Assembly (NCBI GenBank): GCA_002862545.1
Contig: PKDJ01000310.1
Coordinates: 1-57,644 of the forward strand
Direction: 5' to 3'
DNA: 57,644 nt
From: Pseudomonadota bacterium
Lineage (GTDB): Bacteria; Myxococcota_A; UBA796; GCA-2862545
Shown here: positions 1 through 57,644 of the stretch, piece by piece
How positions within the stretch are numbered: the stretch's first letter is position 1
Layout: the number at the start of each line of letters is the position of its first letter
Notes under the pieces: model-generated
Seen by the model: only the letters and a program-made list of their open reading frames with translations
Databases searched by the model: none
What the model was told of the DNA's origin: nothing
Position numbers and translations under genes: made by a program

Positions 1-2
1 AC

Positions 3-302
3 CGCGGCGGCGGTGGCGGTGGCGGCGGTGGGTACCGCGGCGGCGGCGGCGGCGGCTTTGGCGGCCCCCCTGGCGGTGGCGCAGCAGGTGGACCACCCGG
101 AGCCCAGGGTGATGGGAGCTGGCGTGAGGACCGCACCGAGCGACGCCGTCCGGCGAAGAAGAAGGAGAAGCCACGCGACGACGATCCGTTCCGCGCGAGG
201 CCCGCGGCCCGCAAGGAAAAGCGTCAGTCAGGCCGCTCTTGGCGAGACTACAACGTGGATGAAGATGGTGGCTTCGACGAGGACGACGACTGGGAGTTCT
301 AG
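3..302 (+). CDS. C-terminal part of a Gly/Arg-rich protein (partial, runs off the left edge)
   Basis: An open frame enters from the left edge and ends at TAG 300-302. It has no start codon in the window, so it is the 3' end of a longer gene. The visible 99 residues begin with runs of glycine broken by Arg-Gly and Tyr-Arg-Gly steps. A basic Lys/Arg segment follows, and the end is very acidic (Asp-rich, finishing D-D-D-W-E-F). RGG-like tails of this type are common on RNA-binding proteins such as bacterial RRM proteins and on some helicases, but the folded domain is not visible. A function in nucleic-acid binding is only an inference. A hairpin with a short T run follows the stop. Confidence 0.6.
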   Translation, partial: RGGGGGGGGGYRGGGGGGFGGPPGGGAAGGPPGAQGDGSWREDRTERRRPAKKKEKPRDDDPFRARPAARKEKRQSGRSWRDYNVDEDGGFDEDDDWEF

Positions 303-333
303 GAAGGGCTGACCTCTCGCAGCCCAACCGAGA

Positions 334-1539
334 CTAGTCCTGTCCTGCTGCCCCCTCCTGCCCTTCGGCGGAGGGGGTTTGTCGTTCTTGGCCGAGCCAG
401 ACCAAGATCCGCTGCAGCCACACCGACTCGGAAACCTCCCTCTCGGGTGGCGGAAGCCCAAGAAAGTCCTCACAGTAGATGGTGTAGAGAGCGAGAAAGA
501 ACGCGACCAAGACAGGTCCGACGAGCACTCCCGGAAGCCCAAGCCAGGTCAGTCCCCCAAAGACCGCCAAGAAGATCAGCAGTGGGTGGATGTTGCTGCT
601 TCCGCGAAGAAACAGCGGCTTGAGAAGATTGTCCACCGTGCCTGTGAAGACCAAGCTCCACATGACCACGAAGGCCGCCCATCCAAGGCCTTCATGGGCA
701 AGGACCCACAGCGATACGGGAACCCAGACCACCGCTGTGCCCACGAGGGGGAAGAAGGAGAACAAGCCGGTCAGTATGCCCGCGAACAGAATCCGCTCGA
801 CACCTGCAATCCCGTAGCCAATCGCAGCGACAGCGCCTTGAATGGCAGCCGTCGCGAGAGACCCGATCACGAGGTTGTTTGCGAACTCTCGAAACACAAC
901 AAACAGTCTCTCCTCATACACGTCGTCCATCGGAGAGAGTCGTGCGGCCCCAGTGAGCAGGCGTGGCCCCTCCATGTAGAAGGTCACGACCGCCAAGACG
1001 AAGATCACGGCGTCAAGGCCACCGGCCAACAGCGCATTGGCGACCCTCGGCACCGCCCCACCAAGTCCATTCAAGGCTGCGAGGATCCCCTCCCGAAGTG
1101 GACCTATGACCGCTCCCAGCGGATCGAAGTCCCTCGGGAGCCACTCCCCCGCGAGGCGCTCAAACTCGGTGACCGGCATCGAGTACGCCAGCTTCGAGAG
1201 CCAGTCCTCCAGTGCGCCACTCGTGACCAGCTCGATGCCTTGCTGGCCGACAGCTACGGCCTCCACGGCGAACAGGTAGAGCAGCATCGACACGGGCCCA
1301 AAAATCACGATGCCGAGAAGGAGCGTCGTGAGAACCGCGGCAAGTGCAGCTCGTCTGCCGGTCTTGTTGAGGACTCGGACATAGACAGGCCACGTCACCA
1401 CCACGGTCGTTCCCGCGAACAGCAGCACATCTGCCCAGGGAGAGAACAGCCACATCAAAGTAAGCGTCGTCGACGCTAAGAAGGCGAAAAACCACCGATC
1501 TCGCGTGGCCTTCGACCAGGGTGAGCCCTGCGAAGTCAC
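334..1539 (-). CDS. AI-2E family transporter (PerM/TqsA-type permease)
   Basis: The 401-residue polytopic membrane protein has the spacing and hydrophobic pattern of the AI-2E/PerM permease family: two N-terminal membrane helices, a long amphipathic middle section (about 110-190), then a cluster of five or so helices containing the Phe/Pro/Gly-rich segment typical of the family around 265-280. Members export small molecules or act in Na+/H+ exchange, and autoinducer-2 transport is proven for only a few, so no substrate is claimed. The GTG start (1539-1537) overlaps the plsX stop in a GTGA junction, so translation is probably coupled to plsX. Confidence 0.88.
   Translation of the reverse strand: MTSQGSPWSKATRDRWFFAFLASTTLTLMWLFSPWADVLLFAGTTVVVTWPVYVRVLNKTGRRAALAAVLTTLLLGIVIFGPVSMLLYLFAVEAVAVGQQGIELVTSGALEDWLSKLAYSMPVTEFERLAGEWLPRDFDPLGAVIGPLREGILAALNGLGGAVPRVANALLAGGLDAVIFVLAVVTFYMEGPRLLTGAARLSPMDDVYEERLFVVFREFANNLVIGSLATAAIQGAVAAIGYGIAGVERILFAGILTGLFSFFPLVGTAVVWVPVSLWVLAHEGLGWAAFVVMWSLVFTGTVDNLLKPLFLRGSSNIHPLLIFLAVFGGLTWLGLPGVLVGPVLVAFFLALYTIYCEDFLGLPPPEREVSESVWLQRILVWLGQERQTPSAEGQEGAAGQD
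351..380 (+). terminator. Possible rho-independent terminator
   Basis: CCCCCTCC (351-358) and GGAGGGGG (370-377) form a perfect 8-bp stem with an 11-nt loop, followed by TTT. It would end transcription of the Gly/Arg-rich gene. It lies inside the last codons of the convergent permease gene, so it is compact but plausible. The T tract is short, which lowers confidence. Confidence 0.45.
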
Positions 1540-2564
1540 TGGACACCCCCCAGGTCCGAGACGCCATCTCGAATACGACCGATGAGGTCACCACGCACCG
1601 CCTTCGCGGCCACCCTGATCGCGTTGCGCAGAGCTCGGGCCTCCGAGCGGCCGTGAGCCTTGATCACCACTTGGTCGAAGCCCAACAGCGGCGCCCCCCC
1701 ATATGCCTTCCAGTCTGTCATACGTCGCAGCTCCCGCAGCCCTCCCCCCAGCATAGACAGCCCTATGCGCCACTGCAGGCGCCTACCTGATGCGTCCCTT
1801 GCCATGTCTCGAAAGACATCTCCAACACCCTCGAGCATCTTCAGCACGACGTTGCCGAGGAAGCCATCACAGACCACGACGTCGACGGTCCCTCTGGGAA
1901 TATCCAGCCCCTCAACGTTCCCTGCGAAGCACAGGTTACTCCGCGACAGCTGTGTGTGAGCCTCCACGATGGCTCGGGTGCCCTTGGTCGCCTCTGTGCC
2001 GTTCGACAGGAGCGCTACTCGAGGCTCCTGGATCCCAGAGATGACGGAGGAGTAGGCGCTACCCATCACCGCAAATCCGACGAGGTCCTCGGCGTCGGCT
2101 TGGAGCGTGGCTCCGACGTCCAAGATGAGCGCAAACGGATCGCGGTGCGGACCATGCCTTGACTCGGTCGGGTAGACAGAGGCGAGTGCCGCCCTCCGGA
2201 TGCCGTGGAGCATTCCGAACTGCTGCGCTGCCGTCAGGATAGTCGCGCCGGTGTTGCCTGCCGAGACAAGCGCATCGGCCTCTCCCGCAGCAACAAGGCG
2301 CGCGGCCGTGACGATGCTGCAGTCGGGCGCCCCCTTCAGTCCTGCGCGAGGATCGGCGTCCATGGGAACGACACCCTGCGCATCGACGACCACGAGCCGC
2401 GCTGGGTCGTACTCGTGCTCGTCGAGTACTGGCCCCACCTGCGCGGTGTCTCCGACGAGCATCACACGAATGTCTCCACTCTCACGAGACACCGCAGCGG
2501 CGCCGGCCACAGTCGCTCGGACCCCGTGATCGCCACCAAGCGCATCGAGTGCAACTGTGATCAC
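1536..2564 (-). CDS. plsX: Phosphate acyltransferase PlsX
   Basis: PlsX converts acyl-ACP and phosphate into acyl-phosphate for glycerolipid synthesis. The protein opens with VALDALGGDHG and contains the conserved GLKGAPDCSIV-like region, SAGNTGA, and the NVEG and CDGFLGNV motifs. I chose the GTG at 2564, which is preceded by a run of G residues and gives 342 residues, the usual size. The frame stays open to 2648, but that would add an atypical 28-residue leader. It is divergent from cysC and coupled to the downstream permease. PlsX is more often found next to rpmF/fabH, neither of which is here. Confidence 0.93.
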   Translation of the reverse strand: MITVALDALGGDHGVRATVAGAAAVSRESGDIRVMLVGDTAQVGPVLDEHEYDPARLVVVDAQGVVPMDADPRAGLKGAPDCSIVTAARLVAAGEADALVSAGNTGATILTAAQQFGMLHGIRRAALASVYPTESRHGPHRDPFALILDVGATLQADAEDLVGFAVMGSAYSSVISGIQEPRVALLSNGTEATKGTRAIVEAHTQLSRSNLCFAGNVEGLDIPRGTVDVVVCDGFLGNVVLKMLEGVGDVFRDMARDASGRRLQWRIGLSMLGGGLRELRRMTDWKAYGGAPLLGFDQVVIKAHGRSEARALRNAIRVAAKAVRGDLIGRIRDGVSDLGGVQ

Positions 2565-2662
2565 GCTACCCCCCCGAGCCGCAGCATACCCGGACCCCTT
2601 GTTGGCATTGCCTGACGGAGCGGATACGCGCCGCCTCCACTCAGACAACCCATGGAGGAGCC

Positions 2663-3271
2663 ATGAGCGAGCCCAAGTCGAAGAACATCACCTGGCACGG
2701 CGCAGAGATCAGTCAGGAGCAGCGTGAGCAGGCCATCGACCAGAAGGGCTGCGTGGTGTGGTGCACCGGCCTCTCCGGGTCCGGTAAGTCGACCATCGCA
2801 CGTCGCGTCGAGCAGAAGCTGCTCGACCTCGGCAAGTTCGCCTACGTCCTCGACGGAGACAACGTCCGTCACCACCTCAACAAGGACCTGGGCTTCTCCC
2901 CCGCCGATCGCACGGAGAACATCCGTCGGATCGGATGTGTTGCACAGCTCTTCGCGGACAGCGGCTGCATCACCCTGACCGCCTTCATCTCGCCGTACGC
3001 CGCCGGCCGCGATGCTGCTCGCGCCCTCAACGCCGAGGGCCGCTTCATCGAGTGCCACATCGCGACGCCCCTCGACCTCTGCGAGGACCGCGACCCGAAG
3101 GGCCTCTACAAGAAGGCCCGCTCCGGCGTGATCCCCAGCTTCACCGGCATCAGCGCTCCCTACGAGGTGCCCGAGAACGCCGAGATCAGCATTGACACCA
3201 CCGGCCAGAGCATCGACGAGTCGGCTGAGCAGATCCTCTCTTACCTGCGTGAGAACGGCTTCCTCGACTGA
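2663..3271 (+). CDS. cysC: Adenylylsulfate (APS) kinase
   Basis: The enzyme phosphorylates adenosine 5'-phosphosulfate to PAPS in sulfate activation. The 202-residue protein has a P-loop GLSGSGKS (about 36-43), the DGDNVRH motif that binds APS, the FISPY...RD loop (about 108-116) and the KARSG...FTG segment typical of CysC. An AGGAGC-type ribosome site precedes the ATG by a few bases. No sulfate adenylyltransferase (cysN/cysD/sat) lies beside it, so APS must come from elsewhere. It is transcribed divergently from plsX, and a strong terminator follows. Confidence 0.95.
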   Translation: MSEPKSKNITWHGAEISQEQREQAIDQKGCVVWCTGLSGSGKSTIARRVEQKLLDLGKFAYVLDGDNVRHHLNKDLGFSPADRTENIRRIGCVAQLFADSGCITLTAFISPYAAGRDAARALNAEGRFIECHIATPLDLCEDRDPKGLYKKARSGVIPSFTGISAPYEVPENAEISIDTTGQSIDESAEQILSYLRENGFLD

Positions 3272-3301
3272 CAGTGGCTCTGCCGCTCGTCGACGGTCCC
3301 C

Positions 3302-3336
3302 AAGCCCCGCGCAAGTCGCGGGGCTTACTTGCTTTT
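3302..3336 (+). terminator. Rho-independent terminator after cysC
   Basis: AAGCCCCGCG (3302-3311) pairs perfectly over 10 bp with CGCGGGGCTT (3317-3326) around a 5-nt loop. A T-rich stretch ending in TTTT (3333-3336) follows. It sits between the convergent cysC and GMC oxidoreductase genes and best serves cysC. Confidence 0.8.
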
Positions 3337-4858
3337 AGACCCGACCAGCGACTGAGTGCCCCACCAGCAACCCCATGGCCATCGTCGTCACCTGGGGGTT
3401 CACACCGAGACTGGTCGGGAAGACGCTTGCGTCAGCCACCCGAAGGTTCGACCACCCCCAGACGCGCCCGTGCGGATCGACGACCGAGGTCTCCGGGTCG
3501 GCCCCCATTCGACATGTGCCCATCGGATGACTGGCGTAGATCGGGAGGTGACTCGCCGGTACATCGTGCGGCAGTGCAGCCCTGATCTCGGCCATGGTGG
3601 TCACGGGACGGTGCCCGAGGCGACCGGGCGCGACGGCGGTCGCGCCCGCGGCGAAGAAGACCTCGGCACAGAGGCGCAAGCCGTCGATGATGCGTCTTCG
3701 GTCCCCTTCACCCATGAAGTAGGACAGGTCAGGCCCCGCGGGCGTCCATCGAACGCGTCCTCCACTGTCTTCGTCATGAACCAGGACCCCGGCACTCGCG
3801 ACGTGGCTCAGGTCCGCGAGGATCTCGAGAGTCTCGGGTCCCGGTGCTGTCTGCAGCAAGAGGAAGTACTGGTCTGGCGAGACCGTGTAGGTCTGTAGCA
3901 GGAATCCTTCGTCCCAGCAGTCAACGTAGTAGCCTTGCGTGACACCCGACCACGGGCGGATCTCCTGCGCAAATCGAGCCAGTGTACCGACCGCTGGGTG
4001 GACGACGAGATGCTCACCGCAGTGCGTGTTGTCAGCAAGGCCGTTCCGCAGGAGGAAGAGTGGCGAACCCACCGGCCCGCCGCTCACGATGAAGGTCTCC
4101 GCCCGAACGCGAATGCCATGCACTGGCTCGTGCGTCTCGGGGTCGATCGTGTGGCCCTCCACAGCGACCACGTGATCGCCCACGGTCTCGCAGCGCTCGA
4201 CGCGACAGTTCGCATACACCCCGACGGTCCCCGAAGACAGTGCCTGGCGAAGAAACGTTCGGTCAGCGCTGGTCTTTCCGCCCGTCGGGCACCCATACTG
4301 ACAGATGCCACAGCCCACACACCCGGGCGCTGACCGCGCCATGAAGCGCCCATCCAGCCCCAGTGCTTCAGCTCCACTCTTGAAGATCAGGTTGTTGTTT
4401 CGCTGCACAGCCACGGGATTTACCGTGACGCCGAGCGTCTCCCAGATCCGGTCGAAGTAGGCGCCGAACCTTTCGTTGGTAATGGTCTCGCAGCCGTGCT
4501 CGTCCCGCCAGGTCTGCAGCACGGATGGTGGACAGCGGAAGCAGATGCCAGAGTTGATCAGCGTCGAACCACCCACTCCACGCCCCCCTGGCATGGGGAT
4601 GACGGTGTTGCCGCGCAGCGTGCGCGCACCCCGACCCTGGTACAGGTTCTTGAACGCGAAGGCCGTGTCCTGGCGGAAGTCACGCGGCTCCCAGTGGCTA
4701 CCCTCCTCCAGAACGGCGACCCGAAGACCACTCTCCGCGAGGGCAGCTGCGGCCGCACACCCACCCGCGCCTGCGCCGATCACGCAGACATCGACGTCGA
4801 GGTGGATCTTCGAGCGGTAGTCCTGAAATCCGTTCTTTCCTGGCTGGAACCCACTCAA
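3335..4858 (-). CDS. GMC-family FAD oxidoreductase with a four-cysteine cluster
   Basis: The 507-residue flavoprotein has the FAD-binding GAGAGG turn (28-33), the GGRGVGGSTLINSG GMC signature (about 91-104), and near the C-terminus the HPMGTCRMG and N-P-Q-V-T-T active-site motifs. Cys180, 183, 186 and 190 form C-x2-C-x2-C-x3-C, as in long-chain alcohol oxidase-like GMC proteins, and could bind an iron-sulfur cluster. The likely role is oxidation of an alcohol or sugar, with electrons passed to the partner encoded just upstream. The start is TTG, overlapping the partner's stop in TTGA, with a purine-rich site before it. No ATG is usable before the FAD motif. The substrate is unknown. Confidence 0.88.
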   Translation of the reverse strand: MSGFQPGKNGFQDYRSKIHLDVDVCVIGAGAGGCAAAAALAESGLRVAVLEEGSHWEPRDFRQDTAFAFKNLYQGRGARTLRGNTVIPMPGGRGVGGSTLINSGICFRCPPSVLQTWRDEHGCETITNERFGAYFDRIWETLGVTVNPVAVQRNNNLIFKSGAEALGLDGRFMARSAPGCVGCGICQYGCPTGGKTSADRTFLRQALSSGTVGVYANCRVERCETVGDHVVAVEGHTIDPETHEPVHGIRVRAETFIVSGGPVGSPLFLLRNGLADNTHCGEHLVVHPAVGTLARFAQEIRPWSGVTQGYYVDCWDEGFLLQTYTVSPDQYFLLLQTAPGPETLEILADLSHVASAGVLVHDEDSGGRVRWTPAGPDLSYFMGEGDRRRIIDGLRLCAEVFFAAGATAVAPGRLGHRPVTTMAEIRAALPHDVPASHLPIYASHPMGTCRMGADPETSVVDPHGRVWGWSNLRVADASVFPTSLGVNPQVTTMAMGLLVGHSVAGRV

Positions 4859-5376
4859 GCCCGCCCCCTTCCCACACTGTTGAGTTGACCGAGGGAGACA
4901 CCACAGGTCTGCCGATAGCCCACGTGGTCGAGCACCTCTGGCACGCGGAAGTAGGCCATACCGACCACCGCCTTGAGCGAATCAAGAGCCACTCGACGTG
5001 GCAAGACACTCGGATCGGCCCAGACCTGGAGCACATCTCTGCGCGCCTCGGCATCGAGGTCGTGAAATGCGCGCCCCCGCGCGGCCAGGGTGCCGAGCTG
5101 TAGTGCTCGCACGACGGCACGGAACGCCAGTCGCTGGGAAGGGGCGAGCACCTCCATGACAATCTGCTCGATCGCATCGACTACGCGCTGGTCATCACCG
5201 CTGACAGGAAACGGCTCACCGGGAAACCATGTCGCCGCCGCAGCAGCGACGGTGGCCCGCTCATCACGCGACAGCTCGGCGCTGACGTCAGCCTCCCCGA
5301 TAGCGACAGCGACGCCTACGCCCGAACCGAGACCAACTGCACCTGCTGCAAGAACCGCTCGCCGAGTGATCGCCAC
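4855..5376 (-). CDS. Gluconate 2-dehydrogenase subunit 3 family protein, Tat-exported
   Basis: The 173-residue protein starts with a twin-arginine signal (I-T-R-R-A-V-L-A-A-G) followed by a hydrophobic stretch to about residue 27. The rest is helical and resembles the small subunit of membrane FAD dehydrogenases (gluconate 2-dehydrogenase subunit 3). That subunit normally travels with a GMC catalytic subunit, which is exactly its neighbour here, so the flavoprotein is probably carried to the periplasm with it. The start is GTG after a G-rich site. The cytochrome c subunit found in classical complexes is absent from the neighbourhood. Confidence 0.82.
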   Translation of the reverse strand: MAITRRAVLAAGAVGLGSGVGVAVAIGEADVSAELSRDERATVAAAAATWFPGEPFPVSGDDQRVVDAIEQIVMEVLAPSQRLAFRAVVRALQLGTLAARGRAFHDLDAEARRDVLQVWADPSVLPRRVALDSLKAVVGMAYFRVPEVLDHVGYRQTCGVSLGQLNSVGRGRA

Positions 5377-5414
5377 ACCACCCCCTCAGACGGTGCTTAC
5401 CTGACAGATCGAAA

Positions 5415-5428
5415 ACTGACTAGTCAGT
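5415..5428. promoter_or_regulatory. Perfect 14-nt palindrome, candidate TetR-type operator
   Basis: ACTGACTAGTCAGT is a perfect palindrome in the 112-nt gap between two divergent operons: the GMC dehydrogenase operon on minus and the SAH hydrolase-like operon on plus. An AT-rich stretch (TATTTATTG, 5428-5436) adjoins it and reads as a possible -10 region on the minus strand. Short GACT..AGTC palindromes are typical operators for TetR-family repressors. The regulator gene is not in the window, so the link is inference. Confidence 0.6.
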
Positions 5429-5488
5429 ATTTATTGAGCCCACACAGAGGAGGGTTTGCGTGTTAATCCCGTGGCGCTTGGAGGGGAA

Positions 5489-6634
5489 ATGTCCCAAGAT
5501 CGCAGCGTCCGCGCGATGCAGGAGATCGGGCGTATCAATACGTTTTTTCCGATCCTACCCTCTCTGGGGAACCACTGGGCCGCCATGCGCCCCTGGGAAG
5601 GGAGAGTCATCGGGCTGAACCTTCACTTGACCACGCTCACAGCCGGGCTCGTGCGAGAGCTCACGCTGGGCGGCGGTACTTGGGTTGTCTCGGCCGCCAA
5701 TCCACGGACCACGGATGCTGGCGCCGTCGAGCTCCTCCGGAATCATGGCATCACCGTCTACACCGGTGGCGATGGCGAGGATCGGCACAGCCAGGTCCTT
5801 AGCCACCGGCCCGAGCTCCTGGTCGACGTCGGCTTCGAGCTCATTCAGCGAGCACTCGGAGCCCAGTCCAGCGTGCTCGCCGCAATCGAGATCACCCGGT
5901 CAGGCATCACCCGACTGCGAGCCCCTGGCCACGTTCCCTTCCCGGTGATCAACCTCAATGATGGTCGCCTGAAGGACGCGGTCGAGAACCGCCATGGTGT
6001 CGGAGAGGCTCTGTGGCAGGCCGTCGCACGCCTCACGGGCATGCACCTCTCGGGCCGGAGGGTGCTCATCCTGGGCTACGGGCCCGTGGGCAAGGGCATC
6101 GCAGCGTACGCTCGCGCGGCGGGCACGACTGTTGAGGTCGTCGAGCGCGATGCCATTCGCAGACTGTTTGCCCACTATGACGGCTACCCGACGCCCAGCC
6201 TGTCAGATGGCCTGTCCAGAGCGTCCATCGTCGTCACGGCCACAGGCCGTGCGCATGCCCTCACCGCAGAAGCCCTCGGGGGCGCACGAGATGGAGCGGT
6301 CCTCGTCAACGCTGGCCACGGCGGCGACGAGATTGACGTCGCTGGGCTCGAGGACATCGCGATCCGCAAGGACAACGTCGGACCGCAGGTCGAGACCTGG
6401 CACCTTCCCGGTGGTCTTCGACTGACCCTGCTCGGCGGTGGTCACCCGCTCAACATCGTCCTCAACTCTGGCTCCCCCGAGCCGGTGCTCCTGCACTTCG
6501 GCCTCCTCGGCCTCACTCTACAGTGGCTGGCTAGCGAGCCTGCCCTGCCGGATGGCGAGACCATCGTTCCTGAGCACCTCGAGCGTGCAGCCGCAGAGCA
6601 TGCACTTCGCGCCCTCGGAGCACACCACTCGTGA
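5489..6634 (+). CDS. Divergent S-adenosylhomocysteine hydrolase homologue
   Basis: The 381-residue protein follows the AhcY fold. It has an N-terminal substrate domain with Asp113, Glu134 (EITRSG) and Lys162, matching the catalytic D, E and K of the family. The NAD-binding motif is GYGPVGKG (196-203), and a final N-x-x-P-Q-V-E segment and L-L-G-G-G-H-P-L-N correspond to the family's closing motifs. The position of the last catalytic Asp is Glu166, and the protein is roughly 50-90 residues shorter than classical enzymes, so the substrate may differ. I chose the ATG at 5489 because GGAGGGG lies 2 nt upstream. The frame is open to a TTG at 5456. It overlaps the next gene by GTGA. Confidence 0.75.
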   Translation: MSQDRSVRAMQEIGRINTFFPILPSLGNHWAAMRPWEGRVIGLNLHLTTLTAGLVRELTLGGGTWVVSAANPRTTDAGAVELLRNHGITVYTGGDGEDRHSQVLSHRPELLVDVGFELIQRALGAQSSVLAAIEITRSGITRLRAPGHVPFPVINLNDGRLKDAVENRHGVGEALWQAVARLTGMHLSGRRVLILGYGPVGKGIAAYARAAGTTVEVVERDAIRRLFAHYDGYPTPSLSDGLSRASIVVTATGRAHALTAEALGGARDGAVLVNAGHGGDEIDVAGLEDIAIRKDNVGPQVETWHLPGGLRLTLLGGGHPLNIVLNSGSPEPVLLHFGLLGLTLQWLASEPALPDGETIVPEHLERAAAEHALRALGAHHS

Positions 6635-7350
6635 CAGACGAGGAGATTCTCGCGACTGCTCTCCTCGAGGGCACGGAGGCCCTCCGACTCGGCAGACCCG
6701 GTCGAGCCGCCGAGCGGCTCGCCCTGGTGGTGAGCCACAGCGGGCTCAACAGTGCTCCTGACATGGCAGACGTCCGGGTGCGTGCGCGAAGCCTCTATGC
6801 CCAAGCGCTGCTCGAGAGTGGTCGCCCGACAGAGGCCGAGCCCCCCGTGCTCGATGCCATGCGCGAGCTTCGAGCAGTCGGTGACTCCGACGGCCTGCAG
6901 TCGGTTCGCGGGCTGCACAAGCGCGTGCGTGAGGCTATTGCCGCGGAGGCCAGAGACGCTGCTCGGCGCGAGGCTCTTCAGGCGCTCTCGGCCACTCCCC
7001 TACCCGAGCTGCGTCAGAGGGCTCGCACACCCTTTGCGCTCGCAGAGCTCCTCGTCCAGCGCGCCAATGCAGATGCCGAGGTGGGGCAACCCCAAGCGGG
7101 CCTGCGCATCGCGCGGGAGGCCCTCGGCCTTGCGCTAGAGCTCGATGATGTCCGGCTCGAGGTCCTGGCTCGACTGTCCGTTGCACGCTGCGAGCCCGAC
7201 ACTGCCCTAGAGCAGCTCGAGGCAGCCCGAGCACGAGCTGACGGCGCCAGCGAGTTCAATCTCGTTGGGGCGGTCGCTCGAGCTGCCGCCGCGCATGGGT
7301 TGCAGCTGTCGGTCCAGGTGGGGCCAGACATGTCGCGGAGACAGCAGTGA
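6631..7350 (+). CDS. Helical-repeat (TPR-like) protein of unknown function
   Basis: This 239-residue soluble protein is almost entirely Ala/Leu/Glu/Arg-rich helix with paired-helix periodicity, suggesting TPR-type repeats. Examples are the stretches around 10-60, 130-165 and 160-200. There is no signal peptide and no catalytic motif. It starts at GTG overlapping the upstream hydrolase stop (GTGA) and ends in a GTGA overlap with the Ppx/GppA gene. Its place between two enzymes in a translationally coupled operon suggests a scaffolding or regulatory role, which is inference. Confidence 0.75.
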   Translation: MTDEEILATALLEGTEALRLGRPGRAAERLALVVSHSGLNSAPDMADVRVRARSLYAQALLESGRPTEAEPPVLDAMRELRAVGDSDGLQSVRGLHKRVREAIAAEARDAARREALQALSATPLPELRQRARTPFALAELLVQRANADAEVGQPQAGLRIAREALGLALELDDVRLEVLARLSVARCEPDTALEQLEAARARADGASEFNLVGAVARAAAAHGLQLSVQVGPDMSRRQQ

Positions 7351-8918
7351 GAGTCGCCGCCATCGATGTAGGAACCAACTCGGTGCACCTGCTGGTCGTC
7401 GACATCGACTCAAGAGGCGAGGTGTCCATCGTCGAAAAGGCGAGACGACAGGTAGAGCTCGGCCGGGGCGGCAGCGGGATGGAGCGCATCGCACCCGCAG
7501 CGTTCAGGCGGGGCCTTGAGGCCATCGGCGCCTTTGCGGCAGCCGTGCGCTCCCTTGAGGTCGATCACGTCACAGCCGCAGCGACCTCTGCGGTTCGTGA
7601 AGCCGCGAACGGCAAGGAGTTCCGAGACACGGTGAAGGAGCAGACCGGCATCCACGTTCGCGTCATCAGTGGCCTGGAGGAGGCGCGGCTCGTCTATCTG
7701 GGAGTGCGGTCTGACCTTGACTTCGCGAGCGGGCCCGCGATGCTGCTGGACCTCGGTGGTGGAAGCCTCGAGTGGGTGCTCGCCTGCCCCTCCCCCGCCG
7801 ACAACCCAGCCAGCGGCCTCCTAGCTTCCGGCACACTGCCCCTCGGCCATATTCGTCTCTCCTCCAGCCTGCTCACGACCGACCCCATCTCGTCTGACGA
7901 GATCTCCACGGTCCGACGCGAGGTATCCGCACACTCCGAGGCTCTGATCGCCGCGGCCCGTCAGCACGGTGTCGGGACGGTGGTCGGGACGAGTGGCGCA
8001 ATCCGGACACTCGCCCGGATGGCGACCCTCGCGCGCGGAGAGCCTCGTCCAGCACAACGCCACGGCATCTTGATGAGCACCGACGAGCTCGGAGAGCTCG
8101 TGGAGCGCATGACCGGACGCAAGCGCTCATGGCTGGACGACCTCCCTGGGATGGACCCCCGTAGACGACACACTCTCCCTGCCGCTGCAGTCGTCACTCA
8201 CGCCGTGCTTGAGTGTCTGGGCGCTGCGGGGCTGGTCACCTCGGGTCGCTCCTTGCGCGACGGACTGATTCAAGACTGGATCCTCCAGAACGGAGGGGTG
8301 ATCAGCCGCCGCGATGGTGCGACCGGCCCGCGAGACCGGGCGGTACTCGCGGTCATCGAGCGCTTTGGCGTCGAGCTCTCCCATGCAGAGCAGGTGGTGC
8401 GGTTTGCTACAGCTCTCTTCGACGGGACGCGCGAGCTGCACGATCTCGGAGACGACGACCGCTTGCTCCTGCAGCATGCAGCCCGTCTACACGACGTGGG
8501 CCACCACATCGCAGGAGAGGACCACAATCGCCATGGTGAGTACCTGCTTCGGCACACACCGCTCTACGGCTTCACGGCTCCCGAGATCGAGGTCCTCTGC
8601 CAGCTCGTTCGATACCACCGCGGCTCACTGCCCAAGCGCCGCCACTCTGCTTACGGCTCCCTTCCTAGGGTTGACCGGCGTCGAGTCCGAATTCTCGCTG
8701 GAATGCTCAGACTCGCAGACGCGCTGGATCGTTCCCACAACCAGCCCATCTCCAACCTCACTGTCGAGTACTCGGAAGGAGCCCTGCTGGTGCGTGCGGT
8801 GGCTGGTGCGCCGGCCCACCTAGAGCGATGGGCTGCTGACCGTCGACACACCCTTCTTTCCAACGCGCTCGACATCGAAGTATCGGTGCGGGTCGAGAAT
8901 CCGCCCGCCCCACGATGA
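7347..8918 (+). CDS. Ppx/GppA family exopolyphosphatase / pppGpp phosphohydrolase with HD tail
   Basis: The 523-residue protein begins with the actin-fold phosphate loop AAIDVGTNSVHLLV. It contains TSAVREA, the EEARL.Y.GV region and the second phosphate loop LDLGGGSLEW (about 134-143). The C-terminal third (about 325-510) is an HD-like domain with ARLHDVGHH. This matches Ppx/GppA enzymes that cut polyphosphate or pppGpp; sequence alone cannot decide which. It is the third gene of a coupled operon with the SAH hydrolase-like and TPR-like genes, starting at a GTG overlap. Confidence 0.9.
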   Translation: MRVAAIDVGTNSVHLLVVDIDSRGEVSIVEKARRQVELGRGGSGMERIAPAAFRRGLEAIGAFAAAVRSLEVDHVTAAATSAVREAANGKEFRDTVKEQTGIHVRVISGLEEARLVYLGVRSDLDFASGPAMLLDLGGGSLEWVLACPSPADNPASGLLASGTLPLGHIRLSSSLLTTDPISSDEISTVRREVSAHSEALIAAARQHGVGTVVGTSGAIRTLARMATLARGEPRPAQRHGILMSTDELGELVERMTGRKRSWLDDLPGMDPRRRHTLPAAAVVTHAVLECLGAAGLVTSGRSLRDGLIQDWILQNGGVISRRDGATGPRDRAVLAVIERFGVELSHAEQVVRFATALFDGTRELHDLGDDDRLLLQHAARLHDVGHHIAGEDHNRHGEYLLRHTPLYGFTAPEIEVLCQLVRYHRGSLPKRRHSAYGSLPRVDRRRVRILAGMLRLADALDRSHNQPISNLTVEYSEGALLVRAVAGAPAHLERWAADRRHTLLSNALDIEVSVRVENPPAPR

Positions 8919-8951
8919 TGCAGAGGCCCCAAGGTGCGCGGCACTAGTGTA

Positions 8952-8974
8952 CATTGGGACTTGGACGCCCAATG
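8952..8974. promoter_or_regulatory. 7-bp inverted repeat upstream of the PLGS-rich membrane protein
   Basis: CATTGGG (8952-8958) and CCCAATG (8968-8974) form a perfect inverted repeat with a 9-nt spacer, 19 nt before the ATG at 8994. If that ATG is the real start, the repeat lies in the leader or promoter and may be an operator or a leader hairpin. If the upstream GTG (8934) is used, it would be coding. Confidence 0.35.
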
Positions 8975-8993
8975 CGGACGCCTGGATGCTGGC

Positions 8994-10724
8994 ATGATTC
9001 AGAGCTTCGACAATCCGTCCGAGGTCGACAGTGCGCTCAAGCGTTCTCGTGCCCAGCTGCAAGCCTTCGAGCAGGCGGTCGACAGGAAGAGGCTCCTGGA
9101 GCGACTGCACTCAGCCTCTCCCGCACATCCAGTCCTGCTTGCCCGCGCCGCATTCATGGTCTTCACCGGCACGACGGCGGTCCTTGCCATCATTGCCATC
9201 CTCGCCCCCTTCATCCTCTCGGCCCTTGCTGCCGGTGGACAGCGCTGGGCAAGCGAGGTCAACCGCACACTTGCGAACTTCGACACAGTGGTGCCTGTTC
9301 CAACCGGCGTGCCGGGTGTGCCAGCGCTCTTCGTCGTCGTCGCGATCTGCATGCTGGTTGGGTGGGTGACGACCACCTTCGCTGCTCTCGCCATCGGTCG
9401 CGAGACCCGCCTGATGCCCTGGGAGGCGCGTGAGCATCAGAGGCTGGTCAACGAGATTACGCGACTGAGCGCGCAGAGTGCCGGGATGGCCCGCGCCACC
9501 CATGCCAGTCCACATCACAGCCTTCGCTCCTTTGGCTCTGATGTCTCGGGGCCCAAGCACGACCCGCAGCGCACACGACCACCCCTGGGCTCCCCTCCCT
9601 GGGGCACCGTCGGACTGCATCCAGAGTCCGACACCTTGCGCACTGGCCGTGCTCCCTACGGCGCAGGCCGGCCCGATGGTCTACCCACTGCGTTGGGCGG
9701 AGGCGCTGCGCCGACCGGTCGAGGAGGCCCACCGCTCCACCCGGAAGGCCGACCACTCGATGGTGTCGGACACTCCCCTCCACGGCCAGAGTTTCCTTCC
9801 AGCATGAGCTCGAGGGGACGCGGAACCTCACCTCTCGGCTCGTCATTCACTCCCGACCGAGCCCCGTCCCTCGGCACCTCGCCGTCGTCGGTCACACGCC
9901 GCTCCCGCGGTGGTAGCGGCTTGCCGCGCGCCAGTCGGCCGGGCGCAGGACCCGTGCCACTCGGTAGCCTGCCGAGTGCCGGGGGCCTGCCACTGGGCAG
10001 TCGGCCCCTGGGCTCGGCTCCTGTACGCGGCGACACCGGCGCTGCGTCCCCAAGCAGCTTGGGCTTGTTTGCAGGAGCACCGAGCGGCGCTGAAGAGACG
10101 CCACTGGGCATCCTCGGCGCAGGCATGCACGGACGAGCTGCTCCGGAGGCCAACGAAGTCCCTGGCGCGGCGTCGGACAGCCTAGGACGGAGCACCAGGC
10201 GCGGACGCGTCCCCAACTCGGACAGGGACGCTGCCTTGCCCGACATCGTACAAGGCAGCGCCAACCCCACCGAGCCCGCGAGGTCGCAGTCGTCCTTGCG
10301 CTCGACCAAGCTCACCGTGCACATTCCGCGCTGGGGTCGCATCGACGAGCCCTGGCTCGAGGAGGTGCTCCAGAGATCGGAGCAGCTTGCGCACCTCCTA
10401 CCGGTCCAGGCACACCTTGAGTTCTCCCAAGAGGACCACCTGCCCTTCACCTTGGTGATTGCACGAGCCACGCCCGGCTCCGCCGTGAAGTGCATGGTCT
10501 CCTTCATCGAGTTCTTGGCCAGCATCCCCACACCGCCGCTCGCCCGTGTCGAGCTGGTGAGCGCCTCCAGCCTCGACCGCAACTTCCACCGGAACATCAA
10601 GGCGGCCCTGGAGCCCTACTTCCAAGATCGCGTCGAGGTCGAGCCAGAGCCCGGGCGCATCGACATCATGTTTCTGCGTCCCGACCCGGGCTGGCAGGCC
10701 TTCCCTCGCCTTCCGATGAAGTAG
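8994..10724 (+). CDS. Two-helix membrane protein with a long PLGS-rich low-complexity region
   Basis: I do not recognise this protein. With the ATG at 8994 it has 576 residues: a helical N-terminus, two membrane segments (about 52-82 and 108-135), and a 250-residue Pro/Gly/Ser/Arg-rich region (about 165-430) that repeats short P-L-G-S/T motifs about nine times. A folded acidic C-terminal domain (about 440-570) begins K-L-T-V-H-I-P. The disordered part would face the cytoplasm or periplasm next to the globular end. A GTG at 8934 gives an alternative start 20 residues longer. It follows the Ppx/GppA gene by 75 nt. Confidence 0.7.
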   Translation: MIQSFDNPSEVDSALKRSRAQLQAFEQAVDRKRLLERLHSASPAHPVLLARAAFMVFTGTTAVLAIIAILAPFILSALAAGGQRWASEVNRTLANFDTVVPVPTGVPGVPALFVVVAICMLVGWVTTTFAALAIGRETRLMPWEAREHQRLVNEITRLSAQSAGMARATHASPHHSLRSFGSDVSGPKHDPQRTRPPLGSPPWGTVGLHPESDTLRTGRAPYGAGRPDGLPTALGGGAAPTGRGGPPLHPEGRPLDGVGHSPPRPEFPSSMSSRGRGTSPLGSSFTPDRAPSLGTSPSSVTRRSRGGSGLPRASRPGAGPVPLGSLPSAGGLPLGSRPLGSAPVRGDTGAASPSSLGLFAGAPSGAEETPLGILGAGMHGRAAPEANEVPGAASDSLGRSTRRGRVPNSDRDAALPDIVQGSANPTEPARSQSSLRSTKLTVHIPRWGRIDEPWLEEVLQRSEQLAHLLPVQAHLEFSQEDHLPFTLVIARATPGSAVKCMVSFIEFLASIPTPPLARVELVSASSLDRNFHRNIKAALEPYFQDRVEVEPEPGRIDIMFLRPDPGWQAFPRLPMK

Positions 10725-10791
10725 CCCAACACCCCACCGGCCTCGCCCTTGCTTTTGCGCGTGTTAGCCGAACGGCCCACTCGAGGGACAC

Positions 10792-13026
10792 ATGGCGATC
10801 TCCCGGGCCGCAGTCGTCGACCGCAACTTTCTCGACACCGTGCGCAGCCGCCCACCGGCGCCGGCGCGGTCCGACCTGGACGCGCCTGTCCGCCCAGGAA
10901 CGCGCCTCACCGCCCGCAGAGCCCTAGAGCTCTTCGAGGCCCAGGTCGAGTCCCGCCTCTTGGACCTGGTCTCGCGGGAGATGAAGACCCGAGGGCAGTC
11001 GTTCTACACGATCGGTAGCTCGGGGCACGAGGGCAACGCCGCCGTTGCGGGGGCGAGCCGTAATGACGACATGGCCTTTCTTCATTACCGTTCCGGGGCC
11101 TTCTTTCTCGCGCGTGCAAACGCCCACCCCGGCCCTGAAGGCGCCTTCGATGTGCTGCTCGGCGTCACCGCCAGTGCCGAAGAGCCCATCGCAGGGGGGC
11201 GCCACAAGGTCTTTGGCTCGGTCAGTCTCAATATCCCCCCGCAGACCAGCACCATCGCTTCGCAGCTTCCCAAGGCGCTTGGGTATGCTGTTGCGCTGGA
11301 CCGCCGTGCACGCTTCGAAGGCCGCACCGAAGATCGCATCGCCATCTGCAGCTTCGGCGATGCATCCGCCAACCACGCGACGGCCGTAGCCGCAGTGAAC
11401 TCGGCGGCATGGTGCGCCCATCAAAACGTGCCTGCACCCGTTCTGTTTGTCTGCGAGGACAACGGCTTTGGCATCTCCGTGCGCACGCCCCAGAACTGGA
11501 TCGCACGCAACTTCGACTCACGCCCCGGGCTGCTCGAGTACTTCAGTGCAGACGGAAGGGACCTCCCCTCCGCCTGGGACGCGGCCGAGGCCGCGGTCGA
11601 CTTCGTGCGCACCAAGCGGATGCCCGCATTTCTCCACATGAAGACCGTGCGGCTGCTTGGGCATGCCGGCTCGGACGTCGAGCAGCTGTACCGTACCAAC
11701 GCGGAGATTCGAGAGACGGAGGCGCAGGATCCCGTCCTTCAGACGGCGCTACTGCTCGTTGATGGGGGTTGGCTTCAGCCAGACGAGGTGATCGCGCTGT
11801 ACGAACAGACGCGGACGCGTCTGCGCACCCTGGCCGACGAGGTCGTGAAGCGGACCAAGATCACGACCCGGGAGCAGGTCATGCGACCGCTCGCTCCCGA
11901 TGACCCCGAGGCGGTCAAGCGCTCCGCACAGAAGTCGGCCGAGGTGGAGGCACGTCAGGACTTCTTTGGGAAAGTGCTACCCGAGCAGCAGGAGCGTCCT
12001 CGACACCTCGCTGTTCAGCTGAACCGCGCGCTCGCAGACACTCTCCTCACCCATCCTGAGGCCATCCTCTTCGGCGAAGATGTCGCCAAGAAGGGCGGCG
12101 TTTACCACGTCACAGCCGACCTCACGAAGAAGTTCGGCGTTGGGCGCGTGTTCAACACACTCCTCGACGAGACCACCATCCTCGGGCTCGCGATCGGTGC
12201 AGGCCACGCCGGCCTGCTGCCGCTCCCCGAGATCCAGTACCTGGCCTATCTCATGAACGCCATCGACCAACTTCGCGGTGAAGCCGGCTCGATGCAGTTT
12301 TTCTCGAATGGGCAGTACGCGAACCCCATGGTCCTGCGGATCGCCTCGCTGGCCTACCAGAAGGGCTTCGGCGGGCACTTCCACAACGACAATGGCATCG
12401 CCGCTCTGCGAGAGATCCCAGGCCTCCTCATCGCCTGCCCCTCTCGCGGTGATGATGCGGTGCGCATGCTCCGCACACTCGTTGCGATGGCGCACCAGCT
12501 GGGCCGTCCGACGGTCTTCCTTGAGCCCATTGCGCTGTACATGACGAAGGATCTACACGAGCCTGGCGACGGTACTTGGCTGACCCACTACCCTCCTCCG
12601 GGCGAGTCTCTGCCGGTGGGGTCCGTCGGAGTCTACGAGCCCTCGGAGGGCCCAGCGGACCTCGTTGTGGCCACCTACGCCAACGGACTGTGGATGACGC
12701 TCCGGGTCGCCCGTCGCCTCGAGGCCGAGGGCATCAAGTGTCGTGTAATCGACCTGCGCTGGCTGGCTCCCCTGCCTCATGATGCGCTCGAAGGACATGC
12801 TCGAGAGGTCAGACGGGTTCTGGTCGTGGATGAGTGTCGGCGGTCCTCTGGCGTGGCGGAGGCCCTCGTCACCGAGCTCGCGCTGCGGGTCCCGGGCACA
12901 CTGGTCGACATCGTCGTCGGCGCCGACAGCTACGTGCCACTGGGCGCCGCCGCGAACCTGGTCCTCGTTCAGGAAGACGAGATTGCAGAGGGCATCCGCC
13001 GCCTCGCCGCTCGGGAGGTCTCATGA
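10792..13026 (+). CDS. Fused alpha-beta 2-oxoacid (branched-chain type) dehydrogenase E1
   Basis: The 744-residue protein joins both chains of a thiamine-diphosphate E1 component. The alpha part (1 to about 380) has the FYTIGSSGHEG entry segment, a ThDP-binding GDASANH...N stretch and EDNGFGISV. The beta part (about 400-744) has FGEDVAKKGGVYH, the F-N-T-L-L-D-E segment and the I-D-L-R-W-L-A-P-L end domain. Such enzymes decarboxylate branched-chain 2-oxoacids and pass the acyl group to a lipoyl E2. No E2 or E3 gene is in the window. Its stop overlaps the next start as ATGA. Confidence 0.9.
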   Translation: MAISRAAVVDRNFLDTVRSRPPAPARSDLDAPVRPGTRLTARRALELFEAQVESRLLDLVSREMKTRGQSFYTIGSSGHEGNAAVAGASRNDDMAFLHYRSGAFFLARANAHPGPEGAFDVLLGVTASAEEPIAGGRHKVFGSVSLNIPPQTSTIASQLPKALGYAVALDRRARFEGRTEDRIAICSFGDASANHATAVAAVNSAAWCAHQNVPAPVLFVCEDNGFGISVRTPQNWIARNFDSRPGLLEYFSADGRDLPSAWDAAEAAVDFVRTKRMPAFLHMKTVRLLGHAGSDVEQLYRTNAEIRETEAQDPVLQTALLLVDGGWLQPDEVIALYEQTRTRLRTLADEVVKRTKITTREQVMRPLAPDDPEAVKRSAQKSAEVEARQDFFGKVLPEQQERPRHLAVQLNRALADTLLTHPEAILFGEDVAKKGGVYHVTADLTKKFGVGRVFNTLLDETTILGLAIGAGHAGLLPLPEIQYLAYLMNAIDQLRGEAGSMQFFSNGQYANPMVLRIASLAYQKGFGGHFHNDNGIAALREIPGLLIACPSRGDDAVRMLRTLVAMAHQLGRPTVFLEPIALYMTKDLHEPGDGTWLTHYPPPGESLPVGSVGVYEPSEGPADLVVATYANGLWMTLRVARRLEAEGIKCRVIDLRWLAPLPHDALEGHAREVRRVLVVDECRRSSGVAEALVTELALRVPGTLVDIVVGADSYVPLGAAANLVLVQEDEIAEGIRRLAAREVS

Positions 13027-14063
13027 GTCGTAGACGCGCACTCCTGGTGTGCCCAGGACGTGGCTCGTACGGGCGCGAGCAGCTCGGCTATCTCGCCAAC
13101 CGCCCCGCTGCGGAGGAGCTGCTCGCTGCCTGCGACACCTGGCGGGCAGCGCGAGGTGCCCCCACCGTCACGGAGCTCGACAGCGCCTCACGCTTCAGCT
13201 CAAAGCGCCACATCGCCGGCGAGAACGCGAGCCTGCTCACCTTCGCGTGTTCGATGGCCGATCTCGCCGAACTCGACAGCTCCTCCATCGAGATCGTGGG
13301 CGTCACGGGGAACTCGATGGGCTGGTACACCGCGCTCGCTGTAGCGGGCGCACTGTCGCTCTCCGAGACGATCCGACTCGTCGACACCATGGGTAGCTAT
13401 CAGGCTGGCAATCTGGTCGGAGGCCAGCTCCTGTACCCCCTTGTCGGCAGTGACTGGGTGCACGATGATGCCCTGTCCGCAGAGGTCCAGCGTGGACTGG
13501 AGAGCGCTCGAGCTGCAGGGCACGTCGCGGAGTGGTCCATCAGGCTTGGAGGGTTCGCCGTCCTCGGCGCTGATCGGGGTGGCGTCAAGCACCTGCTGGA
13601 GGTGCTGGAGCCGCAGTCCCGCGGACCACGCACCTTTCCGGTTCAGCTACCGCTCCACAGCGCATTCCATACATCGCTCCTCGCAGAGACCAGTGCGCGC
13701 GCCAAGAAGGAGCTGAGCCTGCGCTTCCAGCCTCCACGCGTGCCGCTCATCGATGGTCGCGGACACGTGTTTCGACCGCGATGGGCCGATCCTGCCGCCC
13801 TTGAGGACTACACCCTCGGACAGCAGGTCTTCGCCACCTACGACTACACCGCCGCTCTGAAGTCGGCACTGCACCACACCGGAGCCGAACTGGTCGTCAT
13901 TCTCGGACCCGGCAACTCGCTCGGGGCTCCCACCGCCCAGGTGCTGGTCGCGGACAACTGGGGAGGCCTCGGCAGCAAGGGTCAGTTCATCGAGGCCCAG
14001 GAGAGTGAGCCGACGCTGCTGTCCTTCGGACTCGAGGCGCAGCGAGCCCGGCTGACTCAGTGA
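13023..14063 (+). CDS. FabD-like acyltransferase lacking the malonyl-binding arginine
   Basis: The 346-residue protein has the acyl-carrier-protein malonyltransferase fold. The nucleophile motif is GNSMG (Ser98, usually GHSLG), the catalytic His is 212 in PLHSAFH, and C-P-G-R-G replaces the P-G-Q-G loop. The arginine that binds the malonyl carboxylate (V-E-M-R-G in E. coli FabD) is Met123 here (V-D-T-M-G). That argues for an uncharged acyl substrate and not malonyl. I chose the ATG at 13023 because it overlaps the E1 stop (ATGA); the frame is open further upstream but would run inside the E1 gene. It may use acyl groups made by the neighbouring E1. Confidence 0.8.
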   Translation: MSRRRALLVCPGRGSYGREQLGYLANRPAAEELLAACDTWRAARGAPTVTELDSASRFSSKRHIAGENASLLTFACSMADLAELDSSSIEIVGVTGNSMGWYTALAVAGALSLSETIRLVDTMGSYQAGNLVGGQLLYPLVGSDWVHDDALSAEVQRGLESARAAGHVAEWSIRLGGFAVLGADRGGVKHLLEVLEPQSRGPRTFPVQLPLHSAFHTSLLAETSARAKKELSLRFQPPRVPLIDGRGHVFRPRWADPAALEDYTLGQQVFATYDYTAALKSALHHTGAELVVILGPGNSLGAPTAQVLVADNWGGLGSKGQFIEAQESEPTLLSFGLEAQRARLTQ

Positions 14064-14562
14064 TCGACACGCTGCTGGAGGCCGTCGCCCTCAAGCGGCT
14101 CGCAAGGGCCGGCTGGGGACGCGTGGGTGTGGAGCAAGCAGAGACCGTGGCCAGCCACACATGGGGGGTTGCCTGGCTGGTTCTGAACTTTCTCCCTGCC
14201 GACTTGTGCCGCGAGAAGGCGTTGAGGTACGCCATCCTCCACGACTTGCCCGAGGTCCGCACCGGAGACGTGACCCCTCATGACGGGGTCTCGCACCAGA
14301 CCAAGCACGAGCGAGAAGAGCGCGCCATGGTCGCCCTGTGTGAGGGCCTGCCTCGAGGAGCTGAGCTGCTGGCTACGTGGCAACAATACGAGCGCCAGTC
14401 CGACGCCGAGAGCCAGTTCGTGCGACAGCTCGATCGCCTCGACATGGCCATCCAAGCGGTTGCCTATGCACACGAAGCCGACTGCTCCGAGTTCATCGAG
14501 TCTGCGGCGAGCGTGGTGACGCACCCGGTGCTCGTTTCTCTGCTCGAGCAGCTGAGAGCCCG

Positions 14563-15267
<705 letters not shown>

Positions 15268-15304
15268 GTGGGCATGTTAAGTTCAGAGGGAGCCGGGAAG
15301 ACTC

Positions 15305-15649
15305 ATGGCGACGTTCGAGGCGGTCACCCATCCACTGGCCTTCATGCACATGGAAGGCGGGGTGAAGACCGTCTACGTCGTGCCCCTCACCCCTGAGTTC
15401 TCGATTGCATCTTCTGGCGATCGCATCGAGTTCGAGGGGCTAGGCAGCGTCACCCTCGGAATGCCCCGAAGGTACCGGAGCCTCTCCGAGCTGCTCGAGG
15501 CCGAGGGCTGGGTCAATGTCGTGCCCGAAGCAAAAGACGCCGAGCAGGCCGCGGCGCACATCCGCTCATCATCGGACTGGGATGCTCGCTGTGAAGAGAC
15601 CAACGGTGTTCTCGCCCTGCGGGTCCGATGGGCCAAGCGCAAGGTTTGA
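15305..15649 (+). CDS. ASCH-domain protein
   Basis: The 114-residue protein matches the small ASCH fold, a PUA-like beta barrel thought to bind RNA or modified nucleotides. Visible hallmarks are the G-D-R-I-E-F turn (about 38-43), the YRSLSELLEAEG helix (about 58-69), N-V-V-P-E-A-K, and a final beta strand V-L-A-L-R-V-R-W. Its stop overlaps the next start (TGATG), so the membrane protein downstream is probably coupled to it. The cellular role is unknown. Confidence 0.75.
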   Translation: MATFEAVTHPLAFMHMEGGVKTVYVVPLTPEFSIASSGDRIEFEGLGSVTLGMPRRYRSLSELLEAEGWVNVVPEAKDAEQAAAHIRSSSDWDARCEETNGVLALRVRWAKRKV

Positions 15650-16536
15650 TGATTCGCCGCGAAGGTGACGTCCTCCACTGGAGCGACCAAAGCACTCCCC
15701 TCGAATCTGTGACGAGTCTCGTAGAGCGCTTCGAGCCTTGGACCGGTCGCGCGTGGCTACAGGTCTGCGGTCCCGACTGGCAGGTCCCTATCGACCAACA
15801 CTATGGGGCCAATCGACGCAACCTGCGACTGTGGTGCTCAAGCCTTCCCTTTCGCTCCGACTGGTCGGATGGCGACTTCCCCAGTGCTCCTGGTGGCTTA
15901 CCCCCCGCCCTGGCAACCCTTGCAGTCATCTGTGGCTTCACCAGCAGTGCGGCCGCACTCGCCGTGACTGAGCATTCGTGGTCCGCGGGAGTCCTCCTCG
16001 CAGTGGGCGCCCTCGTGCTCGCCCGAGTCCGGGACAGGGCACGGGTCAGTCGCTCTGGCCTGCGGATCGGACCTGCTTGGGCCCCCATGCTGCTCTGGTC
16101 CGAGATCGAGGCGGTCGAGTGGCAGCGGCACGGCCGCACAGTCCACGTCTGGGCCCGCTCCCCCTACGGCAGCGCGGCCGCCACGCTTCCGCTGGTTCTA
16201 CTCCCCGCACTCGTCGCCCGGATCGCGCGCGTTGGTAGGGTTCCGGTCCGTGAAGCCATCCCGAGCTCGGGCGCGCGCTACGAGCGATGGCTAGCGCCTG
16301 CGACGGGCGCTCCTTGGGGGGTGCTCCTCGGCGCAGCGCTGATCACGCCGATGGCCCCTACACCATGGCTTCCCTTGTTCCTGGGCCTGACAATAGCGGG
16401 TGGCCTCGCAATGCTCGGCGCCGCCATTCACGCTCGAGCGACAGGGTGGGGCATGGGGGCAGTCTTCTGGCTGATGTTGCTGTACAGCTGCCTTCTGTTC
16501 CTCACCGGAGCGGCTTGGCGAGGCTGGATGCTATGA
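15649..16536 (+). CDS. Membrane protein of unknown function with a PH-like cytoplasmic segment
   Basis: The 295-residue product has about four hydrophobic segments: a pair near 85-125 and a pair near 220-290. Between them is a soluble stretch with an L-R-I-G-P...W-S-E-I-E-A-V-E-W pattern, like the bacterial pleckstrin-type proteins that sit under the membrane. The ATG at 15649 overlaps the ASCH stop in TGATG and is preferred to a GTG/ATG 21 nt upstream inside the ASCH gene. No enzyme motif is visible. Confidence 0.7.
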   Translation: MIRREGDVLHWSDQSTPLESVTSLVERFEPWTGRAWLQVCGPDWQVPIDQHYGANRRNLRLWCSSLPFRSDWSDGDFPSAPGGLPPALATLAVICGFTSSAAALAVTEHSWSAGVLLAVGALVLARVRDRARVSRSGLRIGPAWAPMLLWSEIEAVEWQRHGRTVHVWARSPYGSAAATLPLVLLPALVARIARVGRVPVREAIPSSGARYERWLAPATGAPWGVLLGAALITPMAPTPWLPLFLGLTIAGGLAMLGAAIHARATGWGMGAVFWLMLLYSCLLFLTGAAWRGWML

Positions 16537-16546
16537 GAGCATGGTC

Positions 16547-16852
16547 CTAGACGCTGCGAACCCAAGCTACATAGCCATCAAATGATGCCGCCATGTTTGG
16601 GTCGAGAACCAAGATCTCTGGCACGTCATAGCTGTGGAGCACCGCGAGCCTCGCAGTCAGCGCGTCTCGCTTCTCGGATGACACCTTGATCAGCAGGGTG
16701 TGCTCCGAGTCCTCACACAACTCACCCTTCCACCGGTAGACCGACGTCACACCCGGCAGGACGTTCACGCAGGCGGCAAGCCGCTCCTCCACCAGCGCCC
16801 GCGCGAGGAGTAGAGCCTCCGCTGGTGGGCAGTTGCACAGCACGAGGTGCAT
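16547..16852 (-). CDS. cutA: Divalent-cation tolerance protein CutA
   Basis: The 101-residue protein is a standard-length CutA1, a trimeric PII-like protein linked to metal tolerance. It shows the A-R-A-L-V-E-E-R-L-A-A-C-V-N segment, S-V-Y-R-W-K-G, the L-L-I-K-V-S strand and the Y-D-V-P-E-I-L motif. It is the last gene of a minus-strand set that begins with the ECF sigma factor, 9 nt after the exported protein gene, so it may be co-transcribed with that system. Confidence 0.92.
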   Translation of the reverse strand: MHLVLCNCPPAEALLLARALVEERLAACVNVLPGVTSVYRWKGELCEDSEHTLLIKVSSEKRDALTARLAVLHSYDVPEILVLDPNMAASFDGYVAWVRSV

Positions 16853-16861
16853 CAGGCCCCC

Positions 16862-17371
16862 TCAGTACGAGACGGTGACCGGAAGGACCAAGGCGCCATC
16901 CTTGAGCTTGGGCCCGCCAATCACGAAGCTCTTGTCCCTCGGGATGGAGACCGTCGTGTCCAGGACCTTGTCTTTGCTCCCGTTGAAGAGCCGGATCCTG
17001 ATTTTCGCTCGCTTGGCGTCTCTCTCGAGGAGGTCGACCTTGAGCTTACGATCTCCAACGAGCGAGAAGGTGGCGTCACCGCCGACAGCGAGATGCGCAG
17101 GGTACGTGGCCAGCAGCTTGAACCCAGTGAACCGAGTGAAGGTGAGCTGCTTCATCAGAGGCTTGAGCTCGGCATCCACAGACTTGCTGTGGTCTGCGCG
17201 AACCACCCGCACGTCGACCTCGACCTTGCCCTGCACAGGCGCCGCGGCCGCGGACGGCTTGTCTTGCGCGACCGCCGCAGGCGCGCTGCCCAGAAGCAGC
17301 AGGGCCGCCATTCCCCCGACAACTGCAGAGAAAAGGCGGCGTACTCGCCGTGAAGACCCGCTACTGGTCAC
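16862..17371 (-). CDS. Exported protein of the ECF sigma operon, unknown function
   Basis: The 169-residue protein has an Arg-rich N-terminus, a hydrophobic signal segment (about 13-35, cleavage near A-V-A-Q) and a mature beta-rich domain with many Lys/Val/Asp residues. It has no cysteines, lipobox or membrane anchor, so it should be periplasmic or secreted. Its GTG start overlaps the stop of the repeat membrane protein in GTGA. This strict coupling suggests the two products work together, for example as a periplasmic sensor input to the sigma system. That role is inference. Confidence 0.72.
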   Translation of the reverse strand: MTSSGSSRRVRRLFSAVVGGMAALLLLGSAPAAVAQDKPSAAAAPVQGKVEVDVRVVRADHSKSVDAELKPLMKQLTFTRFTGFKLLATYPAHLAVGGDATFSLVGDRKLKVDLLERDAKRAKIRIRLFNGSKDKVLDTTVSIPRDKSFVIGGPKLKDGALVLPVTVSY

Positions 17372-18651
17372 GTGGCCTCCTCATCTACCCAGATGATCAA
17401 CGCACCCTCGTCGCCTTCAGTCTGCATCACTTGAACGGCGTCTGACCACTCTAGCTCATCTACTACAATCTCCGACGCAGCTGCGAACTGCATTGGAGCG
17501 GGCTGTGCCGATTCGATGGGTCCGAGACCACCGATAAGCTGACTGGCACCCACGACGCACAGCACGATCGCGGCCATCAGCATGGCTCCCCACGACCAAG
17601 CCCGATTGGCTGGAGCAGGCAAGCTCATGGGAGCCGCCTCCGCCGAGGGCATCTGTCCGGGAGGCTCAGACGTTGACGCCCGGCGTGCAGCGAGAGCAGA
17701 CAACACCGAGTCAGTGACATCGACAGAGCCTGCCTCGGAGCGAACGGCAGCTGCGACAGCCCCGCTCTCCCCCGCGGCCTCGACCGATTCGAGCTCACCC
17801 GCTTCGAAGCGGACGGCCTCGGCCACCGGGAGCGCAGAGATCTGCAGCTCCGCCAGCACTGCGCCACCGACATCGACCGGTCCAGCCTCCTGTCTGACGG
17901 CCTCGGCCACCGCCATGACACCATCCGCAAGCTCGAGAGCAGAGATCACAACCGCAGCGACATCCACCAACCCGGCTTCACGCCGGACCGCCTCGGCGAC
18001 GGGCAGCGCCTCCATCTCGAGAGCAGCGAAGACACCGTGTGAGACATCGACGCTGCCCGCCTCGTGCTGCACAGCATCCGCCAGCCATGCGAGCTGCAGC
18101 GTCTCATCTACGCTCGGGACCGGACCAGCCTCTGCAAGGATCCCCTCGACGACCCCAGCCTTCTCCTCTCCGACAGCGGCCTGAATGTCTAGAGCGACCT
18201 CGGCCCGCCCCCCCTCACGGCTCACCGCCTCAGCGAGGAGAGGCCCATAGACCCAGTCCGACGACACGCCCCGGTCGACTCTCGCGAGGACCGCATCGAC
18301 GACCTCACACCGACCGGCCTCTCCTGACACCGCCTCTGCGACCAGGGGGCCCCAAGGCCAGTCATCCTCGAGCTCCAGGACCTCGCTTGGCGTCAGCTCC
18401 GCCTCCGACACAGAGAGATCGTAGGAGACTGCATCCCGAAGAGCATCGCCGAACAGCTCGTCCACCCCTAGGACAGCGAGCAGTCCAGCCGCATCCGACG
18501 GCGCCTCCGTCGCCAGAATCAGCACTTCCTCTCGAAGCTCTGGCGGCAGTCGCGCATCGTGACGGACCAGCCCGCGCGCCTTCTGGAGGTCCGCATCCGT
18601 CGCACCCCCATCGCGAATGCGCATCAGCAGGGTCTCGAGCATACCGGTCAT
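17368..18651 (-). CDS. Membrane protein with seven A-E-A-V-R-x-E-A-G repeats, candidate anti-sigma factor
   Basis: The 427-residue acidic protein lies directly after the ECF sigma gene, the usual site of an anti-sigma factor, yet it has no zinc H-x3-C-x2-C motif. An N-terminal helical part (1 to about 75) precedes seven copies of an 11-residue core, consensus x-V-A-E-A-V-R-x-E-A-G followed by x-V-D-V, at about 103, 138, 189, 217, 247, 275 and 298. A Pro/Ser linker, one membrane helix (about 352-374) and a 50-residue acidic tail ending I-I-W-V-D-E-E follow. A cytoplasmic sigma-binding repeat region and a periplasmic tail are inferred. Confidence 0.7.
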   Translation of the reverse strand: MTGMLETLLMRIRDGGATDADLQKARGLVRHDARLPPELREEVLILATEAPSDAAGLLAVLGVDELFGDALRDAVSYDLSVSEAELTPSEVLELEDDWPWGPLVAEAVSGEAGRCEVVDAVLARVDRGVSSDWVYGPLLAEAVSREGGRAEVALDIQAAVGEEKAGVVEGILAEAGPVPSVDETLQLAWLADAVQHEAGSVDVSHGVFAALEMEALPVAEAVRREAGLVDVAAVVISALELADGVMAVAEAVRQEAGPVDVGGAVLAELQISALPVAEAVRFEAGELESVEAAGESGAVAAAVRSEAGSVDVTDSVLSALAARRASTSEPPGQMPSAEAAPMSLPAPANRAWSWGAMLMAAIVLCVVGASQLIGGLGPIESAQPAPMQFAAASEIVVDELEWSDAVQVMQTEGDEGALIIWVDEEAT

Positions 18652-18686
18652 CGGAGGATTCCTGGAATGGACTTAGGAGGATGGCA

Positions 18687-18698
18687 GTCCGCGCGGAC
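18687..18698. promoter_or_regulatory. 12-nt perfect palindrome between sigma and repeat-protein genes
   Basis: GTCCGCGCGGAC is self-complementary and lies in the 71-nt gap between the sigma gene stop and the candidate anti-sigma start. It could be a protein-binding site or a short hairpin that sets the ratio of the two products. GC-rich DNA makes chance palindromes of this size fairly likely. Confidence 0.3.
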
Positions 18699-18722
18699 CG
18701 CAGGGAGAACCGTCAGGGACTG

Positions 18723-19343
18723 TCACGTCGGAGCATGCTGCGCTGCGAGCAGCTTCTGCAGCTTCTTCCTGGCATAGAACAGTCGCGACATGACTGTTCC
18801 TTCCGGGATTTCCATGATCTCGGCGATCTCTCGGTACGCGAGCCCCTCGAGCTCCCGGAGCAAGATGACCTGCTTCTGATCGGCCGGGAGCTTCTCCATG
18901 GCGTCCATGATGCGCGCATAGAGCTGCTTCCGCTCAAGCACACGGCTCGGACTGTCCCCGTGGTGGACCTCGTGGATGCCACCATCCCCGTCCCGCGACG
19001 CGATGGTCTCGTCATAGCCACTCGACTCACCCCTGCGCTTCCGCTTGCGCGTCAAGTCAATCGCAAGGTTCATCGCGATTCGGTAGAGCCACGTGTAGAA
19101 GCTGCTCTCGAGACGGAAGGTGGACAGCTTGTGGTAGGCCTTGACGAAGGCCTCCTGCGTGATGTCCCGAGCGTCTTCGCGATTGCGCAGCATGCCGTAC
19201 GCCATCGCGTAGATCCGCTCCTGGTACTTCTCGACCAGGCCACGGTAGGCAGTGTTGTCCCCGGCCAGGACGGCCTCGAGCATCTCTCGGTCGGCCTCTC
19301 GACTGACCATCGGATCTTCTCGGGTCGCAGCGACCGTCATCAT
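18723..19343 (-). CDS. ECF-type RNA polymerase sigma factor
   Basis: The 206-residue protein has a region 2 (about 34-103: Y-R-G-L-V-E-K-Y, DARDITQEAFVKAY, then F-Y-T-W-L-Y-R-I-A-M-N) and a region 4 (about 147-200: L-P-A-D-Q-K-Q-V, Y-R-E-I-A-E-I-M-E-I-P-E-G-T-V-M-S-R-L). A basic linker joins them. It would direct RNA polymerase to stress or envelope promoters. GGAGGAG precedes two adjacent ATG codons; the first is used. The linked repeat membrane protein and exported protein probably control its activity. It follows polA by 120 nt on the same strand. Confidence 0.93.
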   Translation of the reverse strand: MMTVAATREDPMVSREADREMLEAVLAGDNTAYRGLVEKYQERIYAMAYGMLRNREDARDITQEAFVKAYHKLSTFRLESSFYTWLYRIAMNLAIDLTRKRKRRGESSGYDETIASRDGDGGIHEVHHGDSPSRVLERKQLYARIMDAMEKLPADQKQVILLRELEGLAYREIAEIMEIPEGTVMSRLFYARKKLQKLLAAQHAPT

Positions 19344-19425
19344 TCACTCCTCCGTTGCAGATAGAGCGTACCGCGTCGTAAGCATCAACGTCGTCCGCAA
19401 CAGACGAGCGTGCCCCAGCGGCATT

Positions 19426-19437
19426 CAACGAACGTTG
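19426..19437. promoter_or_regulatory. Inverted repeat upstream of the sigma gene
   Basis: CAACG (19426-19430) and CGTTG (19433-19437) form an inverted repeat with a 2-nt spacer, 83 nt upstream of the sigma factor start and just after the polA stop. It may mark a control site for the sigma operon. I could not identify a convincing ECF -35/-10 pair here. Confidence 0.28.
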
Positions 19438-19463
19438 CAGAAATCGAGACCAGGGGCCTCAGG

Positions 19464-22112
19464 TCAGCCGTGAGCCGCGTTCCAGTCGTGCCCCGCAGCC
19501 CAGTTCACCTGCAGCGGCACGGCAAGATCTGCGGCTGCCATCATCTCTCGAACAACGACCTCGGCCACGGCCTCCTCGTACCCAGCGTGCACCTCGAGGA
19601 GGAGCTCGTCGTGGACTTGCAGCAGCATCAGCGCGGGTAGCTCCGACTGCTGGAGAGCCTGATGGACCCGGATCATCGCGAGCTTGATGATGTCAGCTGC
19701 CGTTCCCTGAACCACGGTGTTCACCGCCTCTCGCTCGGCAGCGGCCCGATCCGTGAAGTTCTTGCTGTAGATCTCGGGGATCAGTCTACGTCGTCCGAAG
19801 AGCGTCTCGGCATAGCCGACCTCTCTACATGACTTCTTCGTGGCTTCGATCCAGTCGGACACCTCTGGCATTCGGCCGAAGTACTCGTCCATGTACGCCT
19901 TGGCCTCCCCCCGACTGATCGAGAGATCACGGCCAAGCCGGAACGCGCTCATGCCATAGAGCAGACCGAAGTTGATGGCCTTGGCTGCACTGCGCTGCTC
20001 GACCGAGACCTCCGACATCGGCACCTTCCAGACCTCCGACGCCGTCCGACGGTGAATGTCTTCACCGCTGCGGAAAGACTCGATCAGGGCCTCGGAGCCG
20101 CAGCAGTGCGCCAGGATGCGGAGCTCCACTTGGCTGTAGTCGAAGGACATCAACACCCGACCCGGGGGCGCGACGAAGGCGTCGCGAATGCGCCGCCCCT
20201 CGAAGGTTCGAATGGGGATGTTCTGGAGGTTCGGCTCGGTGCTCGCGAGCCGACCCGTAGCCGCCACCGTCTGATTGAAAGTCGTATGAATACGCCCATC
20301 TTCGCCAACATGCTTAGGCAGCTTCGAGAGGTAGGTGCTGTCCAGCTTCTGCAGCTGCCTGTAGTCGAGAATTGCGCGTGGGAGGGGGTGATGCTCTGCG
20401 AGGCCCTCCAGCACACTGCTGTCGGTCGACCAGGCTCCAGAGCGTGTCTTCTTCGACTTGGGCAGCTCGAGCTCAACGAAGAGCACGTCAGCCACCTCCT
20501 TGGGTGAGTTGACCTTGAAGGCCCTGCCCGCGAGCTCGTGGCACGTTGCCTGTGCTTGAGCCGCACGAGCCTTGATGTCGTCACGCACCTGGGCCAACAC
20601 ATCGCGGTCCAGGAAGATGCCGTTCTCCTCCATCTCGGCCAGGATCGGCGTGAGCGGGAGCTCAATCTTCTCGTAGACGAAGCGTGTCCCGTCGCCGAGA
20701 CGCTTCTGCAGCTTCGCATGCGCCAGCCAAGCCACATGCGCGGGCTCGATTGCGCAGCGTACGACATCCTCCAGCAGCAGAGGCTCGACGTCGGGAGCGT
20801 ATGCGAGGCTGTGGCCCAGATGACGCTGGGCGAGATCTTCGAGCCCATGTGTGCGTCGGTGGGCGACGAGCACATAGTCGAGAACCCGCGCATCACCCAC
20901 CAATCCCGCAGCCTTTCCGCCAGCTTTCGAGACCACCCTCATGCTCTGCTTGAGGTCGTATCCAATCTTCTCCACCGTCGGATCGGCGAGCAACTCGAGG
21001 ACCCGGGTCGTGGCCGCCTCGACGTCGTGGGACACCCCACTGCGTGGGGTGAGCGGGAGGTAGGCTGTTCCACCCTCCCAGGCGAAGCTAGCACCGAGAA
21101 TCATGACTCCAGCGCCTGTCTCGTGCGCTCGCAGTGCGAATGCCAGGCGCCCAGCGGCTCGCAGGTCCTTCAGCAGCTCGTCGACACCACTGTCGGTGGT
21201 GACTGCGCGGTAGCCCGACGTGTCGACAGCAACCTTCGCTGGAAGCAGCTTTCGCGCGACGGAGCCGAACTCCCACTGCTCGAAGAGCTCACGCAGCTCC
21301 TCCTCTTGGAGCCCACGTGGCGCCAGGTCATCCAGCGTGACCCCCAGGTCGAGCTCGGTCTCGATACGCGCCAGAGTCCTCGACATCCTGGCGGCCTCGG
21401 CATGCTCGACCAGGTTGGTGCCGCGCTTGCCCTTGACTTCGCCAGCGGCCGCGGCCGCCAGTACGGACTCGAGGTCGCCGTACTTTGCGAGCAGGGTGCT
21501 CGCAGTCTTGGGCCCAATTCCAGGCACTCCAGGGATGTTGTCCGAGCTGTCGCCCTGGAGACCCAGCCAGTCGACGACCTGCTCCGGGCGCACGCTGAAC
21601 TTCCCGACGACCCCTTCGACATCGAGCTCTCGACCCTTCGCCTCGTCGAGCAATCGGACGTTCGGCCCAACCAGCTGAGCGAAGTCCTTGTCGGAGGTGA
21701 CGAGGTACACGAGCAAGTCGTCGGACGCGAACTGTGCCGCGAGACTGCCCAACACGTCATCCGCCTCGTAGCCCTCCATCATCATGCAGGGGTAGCCGAA
21801 GGCCTCGACGAGCTCTGGCAGCAGGGGCCACTGCCGCTTCAAGTCACCCGGCATGTCCGGGCGGTGCCCCTTGTAGTCCTCGTACATGGCGTGACGAAAC
21901 GTCTTCCCGCTGTCGAAGGACACGACCACGTAGTCCGGACGCCACTGCCGGAGCATCTTCTGAAACAGCAGGGTGAAGCCATACAGCACTCGCGTGGGGA
22001 AGAAGCCGGTCGTGTGCTGGGGTGGCAAGGCGAACTGCGCCCGGAACGCGTGGTTGCTGCCGTCCACGAGAAACATCGTCTTCTGCACAGGACCCCCGCT
22101 TGTCTTCCACAT
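19464..22112 (-). CDS. polA: DNA polymerase I
   Basis: The 882-residue enzyme has the complete three-part plan: 5' nuclease (about 13-285, with the GYEADD, TSDKDFAQLV and GVPGIGPKTA motifs), a middle domain (about 305-480) and polymerase (about 490-882). The polymerase domain carries motif A F-D-Y-S-Q-V-E-L-R, motif B R-S-A-A-K-A-I-N-F-G-L-L-Y-G and motif C QVHDELLLEV. In the middle domain the D-x-E of a 3'-5' exonuclease is replaced around A-L-R-A-H-E and the later aspartates are not evident, so proofreading is probably lost, as in Taq-type enzymes. The start may be ATG 22112 or the ATG 36 nt inside. Confidence 0.96.
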   Translation of the reverse strand: MWKTSGGPVQKTMFLVDGSNHAFRAQFALPPQHTTGFFPTRVLYGFTLLFQKMLRQWRPDYVVVSFDSGKTFRHAMYEDYKGHRPDMPGDLKRQWPLLPELVEAFGYPCMMMEGYEADDVLGSLAAQFASDDLLVYLVTSDKDFAQLVGPNVRLLDEAKGRELDVEGVVGKFSVRPEQVVDWLGLQGDSSDNIPGVPGIGPKTASTLLAKYGDLESVLAAAAAGEVKGKRGTNLVEHAEAARMSRTLARIETELDLGVTLDDLAPRGLQEEELRELFEQWEFGSVARKLLPAKVAVDTSGYRAVTTDSGVDELLKDLRAAGRLAFALRAHETGAGVMILGASFAWEGGTAYLPLTPRSGVSHDVEAATTRVLELLADPTVEKIGYDLKQSMRVVSKAGGKAAGLVGDARVLDYVLVAHRRTHGLEDLAQRHLGHSLAYAPDVEPLLLEDVVRCAIEPAHVAWLAHAKLQKRLGDGTRFVYEKIELPLTPILAEMEENGIFLDRDVLAQVRDDIKARAAQAQATCHELAGRAFKVNSPKEVADVLFVELELPKSKKTRSGAWSTDSSVLEGLAEHHPLPRAILDYRQLQKLDSTYLSKLPKHVGEDGRIHTTFNQTVAATGRLASTEPNLQNIPIRTFEGRRIRDAFVAPPGRVLMSFDYSQVELRILAHCCGSEALIESFRSGEDIHRRTASEVWKVPMSEVSVEQRSAAKAINFGLLYGMSAFRLGRDLSISRGEAKAYMDEYFGRMPEVSDWIEATKKSCREVGYAETLFGRRRLIPEIYSKNFTDRAAAEREAVNTVVQGTAADIIKLAMIRVHQALQQSELPALMLLQVHDELLLEVHAGYEEAVAEVVVREMMAAADLAVPLQVNWAAGHDWNAAHG

Positions 22113-22189
22113 ACTGAGGTGAACGGCCTAACCTGAGCACGGACGGGTTACGGGCAGCGGCCCACACACCGACGCTCGAGGTCAGTCGC

Positions 22190-23341
22190 ATGCGCTACGA
22201 CGACTTGTTCAACCCCACTGACGAGCACCGTATGCTTCGTGAGATGGTGGCTGATTTCACCAAGTCTGAAGTCGAACCCCAGGCCGCAGCCCACGACGAG
22301 AAGGGCGTACTGAATGTCGAGCTCTTTCGCCGCGCGGGTGAGCTCGGACTTCTGGGCATCACGATACCCGAGGCCGATGGCGGCTCAGGCATGGACGCCA
22401 CCGCGTCGGTGATCGTGCACCACGAGCTGTCGAAGTCCGACCCCGGCTTCTGTCTCGCCTACCTCGCTCACTCCCTGCTCTTCGTGAACAACTTCTACCA
22501 GAGCTCGAACGCGGAGCAGCGAGGCCGGTACCTCGACAAGGTGCTCTCGGGCGAATGGGTCGCAGGAATGGGGATGACCGAGCCGGGTGCCGGCACCGAC
22601 GTGCTCGCGATGTCGACCACCGCCGTGCGCGACGGTGAGCACTACGTCCTGAACGGCACCAAGACCTACATCACCAACGGCTGCGAGGGCTACTGCTTCC
22701 AGGTCTATGCCAAGGTCGATGGTCGGATCACCGCCTTCATCGTCGACCGTGACTGCCCCGGCTTCACGACCTCCCACCACATCGACAAGCTCGGTATGCG
22801 CGGCTCTACGATGTCAGAGCTGATCTTCGAGGACTGCCGCGTACCCGCGGCGAACCTCCTCGGAGAGGAAGGTCACGGCGTGGTCCACATGATGCGCAAC
22901 CTTGAGATCGAGCGACTCGCCCTCGGCGCGATGAGCGTGGGTATCGCTGACCGGTGCATCGAGATCATGATCCGTCATGGCCAAGAGCGCCTGTCGTTCG
23001 GTCAGCCAATCAACCGCTACGGCCAGATCCAGCGCTACATCGCTGAGGGCTATGCCATGACCGAGGCAGCCAAGTGTCTGGTCTACAACGTGGCACGTGA
23101 GGTCACCCCAGAGACCAACGCTCGCATCGGCTCGGATGCAGCCAAGCTGTTCGCGGCGCCTGTCGGGAAGATCGTGGCGGACTACGCCATGCAGGTCATG
23201 GGCGGCTCCGGGTACTGCCGGGAGTACCCCGTCGAGCGCTTGTGGCGCGATGCCAAGCTGATCGAGATTGGCGGAGGCACCCTGGAGGCTCACCAGAAGA
23301 ACCTCACGAAGGACCTCGCCCGCAAGTACCCCCTGGCGTAG
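22190..23341 (+). CDS. Acyl-CoA dehydrogenase of the isovaleryl-CoA dehydrogenase type
   Basis: This 383-residue flavoprotein oxidises an acyl-CoA at the alpha-beta bond and passes electrons to ETF. Family motifs include MTEPGAGTD (about 128-136), K-T-Y-I-T-N-G, G-M-R-G-S-T and the C-terminal R-D-A-K-L-I-E-I-G-G-G-T. The last motif lacks the Glu used by medium- and short-chain enzymes, while a Glu is present in the L-E-I-E-R-L-A-L helix, the position used by isovaleryl-CoA dehydrogenases. That points to a branched-chain substrate. The hemD gene follows with no gap. Confidence 0.9.
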   Translation: MRYDDLFNPTDEHRMLREMVADFTKSEVEPQAAAHDEKGVLNVELFRRAGELGLLGITIPEADGGSGMDATASVIVHHELSKSDPGFCLAYLAHSLLFVNNFYQSSNAEQRGRYLDKVLSGEWVAGMGMTEPGAGTDVLAMSTTAVRDGEHYVLNGTKTYITNGCEGYCFQVYAKVDGRITAFIVDRDCPGFTTSHHIDKLGMRGSTMSELIFEDCRVPAANLLGEEGHGVVHMMRNLEIERLALGAMSVGIADRCIEIMIRHGQERLSFGQPINRYGQIQRYIAEGYAMTEAAKCLVYNVAREVTPETNARIGSDAAKLFAAPVGKIVADYAMQVMGGSGYCREYPVERLWRDAKLIEIGGGTLEAHQKNLTKDLARKYPLA

Positions 23342-24085
23342 ATGTCGAGCGGCGCTCCACGAGTGCTCGTGACGCGAGCGGCGGAGGACGCAGAGGGGCT
23401 GTCCCACCTCCTCACCGTAGGTGGCTATACGGCCGTCCGTGTGCCCCTACTGCTGCGGCGCTGGTGCGTGGAGGAGGTAGCCCTCGCGCTTACTTCCCTC
23501 CCGGCACCCGACTTGGTGCTCGTGACGAGCGCTGTCACAGCAGACGTCTTGGCAGCGGCCGCCCCCTCTGCACTGGCGGATGCCTCCTTTGCGGCCGTCG
23601 GACCTGCGACGGCACATCAGCTGCGACAGCACGGCCTCCCCGCGCATGTGATTCCGAGAAGGGCCACCGCCTCGCGGCTGATCGACGCGCTCGGCGACGT
23701 GCGCGGCAGGACAGTCTTCTACCCACGCTCGGAGATCGCCTCCCCCTACGTCGCAGAGGTGCTGCGTCAGCGAGGTGCGACCGTCTACGACGTCGTGGCG
23801 TACACGAACACTGCGCCACCCAATCACGAGCATCAACTGGCTCGCGCACTGCCGGTTGCAGCCACAACTCTCCTGTCGGGCTCTGCTGCACGTCGGCTGG
23901 CCGCCGCGGTGCCCGAGGGAAGACGCGCAGAGCTGGGCATGGTCATCTGCATCGGTCCCAGCACTGCGGCCGTGTGTCAGGCAGAGCGCCTCCCCATCGG
24001 GGCTGTCGCCTCAACCCACACAGTGCAAGGGGTCGTGGACACGGTCACGGAACACCTACCCACGGCACCTCAGGCTGCCCCCTAG
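23342..24085 (+). CDS. hemD: Uroporphyrinogen-III synthase
   Basis: HemD closes and inverts the D ring of hydroxymethylbilane to give uroporphyrinogen III. The 247-residue protein is low in conserved residues, as usual for the family, but shows the V-L-V-T-R start, the L-V-T-S-A-V-T strand, the A-A-V-G-P-A-T-A motif, Y-D-V-V-A-Y-T, and the mirrored C-I-G-P-S-T-A-A-V motif of the second lobe. Placement next to hemC and hemA supports it. It begins one base after the acyl-CoA dehydrogenase stop, and its stop shares CTAG with the convergent hemC. Confidence 0.85.
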   Translation: MSSGAPRVLVTRAAEDAEGLSHLLTVGGYTAVRVPLLLRRWCVEEVALALTSLPAPDLVLVTSAVTADVLAAAAPSALADASFAAVGPATAHQLRQHGLPAHVIPRRATASRLIDALGDVRGRTVFYPRSEIASPYVAEVLRQRGATVYDVVAYTNTAPPNHEHQLARALPVAATTLLSGSAARRLAAAVPEGRRAELGMVICIGPSTAAVCQAERLPIGAVASTHTVQGVVDTVTEHLPTAPQAAP

Positions 24086-24975
24086 CCCACGACGCGCCCC
24101 TCACCGGCCCGTATGCGCTGCGCGAGGTCGCGCCCGAGAGCCACACCGTGCATCGGGTCGGCTCGCAGCACCATCCGACGGCGGCCCCCGGCATCTGCCA
24201 AGAAGCCCTCAGCCACGAGCTGGTCTCCCTCTAGCCGAGCGAAGCAGCCAGCCGGAACGGAACATCCACCCTCGAGTGTCGCGAGAAAGGAGCGCTCCGC
24301 CCCGACACAGACAGCAGTATCGGGGTCGTGGACGCGCTCCAGCAGCTGCAGCACGTCGGCATCGTCCCGCCGACACTGAACAGCGAGCGCGCCCTGCCCA
24401 ACCGCGGGCACCATGTGCTCGACTCCAAGCACTTCTGTGGCTTGCTCGCCCCACCCAAGGCGGTCGAGGCCAGCCTTCGCGAGCACGACGGCATCGTAGT
24501 CGCCGTCCCGCTGCCGACGGATTCGCGTGCCGACGTTTCCCCGGATGCCGCGAATCTCCAGATCCGGACGCAGGGCGGCCAGCTGCTCGGCACGACGAGC
24601 TGACCCCGTGCCCACAATCGCCCCGGGGCCAAGCTCGTCGAGACGAGCCCCTACCAAGGCGTCAAATGCGCTCGCGCGACGAGGGACGGAGGCAATCACC
24701 AGACCACGCGGACCCTCTGTCGGCATGTCCTTCATGGAGTGCACAGCAAGGTCCACGTCGCCCCGAAGCATCGCGTCCTCGATCTCCTTGGTAAAGAGAC
24801 CCTTGCCGCCAACCTGGGACAGGGGACGATCGCGCACCTGATCGCCCCGTGTGCTGATGACGACGAGCTCCACAGCGCGACCTGTGGCCGCGGTGATGGC
24901 GTCGGCCACCCACGTGCTCTGCGTCTTCGCGAGTAGACTACCGCGGGTACCGAGCCGCAAGGTCATTTCGTCCAT
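24082..24975 (-). CDS. hemC: Hydroxymethylbilane synthase (porphobilinogen deaminase)
   Basis: HemC polymerises four porphobilinogens into hydroxymethylbilane. The 297-residue protein has L-R-L-G-T-R-G-S-L-L-A, the DLAVHSMKDMPTE segment (about 75-87), the G-T-G-S-A-R-R site and Cys238 in E-G-G-C-S-V-P, which holds the dipyrromethane cofactor. The ATG at 24975 overlaps hemA by 13 nt; an ATG at 24966 overlaps the hemA stop as ATGA and is an equally good start. The gene ends on a shared CTAG with hemD. Confidence 0.95.
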   Translation of the reverse strand: MDEMTLRLGTRGSLLAKTQSTWVADAITAATGRAVELVVISTRGDQVRDRPLSQVGGKGLFTKEIEDAMLRGDVDLAVHSMKDMPTEGPRGLVIASVPRRASAFDALVGARLDELGPGAIVGTGSARRAEQLAALRPDLEIRGIRGNVGTRIRRQRDGDYDAVVLAKAGLDRLGWGEQATEVLGVEHMVPAVGQGALAVQCRRDDADVLQLLERVHDPDTAVCVGAERSFLATLEGGCSVPAGCFARLEGDQLVAEGFLADAGGRRRMVLRADPMHGVALGRDLAQRIRAGEGRVVG

Positions 24976-26222
24976 GGCTCCGTCAAGACCTCCACGGCGC
25001 GCGCGTCGCCGCGCTTGGCCGCCTCTCGAAGCGCCCCCACGTGTTCGTGGAGGAGCTTCTTTACCAGTGCTCTGGTGAGCGCATCGAGCTGCTTCGCCTG
25101 CCCGGCATCGAGAGACGCGACCAGCTTCCGAGACCTGGCGAGCTCCTCGAGTCGCAGTGTCTCCGCGCGTGTCGTGAGCGCTCGAATCGCGGGCCCCGCA
25201 TCGAGAGACTCGAGCGTCTCCAGGTACTTGGCCGCCTCTGCGTCGACCATCGCCGTCGCAGCCTGTGCCGCCTGTGCCCGCTCTTCGCGGCCGCGATTGA
25301 CCACCCGCTGCAGGTCATCGATGTTGAACAGATAGGCCTCGTCGAGACTCTCCACGCTCGGCGAGATGTTTCGCGGAACGGAGAGGTCGACGAGGAACAT
25401 GGTTCGATAGCGGCGGGCTCGGATGGCCCGACGAACCATCTCCGTCGTAATCAGCGGCTTGCTGGCGCCCGTCGCAGCGATGACGACATCGGCCCGCGGC
25501 AAGTACTCGGTCAGCCGGTCCCATCGAATCGCCGTGAAGCCATGCTCCGAGGCGAGCTCTGCAGCACGGTCATATGTGCGGTTCGCGACGAGAAGCTCGT
25601 CTAGCCCGGCCGTGAGCAGAGCTCGAGCTACTTGACGGCCCATCTCCCCCACGCCCACCAGCAGGGCCCGCTTTCCCTGAAGGCTTCCGAAAATCTGGAG
25701 AGCAAGATCGACTCCAGCGTTTCCTATGCCCACACGACTTCGGCCGATGTCTGTCTGGGAGCGAACCCGCTTTGCCACCGTCAGCGTTCGCTGGCTGAGC
25801 GGCTGCAGCAGGCGCCCGAGGGACTTCTCCTCCGTCGCTACCCTCACAGCATCCTTGACTTGACCGAGGATCTGCGGCTCGCCGAGCACGAGCGAGTCGA
25901 GCGACGACGCGACTCGAAACAAGTGCTGAACGGCCTCACCACCGTACTTCCAGTACAGGTAGCGCGACACGGGCGTGCCATCTGCCGTGCGGAAGGTCTC
26001 AAGCCAGTCCCGAAGTCGATCGGCGTCGGCGGGGACTGCGTACAGCTCGACCCGATTACAGGTCGACAGCAGCAGTGCCTCCTCGATCACGCGCTGCTGC
26101 TTCAAGCTGGAGAGCGTCTCTCGCACCATGGCCTCGTCCATCGCGATGCGCTCACGCACGTCGACAGGCGCCGTGTGGTGCGACAGCCCTACCGCCAGGA
26201 TTCGGTCGGCATCACCCACCAT
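24963..26222 (-). CDS. hemA: Glutamyl-tRNA reductase
   Basis: GluTR reduces glutamyl-tRNA to glutamate-1-semialdehyde, the first committed step of the C5 haem pathway. The 419-residue protein has the catalytic STCNR motif (Cys55), G-E-P-Q-I-L-G-Q-V-K-D-A, the NADPH-binding V-G-V-G-E-M-G turn, the A-N-R-T strand and the helical dimerisation tail. I chose the ATG at 26222, which gives the usual N-terminus (I-L-A-V-G-L-S-H-H-T-A-P). A frame open to 26357 lies within the upstream gene. It overlaps the hemX-like gene by 11 nt and hemC by 13 nt. Confidence 0.95.
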   Translation of the reverse strand: MVGDADRILAVGLSHHTAPVDVRERIAMDEAMVRETLSSLKQQRVIEEALLLSTCNRVELYAVPADADRLRDWLETFRTADGTPVSRYLYWKYGGEAVQHLFRVASSLDSLVLGEPQILGQVKDAVRVATEEKSLGRLLQPLSQRTLTVAKRVRSQTDIGRSRVGIGNAGVDLALQIFGSLQGKRALLVGVGEMGRQVARALLTAGLDELLVANRTYDRAAELASEHGFTAIRWDRLTEYLPRADVVIAATGASKPLITTEMVRRAIRARRYRTMFLVDLSVPRNISPSVESLDEAYLFNIDDLQRVVNRGREERAQAAQAATAMVDAEAAKYLETLESLDAGPAIRALTTRAETLRLEELARSRKLVASLDAGQAKQLDALTRALVKKLLHEHVGALREAAKRGDARAVEVLTEPWTK

Positions 26223-27018
26223 AGGTATGCCATCCCGACAGCAGGAAGTTGACGCCGAGGAGGGAGAACACAAGTCCCCCGAATCCTGCAATGGAGAACA
26301 GCGCCGTCCAGCGCCCCCGGCGCCCCAGCACCAGGCGCACCTGGAGCGCTGCGCCATACCAGAGCCAGATCAGAAGGGTGAATAATATTTTTGGATCGAT
26401 CGCCCAGGTCTGCTCGAGCGATGCGGCCGCCCAAGCTCCGCCTGCGCCGATACCCAGCGTGAGGAAGGTGAAGCCGAAGAGCATGGCTCGAAACTGGATG
26501 CGGTCGAGCACCTCAAGACTCGGCAGGCGCCCGAGCCCGTCGAATCGCTTTGACTTCAGACGACGCCGCGTCCAGAGATAGACAACGCCGACGGCTGATG
26601 AGAGCGCGAAGCCCGCAATTCCGGCGAACACCAGGCCGAGATGGATCGGCAGCCAGGGTGAGGTACCTGCGTCCTCGAGCGCAGCGACACGATGGCTGGG
26701 CACCACCTGTGCCGTGCCCAGGAGAACAAGGGCGAGCGGTACCATCAGCATGCCCACCGCCCGCAGGCGACCGTCACCGACCCACACATACGCGACGACG
26801 ATTCCCAGCGAGGTCGCCGACAGTGCCTCGGGAAACCCAGGAGGCAGCTCCGACAGCAGCGCCCCAATCAACAGGGTCAGCAGATGCAGCACCACACCGA
26901 CGCCCACGACGGCGCGCAGCCTGGTCTCCACCCGCTCGCCGAGCACGCCCGGCAGGAGGTGCCCGACCGTGGCGATCGCGTAGCACGCGAGCACCATGAT
27001 GTAGGGGATCCGCTCCAC
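26212..27018 (-). CDS. CcsA/HemX-type cytochrome c assembly membrane protein
   Basis: The 268-residue protein has eight or so membrane helices and the tryptophan-rich segment G-G-A-W-A...W-A-I-D-P-K near 203-218, a form of the WWD haem-handling motif of CcsA and HemX. CcsA takes part in cytochrome c biogenesis; HemX is a short relative found next to hemA that modulates GluTR levels. The location directly before and overlapping hemA favours the HemX-like role. It is the first gene of the minus-strand haem operon. Confidence 0.85.
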   Translation of the reverse strand: MERIPYIMVLACYAIATVGHLLPGVLGERVETRLRAVVGVGVVLHLLTLLIGALLSELPPGFPEALSATSLGIVVAYVWVGDGRLRAVGMLMVPLALVLLGTAQVVPSHRVAALEDAGTSPWLPIHLGLVFAGIAGFALSSAVGVVYLWTRRRLKSKRFDGLGRLPSLEVLDRIQFRAMLFGFTFLTLGIGAGGAWAAASLEQTWAIDPKILFTLLIWLWYGAALQVRLVLGRRGRWTALFSIAGFGGLVFSLLGVNFLLSGWHTYGG

Positions 27019-27157
27019 GGCTTCCGACTAACCCGAGGGGATGGTCTTGCCGCGCTCGCTGGTGTGTGCACAATGGCGTGGCGCTGTGCTCGGGAACGCC
27101 AATACGCGACCAGCTGCAGCCGGAACCGTCCGCCCTTAGACGGACTCCCCTTCACAC

Positions 27158-27170
27158 GGTCCTAGGGACC
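27158..27170. promoter_or_regulatory. Inverted repeat before the thioredoxin ribosome site
   Basis: GGTCC (27158-27162) and GGACC (27166-27170) surround TAG, ending 5 nt before the AGGAG ribosome site of the thioredoxin gene. The position suits an operator or a leader hairpin. The arms are short, so it may be chance. Confidence 0.28.
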
Positions 27171-27188
27171 ACCACAGGAGCGATGAGC

Positions 27189-27515
27189 ATGGCCAACGTC
27201 GCAGACGTCACGGACGCGAACTTCAAGACCGAGGTGCTCGACAGCAGCGTGCCCGTCCTGGTCGACTTCTGGGCAACCTGGTGCGCTCCGTGCAAGGCGA
27301 TCTCGCCACACGTGGACAGCCTCGCAGAAGAGACCAGCGGGAAGCTCAAGGTCGTCAAGGTCGACGTTCAGGCCAACATGAAGACGGCGATGCAGTTCAA
27401 GGTCACCTCCATTCCTGCCCTGATGGTCTTCAAGAACGGCCAGGTGGTCGCACGGAAGAACGACGCGAGCGGCGGAATCCATGCGCTCCGGACCCTCGTG
27501 AAGAGCCACATCTGA
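27189..27515 (+). CDS. trxA: Thioredoxin (WCAPC active site)
   Basis: A 108-residue thioredoxin with the usual fold: V-L-V-D-F-W-A-T, active site WCAPC (31-35), and the cis-proline loop F-K-V-T-S-I-P-A-L-M-V-F. The dipeptide between the cysteines is Ala-Pro and not Gly-Pro, which may shift redox potential a little. The ATG at 27189 sits 8 nt after AGGAG. Another ATG 6 nt upstream is too close to that site. It reduces protein disulfides in the cytoplasm. Confidence 0.93.
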   Translation: MANVADVTDANFKTEVLDSSVPVLVDFWATWCAPCKAISPHVDSLAEETSGKLKVVKVDVQANMKTAMQFKVTSIPALMVFKNGQVVARKNDASGGIHALRTLVKSHI

Positions 27516-27561
27516 GTGACTCTGGGCGTCGCCCGGCATCATCACGTCGGCGGAGGAAGAC

Positions 27562-28581
27562 ATGGCCGGTGGCAGTAAGCTAGCCGTCTACGCGGCCCTC
27601 ACGGCGAACAGCGTAGTGACCGTGGCAAAGCTCGCGGGATTTGCCGTCACGGGCAGTGGCTCCATGCTCTCCGAGGGCGTGCACTCACTCGCCGATGTAG
27701 GCAATCAGGCGCTGCTCGCCCTCGGCATGGCCAGGGCCAACAAGCCGCCCGACCCCACACACCCTCAAGGCTACGGGCGCGAGGCCTTCGTGTGGAGTCT
27801 GATCTCTGCCGTCGGCATGTTCTTCCTCGGGTCGGGTGTCAGCATCACGCATGGCGTGCAGGCCCTCTGGGAGCCTCATGGGCACGGGCACGGCGCCTCG
27901 GAGGGCTTCGAGCTGAACCTTGCCATCCTCGTGTTCGCCCTCGTGGTCGAGGGAGCGGCACTTGCCTTCGCCGTGCGTGGCATCGCGTCTGAGGCCAAGA
28001 ATCACGGGCAGTCCCTCTCCGAGTACCTGCGCACGACGGACGATCCGTTCGGCGTCGCCGTCATCCTCGAGGACGGTGCGGCCGTCCTTGGTGTGTTGCT
28101 GGCCCTCGCAGCCATCGGTCTGACGCACATCACCGGGGCCCCGTACTGGGACCCCCTCGGCTCGATCGCGATCGGCATCTTGCTCGGAGGCGTCGCCTTC
28201 TTCCTGATTGCGAAGAATCGAGCACTCCTGATTGGCAGAGCGATCCGGGAGGCCGACCAGGAGGCTCTAGAGGCGCTCCTCGCCGAAGACCCTGCGATCG
28301 ATCAGGTGGTGCTGCAGCGGGCCGTCGTCGTAGGCACCTCGTCGTACCGCATCAGCGCAGAGATCGAGTTCGACGCGGACTACCTCGCTGAGAGATGGCT
28401 CGGAGAGCACGACATCGACCAACTGCATGCCCAACTCGACACACCCGAGAAGCTACGCTCCTTCTTGGTTGGCTACGGCGAGAATGTCATCGAGCGCGTC
28501 GGGGATGAGGTCGATCGTCTTGAGGCGAGGATTCGTGAGGTCCTACCCAAGGCTGAGAGCATCGCGCTCGAGCCAGACTGA
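27562..28581 (+). CDS. Cation diffusion facilitator (ZNT9/SLC30A9-like) transporter
   Basis: The 339-residue protein is a CDF metal/proton antiporter, probably for Zn2+ or another divalent ion. It has the E-G-V-H-S-L-A-D-V-G-N-Q metal site in helix 2, a His/Gly-rich loop (H-G-H-G-H-G, about 106-111), the E-D-G-A-A-V-L-G helix 5 motif typical of the SLC30A9 branch, and a C-terminal cytoplasmic domain. GGAGGAAGAC lies before the ATG. It is 46 nt after thioredoxin and may share its transcript. Confidence 0.9.
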   Translation: MAGGSKLAVYAALTANSVVTVAKLAGFAVTGSGSMLSEGVHSLADVGNQALLALGMARANKPPDPTHPQGYGREAFVWSLISAVGMFFLGSGVSITHGVQALWEPHGHGHGASEGFELNLAILVFALVVEGAALAFAVRGIASEAKNHGQSLSEYLRTTDDPFGVAVILEDGAAVLGVLLALAAIGLTHITGAPYWDPLGSIAIGILLGGVAFFLIAKNRALLIGRAIREADQEALEALLAEDPAIDQVVLQRAVVVGTSSYRISAEIEFDADYLAERWLGEHDIDQLHAQLDTPEKLRSFLVGYGENVIERVGDEVDRLEARIREVLPKAESIALEPD

Positions 28582-28639
28582 CAGCGGATCTGCCGCGGCA
28601 CGTCGCATCGAGCCTGCTGTTCCTTGAGAGGCGGGGCGC

Positions 28640-31336
28640 ATGACACCGCAGTGCGTGCTACCCTCCCGGGCCATGCGGATCGAGGACCTCAAGTCTGCCG
28701 TCCAGCCAGCTCTCGAGCAGGATGTCGACGCGCTTTACAACGAGTTCGTGCAGCAGACAGGTACGAGCTCTCCAGCTCAGTTCCTGTCTCACCTGCACGA
28801 CTTCGGACTGATCAACGACGCCATGCACCAGCAGCTCTCGGCACAGCTCGAGGGGGCCGGAGGCACGGAGCCAGGAGCTAGCGCTGCATCAGCAGCGAGA
28901 GCGGCGGCCCCCGCTGCGGAGGAGTCACTTCCCCCAGCCGGCGCGGAGAACGATCCGCCAACGGATCCGGGCCAGCGCCCCGACCAGGCTGACGCCGCAG
29001 CCAGCGGCGCCGTAACCGCGCCAACAGTTCCGGCCGATCCGTCGGAGAGTGCGGAGCAGGCGGCTGCCGCGAACACTGCGAGACCGCTCGACGATGCCCT
29101 GCAGACCCCCCTGCAGTCCGGCGAGGCTTCGCTGGAGTCAGGCGAGTACGAGGTCGACGACAAGCGGCGGGCCCAGAAGTTCCGGCGCACAACCGGTGGC
29201 AACCTCCGCGCTGCGACCGACGCAAGCTCGGGTGATGGCTCCACCAAGCGGCGGCGACGACGACGCGAGGGCCAGCGCACCTCCCGTCGCACCAAGAAGC
29301 CGAACACGCCGAAGAGCATGGATGGCCACTATGACTTCGTAGGTACGGTCGGTGAAGGCGCAATGGGGCGCGTGCACCTCGCACGTGACACCCAGCTGCG
29401 CCGTCGAGTCGCCTACAAGGAGATGAGCGAGGACATCGCTACCCAGCCTGCGCTGGCCACGAAGTTCATCAACGAGGCAGAGATCACCGCTCAGCTCGAG
29501 CACCCGAACATCGTGCCGGTCTACGCGCTCGAGGCCTCGTCTGCCTACACGATGAAGCTCGTCAAGGGACGCACCCTCGAGGCGATCATCGAGGAGACGA
29601 AGCAGCAGGCGCAGAGGGGCAAGGTCGACGAGGACCACTCGCTCGAGAGCCGAATCGAGCTGTTCATCAAGGCCTGCGATGCACTCGGGTACGCGCACGC
29701 CCGCGGGGTCATCCACCGTGATCTCAAGCCAGAGAACATCATGGTTGGGGCCTTCAATGAGCTCTACGTGATGGACTGGGGCATCTCTAAGGTCTTCACG
29801 ACCGAGGTCGACGAGCCGATCGAACTCTCCCGCCCACCCGAGGATGAGGGTGATCTCATCATCGGCACGCCCGGCTACATGTCGCCGGAGCAGGCCGAAG
29901 GCGACAACGAGACACTCGATGCCGCCAGCGATCAGTACAGCCTCGGCTTGATCCTGTTCGAGCTGATCAGCCTCAACCCAGCTGTCACGGGCAAGGCGCC
30001 CCTCAAGATCGTCATGCGCCACCAAGACGGCGAGAAGGATCCACTCCGACACATCACTGGCGAGGTGCTGCCTGCGGAGCTGGTTGCGATCGTCCACAAG
30101 GCCACGAGGAAGGACAAGGCCCGTCGCTATTCCAGTGTGGATGCCCTCTCGGATGACCTGCGTCGCTACCTCCGCGGCGACGCGGTGCTCGCCAGACCTG
30201 ACCCGCCAGTGCAAGCCCTCCTTCGCTGGATGGGCAAGCACCGTGAGGCGACCCTCGGCATCGTGATGCTGCTCATCACTGGGTCATTCATCGTTGTCAT
30301 GAGCATCTTCGTCTACACGCAGCTCGCCCTCTCCGCCTCCGAGGCACAGAAGCAGAGGCTCTCGAACATTCAGGCCATCACGGCACGCCAGAGCTCCCTG
30401 ATCGATGGCCAGTTCCTCAAGTACGAGGGCCTCCTGTCAGTCCTCTCCACGGCTGCGATCGATCGAATCGTGCGCGGCGAGGTGCCTCGCGAGCCCTGGT
30501 ACTACACCACCGCAATCGGCACCGAAGACGGCCCCGTCGACACCTTCGAGTCCGACCGCTACCAGCGCCCCATCAGCCTCGATCATGCCGCCTTCATCGC
30601 TCCTTTGGACGGTGGTGACGCCACGGTCGAGGAGGACGTGCTGCAGCTGTCGACGATGGCCCCCCACTTCAAGCGCATCCTCCTTCGCAGCCTCGACGAA
30701 GAGGCCGTCAACTACACTCCGAAGCGCGCAAAGAGGGCCTTGGCCGACGTCGGCGTCCCCATCACGTGGGCCTACATCGGGCTTGAGAACGGCGTCTACG
30801 CTTCCTACCCCGGCCATGGTGGCTACCCCGACGACTACGACCATCGCGAGACCCCGTGGTACGAGATGGCCCGAGACGCAGTCGGCCCGACCTGGGGCTC
30901 GCCAACTGCCGATGTCTCCGGCATGGGCCTCGTCCTGTCCTGCACCCAGTCCCTGTTCGCGGACGACGAGTACTTGGGCGTCGCTGGCGTGGACGTCACG
31001 TTTGACTACATCATCGAGGACCTCCTCGAGGCCCCAGAGTTCAAGGATGTCGAAGGCGTAGAAGCCTTCCTCCTCGATCCTGAGGGCAAGATCGTCGTTC
31101 GTTCCTCCAAGAAGGGTGCCGAGGTGCGCTCCGGCGCGAGCAAGCGCACCATTCGAATGCCTCGGTTCCATCACGACGCCATCGTTCAGGACGTTACGGA
31201 GCAGCGACCCGGCGGAGCCCACCCGGCGAACGGCCCGAGCGGAGAGGAGCTAGTGCTCTTCAATCGCATGAACAGCATCGGCTGGTATTACGTCGTCACA
31301 GGCCCGAAGAAGACGATGCTCAACCTGGGTCGCTGA
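28640..31336 (+). CDS. Ser/Thr protein kinase with transmembrane helix and C-terminal dCache-like sensor
   Basis: The 898-residue protein has a small N-terminal helical part (12-72), a 150-residue Ala/Pro/Glu- then Arg-rich linker, a protein kinase (231-512; G-E-G-A-M-G loop, Lys260, HRDLKPEN 359-366, DWG 379-381 in place of DFG, G-T-P-G-Y-M-S-P-E-Q), one membrane helix (about 538-562) and a long extracytoplasmic region. That last region ends with Cache-like features (P-W-Y-E-M-A-R, Y-L-G-V-A-G-V-D-V). The design is an outside sensor driving an inside kinase. The start may instead be the ATG 33 nt inside. The ligand is unknown. Confidence 0.9.
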   Translation: MTPQCVLPSRAMRIEDLKSAVQPALEQDVDALYNEFVQQTGTSSPAQFLSHLHDFGLINDAMHQQLSAQLEGAGGTEPGASAASAARAAAPAAEESLPPAGAENDPPTDPGQRPDQADAAASGAVTAPTVPADPSESAEQAAAANTARPLDDALQTPLQSGEASLESGEYEVDDKRRAQKFRRTTGGNLRAATDASSGDGSTKRRRRRREGQRTSRRTKKPNTPKSMDGHYDFVGTVGEGAMGRVHLARDTQLRRRVAYKEMSEDIATQPALATKFINEAEITAQLEHPNIVPVYALEASSAYTMKLVKGRTLEAIIEETKQQAQRGKVDEDHSLESRIELFIKACDALGYAHARGVIHRDLKPENIMVGAFNELYVMDWGISKVFTTEVDEPIELSRPPEDEGDLIIGTPGYMSPEQAEGDNETLDAASDQYSLGLILFELISLNPAVTGKAPLKIVMRHQDGEKDPLRHITGEVLPAELVAIVHKATRKDKARRYSSVDALSDDLRRYLRGDAVLARPDPPVQALLRWMGKHREATLGIVMLLITGSFIVVMSIFVYTQLALSASEAQKQRLSNIQAITARQSSLIDGQFLKYEGLLSVLSTAAIDRIVRGEVPREPWYYTTAIGTEDGPVDTFESDRYQRPISLDHAAFIAPLDGGDATVEEDVLQLSTMAPHFKRILLRSLDEEAVNYTPKRAKRALADVGVPITWAYIGLENGVYASYPGHGGYPDDYDHRETPWYEMARDAVGPTWGSPTADVSGMGLVLSCTQSLFADDEYLGVAGVDVTFDYIIEDLLEAPEFKDVEGVEAFLLDPEGKIVVRSSKKGAEVRSGASKRTIRMPRFHHDAIVQDVTEQRPGGAHPANGPSGEELVLFNRMNSIGWYYVVTGPKKTMLNLGR

Positions 31337-31354
31337 CCACTGCGAAGGGGCATA

Positions 31355-31375
31355 GGGGCGGACAGAGAACGCCCC
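31355..31375. terminator. GC hairpin after the kinase gene
   Basis: GGGGCG (31355-31360) pairs with CGCCCC (31370-31375) across a 9-nt loop, in the 47-nt gap before the SNF2 gene. There is no T tract, so it may be a weak terminator or an incidental hairpin. Confidence 0.25.
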
Positions 31376-31383
31376 CGGCTTCC

Positions 31384-34300
31384 ATGTCCCCCTCCCCCTT
31401 CGCACAGCTCCTAGAACGTGCCCGCACCCTCGACGCGGAGGCGCTTTTGCAGGCGTCGCTCGACCGATGGATGCACTCCTCCGGCATGTCGGTGCAGTCG
31501 TGGGCCATCCTCGATGCCTTCACCCGGAAGGAGGGCCTAACGACGCTCGAAGCGCTCCTGTCGGATCAGGCCGCCGAGGGAAGGCTGCTCGACTGGCGGC
31601 AGGGGCGACAAGCTGCGGCCGAGGTCTGTCGCCTGATCGAGCATGACCTCACAGCCAGGAGAGGCGAGCTTGATGCACCTGACGAGGTCGTTGCTGTACC
31701 GCCACCACCCCTGGGGCGACCCCGCCTCGAGCTGGAGGCCTGGGCGACGGCCTGGGGGGTCAGCGACTGGCTACAGCGCGATGCAAGGCGCCTGGAGACT
31801 CAGGTTGGAGGTGATGCAGGGCGCTGGCTCTGGTGGTACGGCGATGACGAGTGGTCGCTCGGCAGGCTCCTTGAGGCAGAGCGGTCCCGAAGTGCTCGTG
31901 GCAGCCGCACGACGCCGCCACTGACGCTCCAAGAGGCGGCACGACGCTACCTTCACGAGGGGGCAGTGGCCGCGGCGACCGGTGTGCGCTTTGCCGCCCA
32001 GGCGGCGGTCACGCGTGCCGCCCTCACCCCCGATCCGAGGCTGGCCCCTCTTCAGGCCCAGCTGCTCGCGGTCCGAGGAGAGCTGGCGAGCGCAGGGGCT
32101 GGTCCGCTCGCCCCGTCACACCGGGGAAGTCCACAGGCGCACCTGGTCGACGATCCGCCGACTCTCGAGGTCGCCCTACAGCCCGTCGCTGCCTGCCCTG
32201 GGCACCGTGACGCGCGCATCGTGATCGACCTCACGTCCGGAATGCTTCACTGCCGCTGTGCGCGTCCCGAGGTGGCGTGCGCGGCCAGGCTCGCGGTCGT
32301 CGATCTGCTTCTCGATACCCTCACTGGCGAGGCGGACACCGCTGGCGTCAAGCTCGAGGAGCTCGCCCGAGTAGTCGGCACTCCACGCTGGCAGCGTGAT
32401 CTGGACGTGCTCGATGACATCCTGAGCGTCTCGAGGGATGTCCCCATCGGCTGGCGAGTTCGCAGCGCTCGCGGCTCCCTCACCCTAGAGCCCGTGGCTG
32501 TCACCAACAAGAAGGGTGGGGGCTCGAAGCTCACGCTCGTGGGACTCGAAGCCGCCCTCGATGGACCGCGACCATCTGATCGGCGGGCTGCGACACTCCT
32601 GGCCCCGGAGCGGGCCGGCGCCAAGGTCCCCCGCGCGCTCGTGCTGCAGGCTCTGGAGACTCTGACCGGGCATCCACACATCTACGGCCCTGGACGCTCC
32701 TCACGCCCGACAGCAGTGGTCACCCACCCGGTGGGGCTGGTCGGGCGACCAAGCGAGGATGGTGTGCGCTTCCAGGCGGTGGTTCACGGAGTCCCACGCG
32801 CCCTGCCGCTCGAGGTCTTGGAGGACGCCGCTGGTGGACGCGCACTGTGGCACGACGGGACGACCCTCCGCCTCCTGCGCGTCAGCCCCAAGGGGCTGGC
32901 GGTCGTGAAGGCTCTGTCGACCCGGCAGTCCTCCTTTCCAGAGTCCGCTCTGGATGCAGTCTTCCAGAGGCTTCCGCGGCTGGCGTCACTCCTCGAGCTT
33001 CGCTTGGAGGGTGCCCTTGCGGGGGAGAGCGAGCCCCCCTCCCCCACAGCTCATCTGCGGCTAGAGTCGAGGGATGGTACGACCACCGCCCGCCTGTCCA
33101 TCTCGCCCGCTCCAGGCTTCGCTGACTTGCTCCCCAGCGACCCGTCCATGTTCGCGTATCGCCGAGAGTCTTCTCGGACTCGGCACGTCCAGCGCGATCG
33201 GCACGCCGAGAGCACAGCGCTCCAGGCCGCACAGGAGCTACTCGGTGACCTGAGCAGCCCACTCACGCTCGAGGAGGCCCTCGACCTGGCCCTCCTCGCG
33301 GAGTCGAGTGGACTGACCGTCCAGTGGGACGGCCCCTCCCCCGACCTCGTCGGAGAGGCGGGTCCCGAGGACCTGTCCGTGAGCGTGCAGCGCCGTCGAG
33401 ACTGGTTTGGTCTCGAAGGCACCCTCGCTGTCGGAGACCATCAGGTCCCGCTGCGCGAGCTCCTGCGAGCGGTACGCGAGGGCCGGCACTGGCTCCAGCT
33501 GGAGGACGGGTCCTATGCCAAGCTCTCGGATGCCCTCCGCGCGCGCCTCACAGAGGCGGTGAGCATCACTCAGCCTCGGCGCTCCGCACTTCGTGTCGAG
33601 CCGCTCCATGCCTCTGTCATCGCAGGGCTCAGCGACGCGGGAGCAAGCGTGACTCTCCCGCCCTCCTGGCACGCGCAAGCAGCGCGCGTGAGAGCCGCCG
33701 CGACCCTCACACCCGAGACTCCCGAGGGTCTCACCGCGACCCTCCGCGGCTACCAGCGGGAGGGCTTCGTGTGGCTGGCTCGACTCGCCGAGTGGGCCCC
33801 TGGCGCCGTGCTGGCAGATGACATGGGACTCGGCAAGACGCTGCAGGCACTGACGCTGCTGCTGCGGCGTGCCGCTGGTGGGCCGGCGCTGGTCGTGGCG
33901 CCCACCTCGGTGGGCTTCAACTGGATTCGTGAGGCGGCCCGCTTCGCGCCTGATCTCGACGTCACCGCGTATCGGGGACCGACGAGGACGGAGCTGCTCG
34001 AGGACCTGAGGCCCGGCCTCGTGCTCGTCACCAGCTACGCGCTGCTCAGGCGTGATGCCGACCTCCTCCAAGACCATGACTTCCACACGGTCGTCCTCGA
34101 CGAAGCACAGGCCATCAAGAATCCCACCACAGCTGCTGCGCGAGCGGCTCACGGTCTTCGGCGAGCGTTCTGTCTCGCGCTCACGGGCACGCCCATCGAG
34201 AATCGAATCGGCGAGCTCTGGTCCCTGTTTCGTGCGACGGTTCCTGGCCTACTCGGAAGTCACACAGCCTTTCGCGAGCGCTGGGTCCATCCCATTGAGC

Positions 34301-35115
34301 GGGCTGGCGACAAGCCCACGAGCGCGCGCTTGGCTCGGCTGATCGCTCCGTTCCTCCTGCGGCGGCGCAAGGAGACGGTGGCCAGCGATCTGCCCGCGCG
34401 CATGGAGATGCTGGTTGAGGTGGAGCTCTCTGATGCCGAGCGGGAGCTGTACGAGCAGGAACGCATCGCGGCCGCTCGCAGACTGGTGGCCCGTGGTACA
34501 GACGGCGACAACCACCAGCGGATGGCCGTCCTCGCTGCCCTCACCCGGCTGCGCCAGCTCGCATGCCACCCGCGTCTCGTCGACAGTGAGAGCGCCGTCA
34601 CGTCGTCGAAGCTACGCCGCGTGCGCCAGCTGATCCGAGAGGGGGTTGACGCCGGGCACCGAGCGCTGATCTTCAGTCAGTTCACACGTCACCTAAGCCT
34701 CGTCCGAGACGCCCTCGAAGAAGACGGCGTCACGACGCGCTACCTCGACGGCTCCACAGCGGCGGAACAACGCCAGAGAGAGGTCGACTCCTTCCAGCGG
34801 GGCGAAGGCGATGTGTTTCTCATCTCGCTGAAGGCGGGTGGCACGGGGCTCAACCTGACTGCGGCGTCCTTCGTCGTTCATCTGGATCCCTGGTGGAATC
34901 CCGCCGCGGAGGACCAGGCAACGGACCGAGCCCACCGCATCGGCCAGACCAAGCACGTCACGGTGTACCGCGTGATCGCGATGCAGACCGTCGAGGAGGC
35001 CATTCTTCAGCTTCACGAGGAGAAGCGCGCGCTCGCAGACAGCGTGATCGGCGGAGCAGCACGCACTCGTCTCGAGACCCACGAGCTGCTCGAGCTTCTC
35101 GCGACGGGTGGCTAG
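31384..35115 (+). CDS. SNF2/RapA-family DNA translocase ATPase
   Basis: The 1243-residue protein ends in a complete SNF2 motor: G-Y-Q-R-E-G-F-V-W-L, Walker A DDMGLGKT (about 813-820), DEAQ box (L-D-E-A-Q-A-I-K-N, about 905-913), L-T-G-T-P-I-E-N, then a helicase-C half with L-I-F-S-Q-F-T-R-H, L-K-A-G-G-T-G-L-N-L-T and D-R-A-H-R-I-G-Q. The 780-residue N-terminal part is unusual. Around 289-300 it has H-C-R-C-A-R...A-C, resembling a degraded SWIM zinc finger, which SNF2 relatives often carry. It probably moves along DNA or removes bound proteins or RNA polymerase. Its stop shares CTAG with the sulfatase. Confidence 0.9.
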   Translation: MSPSPFAQLLERARTLDAEALLQASLDRWMHSSGMSVQSWAILDAFTRKEGLTTLEALLSDQAAEGRLLDWRQGRQAAAEVCRLIEHDLTARRGELDAPDEVVAVPPPPLGRPRLELEAWATAWGVSDWLQRDARRLETQVGGDAGRWLWWYGDDEWSLGRLLEAERSRSARGSRTTPPLTLQEAARRYLHEGAVAAATGVRFAAQAAVTRAALTPDPRLAPLQAQLLAVRGELASAGAGPLAPSHRGSPQAHLVDDPPTLEVALQPVAACPGHRDARIVIDLTSGMLHCRCARPEVACAARLAVVDLLLDTLTGEADTAGVKLEELARVVGTPRWQRDLDVLDDILSVSRDVPIGWRVRSARGSLTLEPVAVTNKKGGGSKLTLVGLEAALDGPRPSDRRAATLLAPERAGAKVPRALVLQALETLTGHPHIYGPGRSSRPTAVVTHPVGLVGRPSEDGVRFQAVVHGVPRALPLEVLEDAAGGRALWHDGTTLRLLRVSPKGLAVVKALSTRQSSFPESALDAVFQRLPRLASLLELRLEGALAGESEPPSPTAHLRLESRDGTTTARLSISPAPGFADLLPSDPSMFAYRRESSRTRHVQRDRHAESTALQAAQELLGDLSSPLTLEEALDLALLAESSGLTVQWDGPSPDLVGEAGPEDLSVSVQRRRDWFGLEGTLAVGDHQVPLRELLRAVREGRHWLQLEDGSYAKLSDALRARLTEAVSITQPRRSALRVEPLHASVIAGLSDAGASVTLPPSWHAQAARVRAAATLTPETPEGLTATLRGYQREGFVWLARLAEWAPGAVLADDMGLGKTLQALTLLLRRAAGGPALVVAPTSVGFNWIREAARFAPDLDVTAYRGPTRTELLEDLRPGLVLVTSYALLRRDADLLQDHDFHTVVLDEAQAIKNPTTAAARAAHGLRRAFCLALTGTPIENRIGELWSLFRATVPGLLGSHTAFRERWVHPIERAGDKPTSARLARLIAPFLLRRRKETVASDLPARMEMLVEVELSDAERELYEQERIAAARRLVARGTDGDNHQRMAVLAALTRLRQLACHPRLVDSESAVTSSKLRRVRQLIREGVDAGHRALIFSQFTRHLSLVRDALEEDGVTTRYLDGSTAAEQRQREVDSFQRGEGDVFLISLKAGGTGLNLTAASFVVHLDPWWNPAAEDQATDRAHRIGQTKHVTVYRVIAMQTVEEAILQLHEEKRALADSVIGGAARTRLETHELLELLATGG

Positions 35116-37598
35116 GGCTCCAGCCGCTCGAGGTGCGCCTCGACTGCACGCAGGAGGCGGGCACGAGCGTCGAGCTGCTCGGCGCTTGGCGCCGCGATGG
35201 GAGGCCCCTCGTCCCAGGCGCCCGCAGACAGTTCGAACAGCTGGTCGGTGCCCCCTTGGTACGAGATGAGCTTGTAGCGCTCGTCGCGCAGCGTGCGACC
35301 GTCCGTCCGATAGGGAGTCTGCCCGTTCTCCGCAAACTTCTCGCTCCAAGCGTAGCGCCGGAGGCTCGGGTGAGACGGACTGGCCAGGTAAGGCAACAGG
35401 GACAGACCATCGATGTCCAGAGCCTCTACATCGTGCGTCGGCTCCACCAGTCCAGGGGGATGGACGCGCACGCCAGCGATCTCGGCGACCGTCGCGAAGA
35501 TGTCCGCGACATGAACGAGCGCCTCCACCTCCGTGCCGGGGCTGGTCACCAGTGGTCCGGTCACGATCAGGGGGACGTTCACTCCGCCCTCGTAGAGGGT
35601 GGTCTTGCTCCGAGTTCGATCCCAGGGGTCGCGAATCACACGCTCATGCGTGCCGTTGTCTCCCGCAAAGACAAGTGTTGTTCGCGAGAGAACTCCGGGC
35701 TCTACCGCCTCCAACATGCGTCCGAGCTCGGTGTCCATCGCCTCGACCATGGCTGCGTAGCGAAGTGGCGGCAGCGCATCTTCATCCAGCTCGAGGGTGT
35801 GTAGGTGCTCTGGAGGAAGATGGAAGGGGTCGTGTGGTGCGTTGAGCGCAACGTAGAGGAACCACGGCTCGGGCAGCCCGTCCAGCTCGGCAATGGCATC
35901 GTCGATGGTGTCCGTCGTCATGTACGTGCGCGTGAAACCAGGCACGCCATCGACGACTTTCTCCCAGTAGAAGTACCCCAGCTCTTCCTCGGGTGGCTGA
36001 CTGGCGCTGCCCGGGTTGCCGAAGGAGCCGGCGTGGCGCGCGAAGCCCTGCTCCAGTGGATGGCGTAGGCTACTGGCGCTGTCGTTGCCCGCGAGATGCC
36101 ACTTGCCGAGCGCGACCGAGGTGTACTCGAGCGCGCTGTGTCGCAGCATCTCCGGAACAAGCACCTCGCTCAGAGGCAGCTCGAACAGATCGTCACGGGT
36201 GTGGATGACCTCTCCCACGCCGGTGCGTCGGGGGTACCGTCCTGTCAGCAGCGATGCGCGAGTTGGGCTGCACGACGGCGATGCGTAGGCGCTCCGAAAC
36301 AACACCCCCTGCGCAGCGAGACCGTCGATCACCGGTGTTCTTGGCGGCTCCGGATGCGCCGCGTAGGCGCCGACCTTGTCGACGCCAAGGTCATCCGCCA
36401 GAATCACGAGGACGTTGCCCCCAGGCGGCTCACCGATCGTGGCGGAGGCCTCGGCGACTGAGGTCGAATCCCCATCCGAGACCTCGACCACGCAGCGCCA
36501 CTCCTCTCCGATGAGGGCATGTCCCGGCGGAATGGTGTCTCCAGTGAACAGGTGGGACTCTACCGGCCCCTCCCACTCAGCGTCGTCGACGAACCAAGTG
36601 ACCGTGTAGACGAGTGGGTCACCGTCCGCGTCCCACGCGGGGGCGTCCTCCCAGCACCACAGGCCCTCCCCTTCCCATGGGCTGACGGGGTGGACCCTGA
36701 GGTGCGGCGGCTCAGGAGTGCGGCCCCTCACGACGACCGGCTCAGACTCTACGGCGATGCCCTCCGTCGACCCATCCCATGGACGCGCCTCACACACCAC
36801 CGACGCACCGACGAAGAGATCCTCCCTGGAGAGCACTGGCCCCTCCCCCGCAGGCTCACCATCGACACTCCACGAGATCGACAGCTCGACCGGGTCACCG
36901 TCCGGATCAGAGGCCTCGACCTCACAGACCGCTCCCGAGCTGACCGTCAGAGGGCGTGGCTCGACGACGACCGTCGTGACCTGTGGCGCGCCATTCCCCA
37001 CGATGACGGGCCCGACCCAGACCGGCTCCGAGGGCATGCGGCCGTCCGTGGCGACCACCATCGCCTCCACCGCCTCACCTCGCAGGGCACCCTCGAGTGT
37101 CGGACCCAGGCCGCGGGAAGCCTCCGCCACCCACCAGCTCACTTCGAGTGAGACAGGGTCCAGCTCGGCATCCTCGGCGACTGCGACAAGCTCGAGAATG
37201 TCTGCAGAGGTAGGTGACTTCGGGAGAATCTCGGCATCCGTGATGACTGGAGCGGCATTGCCGATGGTCGTGGTGGCCGTCGCCGTGGCCTCACCGTCGC
37301 GATCGAAGGCCCGAACCGTCACGCTCCATTGCTCACCGCGCAGGCCTGGACCAGCATCGGGGCCGCTCGCGGCTATCGGCAAGCCGTCGACGTCCCATGA
37401 CCAGACGAGCTGGACGGCATCGCCATCCGGCTCCGAGACCTCAGCCACGGCGACCAGAGGTTCCCCCGTTTGAGGACCCGAAGGCGAGACCGACACGTTC
37501 ACTGTCGGTGGGCCCCCTGAGGCTGCCCCGCCGCCGGAGCCCGATGGCGCGCTGCCGCACGCTGCGGCCATCGCCAAGACTAGAACCCGGACTCCCAC
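35112..37598 (-). CDS. Lipoprotein sulfatase with four Ig/PKD-like modules
   Basis: The 828-residue protein has a lipobox (A-A-A-C, Cys14) and a Gly/Ser linker. Four beta-sandwich modules follow (about 32-112, 116-200, 205-292, 299-388), most with the D-P-D-G-D-P-V and W-x-V-D-G pattern of PKD/Ig-like repeats. The sulfatase domain (from about 394) has a metal-binding A-D-D-L-G and the formylglycine motif C-S-P-T-R (Cys443). It should sit on the outer membrane or cell surface and remove sulfate esters from polymers. No formylglycine-generating enzyme is in the window. Its 5' end overlaps the kinase gene by 19 nt. Confidence 0.9.
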   Translation of the reverse strand: MGVRVLVLAMAAACGSAPSGSGGGAASGGPPTVNVSVSPSGPQTGEPLVAVAEVSEPDGDAVQLVWSWDVDGLPIAASGPDAGPGLRGEQWSVTVRAFDRDGEATATATTTIGNAAPVITDAEILPKSPTSADILELVAVAEDAELDPVSLEVSWWVAEASRGLGPTLEGALRGEAVEAMVVATDGRMPSEPVWVGPVIVGNGAPQVTTVVVEPRPLTVSSGAVCEVEASDPDGDPVELSISWSVDGEPAGEGPVLSREDLFVGASVVCEARPWDGSTEGIAVESEPVVVRGRTPEPPHLRVHPVSPWEGEGLWCWEDAPAWDADGDPLVYTVTWFVDDAEWEGPVESHLFTGDTIPPGHALIGEEWRCVVEVSDGDSTSVAEASATIGEPPGGNVLVILADDLGVDKVGAYAAHPEPPRTPVIDGLAAQGVLFRSAYASPSCSPTRASLLTGRYPRRTGVGEVIHTRDDLFELPLSEVLVPEMLRHSALEYTSVALGKWHLAGNDSASSLRHPLEQGFARHAGSFGNPGSASQPPEEELGYFYWEKVVDGVPGFTRTYMTTDTIDDAIAELDGLPEPWFLYVALNAPHDPFHLPPEHLHTLELDEDALPPLRYAAMVEAMDTELGRMLEAVEPGVLSRTTLVFAGDNGTHERVIRDPWDRTRSKTTLYEGGVNVPLIVTGPLVTSPGTEVEALVHVADIFATVAEIAGVRVHPPGLVEPTHDVEALDIDGLSLLPYLASPSHPSLRRYAWSEKFAENGQTPYRTDGRTLRDERYKLISYQGGTDQLFELSAGAWDEGPPIAAPSAEQLDARARLLRAVEAHLERLEP

Positions 37599-39010
37599 CG
37601 GTCCTCCTCTGCTCGCCAGACGTAGCGCGTCGGAGCCCGTCGACCGATGAAAATTCGTCTCTCCCCACTCCAGCCATCGAACTGGATGCTCACCTCGTGC
37701 TCACCCACAGAGAGGTCGACGAGAACGGGAGTCACACCCGCCGGTTGGTCGCCGATGCGAACAGTCGCGCCCATCGGAATCGAGGTGATGCGAACCTCCT
37801 GAACCGCTCCGACGCTCCGCTCTCGGGGAGCCTCATGCGGTGTTGGAGGCGACGTGGCGGCGCTCACGTGCTTTGTGACGGGCTCGGAGATCTGGGCTGG
37901 GACTCGAAGCTCGATGGCCTCCGTCGCAGGTGTGACGGGAGGCTCCGAGCGGACATCTGCTGCGGTAGGTGCGGGTACAGCAGGCTTGCTGTTCCTGCTC
38001 GACCCCACAGAGCGCACCAGGACCCCGCCGCCGAGGACCAGGCCCGCAGTGCCCACACACAGCACAAGAGCCACAAGGGCCATCCACGAGATGGGCCTCC
38101 GCCCACCATCTACCGGTGCCAGAGCAGCGTCGAAGTCCTCCTCTAGCAGCGCTCCGACCAGGGCATCGGGTGGGAGCTCGGGCGCGGGCCCTACTGAGCT
38201 CTCGGCCCACTCCCGAAGTGTCGGCCCTGGCAGGACGCGCATGGCCAAGCGGCACCGGCGCTCCACATCGCGCGCCGAGGGACGCGCCTCCGGATCGACG
38301 TCCATCATCTGGCCGACGAGATCGGCAAGCTCTGGCCGAAGGGGTAGCGCATCAGGCCCAGGACGGCGGCCGGTCAGGAACTCATGGAGGACCACACCGA
38401 GCGCGTAGATATCGACTCCTGGCCCCTCAAGGCCGAACATCCGCTCGGGCGCAACATACCCAGGCGTCCCCCCTACCTGCCCTCGCGTGTGGACCTCACG
38501 CGCCGCGAAGCGGGCCTTGGCAATGCCGAAGTCGACAAGGCGCACCTCGCCCGCCGGGGTGACCTGGATGTTGCCGGGCTTGATGTCTCTATGGATCACC
38601 TGGAGTGGCTCGCCGGTCGGCCCGAGCTGGGTCCATCCTCGCGAGAGCGCACGCGCCACCTCTGCCACGATCTCGACCGCCGCCGCAGCCGGCAGCGTCG
38701 TGTACGTCTCCAGCAGATGACGACCGCTCGAGCCGTCGACGAAGTCCATCGGTACGGCCCAGCGACCCGCGAGCCGTACTGGAGGAGAGACACCGACGAC
38801 GGCGCGATCTCGAATGAGAGCAATGATCCGGGCCTCGTCGCGAAAGCGCTCCAGCACGGAGCGGCCCGGCACCTCATCGGTGAGCAGCTTGAGCGCGATC
38901 TCCTTCTCGAAGCCGTCGGAGCGCACGAGGCGAGCCCGGTACACCCGTCCCACTGCGCCCTCTCCGAGGACCGCCAAGATTCGATAGCGACGAGGCTCGA
39001 TACGGCTCAC
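37580..39010 (-). CDS. Ser/Thr protein kinase with transmembrane helix and PEGA-like C-terminus
   Basis: The 476-residue protein has an N-terminal kinase (about 8-265: G-E-G-A-V-G-R-V-Y loop, Lys41, HRDIKPGN 140-147, DFG 160-162, G-T-P-G-Y-V-A-P-E), one membrane helix (about 307-330), a Pro/Ala linker and a C-terminal PEGA-like domain (about 407-460; S-I-P-M-G-A-T-V-R-I-G, then L-S-V-G-E-H-E-V). PEGA tails probably contact surface material. The start is GTG. The gene runs into the sulfatase gene with a 19-nt overlap, so both are made from one transcript, perhaps to regulate or sense the sulfatase's substrate. Confidence 0.92.
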   Translation of the reverse strand: MSRIEPRRYRILAVLGEGAVGRVYRARLVRSDGFEKEIALKLLTDEVPGRSVLERFRDEARIIALIRDRAVVGVSPPVRLAGRWAVPMDFVDGSSGRHLLETYTTLPAAAAVEIVAEVARALSRGWTQLGPTGEPLQVIHRDIKPGNIQVTPAGEVRLVDFGIAKARFAAREVHTRGQVGGTPGYVAPERMFGLEGPGVDIYALGVVLHEFLTGRRPGPDALPLRPELADLVGQMMDVDPEARPSARDVERRCRLAMRVLPGPTLREWAESSVGPAPELPPDALVGALLEEDFDAALAPVDGGRRPISWMALVALVLCVGTAGLVLGGGVLVRSVGSSRNSKPAVPAPTAADVRSEPPVTPATEAIELRVPAQISEPVTKHVSAATSPPTPHEAPRERSVGAVQEVRITSIPMGATVRIGDQPAGVTPVLVDLSVGEHEVSIQFDGWSGERRIFIGRRAPTRYVWRAEEDRWESGF

Positions 39011-39097
39011 TACTGTCTCACAGGTCTCCAGTCAGTATGCCCGCCGGTCGCGTGGACTTGCTAGGGTGAGGGCCCCGGCACGCACCTGCATGAGACA

Positions 39098-40264
39098 ATG
39101 ACGCTCCTCCCCATGCTAGCCCGTCCAGCGTTCGCTCAAGACGTTGGCAGAGAACTCGCCAACGCTGCAGCCACCAGTGCGCTCTACCTCGTCATGGGCC
39201 TCGTGGTTGCACTCGGCCTAGCAGGAGGCTTGCTCCTGTACGCACGTCGCAGCACCCAGCGCGCACAAGAGGAGCTCGAGAATGCTTCTCGTCCCCTCGA
39301 AGAGCGCAGCCCACTGCTCGCTGCACAGCTCTCCCGTCCACGCCGCTCCGTCGACATGGATGCCTTGGTCGGTGCCGTGCCGCGGTTCTCTCTCGCGCGC
39401 TTTCGAGACTGGGCGCAGGCACTGCACGGCAAGGTGCATGCCGCGCGGCCGACCCGCGACGGCTCCGAGGTCGCCGACCTCGTCCGACCCGGTGCACTCG
39501 AGATGGCCTTTCATGGGCCACCGGGGCTCGAGACGGTGGGTCGCATCCGCTACGTCCAGACTCGGTTGCTCCGCACGACGGTCGCGACCACAGGCTGCCA
39601 GCTGAAGCTGAAGATCTCGGCGCTCATCACGGAGACTCGTGAGGGCAAGCGCACGACCTGGGAGACTGAAGAGATCTGGAGCTTCTCCCGCGAAGACGGA
39701 ACGTGGCAGGTGCTCCACATCGAGCGCGAGGGGCGCTTCCCGCTCCTCAAGCCGACACCTGCATGGGACAAGCCATTCGTCGAAGACATGGAGAGCCGGC
39801 GCGACCCCGAAGTGCTCAAGCAGAAGGAGCAGTTCGAAGCAGCCTATCCGGAACATGACTGGAGCACCTTCGAGGCGGGCGTGCGCCAGGCTTTTGCGCG
39901 CGTCCAGGCCGCCATCACGCATCAGCAGCCCGAGGCCGTCACGAACCTCCTGTCTCCCCTGGCGCTCAGCGAGCTACAGGTCTGGATGCGCCGCTACCAC
40001 AAGCACGGCCTCGCACGGAAGCGCACAGAGCCCACGGTCGCCCACATCGACATCTGCAGAGTGACGCGTGATGCCGAGCACGAGCGCATCACCTGCCGCC
40101 TGACAGGCTCGGTCATCGATGTGGTCGAGGATGGTGATGGCACGCTGCTGGGTGAGCAGCGCACGACGCCGATGCGATTCGGCGTCTACTGGACCTTCGT
40201 GCGAAAGCCGGCTGGCCAGTGGCGGCTCGACTTCATGGACGACGACCTCACCTGGGTCGTGTGA
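39098..40264 (+). CDS. Tim44-like domain membrane protein
   Basis: The 388-residue protein has a short hydrophobic N-terminus, a membrane helix (about 28-48) and a soluble region with two similar Tim44/NTF2-like halves. The first has the F-R-D-W...V-R-P-G-A-L-E pattern at about 100-215. The second (about 235-388) has W-S-T-F-E-A-G-V-R-Q-A-F-A-R-V-Q-A-A and a final W-R-L-D-F-M-D-D-D strand. Bacterial Tim44-like proteins are thought to bind membranes or secreted substrates, but their role is not settled. A stop in frame at 39062-39064 rules out earlier starts. Confidence 0.78.
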   Translation: MTLLPMLARPAFAQDVGRELANAAATSALYLVMGLVVALGLAGGLLLYARRSTQRAQEELENASRPLEERSPLLAAQLSRPRRSVDMDALVGAVPRFSLARFRDWAQALHGKVHAARPTRDGSEVADLVRPGALEMAFHGPPGLETVGRIRYVQTRLLRTTVATTGCQLKLKISALITETREGKRTTWETEEIWSFSREDGTWQVLHIEREGRFPLLKPTPAWDKPFVEDMESRRDPEVLKQKEQFEAAYPEHDWSTFEAGVRQAFARVQAAITHQQPEAVTNLLSPLALSELQVWMRRYHKHGLARKRTEPTVAHIDICRVTRDAEHERITCRLTGSVIDVVEDGDGTLLGEQRTTPMRFGVYWTFVRKPAGQWRLDFMDDDLTWVV

Positions 40265-40267
40265 GGA

Positions 40268-40289
40268 GCAGCCCGCCTCACCAGGCTGC
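40268..40289. terminator. Hairpin between convergent genes
   Basis: GCAGCC (40268-40273) pairs with GGCTGC (40284-40289) around a 10-nt loop, directly after the Tim44-like gene and before the end of the convergent Pro-rich protein gene. No T tract follows, so termination is only possible. Confidence 0.3.
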
Positions 40290-40313
40290 GCCCCTCGACC
40301 CTAGACGACGCGC

Positions 40314-41381
40314 CTAGTTGCAGACGATGGCGCCGCCCTGATCCGCACAGCTGATCGTCTGGCCGCCGCTGACCCGCTGTGACGCGGGTGGACCGCCCTT
40401 GAACTTCGCCTTGCAGTCCTCACGCGGCACACCGGGCACCGTCGCCGTCCCTCCGGCGAAGCTGCCGCGCTGCCTGAAGCCACTGGGACAGGTGACCTCG
40501 ACGGAGGTGTACGGCATCCCGGCTGCAATCTTGACCGTCACGTCCGCAGGAGACGTGGGCGGGGGGGCCGGAGCAGGTGCGGGTCTGGGGCTCGGCTTCG
40601 GCCCCGACGATGGGCGAGGCTTGGGCTTGGGCTTGGGCTTAGGCGCCGTGATCTGGGGGGCGGGCACACCCGTGTCAACCCTCCGATTGTTCGGACGACT
40701 GGGGACGGCCGCCGGAGGAGGCACCGCCGCCGTAGCCTCCTTCTCCTCCTGCATGTAGAAGCCGGCGAACAGCATCACGACCGTGAGCAGCAGGCCGAAC
40801 ATCACCATCGTGACGAGACCCAGCACGATGGCGAAGACCCGATAGCTCTGTGCTCGGTCGCCCCCGGAGGGCTCACCGATCGGCGCTGCTGGGGCGAGCC
40901 CAGGCATCGAGCCACCCGCCACCGGCCCAGCAGCTACCGGACCCTGGATGCCCATCGCGGGCATCGGCGCCATGCCCATTGGCGCCATGCCTCCCGGCGG
41001 AGGGCCAGGAGGCGCTCCCGGGGGAGCCCCTGGCTTGGCCGCTGCGATCCCCGACGAGCTCGCTGTGGGGGCTGGAGGGGGCTCCTCCTTCTTCTTTCGC
41101 TTGGCCTGCGGAATCGCGAAGAAGGTCGTCGCGGAGCTGGGCGCCTTGTCATCTTCGGCGGAGTCGGCGTCGGTGAGCTTCACCATCGTGAGCTCCTTGC
41201 CCGCAGGGGGACTCGGAGCGGCTGGCTTCTTCGGCGCGGGAGGTGGCTTCGCTGGCCCGTCTCCGCCGGGCTTGAAGCTAGCGGGACGCTTGGCCTGTGG
41301 GCGAGACGGCTTACCGGCCCGCGGGCGCGCAGAGGGTCGCGGTGGGCCTCCGGGACGAGGCGGTCCGTTCCTCTTCGACAT
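40314..41381 (-). CDS. Pro/Ala-rich single-pass membrane protein, unknown function
   Basis: The 355-residue product has a basic Pro-rich N-terminus (1-60), a Pro/Gly/Met-rich stretch (about 100-165), one membrane helix (about 188-212), another Pro/Lys-rich spacer with K-P-K-P-K-P, and a small C-terminal domain with cysteine pairs (C-P-S-G-F, D-C-K, S-C, V-C). I recognise no family. The disordered cytoplasmic and periplasmic arms around one helix suggest a scaffold or a TonB-like spanning protein. GGAGG lies before the ATG at 41381; the frame is open upstream to 41582 without a good start. Confidence 0.72.
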   Translation of the reverse strand: MSKRNGPPRPGGPPRPSARPRAGKPSRPQAKRPASFKPGGDGPAKPPPAPKKPAAPSPPAGKELTMVKLTDADSAEDDKAPSSATTFFAIPQAKRKKKEEPPPAPTASSSGIAAAKPGAPPGAPPGPPPGGMAPMGMAPMPAMGIQGPVAAGPVAGGSMPGLAPAAPIGEPSGGDRAQSYRVFAIVLGLVTMVMFGLLLTVVMLFAGFYMQEEKEATAAVPPPAAVPSRPNNRRVDTGVPAPQITAPKPKPKPKPRPSSGPKPSPRPAPAPAPPPTSPADVTVKIAAGMPYTSVEVTCPSGFRQRGSFAGGTATVPGVPREDCKAKFKGGPPASQRVSGGQTISCADQGGAIVCN

Positions 41382-41683
41382 GAATCCTCCGCTGGACGAC
41401 CCAGCATAAGCTGAGAAGCCCTCCTCGCACCTGTGGTCGATACAGAATTTGGGCCAGACCGCTGGACAGCAGCTGACTCTCGGCCAGAGGCCCCAGTGGA
41501 TCCCCTTGGAACGACAGAGAGAGTCAGCGAGCTGTCCCAAGCGATGCGGAGCAGTACCGTGTTGAGGTTCAGCGCCCCGCACTCGGCCACAAATGGACGC
41601 ATGAGCGCAGATTGGCGTGGCGGCCCGGGAAGACTAGGTGTTAACTGCGCCGGCCGCTTGAAGGCCCGTCTCCTGGAGTGTCC
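41382..41683. other. 302-nt divergent intergenic region
   Basis: No credible gene is visible in this gap between the divergent Pro-rich membrane protein and the Lys-repeat lipoprotein. Its main content is the long imperfect inverted repeat at 41460-41543. Promoters for both genes must lie here, but I could not pick convincing -35/-10 pairs. Confidence 0.6.
41460..41543. repeat. 84-nt imperfect inverted repeat (long stem-loop)
   Basis: Reading inward, CGCT (41460-41463), GGACAGC (41464-41470) and CTGACTCTC (41473-41481) pair with GAGAGTCAG (41519-41527), GCTGTCC (41531-41537) and AGCG (41540-41543). That makes 20 base pairs, broken by one 2-by-3 internal loop and a 2-nt bulge, around a 37-nt loop that itself holds GGCC..GGCC. 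It could be a leader RNA, an attenuator, a small RNA or a relic of a small mobile repeat. Confidence 0.65.
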
Positions 41684-42400
41684 ATGTTCGGTGCAATCCC
41701 CTTCGTCCTCGTGCTCGCCCTTGGTTGCTCCACCACACCGGAGCCTGAGCCCGAGACGCCGGCGGTCGCAGCCCAGGAGCGGGCCGCGCCCCCAGGTGCC
41801 ATGGGTGGAGCCAAGAAGGGCAAGTCCCCTCGGAACAAGGCTGGAGCCAAGGGCAAGCAGCCGGCGAAGGGCAAGGCTGGAGCCAAGAGCAAGCAGCCGG
41901 CAAAGGGCAAGGCTGGAGCCAAGGGCAAGCAGCCGGCGAAGGGCAAGGCTGGGGCCAAGGGCAAGCAGCCGGCGAAGGGCAAGGCCGGCGGCGACAGCCA
42001 GCCGGCGCTTGGTGTGGCCGGCACGATCAAGGGCGCCCTCGCGCTCGACGCGACGGGCACCGACGCCGCGAGCGTCACGAAGGCCACCCTGTCCCTGACG
42101 TGGGACGGAGGAGAGAAGGCCCTCTCGCTCGGCGAGATCAAGGGCACCTGCACAGACGAGGTCCCCACGCCCATCACCGCAGGCGAGAAGCAGATCACCC
42201 CGATCTGGTCCGTCTCGTGCGACACGCCCGGAGAGCACGACGCCAAGATCGCCATCGTGCAGAGCGGCACCACCCTCGCCGTCCGACGCGCGATGGCGGA
42301 CGGCGAGAAGCTCTCGCCGTGGCGGACGCTCAAGCGAGTCAAGCTCGTCGAGGGTGCCTCCGTCGAGCGCGGCGAGGCAGCCGCCGAGAGCGAGGGCTAG
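41684..42400 (+). CDS. Lipoprotein with Lys/Gly/Pro tandem repeats
   Basis: The 238-residue protein has a signal and lipobox (L-A-L-G-C, Cys15), a short acidic Pro/Glu spacer, a basic repeat region (about 52-99) made of four 12-residue units K-A-G-A-K-G-K-Q-P-A-K-G, and a beta-rich C-terminal domain with two cysteines. The positively charged spacer could bind polyanions such as LPS, DNA or polysaccharide. The ATG at 41684 follows CTGGAG by 5 nt; a GTG two codons earlier is possible. Its stop shares CTAG with the convergent DUF4349 gene. Confidence 0.72.
   Translation: MFGAIPFVLVLALGCSTTPEPEPETPAVAAQERAAPPGAMGGAKKGKSPRNKAGAKGKQPAKGKAGAKSKQPAKGKAGAKGKQPAKGKAGAKGKQPAKGKAGGDSQPALGVAGTIKGALALDATGTDAASVTKATLSLTWDGGEKALSLGEIKGTCTDEVPTPITAGEKQITPIWSVSCDTPGEHDAKIAIVQSGTTLAVRRAMADGEKLSPWRTLKRVKLVEGASVERGEAAAESEG
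41837..41980 (+). repeat. Four tandem 36-bp repeats
   Basis: Units start at 41837, 41873, 41909 and 41945 and each encodes K-A-G-A-K-(G/S)-K-Q-P-A-K-G. They differ at a few bases only, so they arose recently and copy number is likely to vary between strains. Confidence 0.9.
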
Positions 42401-43374
42401 AGCGACCGCACCGCGGTCAGCAGAGCCTCGCGCCGCGCCTCGACACGACTCACCTCCCCCGCTGCCTCGACCAGGATGAGTCGGCGTCCATCGACGAAGA
42501 CCCCCACGATGTAGGTGGCGTCATCGGGCCCGAGTGGGGCGCCAAGCTCGATCACGGCCCCCTCACCGAGTGAGTCGGACTGCACACGCTCGGTCGAGAC
42601 CACGCGGTATCCCGCACTCGCCATGCGCGTCTCGAGAGCCTCCTCCCAGAACGCAAGGTCGGCAGACGGACGATGCCTGGCTGCGCGGACGCGGTAGAGC
42701 ACGCCGTCGGGTGACACCGCCTTCAGCTCCCGCCGCCCACGGTAGGCCGAGAGTCCCTCGGGCGCTTCGGCGGCCAGGCGCAGGCGAGGCCCCCACGCAC
42801 TCCAGCCATACTCGAAGTCCGTCACCAACGTGATGAGGTCGAGCGAGTTGAGCCACTCGAAGGCCGAGTTGCCATCGGGCACGGGCGCCCTTCGGTCGGG
42901 AAAGCGGAAGCTCACCGCTACCCGAGCATGCGCAGCGTCGTGCTCGACCATCCGAAGCGCGCCACGCAGCTCTTCCAGCTCTCCGACGATGTGCAGGATC
43001 TCTCTCTCGACGGTCAAGACCGAGGCGGTGTCCGCCGTCGCGATCAGCTCGAAGTAGTCGTCGAGGATTCCCTGGCGCGAGGCGATCTCGGAGCGAAGGT
43101 CGTCGATGCGGGACGAGACATCACGTCGCTCAAGCTCGCGCTCGACGAGCCGTCCCTCCTTCGCCACGGCCGCGAGCAGCCCGTCGACCTCGTCGGTGGG
43201 GACCCGAAGCACCAGGCCTTGCTGTGTGCGCTCCGTGAACCATCCACCCGCAGCCTCGGTCGCGTCGACGAGTCTCTCAGCGCTCGCCTCGGGCTGGGGA
43301 ACCTTGACGACCACGCTGGCCGTCAGCGCTGCGTCGCCGGCGTGCGCGAGACAAGCAATGAGCATCCACATCAT
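42397..43374 (-). CDS. DUF4349-family exported protein (second of a tandem pair)
   Basis: The 325-residue product has a short N-terminal signal (M-W-M-L-I-A-C-L-A-H-A) and the DUF4349 pattern: an antiparallel ferredoxin-like start (V-V-V-K-V-P, then G-G-W-F...L-R-V-P-T-D), R-D-V-S-S-R-I-D-D-L-R, a long coiled coil (about 90-150), then a beta region. It lacks the C-terminal membrane helix common in the family. It overlaps the upstream paralogue by ATGA. The role is unknown; relatives lie in the envelope. Confidence 0.8.
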   Translation of the reverse strand: MMWMLIACLAHAGDAALTASVVVKVPQPEASAERLVDATEAAGGWFTERTQQGLVLRVPTDEVDGLLAAVAKEGRLVERELERRDVSSRIDDLRSEIASRQGILDDYFELIATADTASVLTVEREILHIVGELEELRGALRMVEHDAAHARVAVSFRFPDRRAPVPDGNSAFEWLNSLDLITLVTDFEYGWSAWGPRLRLAAEAPEGLSAYRGRRELKAVSPDGVLYRVRAARHRPSADLAFWEEALETRMASAGYRVVSTERVQSDSLGEGAVIELGAPLGPDDATYIVGVFVDGRRLILVEAAGEVSRVEARREALLTAVRSL

Positions 43375-44438
43375 GCGCCACCTCCCGACAGGATGCTCGC
43401 GACGCTGTCGCTGTAGCGCTGCTGATGCCCTTCACTTGGATAGTGGACGACGACCGCATCGACCCATCGGCCCGAGGCTCGGACCGCGATGGACCAGCGC
43501 CAGCTCCGCTCGGCGGGCTCCACGAACGTGAGGACCGTGAAGCCGCCCTGCTCGTCACGCTCCACACCCTCGAACTCCGGCGCAAAGCGCTCGGCCACCG
43601 CATCCGCCCAGAAGCGAGTGGAGCCGACAGGCTCGTTCACCATCCGCCCCCCCCGGAGCGTCGCACCATCTGCGCTCTCGGCATCGAGCGTGCCCTTCGG
43701 ATCGATCTGCACGAAGCCTCTCGGCTCCGGCAGCCTCAAGGGCCGTCCCTCCAACAACGAGCCCGCCTCGAAGGGAGACAGGTCATCGATCCACTCCATG
43801 CCGGCCGGGGTCGTTCGCTCGACGAGCTCGCGTCCCCCGGTGTCCACCTCCACGGTGATCCTCGCGAGCTCCGCGAGGCCTCGTAGTGCTCGGGACCGAC
43901 GCTCCATGCTGTCGATGTCCTGTGTCAGGCGCCGAATCTGCTGGAGAAGCTCGATCTTGTCGGACTTCTCGGAGGCCTGGGCAAGAAGCTCCTGCAGCCG
44001 AGCGAGCGTCTGGCGGGCTGCCTTCAGGCGCAGCTCAGTCTCGGCAAAGGCCGATGTCACGTCTCTCGCTGTCAGCGACTTGTCTGCGACAGGAGCCAAC
44101 TCGAGCACGGCCTGGAACACGCTGTCGAAGCCCTCGACAGGCACTCGCACGGTGGCTTGCCGACCACCAGCTGACTCGACGAACCCTCCAGCCTCGACAG
44201 CCAGGGCCTCGACCTTCCCCAGGATCTCCGGCGGCCGCGGATGAGTGAGGAGGGCGTGGCCGCTTCGGTAGACCATGCGCGCAGAGCTCACCTCGAGGCG
44301 CTCCGGTGGGCTGTCTGCAGCTCCCATCTCGGCTCGTGGCATCGCCATCGCGACATCATCAAAGTCGTAGTAGGCGTCCGAGACCTGCTTCCGGTGGCAC
44401 CCGACTCCGACGAGAGCCAACACCATCAACCAACGCAT
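43371..44438 (-). CDS. DUF4349-family lipoprotein (first of a tandem pair)
   Basis: The 355-residue protein has a lipobox (L-V-G-V-G-C, Cys14) and the family layout: E-A-G-G-F-V-E-S with V-R-V-P-V-E-G-F, R-D-V-T-S-A-F-A-E-T-E-L-R-L, then a coiled coil (about 130-210) and a C-terminal domain. AGGAGG lies before the ATG at 44438, which decides the start over one 27 codons upstream. It and the downstream gene appear to be diverged duplicates expressed together, perhaps as a hetero-oligomer. Confidence 0.83.
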   Translation of the reverse strand: MRWLMVLALVGVGCHRKQVSDAYYDFDDVAMAMPRAEMGAADSPPERLEVSSARMVYRSGHALLTHPRPPEILGKVEALAVEAGGFVESAGGRQATVRVPVEGFDSVFQAVLELAPVADKSLTARDVTSAFAETELRLKAARQTLARLQELLAQASEKSDKIELLQQIRRLTQDIDSMERRSRALRGLAELARITVEVDTGGRELVERTTPAGMEWIDDLSPFEAGSLLEGRPLRLPEPRGFVQIDPKGTLDAESADGATLRGGRMVNEPVGSTRFWADAVAERFAPEFEGVERDEQGGFTVLTFVEPAERSWRWSIAVRASGRWVDAVVVHYPSEGHQQRYSDSVASILSGGGA

Positions 44439-44553
44439 GCGCGCCTCCTTGTGCCCCTTCTGCGCAGCGCGCAGCCCGATGACCAACCCGCGTCCGTGCC
44501 GATGCTTCCTCTGTGCCAAGGATCAGAGCCATCCTCTTGATGCGAGGGGCTCG

Positions 44554-45690
44554 TCAGTGCGCGATGCCGGACAAGAATCGATCCAGTACCCACCCGATGA
44601 TCTGACCGCACGGCCCCGCCGCGCTGGCCTCACAGCCATGCCCGGCCCAGCTCATCTGCACCGACCAGTGGTCCGCCCCGACAGCCTCGAGCTTCTCCAC
44701 GAGCGCGTCCGCATGCGTGGGGGGAATGACGCTGTCTCGACGGCTCGAGATCAGCACCGTGGGGGCCACCTTGTCGTCGACCATCGAGAGCACGGATGCC
44801 GCTGCGTACTGCCCTGGCCTCTCCTCCGGTGCGCCCCCGAGGAGCGCGCGGAGCCTGTCTTGCCGGTCCGCGGCTGACGGCTCGGTCCAGGCAGCCGTGG
44901 GATCGACCAGGGGGTTGAGTGCAACCACGCCCTGTAGACCCGCCGGTCGCTCTCCGTAGGCGAGTAGGAGCGCGAGGTGCCCCCCCTCCCCGAGGCCGAC
45001 CAGCGTGAGCCGCTCTGGGTCGAGCCCCTGCGCTGTCCCATCGCGTCGGACCCAGTCGAACGCGGCCCTGATGTCGCGGACGGGTGCCGGATGCGGGTGC
45101 GCCGGAGCGAGCCGGTACTCCGGCACGACGACCGCGACCCCACGACTGAGCAGGCGCGTGACGAGCGCCGCATGCTGCCGCTGCGAGGGGCTCGTCCAGT
45201 CACCCGCGACGAGGACCACCACGTCGTGGGGTCCCTCACTGCTCGGCCTGTAGAGCGCCAGCGTGAGGTCCTCCCCTCCCACCTTGCGAAAGACCACGGC
45301 CGTATGCTCTGGAGTCGACGGCAACGGCTCGAAGAGCTCACCGAAGACCAAGGGGGACGGTGCCGTGATCCCATCGGGGAGCGGTCCGAGAGCCGAGTCG
45401 GCAGCCTGGGACAGCCCTCCCGCGAGCACGGCGGCTCGAAGCAGTGGGGTGATCGCTAGCCCAGTCGCCGCAACGGCCAGCACGAATCCAAGAGCGCCCC
45501 GCGCGTCTACCAGTGCAGACACGAGGAGCAACGCTGCGAGCCCTGCGATGATGTGGCCCCACTCTGCAGCTGCAGTAGAGAGACCGGTCAGTCCATCGAT
45601 GTAGACTGGAAACAGACCGATCAACGCCGTCATGAACAGCAACAGCGCGACGCAGGTCCGGCCGATCTGGAAGGCAATCCGCATCTGCAC
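44554..45690 (-). CDS. Membrane-anchored alpha/beta hydrolase-like protein lacking the catalytic serine
   Basis: The 378-residue protein has three N-terminal hydrophobic segments (about 9-31, 45-62, 68-90) and an esterase-type alpha/beta hydrolase domain (about 130-375) with E-Y-R-L-A-P, Asp319 in S-R-R-D-S and His351 in W-A-G-H-G. The nucleophile elbow that should be G-x-S-x-G reads V-G-L-G-E-G-G (231-237), so Gly234 replaces Ser. The usual oxyanion H-G-G is A-G-D. It is therefore either inactive as a hydrolase or uses other chemistry. The start is GTG 45690 or ATG 45684. Confidence 0.8.
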   Translation of the reverse strand: MQMRIAFQIGRTCVALLLFMTALIGLFPVYIDGLTGLSTAAAEWGHIIAGLAALLLVSALVDARGALGFVLAVAATGLAITPLLRAAVLAGGLSQAADSALGPLPDGITAPSPLVFGELFEPLPSTPEHTAVVFRKVGGEDLTLALYRPSSEGPHDVVVLVAGDWTSPSQRQHAALVTRLLSRGVAVVVPEYRLAPAHPHPAPVRDIRAAFDWVRRDGTAQGLDPERLTLVGLGEGGHLALLLAYGERPAGLQGVVALNPLVDPTAAWTEPSAADRQDRLRALLGGAPEERPGQYAAASVLSMVDDKVAPTVLISSRRDSVIPPTHADALVEKLEAVGADHWSVQMSWAGHGCEASAAGPCGQIIGWVLDRFLSGIAH

Positions 45691-45728
45691 CCGTTAAGCC
45701 GGCTGTTAGTCGCATGCGAGGGCCATTC

Positions 45729-46415
45729 ATGCTGACAGTACTGCTTGCACTCGTAGCAGCATCCGGCGCCGAGCGTGACGAGAAGCCCAGGGTCGTCCTC
45801 GATGGTGTCGAGCTGACCGTCCGCTGGAGCGACGGAGATACCTTCTCGTGGAAGGATGCAGGCGGCAACACCCAGCGTGCCCGCCTTGCGGGCTACAACA
45901 CGCTCGAGAGCTTCGGGCCGGTTCACCGCTGGGGCAGCTGGACGGGCAAGCAGCTCTACGATCTGGCCAAGGGTGCAGGGACCTTCGCGCGCACTCAGAA
46001 GTGGCGGTGCTCCACGCTGCCTGGAGGCGGCGGCTACGGCCGTGCTCTCGTGGACTGCCCCGATCTTCGACGAGAGCTGGTCGAGCGTGGCTTCGCACAC
46101 CTCTACAGTCTCGAGAAGCCGGTGGCAGAAGACGAGCTGGCGCTGCAGGCCTCTGCTATCGCCCGCGGCAAGGGGATCTGGGAGAAGGGCTCTACTCCCG
46201 TGATCCTCACCTCGATCCACTCGCTCTCCGAGGGCGGAGAGAAGACCTACAATCGCGTCTGCAGCCTCACCACAGGCATGTGTGAGGCGCGCGAGCACAC
46301 CTCCACCTACGCAACCTGCCAAGAGGTCTGCGTGGAGGGCTCCTGCATGACGTACGTGCCCTACGAGCACCGCTATGGTCGAGAGCGCGCCTCGTGTCTC
46401 TGGATTCGAGACTGA
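45729..46415 (+). CDS. Secreted staphylococcal-nuclease-like (SNase) protein
   Basis: The 228-residue product has a signal peptide (about 1-16, cleavage after A-S-G-A) and an SNase OB-fold with G-D-T-F-S-W, R-A-R-L-A-G-Y-N-T-L-E and Y-G-R-A-L-V-D, followed by a cysteine-rich tail of about 50 residues. SNases cut DNA and RNA outside the cell using Ca2+. Arg in R-A-R-L and Glu in N-T-L-E fit catalytic positions. GAGGG before the ATG at 45729 favours it over an ATG 15 nt upstream. Confidence 0.85.
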   Translation: MLTVLLALVAASGAERDEKPRVVLDGVELTVRWSDGDTFSWKDAGGNTQRARLAGYNTLESFGPVHRWGSWTGKQLYDLAKGAGTFARTQKWRCSTLPGGGGYGRALVDCPDLRRELVERGFAHLYSLEKPVAEDELALQASAIARGKGIWEKGSTPVILTSIHSLSEGGEKTYNRVCSLTTGMCEAREHTSTYATCQEVCVEGSCMTYVPYEHRYGRERASCLWIRD

Positions 46416-46430
46416 CCCGCTGCGGCAGCT

Positions 46431-46471
46431 GGGTCGCTGACCTCCCCGAGTCGAGCACGGGCATGCGACCC
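46431..46471. terminator. Possible stem-loop after the nuclease gene
   Basis: GGGTCGC (46431-46437) pairs perfectly with GCGACCC (46465-46471) across a 27-nt loop shortly after the nuclease stop. It has no T run. It may attenuate read-through into the next gene. Confidence 0.28.
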
Positions 46472-46491
46472 TGCGCGAGTCCGGAGTCTCC

Positions 46492-47190
46492 GTGAGCACA
46501 AGATCCATCGTCGTCGTCGTCTCGCTGGCTGCCGGACTCGCTGTGCTCTACCGCTTCGGCCCCTCACCCGAGCAAGTCGTCCACGCTGTCGAGTGGATGC
46601 AGGCTCTCGGACCTGCTGGGTGGCTGGTCTTCGCCGTGACGTTTCTCGTCTGGACGCTGCTCGCACTGCCCGCATCGTGGCCGCAGATGATCGCCGGATT
46701 CCTCTTCGGTCCAGTCCTCGGATTCCTCGTGGCGAGTGCGGCGTCGACTCTGTGCAGCACGGCCGCCTTCATGCTGACCCGCACACGGCTGCGCTCTGTG
46801 ATCGCGAGCCGGCTCGGCGGAGATGTCCGCTTCCATTCCATTGACCGAGCCATCGGTGAGGGCGGAGTGCAGCTCGTGGCCATCCTACGACTCTCTCCGT
46901 TGAGTCCTTACAACGTGGTCACTTACGCGCTCGGACTCACTCGCGTACCGCTCTCTCACTACGTGCTGGGCACCGCGCTCGGGAGCATTCCTCCTCTGCT
47001 GCTCTACACCTACCTGGGCTCGACGGTGAGCGACCTCAGCCGTCTACTGGACGGCTCTGCCGCTGCGGAGAGTGGCTGGGTGACGAGCGTCGCCCTCGTC
47101 ACCACTCTCGTCGCCACGGCCCTCGTGACCCGATTCGCACAGCTCGCCTTGAGACGCTCCTTGGCTCGTGTCGAGGGGAGCGCAAGGTGA
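46492..47190 (+). CDS. TVP38/TMEM64-family (VTT-domain) membrane protein
   Basis: The 232-residue protein has about five membrane helices and the VTT-domain core: F-G-P-V-L-G-F-L (about 74-81), then R-L-S-P-L-S-P-Y-N-V-V-T-Y-A-L-G-L-T-R-V (about 130-149). Members of this DedA-related group are linked to lipid flipping and membrane homeostasis. The GTG start gives a compact signal-anchor. It ends in a GTGA overlap with the acyl-CoA ligase, which suggests a joint role in lipid handling (inference). Confidence 0.87.
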   Translation: MSTRSIVVVVSLAAGLAVLYRFGPSPEQVVHAVEWMQALGPAGWLVFAVTFLVWTLLALPASWPQMIAGFLFGPVLGFLVASAASTLCSTAAFMLTRTRLRSVIASRLGGDVRFHSIDRAIGEGGVQLVAILRLSPLSPYNVVTYALGLTRVPLSHYVLGTALGSIPPLLLYTYLGSTVSDLSRLLDGSAAAESGWVTSVALVTTLVATALVTRFAQLALRRSLARVEGSAR

Positions 47191-48782
47191 GCGCCCTGCG
47201 AGACCTGCTCACGATCAGTCGAGTGACACTTCGGTCCGGTCTGTGGCGAGGCACTCCCGAAGGAGCCGCTGCTGTCTGCCGAGAGCTCCTGCGCGGCCGG
47301 CGCGACTGGCTCGTCGCCGCAGCTCGGCACGCGCGAGACCGTCCGGAGCAGCTCGCACTCTGCGACGCGGAGGAGTCCCTCGACTGGGCGACCCTCCATG
47401 CACGCACTCAGCGAGTGGCTGCCGGTCTGGCCGAGCTCGGAGTCCAGCCTGGACAGCGCGTGGCGATCGCACTGCGCAATCGCACAGCCCATGTCGTCGC
47501 GTCGGGGGCTGCTGCACAGCTCGGCGCGGTGGTGGCTCCAATGTCCTCATCCAGTGGGCCGAGCGAAGTACGAGAGCGACTGCGACGCTGTGCGGTGGCT
47601 GTCGTCGAGCCACACCTCGCCGAGGACGCTGCAGTCGGCCTTGGTGCGCGCTGGCGAGCGATCGTGCACCACGATGCTCCTCGGGGAACCACGCCGTGGC
47701 TGCACCTGCTCGCGTCCGCTCGGCCCGCGCCACGTGGGGTCCCACGACGGGATGCGCCCGATGCGGTCCTCTACACCTCGGGCACCACGGGGCGCTCGAA
47801 GGGGTCACGCATCTCGTCGCGAGACGCCAAGCCCGCCACGGCATTTCGCTACATCGATGCGCTGTCCCTGTCGTCGAGCAGCGTCTTCTGGACCCCCTGC
47901 CCGCTCTACCATGCCGCGCCCTTCGCTCTGGCTGGGCTGACCTTCATCCTGGGTGGCACGGTCATTGTGGACGACAGGTTCGAGGAGAGGCAGGCCGTCG
48001 ACCGAATCAGCGACGCGGGTGTGACCCACGCGTTCCTCGTCCCCGCGCTTGCTGCTCGGCTCGCTCGCCTGCCAGATGCCGAGGTGCGACGACTCCGACA
48101 GAGCGACCTCTCAGCCCTGGTGAGCAGCGGCGCTCCCCTTCGACCCGAGCTGAAGAGTCGCCTTCAGAGCCTCCTGGGTCCCGTCCTCTACGACCTGTAT
48201 GGAGCCACCGAGCTTGGCCTCGTGGCTATAGGCTCCCCTGCCGACAATGCCGTGCGGCCAGAGGCTGTGGGCCGAGTCTTGCCAGGCCTCCAGACAGAGC
48301 TGCGGGACGCAGCCGGAGATCGGGTTCCCTCGGGGACCCGTGGTGAGCTGTACGTGCAGTCCGACACGGTGTCTCCGGGCTACGACGACGAGCCCAGCAG
48401 CCCGGGCCACCAGCGCTGGGGCAGGTCGGGCGACCTCGCTCGCCTAGATGCCCATGGCTTCCTACATGTCGTGGGTCGGGTGCGCGACATGGTCGTCTCG
48501 GGAGGAGTGAACATCTTCCCTGCAGAGGTCGAGGCCGTGCTCGCTGCTCACCCGTCTGTGCTCGACGTTGCTGTCGCTGGCGTGCCGGACGAGCGATGGG
48601 GCGAGGCGGTCCACGCGTGGGTTGTCACGCAGGGCACGCCCCCGAGCCTCAACGACCTCAAGGCGTGGGTCCGCGCGCAGCTCGCAGCCTACAAGGCCCC
48701 GCGAGTCATTCACCTCGTCGATGCACTGCCACGCACGCCGACAGGCAAGGTCCTCAAGCGAGAGCTCGTCGCGGCCCTGTGA
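47187..48782 (+). CDS. AMP-forming acyl-CoA ligase
   Basis: The 531-residue ANL-superfamily enzyme activates a carboxylic acid with ATP and CoA. It has the P-loop LYTSGTTGRSKG (about 195-206), the Y-G-A-T-E-L-G motif, the G-R-S-G-D-L hinge, D-M-V-V-S-G-G-V-N-I-F-P-A-E-V-E and the catalytic Lys in P-R-T-P-T-G-K-V-L-K. The GTG start overlaps the TVP38-type gene. Substrate chain length cannot be read from sequence; a fatty acid is likely given the family and neighbour. Confidence 0.93.
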   Translation: MSALRDLLTISRVTLRSGLWRGTPEGAAAVCRELLRGRRDWLVAAARHARDRPEQLALCDAEESLDWATLHARTQRVAAGLAELGVQPGQRVAIALRNRTAHVVASGAAAQLGAVVAPMSSSSGPSEVRERLRRCAVAVVEPHLAEDAAVGLGARWRAIVHHDAPRGTTPWLHLLASARPAPRGVPRRDAPDAVLYTSGTTGRSKGSRISSRDAKPATAFRYIDALSLSSSSVFWTPCPLYHAAPFALAGLTFILGGTVIVDDRFEERQAVDRISDAGVTHAFLVPALAARLARLPDAEVRRLRQSDLSALVSSGAPLRPELKSRLQSLLGPVLYDLYGATELGLVAIGSPADNAVRPEAVGRVLPGLQTELRDAAGDRVPSGTRGELYVQSDTVSPGYDDEPSSPGHQRWGRSGDLARLDAHGFLHVVGRVRDMVVSGGVNIFPAEVEAVLAAHPSVLDVAVAGVPDERWGEAVHAWVVTQGTPPSLNDLKAWVRAQLAAYKAPRVIHLVDALPRTPTGKVLKRELVAAL

Positions 48783-48785
48783 GCC

Positions 48786-49919
48786 TCACATCCCTGCCGA
48801 CGGCTCCTCCTCCGCGGCTGCTGCAACGTACTTTGGGCGGTCGAGATCGGGCTTCTCGAAGCGCTTGTCTCGCAAGTAGAGGTACATCACGGCCATCGAA
48901 TCCACCGTCTCGTCGGACGTGTTCTCGTAGACGCTCACCAGCTCGTACTCGTGGTCCTTGTAGAGCTGAATTCCCTCCGCCCCTTCATAGTGATCGATGT
49001 GGTCGAGACCGACGCGCCCCTCGGACTGCTTTGTGAAGGCCTCGTACACACTCTCACCCGTCGTCAGGTCCCGCAGTGTCAGCGACTGCGCAAACGGATG
49101 AAGGTGAACGGCGATGTAGTGAGCGGTCGTGTCGTAGGGCAGGTTCAGGAAGCGCGTCACGTTGGTCGTGTTCACCTCACGGCCTGGCTCGACCTGCCAG
49201 TGCGCGGTGAACTCCTGCCCCAGGCTGTCCTTGTCGACATCCCCAGCGATCGCTGCCTGTCCCACGCTGCAGCCGGGCCCGAGCATGTCCGAGTCAGTGT
49301 GCCCGTCGTGCTCGACGCCGTAGTAGCGCGCATCGCCGAGCGCCTTGAAGCCCTCGACAGCCGCCTGGTACATCGGCACCATCTGCCCGCTGACGTCCTC
49401 GTCCCGCACATAGCGGATGGTGACTTGGTGACGCACCCGCCTGTCTGCGTCGGGCTGATTCAGGTTGAGCACCTGCGTCGCGAGCGAGATGGGAAGGTCG
49501 GACGTGACAGGCACCCCAAATCCGGTGGGGAACTGAATGTCCTGCTGCCCCTGGGACAGAGTGAACACACGACCCGAGAGCGACGGCGCCGTCGGAAAGT
49601 GCTCGAAGTAGACCGATGTGTCGAAGTCGAGGTTGGCGTGGCACATCCACTCTTGTGAGAGCTCCCCCTCCTCGGTGGCATCGACCACCGTGGTCTCGTA
49701 GCCCACGATCCAGAGGAGCTCGGGCTCGTCGCTGTCGTGCAGCACGACGTCGTCGAAGCCATAGGGCCCGGTCATGGACATGTACTTCTTGTCGATGTGG
49801 TAGGTCGCGCTCACGATGGTCTTCTCGTGAACGGTCGGGGGCGTAAGCGAAACGACCGGATCGGGCTCCGGGCTTGCATCGAGCAAGCCACAGCCCACGA
49901 GGAGTGTCAGAGTTGTCAC
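48786..49919 (-). CDS. Lipoprotein with possible copper monooxygenase-like C-terminal fold
   Basis: The 377-residue protein has a lipobox (L-L-V-G-C, Cys10) and a large beta-rich body. Near 265-270 it has V-H-L-H-P, and near the end Y-K-D-H-E-Y-E-L-V-S-V-Y-E-N followed by D-S-M-A-V-M-Y-L-Y. These recall the His-x-His copper site and the Met ligand region of peptidylglycine/dopamine monooxygenase domains, and M-C-H-A near 92 could belong to the other half. This is a weak, eye-level similarity and the enzyme activity is not claimed. GGAGGT stands 3 nt before the GTG start. Confidence 0.65.
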   Translation of the reverse strand: MTTLTLLVGCGLLDASPEPDPVVSLTPPTVHEKTIVSATYHIDKKYMSMTGPYGFDDVVLHDSDEPELLWIVGYETTVVDATEEGELSQEWMCHANLDFDTSVYFEHFPTAPSLSGRVFTLSQGQQDIQFPTGFGVPVTSDLPISLATQVLNLNQPDADRRVRHQVTIRYVRDEDVSGQMVPMYQAAVEGFKALGDARYYGVEHDGHTDSDMLGPGCSVGQAAIAGDVDKDSLGQEFTAHWQVEPGREVNTTNVTRFLNLPYDTTAHYIAVHLHPFAQSLTLRDLTTGESVYEAFTKQSEGRVGLDHIDHYEGAEGIQLYKDHEYELVSVYENTSDETVDSMAVMYLYLRDKRFEKPDLDRPKYVAAAAEEEPSAGM

Positions 49920-49969
49920 GTGACCTCCAAGCCTCTGAGGGTGTCCTGCCCAGGTGATAGCGTGTCTGC

Positions 49970-51409
49970 ATGTCCCTGACCGCGTTCATCGCCCTCGCTC
50001 ATGTGGCGGCTGCTGAGCCAGCCCGCCTGATTCGCTGCACCGTCGACCTCGAGCTGCCCGACGGCTCCACGCTCGTGGTCCCTGGCTGGAGCCACGACGA
50101 GGACCGTGCAGCAGCCCATGCACGGACGGCGGCACGCGCCGCGGCTCACTGGCACGCCGCGCCCTCCCGCTGGGCCCTGCTCGGCGCCGCTCCTGAGCTG
50201 GCTCGGGAGTCCCTGCGAGAGAAGCTGCACCGCGTCGGCGTCCCTACGACCTCACCAGGACTCCCTGACGACGCCATCGGTGCACCTGTGTGTGAGCGCC
50301 AGCTGTTGCCCAAGGCAAAGCCAGACGCTGGCTGGAGTGCGACATGGATGGCCGGTGCCACGGTGACTCGAGCCTCCCCGGCAATGGCGCTCGAGGCGGC
50401 TCGGCGCCGCACCTGCCTCTCTGCGTGGCAGGAAGTGCCCCTCGAGGTGCTCGGCCGAGGCACACCAGCCGGTGCGATGGCACTCCGGCACCGGGAGGGC
50501 TTCGAGCGCGCAAGGAACACCCTGATGCGCTGCCTCTCGCACGATCCAGCGGATGCGCTGCTGCCGACCACACACGTGGACATGCCCGCCTCCGCAGGCG
50601 TGGTGCAGTGCAGCCGCCCCGTGCAGGGAGAGGGCTTGTTCGCGGCCTGGGGAGTCGACCTCGAAGACGCGCGGGAGGCGCTGTTGTGGCGCACCGCAGT
50701 CGCAGCCTCCCGACGAACGTGGCGTCAGGCCCTGCCCGAGGGACTGGATGACGAAGCCGTTGAGCGTGGTCAAGCAGGCCCCCTACATGACCTCGTCATC
50801 CCAGACGATCGCGCCGAGCAGGCCATGATGGTCTGCGCCACGGGACCACGAGACACCGCAGCGACGCTCGAGTGGGCCGCTCGCGATGCCCAGACAAGCG
50901 AGGCGTGCGGGCTTCCGACGCCTGCGCGAATGGAGATCCCGGACCCCTTCTGGCTCACCACAGCAGTGGATGACCTCTGCCGAACACACGGGACGGAGCG
51001 CGCCATCGCCACCGTCATCCCGGAGATCGGAGAGCCGGGGGCAGACGCTGGCCGCCTCGCAGCGCTCGGCTGGAGGCGCAGCCTGTTCTGCGAGTCACGC
51101 TGCTGGACCGATGCCCGTGTCGAGGGGTGGTCCGTCACCCCCGTGAGCCTGCCCGACGAGCCCAACCGAACGGATGCTGCCGCTGCCGCCATGTTGCTGG
51201 ACGCTGCCATCCAGGAGCGAGACCTGTCGACGCTCGGCATCCTGACGGGAGGCGTGATGCTGGCTCGTGCGTACCGAGAGCTCGACGCGACGGACCCTGA
51301 TGCGCTCTGGGCATCGCTGTCAGCCGCGCGAGCCAGCTCCGAGTGGACGCAGAGTGCGACCTGGGTGCCCATCCACGGGCAATTCCTCCTCGCGTTCTCG
51401 GGCCCCTGA
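49970..51409 (+). CDS. Exported protein with degenerate Cys/Trp repeats, unknown function
   Basis: The 479-residue product has a short signal (A-F-I-A-L-A-H-V-A-A-A-E) and about four loosely similar blocks of 80-110 residues. Each opens with a Cys strand (for example I-R-C-T, V-C-E-R, Q-C-S-R, V-C-A-T) and is followed by a Trp and an Ala/Arg-rich helix. I know no matching family. The blocks are too diverged to define a fold by eye. It is divergent from the lipoprotein upstream with only 50 nt between starts. Confidence 0.68.
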   Translation: MSLTAFIALAHVAAAEPARLIRCTVDLELPDGSTLVVPGWSHDEDRAAAHARTAARAAAHWHAAPSRWALLGAAPELARESLREKLHRVGVPTTSPGLPDDAIGAPVCERQLLPKAKPDAGWSATWMAGATVTRASPAMALEAARRRTCLSAWQEVPLEVLGRGTPAGAMALRHREGFERARNTLMRCLSHDPADALLPTTHVDMPASAGVVQCSRPVQGEGLFAAWGVDLEDAREALLWRTAVAASRRTWRQALPEGLDDEAVERGQAGPLHDLVIPDDRAEQAMMVCATGPRDTAATLEWAARDAQTSEACGLPTPARMEIPDPFWLTTAVDDLCRTHGTERAIATVIPEIGEPGADAGRLAALGWRRSLFCESRCWTDARVEGWSVTPVSLPDEPNRTDAAAAAMLLDAAIQERDLSTLGILTGGVMLARAYRELDATDPDALWASLSAARASSEWTQSATWVPIHGQFLLAFSGP

Positions 51410-51428
51410 TTCGGCACTGTCACACACA

Positions 51429-51457
51429 CGCGGCTCAGAACCCGATTATGAGCCGCG
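51429..51457. promoter_or_regulatory. 8-bp stem-loop between the Cys/Trp-repeat gene and the lamin-tail lipoprotein
   Basis: CGCGGCTC (51429-51436) pairs perfectly with GAGCCGCG (51450-51457) over a 13-nt loop, 20 nt after the upstream stop and 9 nt before the GGAG site of the next gene. It could end the first gene or sit in the leader of the second. No T tract follows. Confidence 0.4.
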
Positions 51458-51475
51458 CCCGAAACAGGAGACCCC

Positions 51476-52882
51476 ATGCGAATCACGACGTCCTTGCTCG
51501 TCTTGTCCCTCTTCGCCTGCGGCGGTGACAAGGAGGGAGCCGACAGCGGCTTCATGACCGAGACCACACCGGCGGGCACCACTCCTGCTGGCACCACTGG
51601 CGGCGACGCGGACACCGACACGGATGCCGACACGGACGCAGACACGGACGCCGACACGGATGCCGACACGGACGCAGACACGGATGCCGACGCCGACGCC
51701 GACGCCGACACGGACACCGACACGGACACGGACACGGACACCGACACGACCACGGGCTCTGCGGCCGGCACGAACCTCCTCATCAGCGAGGTCGTGGACC
51801 ACTCCGGCGACTCGAACATCAAGTACGTCGAGCTCTACAACGCCGATTCCGAGGCTGTTTCACTGTCGGGCTGGCAGATCCGCCGCTACAGCAACGGCGG
51901 CGTGGATGGGACCGAGATCGACCTGTCGGGCGTGGTCGAGCCCGGCGAGACCTTCGTGATTGCCTACGACAACGATCCCGCAGCCTTCGAGACCGAGTAC
52001 GGCTTCGCGCCCGACCAAGCGTCTCCCCAGGTCAACGGCAACGGCAACGATGTCTACGAGCTGTTCGACGGCATGATGACCGTCGACATCTACGGCGAGA
52101 TCGGCGTCGACGGCGATGACACGGCCTGGGACTACGGCGATGCCGTCGCTGTGCGCAGCGGCGACGTCATGGAAGGCACGGCGAGCTTCGATGTCAGCCA
52201 GTGGACCGTGTACCCTGGCTTTGGCGCCGCCAACCCGGGCGTGCACCCGTACGATGGTGGTGCGACCACCACGTCACCGGCTGACTACACGCCGATCTAC
52301 GACATCCAGGGCGGACGCGTACCCGAGGGGACAGACCTGTGGGTCAGTGGCGTCGTGACGGGCACCGGCAACAGCGGCCTGTTCGTTCAGGAGCCGGGTG
52401 GCGGTGAGTTCTCGGGCATCTGGGTCTACTTGGCGGGCGGCTGGGAGGGTCGCTACGGCGCCATCGCTGCGGGCGACACGGTCGAGATCTTCGGGCAGTA
52501 CGTCGAGTATGAGGGCGTCACCGAGATCGACGTGACGGCAGCCGCCTTCCCCGTCGTCGAGGTGACCAGCCCAGGCGGCCCGCTGCCTGCGCCCGCGGTT
52601 TTGCCGATGATGGCCTTCTCCGCCGATCCGGAGGCCTGGGAGGGCGTCCGCATTCGGGTCGAGAGCGTCGTCGTGTCGAACAGCGATCTCGGCTTCGGCG
52701 AGTGGGAGGTCACCGACGCCGCGGGTGACGGCCACACTCTCGTCGTGGACGACCTGCTCTACGAGTACGACGGGGACAAGGAAGTCGGGCAGCGCTTCAG
52801 CTTCATTCAGGGCCCGCTTCACTACTCCTTCGGCGCCTTCAAGCTCGTGCCTTCGGACGCAGCGGACCTGTCGCCGATGTAG
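51476..52882 (+). CDS. Lipoprotein with Asp-alternating linker, lamin-tail domain and OB-like domain
   Basis: The 468-residue protein has a lipobox (L-F-A-C, Cys15), a Thr/Pro spacer, a 48-residue linker in which every second residue is Asp (44-91), a lamin-tail domain (about 97-225; [23 protein letters not shown], then [10 protein letters not shown]) and a C-terminal domain (about 265-468) with OB-fold-like strands, often found beside extracellular nucleases. A surface-exposed binding protein held away from the membrane by the charged spacer is likely. AGGAG precedes the ATG. Confidence 0.85.
51605..51748 (+). repeat. Asp-Thr/Asp-Ala repeat tract
   Basis: 144 nt built from GAC-ACG/GAT-GCC type hexamers encode 24 Asp-x pairs where x is Thr or Ala. 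The nearly uniform hexamer makes slippage and length variation likely. Reverse-strand frames across it translate to long Ser/Val or Arg/Val runs that are artefacts. Confidence 0.95.
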
Positions 52883-52891
52883 TGGGGCGGC

Positions 52892-52936
52892 GGCGAGCGA
52901 CGAGGCTCTCGCAGGAGTCAACCTGAGTCGCTCGCC
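52892..52936. terminator. Strong hairpin between convergent genes
   Basis: GGCGAGCGAC (52892-52901) pairs perfectly over 10 bp with GTCGCTCGCC (52927-52936) around a 25-nt loop, in the 129-nt gap between the lamin-tail lipoprotein and yaaA. It can serve both converging transcripts, though neither side has a clear T tract. Confidence 0.5.
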
Positions 52937-53011
52937 CAGCCCCCCTCTGCTCGAACACGCCGACTGCAGCTCACAGCAGCATCGGGAACCGAACCTCCCG
53001 CGTTCGTCTGC

Positions 53012-53803
53012 TCAGCGCGCGCCGCCTGGCTCCGGCTGCTCGCGCTCGAACACCCAGCGCAGCGCTGTCGACTGATCATCCTGGTACGCGTAGCCCATGC
53101 CTGTGAAGGCCTTCACGGCCTCGGCGTGCTCGAGTCGCTCCTCGATCACGTACCGAGCCATGACACCACGGGCTCGCTTGGCGAAGAAGGAGATGGTCCG
53201 GGACTTGCCACCCCGTCGGTCCTTGAAGACCGGGGTGATGACGCGCCCCGGGAGCCGCTTCTTGGCAACCGACTTGAAGTACTCGTTGGAGGCGAGGTTC
53301 AGCAGAGTCGGGTCGCTGTGCTCGGCCAGCTCTTCCGCAATCGCCTCTCCGATGCGCTCTCCCCAGAACGCGTAGAGATCACGCCCGCGCTCGGTAGCCA
53401 GCCGCGTGCCCATCTCGAGCCGATACGGCTGCATGAGGTCGAGCGGTCGAAGCACACCGTATAGACCGCTGAGAATTCGCACGTGCGCCTGCGACCAATG
53501 CAGGTCTTCGGGCGTGAGACTCCCCGCATCGAGGCCCAAGTACACGTCGCCCGCGAACATCTGCGCCGCAGGGCGGGCATTGTCCGATGTGAACGGCGTG
53601 CTGAAGTCTTGAAATCGCTGAAAGTTGAGCTCCGCCAGGTTGTCGCTGATGTGCATGAGCGACTTTAGCTCCCCGCGCGACAGACCACGCGCGGTCTGCA
53701 TGAGCGTGAGCGTGTCCGGCAGCAGAGCCGGCTGGGTCGTCACATCGGTGACGAGTGGCGAAGTCTCATCCAGCTTCTTTGCTGGCGAGAGCACGACGAG
53801 CAT
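53012..53803 (-). CDS. yaaA: Peroxide-stress protein YaaA family
   Basis: The 263-residue protein matches YaaA (DUF328/UPF0246): the opening L-V-V-L-S-P-A-K-K-L-D, L-S-R-G-E-L-K-S-L-M-x-I-S-D-N-L-A-E-L-N, A-Q-M-F-A-G-D-V-Y-L-G-L, R-I-L-S-G-L-Y-G-V-L-R-P-L-D-L-M-Q-P-Y-R-L-E-M-G and N-L-A-S-N-E-Y-F. YaaA lowers free iron and limits damage under hydrogen peroxide, and binds DNA. The Sel1 gene lies 12 nt upstream on the same strand, so the two may be co-transcribed. Confidence 0.95.
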   Translation of the reverse strand: MLVVLSPAKKLDETSPLVTDVTTQPALLPDTLTLMQTARGLSRGELKSLMHISDNLAELNFQRFQDFSTPFTSDNARPAAQMFAGDVYLGLDAGSLTPEDLHWSQAHVRILSGLYGVLRPLDLMQPYRLEMGTRLATERGRDLYAFWGERIGEAIAEELAEHSDPTLLNLASNEYFKSVAKKRLPGRVITPVFKDRRGGKSRTISFFAKRARGVMARYVIEERLEHAEAVKAFTGMGYAYQDDQSTALRWVFEREQPEPGGAR

Positions 53804-53815
53804 CAGACCTCCGGC

Positions 53816-54703
53816 TCAGCGTTGGCTCTTAAGGATGAGCCGGTAACGCAGCTTCTGCGACTTGGAGCAGGACAGTGCATCTCCGAGCTCACAGCCACGC
53901 TCTGCAGCGATGAGCGCCTCCTCGGTAGCGGACTTCCGAAGCAGGTCGGCGAGGTGACGACAGCCGATGTGGTCGCCTGCGTAGCAGGCACGCTCGAGGT
54001 CTACTCGGCCTTGGACCGCCTCCTGCGGCACGACCTTCCCCTCGACCTGCGCCAGCCCCCACTCTCGACACGCCTCCGGATCCCACGCTTCGGCCCTGCA
54101 ACCGCGCTCGAACCAAGTGACGGCGGCCTCGGCATCCCGCTTCACGCCGTCACCCAGCTGAAGCCGAATGCCGAGCTGGGTGCAGCCACGTGCATGGCCC
54201 ATGTCGCAGGCCTGCTGAAAGAGGGCTCGCGCAAGTCCGGGGTCCTTGGTGCCCCCATCACCGCGCTCGAGCCAGAGCCCAACGGCCGTGCAGCTCTCGG
54301 CGTCCTTGTTCTCACAGCCGCGCTGGTACCAGAGTCCGGCTGTGGTGCCGTCCAAGGTGCCGAGCGCGCCCATGAGGTGCAGCTCACCAAGCGCGCGGCA
54401 GGCGGTGCCGTCGCCGAGCTCACAGCCCTGCGCGTAGAGCTCGGTGGCTCGCGAGTAGTCCAGGCCCACGACCTCGCCGTGGGCGAAGGCATCCGCCTGC
54501 GCAGTGCACCCGGGACCATGCTGATGGCGACACGCCTGGGCCCAGAGGCGCATGGCGAGGTGCGCATCCCTCGCGACGCCGTCCCCACGCAGCGAGCGCG
54601 TCGCCAGGCGCATGCATGCTGCGCCGTCCGCCCCCTCGCAGGCTCGCTCGTCCGCTCCCAGGTCGGCCGACAAGGCACTCGTCATCAGCAAAGCCCAGAC
54701 CAA
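53816..54703 (-). CDS. Sel1-repeat exported protein
   Basis: The 295-residue product is built from about six Sel1-like repeats of 34-38 residues with paired cysteines, consensus A-x-x-L-Y-x-x-G-C-x-x-G-x-x-x-A-C-x-x-L-G, ending in E-R-G-C-E-L-G-D-A-L-S-C. Such repeats bind partners in the periplasm. I place the start at TTG 54703 because GGAGG lies 5 nt upstream and the N-terminus then reads as a short signal peptide (V-W-A-L-L-M-T-S-A-L-S-A). A longer TTG frame to 54781 lacks a ribosome site. Confidence 0.8.
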   Translation of the reverse strand: MVWALLMTSALSADLGADERACEGADGAACMRLATRSLRGDGVARDAHLAMRLWAQACRHQHGPGCTAQADAFAHGEVVGLDYSRATELYAQGCELGDGTACRALGELHLMGALGTLDGTTAGLWYQRGCENKDAESCTAVGLWLERGDGGTKDPGLARALFQQACDMGHARGCTQLGIRLQLGDGVKRDAEAAVTWFERGCRAEAWDPEACREWGLAQVEGKVVPQEAVQGRVDLERACYAGDHIGCRHLADLLRKSATEEALIAAERGCELGDALSCSKSQKLRYRLILKSQR

Positions 54704-54792
54704 CTGCGCCTCCGCGTCGCTGTCACAGCGTAGCCCGTTGCAAGGGCCATGAGCCGGACTCTTCGACTGACACGCCAACAACGGACTCGCTG

Positions 54793-54812
54793 TGCGTCAT
54801 CCTCATGACGCA
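54793..54812. promoter_or_regulatory. 8-bp inverted repeat in a divergent promoter region
   Basis: TGCGTCAT (54793-54800) and ATGACGCA (54805-54812) form a perfect inverted repeat with a 4-nt spacer. Its right arm overlaps the proposed -35 box of the downstream lipoprotein gene, so a bound protein could block that promoter and also affect the divergent Sel1 gene. Confidence 0.55.
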
Positions 54813-54833
54813 TAAACCCTGCTCGGCTATGCG
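54805..54833 (+). promoter_or_regulatory. Candidate sigma70-type promoter for the small lipoprotein
   Basis: ATGACG (54805-54810) and TATGCG (54828-54833) are 17 nt apart and match the -35 and -10 consensus at four and three positions. Transcription would start about 13 nt before the ATG at 54853. Confidence 0.33.
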
Positions 54834-54852
54834 GTAGCGCACTGGAGGAATG

Positions 54853-55362
54853 ATGCGCGCACTCCTGGCGGCTCTCGCTCTTGTCGGCTGCGGTGAGGAC
54901 GACGCCCCTCCTCCGCTCGCGGAGACTCCATCCGTCGAGACGGGGGACTGCGACATCGCTGTGGGCGATGCGGGCGGTCCAGCGGGAGTCGAGGTGCTCT
55001 ACGCCAGTGAGCATGGTTGGTTCACGAACCGCGCCTTCAGCTGGTCCGAGGTGATCCGGGACGACGGGCCCTATGCTGCACTGCAGTCCGACCTTCAGGT
55101 CTCCCTGCCGTCCGTCGACTTCTCGACCACCCTGGTGGTCGCCGTCTGGGAGTCGCGAGAGACCTGCGACTTCGCGATCAACACGGCCGCTGCCTACTCC
55201 ATCTCCGGCGGCTACCACCTCGAGGTGGAGTTCGATGACCTCAGCGGCGGCTGCTCGGAGCCGTGCGAAGCCCCTGGTGGCGCACTCGTGGTGATCTCAT
55301 TTCCCTACCTCGACAGCGACCCGACGATCTGCCGTCGCACGTGGGATGCCTGCGCTGGCTAG
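54853..55362 (+). CDS. Small lipoprotein, unknown function
   Basis: The 169-residue protein has a lipobox (A-L-V-G-C, Cys13), an acidic Pro spacer and a beta-rich domain. That domain resembles small Cys-containing proteins found in myxobacterial envelopes: a V-E-V-L-Y-A-S-E strand, F-S-T-T-L-V-V-A-V-W strand and five cysteines towards the end. GGAGG (54844-54848) fits the second of two adjacent ATG codons (54853) best. It is preceded by a possible promoter with an overlapping inverted repeat. No enzyme motif is visible. Confidence 0.75.
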   Translation: MRALLAALALVGCGEDDAPPPLAETPSVETGDCDIAVGDAGGPAGVEVLYASEHGWFTNRAFSWSEVIRDDGPYAALQSDLQVSLPSVDFSTTLVVAVWESRETCDFAINTAAAYSISGGYHLEVEFDDLSGGCSEPCEAPGGALVVISFPYLDSDPTICRRTWDACAG

Positions 55363-55470
55363 CGTGCACAGGCCAGACAGCTGCTCCAGAGGTCTCCTGC
55401 TCTCGTCGGCCACGCGGGCATCGTTGCAGGGCTGACATGGCTGTGTACGGCCACAGACAGCCCACTCCGA

Positions 55471-55499
55471 GTGACTGGCGACAGCACGTGCGATACCAT
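55471..55499 (+). promoter_or_regulatory. Candidate sigma70-type promoter for the VWA lipoprotein
   Basis: GTGACT (55471-55476) and TACCAT (55494-55499) are 17 nt apart and each match four of six consensus positions. The start codon at 55525 follows about 19 nt after the predicted transcript start. Confidence 0.4.
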
Positions 55500-55524
55500 G
55501 CGAGGGTGGGGTGAAGGAGTACAG

Positions 55525-56550
55525 ATGCGTACGAGGACAATCCAGGTGGTCTGTGCTCTCCTGCTGGCCAGTTGCGGAGGCGACGACGGCAAGGAGGGTG
55601 TCGACGCGGGTGGCTTCACGGAGGCCGGCGGCTTCATCGAGGGTGATGCCGCGCTCGATGGTCAGGACTACTCCGTGGTCGATGAGTTCACGTTCTATGT
55701 CTCGCCCGTAGATGTCCTGTTCGTGATCGATGACTCCTGCTCGATGCAAGAGGAGCAAGAGGCCCTCAACGTTGGCTTTCCCGGATTCTTCTCACTCCTC
55801 GAGGTCATCGGTGATCAGTACCAGATCGGTGTGATCTCCACCGACATGGACGACCCCGGCAAGTCCGGTCAGCTCCGGAGCGTCGGTCCCTACCGCTGGA
55901 TTGATGCCGAGACGGAAGACCCCTTCATGGTGTTCGAGGAGATGTCAGGCCTCGGCATCGAGGGATCGGGAACCGAGAAGGGTATCTTGGCGACCTATAC
56001 CGCCCTCGAGACCCTCCGCGATGATGCCAACGCAGGCTTCCTTCGCGATGAAGCCGCCCTGATGGTGGTCGTGCTCTCCGACGAGCCTGACTTCACCGAA
56101 GACAGCGAGATAGCACTCGGTGACTTCCGTGACTGGTTCAGCTCTCTGAAGGGCCCCTCCCCCGAGGCCGGCTGGCTCACCTTCAACGGCATCGTCGGTC
56201 CGCCTGGTGGCTGCTCCAGCGCTGTTGGAAATGCCGACGAGGGCGATGGCTACCTGCAGATTGCCGAGTTCACCGGCGGTGTGCTCCACTCCATCTGCGA
56301 GACACCCTATGGCCCGGCGTTCGACACCATGGTCGGTGCCATCCCCTCCGAGGAGTTCTTCCTCTCCGACGTCCCCGACCCAGCGAGCATCCGCGTCTCT
56401 GCGGGGCTGCCTGACGGAACCACGACGTTCCTGCAGGACGACGAGTGGCAGTACTTCCCTGATGAGAACTACGTCACGCTGAACAACGCGCTGCAGGACG
56501 AGTCACAGGTCTACGTGCGCTATCTGCCGCTGTCGATTCTGCAGCAGTGA
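55525..56550 (+). CDS. von Willebrand factor A-domain lipoprotein
   Basis: The 341-residue protein has a lipobox (L-L-A-S-C, Cys17), a Gly/Asp spacer and a VWA domain that opens with D-V-L-F-V-I-D-D-S-C-S-M, whose D-x-S-x-S residues form the metal site. T-D-M-D-D-P-G and V-V-L-S-D-E-P-D follow as the later metal-site and strand motifs. It probably binds a protein or polymer ligand at the cell surface. GGAG stands 6 nt before the ATG at 55525; the frame is open 54 nt further upstream. It overlaps the next small gene by GTGA. Confidence 0.88.
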   Translation: MRTRTIQVVCALLLASCGGDDGKEGVDAGGFTEAGGFIEGDAALDGQDYSVVDEFTFYVSPVDVLFVIDDSCSMQEEQEALNVGFPGFFSLLEVIGDQYQIGVISTDMDDPGKSGQLRSVGPYRWIDAETEDPFMVFEEMSGLGIEGSGTEKGILATYTALETLRDDANAGFLRDEAALMVVVLSDEPDFTEDSEIALGDFRDWFSSLKGPSPEAGWLTFNGIVGPPGGCSSAVGNADEGDGYLQIAEFTGGVLHSICETPYGPAFDTMVGAIPSEEFFLSDVPDPASIRVSAGLPDGTTTFLQDDEWQYFPDENYVTLNNALQDESQVYVRYLPLSILQQ

Positions 56551-56786
56551 TCGGCCACACGGGCCTCGTAGCCGTCAGCGACGACGACCTCCGCGAGCTG
56601 CTTCGGCAGATTCATCGCGGGGAGCTCGTCTGTCCGATCACGCGCATCGGCCTGGCCACGGTGGGCCTTCTGCGCCTCGGCGATGACCTCGACGTGCTTC
56701 AAGGCCTAGACGAGCGCGGCGTGCGTGCCGTGCTCGTCTCAGTCCTGGCGGAGCGCCGCCGCGTCAGTCGACCAGCGTGGCCTTGA
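56547..56786 (+). CDS. Small conserved-looking cytoplasmic protein, unknown function
   Basis: The 79-residue product starts with a GTG that overlaps the VWA gene stop (GTGA) and ends 23 nt inside the convergent cyclophilin gene. It has a helix-rich pattern, D-D-L-R-E-L-L-R-Q-I-H-R-G-E-L, then C-P-I-T-R-I-G-L and a final A-V-L-V-S-V-L-A-E-R-R-R. From memory, similar short proteins occur in other delta-proteobacteria, but I cannot name a family. Coupling to the VWA gene supports it being expressed. Confidence 0.65.
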   Translation: MIGHTGLVAVSDDDLRELLRQIHRGELVCPITRIGLATVGLLRLGDDLDVLQGLDERGVRAVLVSVLAERRRVSRPAWP

Positions 56787-57513
56787 CGACGAAGTCCAGC
56801 TCAGGGAAGTCCCGCTTCAGGTAGGCGTTGCCCTCCATCTGGATTCGACCCTGGTTCGGGCCCTTTCCGCTCGGAGGACCATCGCCGTACCCCGTGTGGA
56901 GCTTGTCGACGACGTCCATGCCCTCGACGATCTCACCGAACGGGGCAAAGCCTCTCGAGTCGAGGAAGCTGTTGTCCTTGAAGTTGATGAACACCTGGGT
57001 CGTGCGGCTGTTTGGTCCCGACGTGGCGAACGTGATGCGGCCACGGGTGTTCTTCTCCTTGGTCTCGTCATCCTTGATGCGCGCTGGCCTCCAGACCTTC
57101 GACACCTCGGGGTACGGCGACAGACCGAACTGAACCATGAAGTTCTGGACGGCCCGGAAGAACACGACGTCGTCGAAGAATCCCATCTTGACGAGGTTGT
57201 AGAAGCGGTCGGCACCGAGCGGTGCCCACTCACGGTGCACGTGCACCACGAAGGCTCCCTCGTTGGTCTCGAACTTGACCTTGTACTCGCTGGGTGCGGT
57301 CTCGGTGGCCTTGGACGGATCCGTCAGCGCAGGGTTTGCTCCCTCGGGCACCTGGAGGATCTCGGGCTTCGCTGGAGCCGGCTTGGGAGCAGGCTTGGCG
57401 GGCTCGACTTCCTTCGGAGCAGGCTCGGCCTTCGGCGGGGGCTCGGGTGCTGCAGCCTCCTCGCCGCCGCAGCCCGCCAACACCAGACCAAGAGAGAGCA
57501 TGAGCACTCGCAT
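56764..57513 (-). CDS. Cyclophilin-type peptidyl-prolyl isomerase lipoprotein
   Basis: The 249-residue protein has a lipobox (L-A-G-C, Cys15), a 60-residue Pro/Ala/Glu/Lys spacer and a cyclophilin domain (about 77-249) with G-A-F-V-V-H-V-H, F-Y-N-L-V-K-M-G-F-F-D, the F-F-R-A-V-Q-N-F-M-V-Q-F-G active site (Arg and Gln kept), and Q-V-F-I-N-F-K-D-N-S-F-L-D. It should fold envelope proteins from a membrane anchor. Its 3' end overlaps the small gene on the other strand. Confidence 0.93.
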   Translation of the reverse strand: MRVLMLSLGLVLAGCGGEEAAAPEPPPKAEPAPKEVEPAKPAPKPAPAKPEILQVPEGANPALTDPSKATETAPSEYKVKFETNEGAFVVHVHREWAPLGADRFYNLVKMGFFDDVVFFRAVQNFMVQFGLSPYPEVSKVWRPARIKDDETKEKNTRGRITFATSGPNSRTTQVFINFKDNSFLDSRGFAPFGEIVEGMDVVDKLHTGYGDGPPSGKGPNQGRIQMEGNAYLKRDFPELDFVVKATLVD

Positions 57514-57542
57514 ACAGACCTTCCTGTTTCTCTGAGACGGCC

Positions 57543-57564
57543 AGCAGGTAACCGGGTTCCTGCT
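57543..57564. promoter_or_regulatory. 10-bp inverted repeat upstream of the cyclophilin gene
   Basis: AGCAGG (57543-57548) and AACC (57550-57553) pair with GGTT (57555-57558) and CCTGCT (57559-57564), with one unpaired T. It lies 30-51 nt before the cyclophilin start on the minus strand, in the expected promoter or leader zone. Confidence 0.4.
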
Positions 57565-57644
57565 CAGCCGGTCGCAAGTCTCCGCGCCGACGGCGCTGCA
57601 CGTCTGGCGCTACGCCCACCAGTTCAGGTCGAGGTCCGGAAACA

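Follow-up and report, generated by a model that had tools for sequence, protein, structure and literature searches.

A putative zinc-less class I anti-sigma factor with a tandem array of helix-4-like units encoded beside an ECF sigma factor

The sigma factor operon and its repeat protein

The window, i.e. the whole stretch of 57,644 nucleotides that was analysed, harbors four minus-strand genes in the order sigma factor, repeat protein, exported protein and cutA. The repeat gene and the exported gene overlap by 4 nt (GTGA), the GTG start of the latter overlapping the stop of the former. The genes, followed by the parts of the repeat protein, are:

18723..19343, minus strand: ECF sigma factor, 206 aa, RpoE/SigW-like, Pfam Sigma70_r2 and Sigma70_r4_2
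17368..18651, minus strand: membrane anti-sigma candidate with the helix-4 array, 427 aa
16862..17371, minus strand: exported protein, 169 aa, signal peptide and a confident beta fold in the model
16547..16852, minus strand: cutA, Pfam CutA1
18412..18651, minus strand: N-terminal helical domain (aa 1-80), block pLDDT 80-98
18271..18351, minus strand: unit 1 (aa 101-127), unit HMM 7.6 bits
18166..18246, minus strand: unit 2 (aa 136-162), 6.3 bits
18118..18162, minus strand: degenerate half unit (aa 164-178), 0.0 bits, a trace only
18016..18093, minus strand: unit 3 (aa 187-212), 18.2 bits
17929..18009, minus strand: unit 4 (aa 215-241), 13.8 bits
17839..17919, minus strand: unit 5 (aa 245-271), 15.0 bits
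17788..17835, minus strand: half unit 6 (aa 273-288), helix-4 half degenerate, 3.8 bits
17686..17766, minus strand: unit 7 (aa 296-322), membrane-proximal, 16.1 bits
17533..17604, minus strand: predicted single transmembrane helix (aa 350-373)
17371..17484, minus strand: extracytoplasmic tail (aa 390-427), motif V-x-x-L..V-x-V..LIIWVDEE

An earlier reading of the DNA, made from its letters alone (the sequence-only reading), had described an ECF sigma gene, a membrane protein with seven repeats, a coupled exported protein and cutA, and all four genes were confirmed at their places. Its count of seven is a fair one: the protein holds 7-8 copies of a unit of about 27 residues, units 1 to 5 and 7 being whole or nearly so. 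A unit HMM from which the window protein had been withheld gave it 36.6 bits in total and recognized eight segments above 3 bits. Its cytoplasmic part, shuffled 3000 times, never exceeded -13.8 bits and never held more than three such segments. The single membrane helix and the acidic tail reported by that reading were likewise recovered, and the zinc motif HxxxCxxC is absent from the repeat protein, as had been said, and from the other members of the order that were printed. Tandem Repeats Finder detected no DNA-level tandem repeat in the window, so the array at this locus is old and diverged.

In the AlphaFold2 model aa 1-80 form helices of high confidence, the units appear as short helix pairs of low confidence, and one transmembrane helix follows; we propose that aa 1-80 are a remnant of anti-sigma helices 1-3. 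A Foldseek search with the whole model returned nothing significant (MucA at E 7.3 only), and Pfam placed neither the repeat protein nor the exported protein of the window in a family above cut-off. Direct family searches with the repeat protein and a peptide-pattern scan of named genomes gave no match, and a PDB profile search with the alignment yielded alanine-rich matches only (a GntR regulator at 0.0085), which were discarded as spurious.

The cutA gene adjoins the operon in only part of the window's family and is probably a passenger. Directly upstream of the sigma gene lies polA (19464-22112), and the DNA upstream of many orthologous sigma genes resembles the end of polA, which reads like conserved synteny. 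No promoter motif shared by the regions upstream of the sigma orthologues, as would have pointed to autoregulation, was found, partly because polA is so close in many loci.

Conservation of the locus and its exported partner

Almost all sampled genomes of the GTDB order, a group of uncultured relatives of the myxobacteria, contain exactly one close orthologue of the sigma factor, and the layout downstream of it is constant: an acidic protein of 192-450 aa with one transmembrane helix and a conserved tail, followed by an exported protein of 152-182 aa. A profile of the repeat protein matches 61 of the 63 genomes of the order (the match in G017 is a paralogue, L156), and its sole match in the window's own genome is the window locus. 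Beyond the order it gave a weak match in four of six genomes of the outgroup family f9 and, at E values up to 1e-6, matched only two of the 308 genomes from other classes of the phylum. The exported gene comes next in all 30 loci where the contig continues, and the 4-nt overlap is usually kept. The profile search across genomes that had been suggested thus finds the orthologues behind the orthologous sigma gene throughout the order, and a lack of conserved linkage, the outcome that would have spoken against a sigma partner, is excluded. Apparent fusions of sigma and anti-sigma in G026 and G030 were rejected, the genes being separate. Where further ECF/anti-sigma pairs from the order were read over their full length, none had an array. 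At L150, L151, L153 and L154, also from the order, such a pair is followed by an open reading frame with a caspase-like 'YYSGHG' or 'YLSGHG' motif, giving operons of sigma, anti-sigma and caspase-like genes.

The exported protein of the window was modelled, with a core mostly above 93, as eight strands and two helices, one of the helices being the signal peptide. An RseB-like partner was not recognized in it, as it gave neither a Pfam match above cut-off nor a clear match in the PDB. DUF1425 was hit by four of 30 members (best E 0.0018), which serves as a lead only; secretin pieces from Foldseek (E 0.015, TM below 0.45, large rmsd) were not accepted, and GreB-type NCBIfam matches of single exported proteins are attributed to chance. 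Co-conservation with the sigma factor fits a putative role of this protein as the input. Its C-terminal residue is Tyr in 26 of 30 members and that of the anti-sigma protein is Leu in about two thirds; these ends are possible PDZ-type ligands. A likely homologue, recognized by eye, stands beside a relative of the ECF sigma in another phylum (L097, Omnitrophota), and the exported partner may therefore be older than the array.

The unit and helix 4 of class I anti-sigma domains

Searched directly, the window protein matches no family; its orthologues do resemble known anti-sigma domains. An internal segment starting 'LSALVDGELS' is kept in 11 of 32 aligned members of the order and in two members found in named records. 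Pfam assigns this segment to RseA_N or zf-HC2. RseA_N was hit by five of 32 orthologues, with best values of 6.3e-5 (L049) and 2.7e-4 (L050), although no member reached the gathering cut-off (23.9 versus 24 for the best orthologue); in L050 the match spans the unit core 'VDLWAAIGASIG' up to profile position 71. Four of the 32 hit zf-HC2 with E values down to 1e-4, L049 passing the cut-off, and one orthologue hit the NCBIfam model 'anti-sigma factor' (3.1e-5). In hhalign comparisons with column-shuffled profiles as nulls (n=100), the domain retained in orthologues scored 41.6 with zinc anti-sigmas (P 8.6e-8, null maximum 15.5) and 22.3 with RseA plus MucA (null maximum 13.1). The N-termini of the window's family aligned to this retained domain with a score of 31.9 (null maximum 15.4, none of 100 nulls as high) and those of other families with 33.1 (null maximum 11.2). 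Compared directly, the N-termini of the window's family were equalled by two of 100 nulls with the zinc anti-sigmas and by six of 100 with RseA. Since this direct comparison does not stand out, the window protein is assigned to the anti-sigma factors by descent through its orthologues. The first part of the MucA N-terminus used in these and the unit-HMM comparisons agrees with a retrieved MucA stretch; the rest of it is assumed.

The sequence-only reading had put the repeats in place of an anti-sigma domain, which does not hold: the orthologues match anti-sigma profiles and the units are most likely copies from such a domain. Its idea that the repeats may be directed at the sigma factor remains plausible. 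It had named a profile hit of residues 1-75 to a known anti-sigma domain as evidence against its view; taken directly such a hit is only marginal (the two nulls in 100), while through the domain of the orthologues the link is strong. Judged by these alignments, the repeat protein would belong within the known anti-sigma fold and not outside it, and is most likely the inhibitor of the adjacent stress sigma factor.

In class I anti-sigma factors helices 1-3 bind sigma4, and helix 4, carried on a flexible linker, binds sigma2; each of the four published co-structures of an ECF sigma with a class I anti-sigma shows it touching sigma region 2, and the contacts that these four co-crystals share include RseA residues 55, 56, 58, 59, 60 and 63 (PMC7406223, Table 2 for the contacts). 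The unit core 'VDVADAVMAALG' aligns with 'FDISSRVMAAIE' of RseA and 'LDIAAAVSAALA' of MucA, so placed that the conserved unit positions 3, 7, 8 and 11 correspond to RseA 55, 59, 60 and 63. A hydrophobic residue is kept in the units at RseA I55, V59, M60 and I63, and the units vary least at the positions of RseA 54, 55, 59, 60 and 63. This conservation was scored on regex-selected units and is partly circular; fixed-period slices, an unbiased check on few units, gave the same result. By itself the unit HMM finds RseA and MucA weakly, with 16 and 79 of 2000 shuffles scoring as high, respectively. Taken together, the unit is most likely helix 4 of a class I anti-sigma domain with its lead-in, copied.

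Outside the order the same operon occurs in f9 and in more distant relatives, with a single anti-sigma domain and a single unit. The f9 loci (L146-L149) encode an orthologous sigma factor (49-54% identity) and a one-domain anti-sigma factor of 187-196 aa with a transmembrane helix and the tail 'IEVESIDSPG..MVVQE...VPAIVWVTE'; the exported protein is present in L148 and L149. G332 (L158), G264 (L157) and L087 likewise combine the sigma factor with a one-domain anti-sigma factor having a tail of similar kind. In L158 and L087 the domain ends in 'FDVADAVMAAIG' and 'FDIAAAVMARL', respectively, and downstream of the G264 protein an open reading frame of the exported type was noted by eye. The single helix 4 of L158 scores 15.3 bits with the unit HMM (none of 2000 shuffles as high) and sits at the position of RseA helix 4; in most f9 members the HMM misses helix 4. 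As one-domain forms surround the order and arrays are found only inside it, the arrays are most likely derived.

Within the order the arrays have 1-9 units (one in L046, two in several orthologues), and the number differs even between congeners, for example L055 and L059 (g15). Their period depends on the family (20, 24, 25, 28 or 30 aa), with unrelated linkers and the same core, and at the DNA level several orthologues still contain tandem arrays: 60 bp x6.5 at 96% identity, 75 bp x6.5 at 86% and 84 bp x4.2 at 91%. Such differing periods and linkers around one core, with DNA copies 86-96% identical, point to repeated independent duplication in which the core was kept.

Proposed working, alternatives and known systems

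We consider, with a probability of about 0.7, that the 427-aa protein is a zinc-less class I anti-sigma factor of the adjacent sigma factor in which the helix-4 element was tandemly duplicated within the order. The ancestral cytoplasmic domain would have been a single four-helix domain, as in the relatives, and helix 4 with its lead-in, which would seat on sigma region 2.1/2.2, would then have been duplicated many times. At rest the N-terminal bundle and at least one helix-4 unit would hold the sigma factor at the membrane, away from RNA polymerase; the extra units would provide a high local binding capacity and may raise avidity or hold more than one sigma molecule. A change in the envelope would be sensed by the short tail and probably also by the co-translated exported beta protein, and the signal would release the sigma factor by proteolysis or a conformational change. 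The computations show the gene order, its conservation across the order, the homology of the orthologues to anti-sigma domains, the match of the unit to helix 4 and the recurrent growth of the arrays; that the units bind sigma, that they do so multivalently, that the exported protein supplies the input and that proteolysis frees the sigma factor is inferred. That one chain holds several sigma molecules, and that the envelope stress response takes its threshold or burst size from the length of the array, is a tentative extension, somewhat less likely than its opposite; the single-unit orthologue L046 suggests that one unit can suffice.

A comparably open alternative, to which we also give less than even odds, is that sigma binding is confined to the N-terminal bundle and the unit nearest the membrane, the other units being a by-product of duplication or a tether of adjustable length. 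The RseA-like 'VM' occurs in the last unit of 21 of 30 proteins versus 28 of 121 other units, and both the orthologues with one or two units and the variable number in L055 and L059 agree with it. Against this, the helix-4 pattern is kept in diverged arrays while the linkers varied, which neutral drift would not favour, and last units average 13.7 bits with the HMM, only a little above the 11.5 bits of the others. The stronger version, in which the last unit alone is conserved, was dropped because the excess is modest.

The units might instead bind other ECF sigma factors or another partner, making the protein a hub; the window's genome has about 25 sigma-70 region 2 matches, and the specificity-type position after V-D-V varies among the units of one protein. 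The strict single-copy linkage to one sigma orthologue, and the presence of anti-sigma candidates beside the other sigma genes examined, make this unlikely. We regard as slightly less probable still that the array acts as a timer of degradation or as a processivity substrate, in which more units delay sigma release after intramembrane cleavage. RseA-type anti-sigma factors free their sigma by regulated proteolysis, and the array, lying between bundle and membrane anchor, would be met first after the cut; however, no protease recognition signal was identified, and conservation lies on the sigma-contact face of the unit and not in bulk length. Very improbable, finally, is a scaffold unrelated to anti-sigma factors that lies downstream of the sigma gene by chance. 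The missing direct Pfam or structure match of the window protein would suit it, but orthologues and outgroup forms match anti-sigma profiles beyond the shuffled-profile nulls and share the canonical position, the transmembrane helix and the conserved tail.

Similar to the zinc-less class I proteins RseA, MucA and RskA, the preferred anti-sigma candidate is encoded after an ECF sigma gene and combines a cytoplasmic helical domain, one transmembrane helix and an extracytoplasmic tail; the DGEL region of helix 1 is kept in orthologues, as is the helix-4 contact pattern D-hydrophobic-x-x-x-V-M/L-x-x-I/L. Unlike these three, the proteins of the order carry helix 4 and its lead-in in 1-9 copies. We file them under zinc-less class I and not under RseA, since none attains the RseA_N cut-off and a partner resembling RseB did not turn up. 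The membrane anti-sigma factors L090, L092, L093, L094 and L102 occupy the same position after a related ECF sigma factor (42-44% identity) and have a similar tail, '(V/I)(E/D)S(I/L)...(I/V)IW(V/L)', but differ in possessing HxxxCxxC and only one domain; among them, L093 and L090 are genuine zinc anti-sigmas by their zf-HC2 matches (5.8e-9 and 4.6e-10, respectively). The tail motif of the window protein recurs in single-domain anti-sigma factors of other lineages.

To our knowledge, ECF anti-sigma domains are thought to act one per sigma factor. RsbN and CnrY (class III and II) bind both sigma domains with short helices and are without a repeat array. In the structure of RsbN with BldN the final helix extends to another sigma molecule (PMC7406223, which prints the two names swapped), which may serve by analogy as a precedent for one anti-sigma factor touching two sigmas. 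A helix-4 array in an anti-sigma factor was not found in searches of an open-access library; within that scope the layout is new, the zinc-less class I kind already known. A copied sigma2-gripping helix in 1-9 units at varied spacings amounts to a natural experiment on the evolution of sequestration strength and stoichiometry, its orthologues being ready-made variants for multivalent sequestration, and conserved through the order is a proposed envelope stress system of three genes, one of them for an exported partner not yet characterised. If several sigma molecules were indeed held per chain, this would be an evolvable sequestration array whose length changes by tandem duplication between sister species. 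Near-identical in-frame arrays of 60, 75, 60 and 84 bp occur in the anti-sigma genes of L059, L054, L082 and L032, respectively, and these are good candidates for copy-number variation within species.
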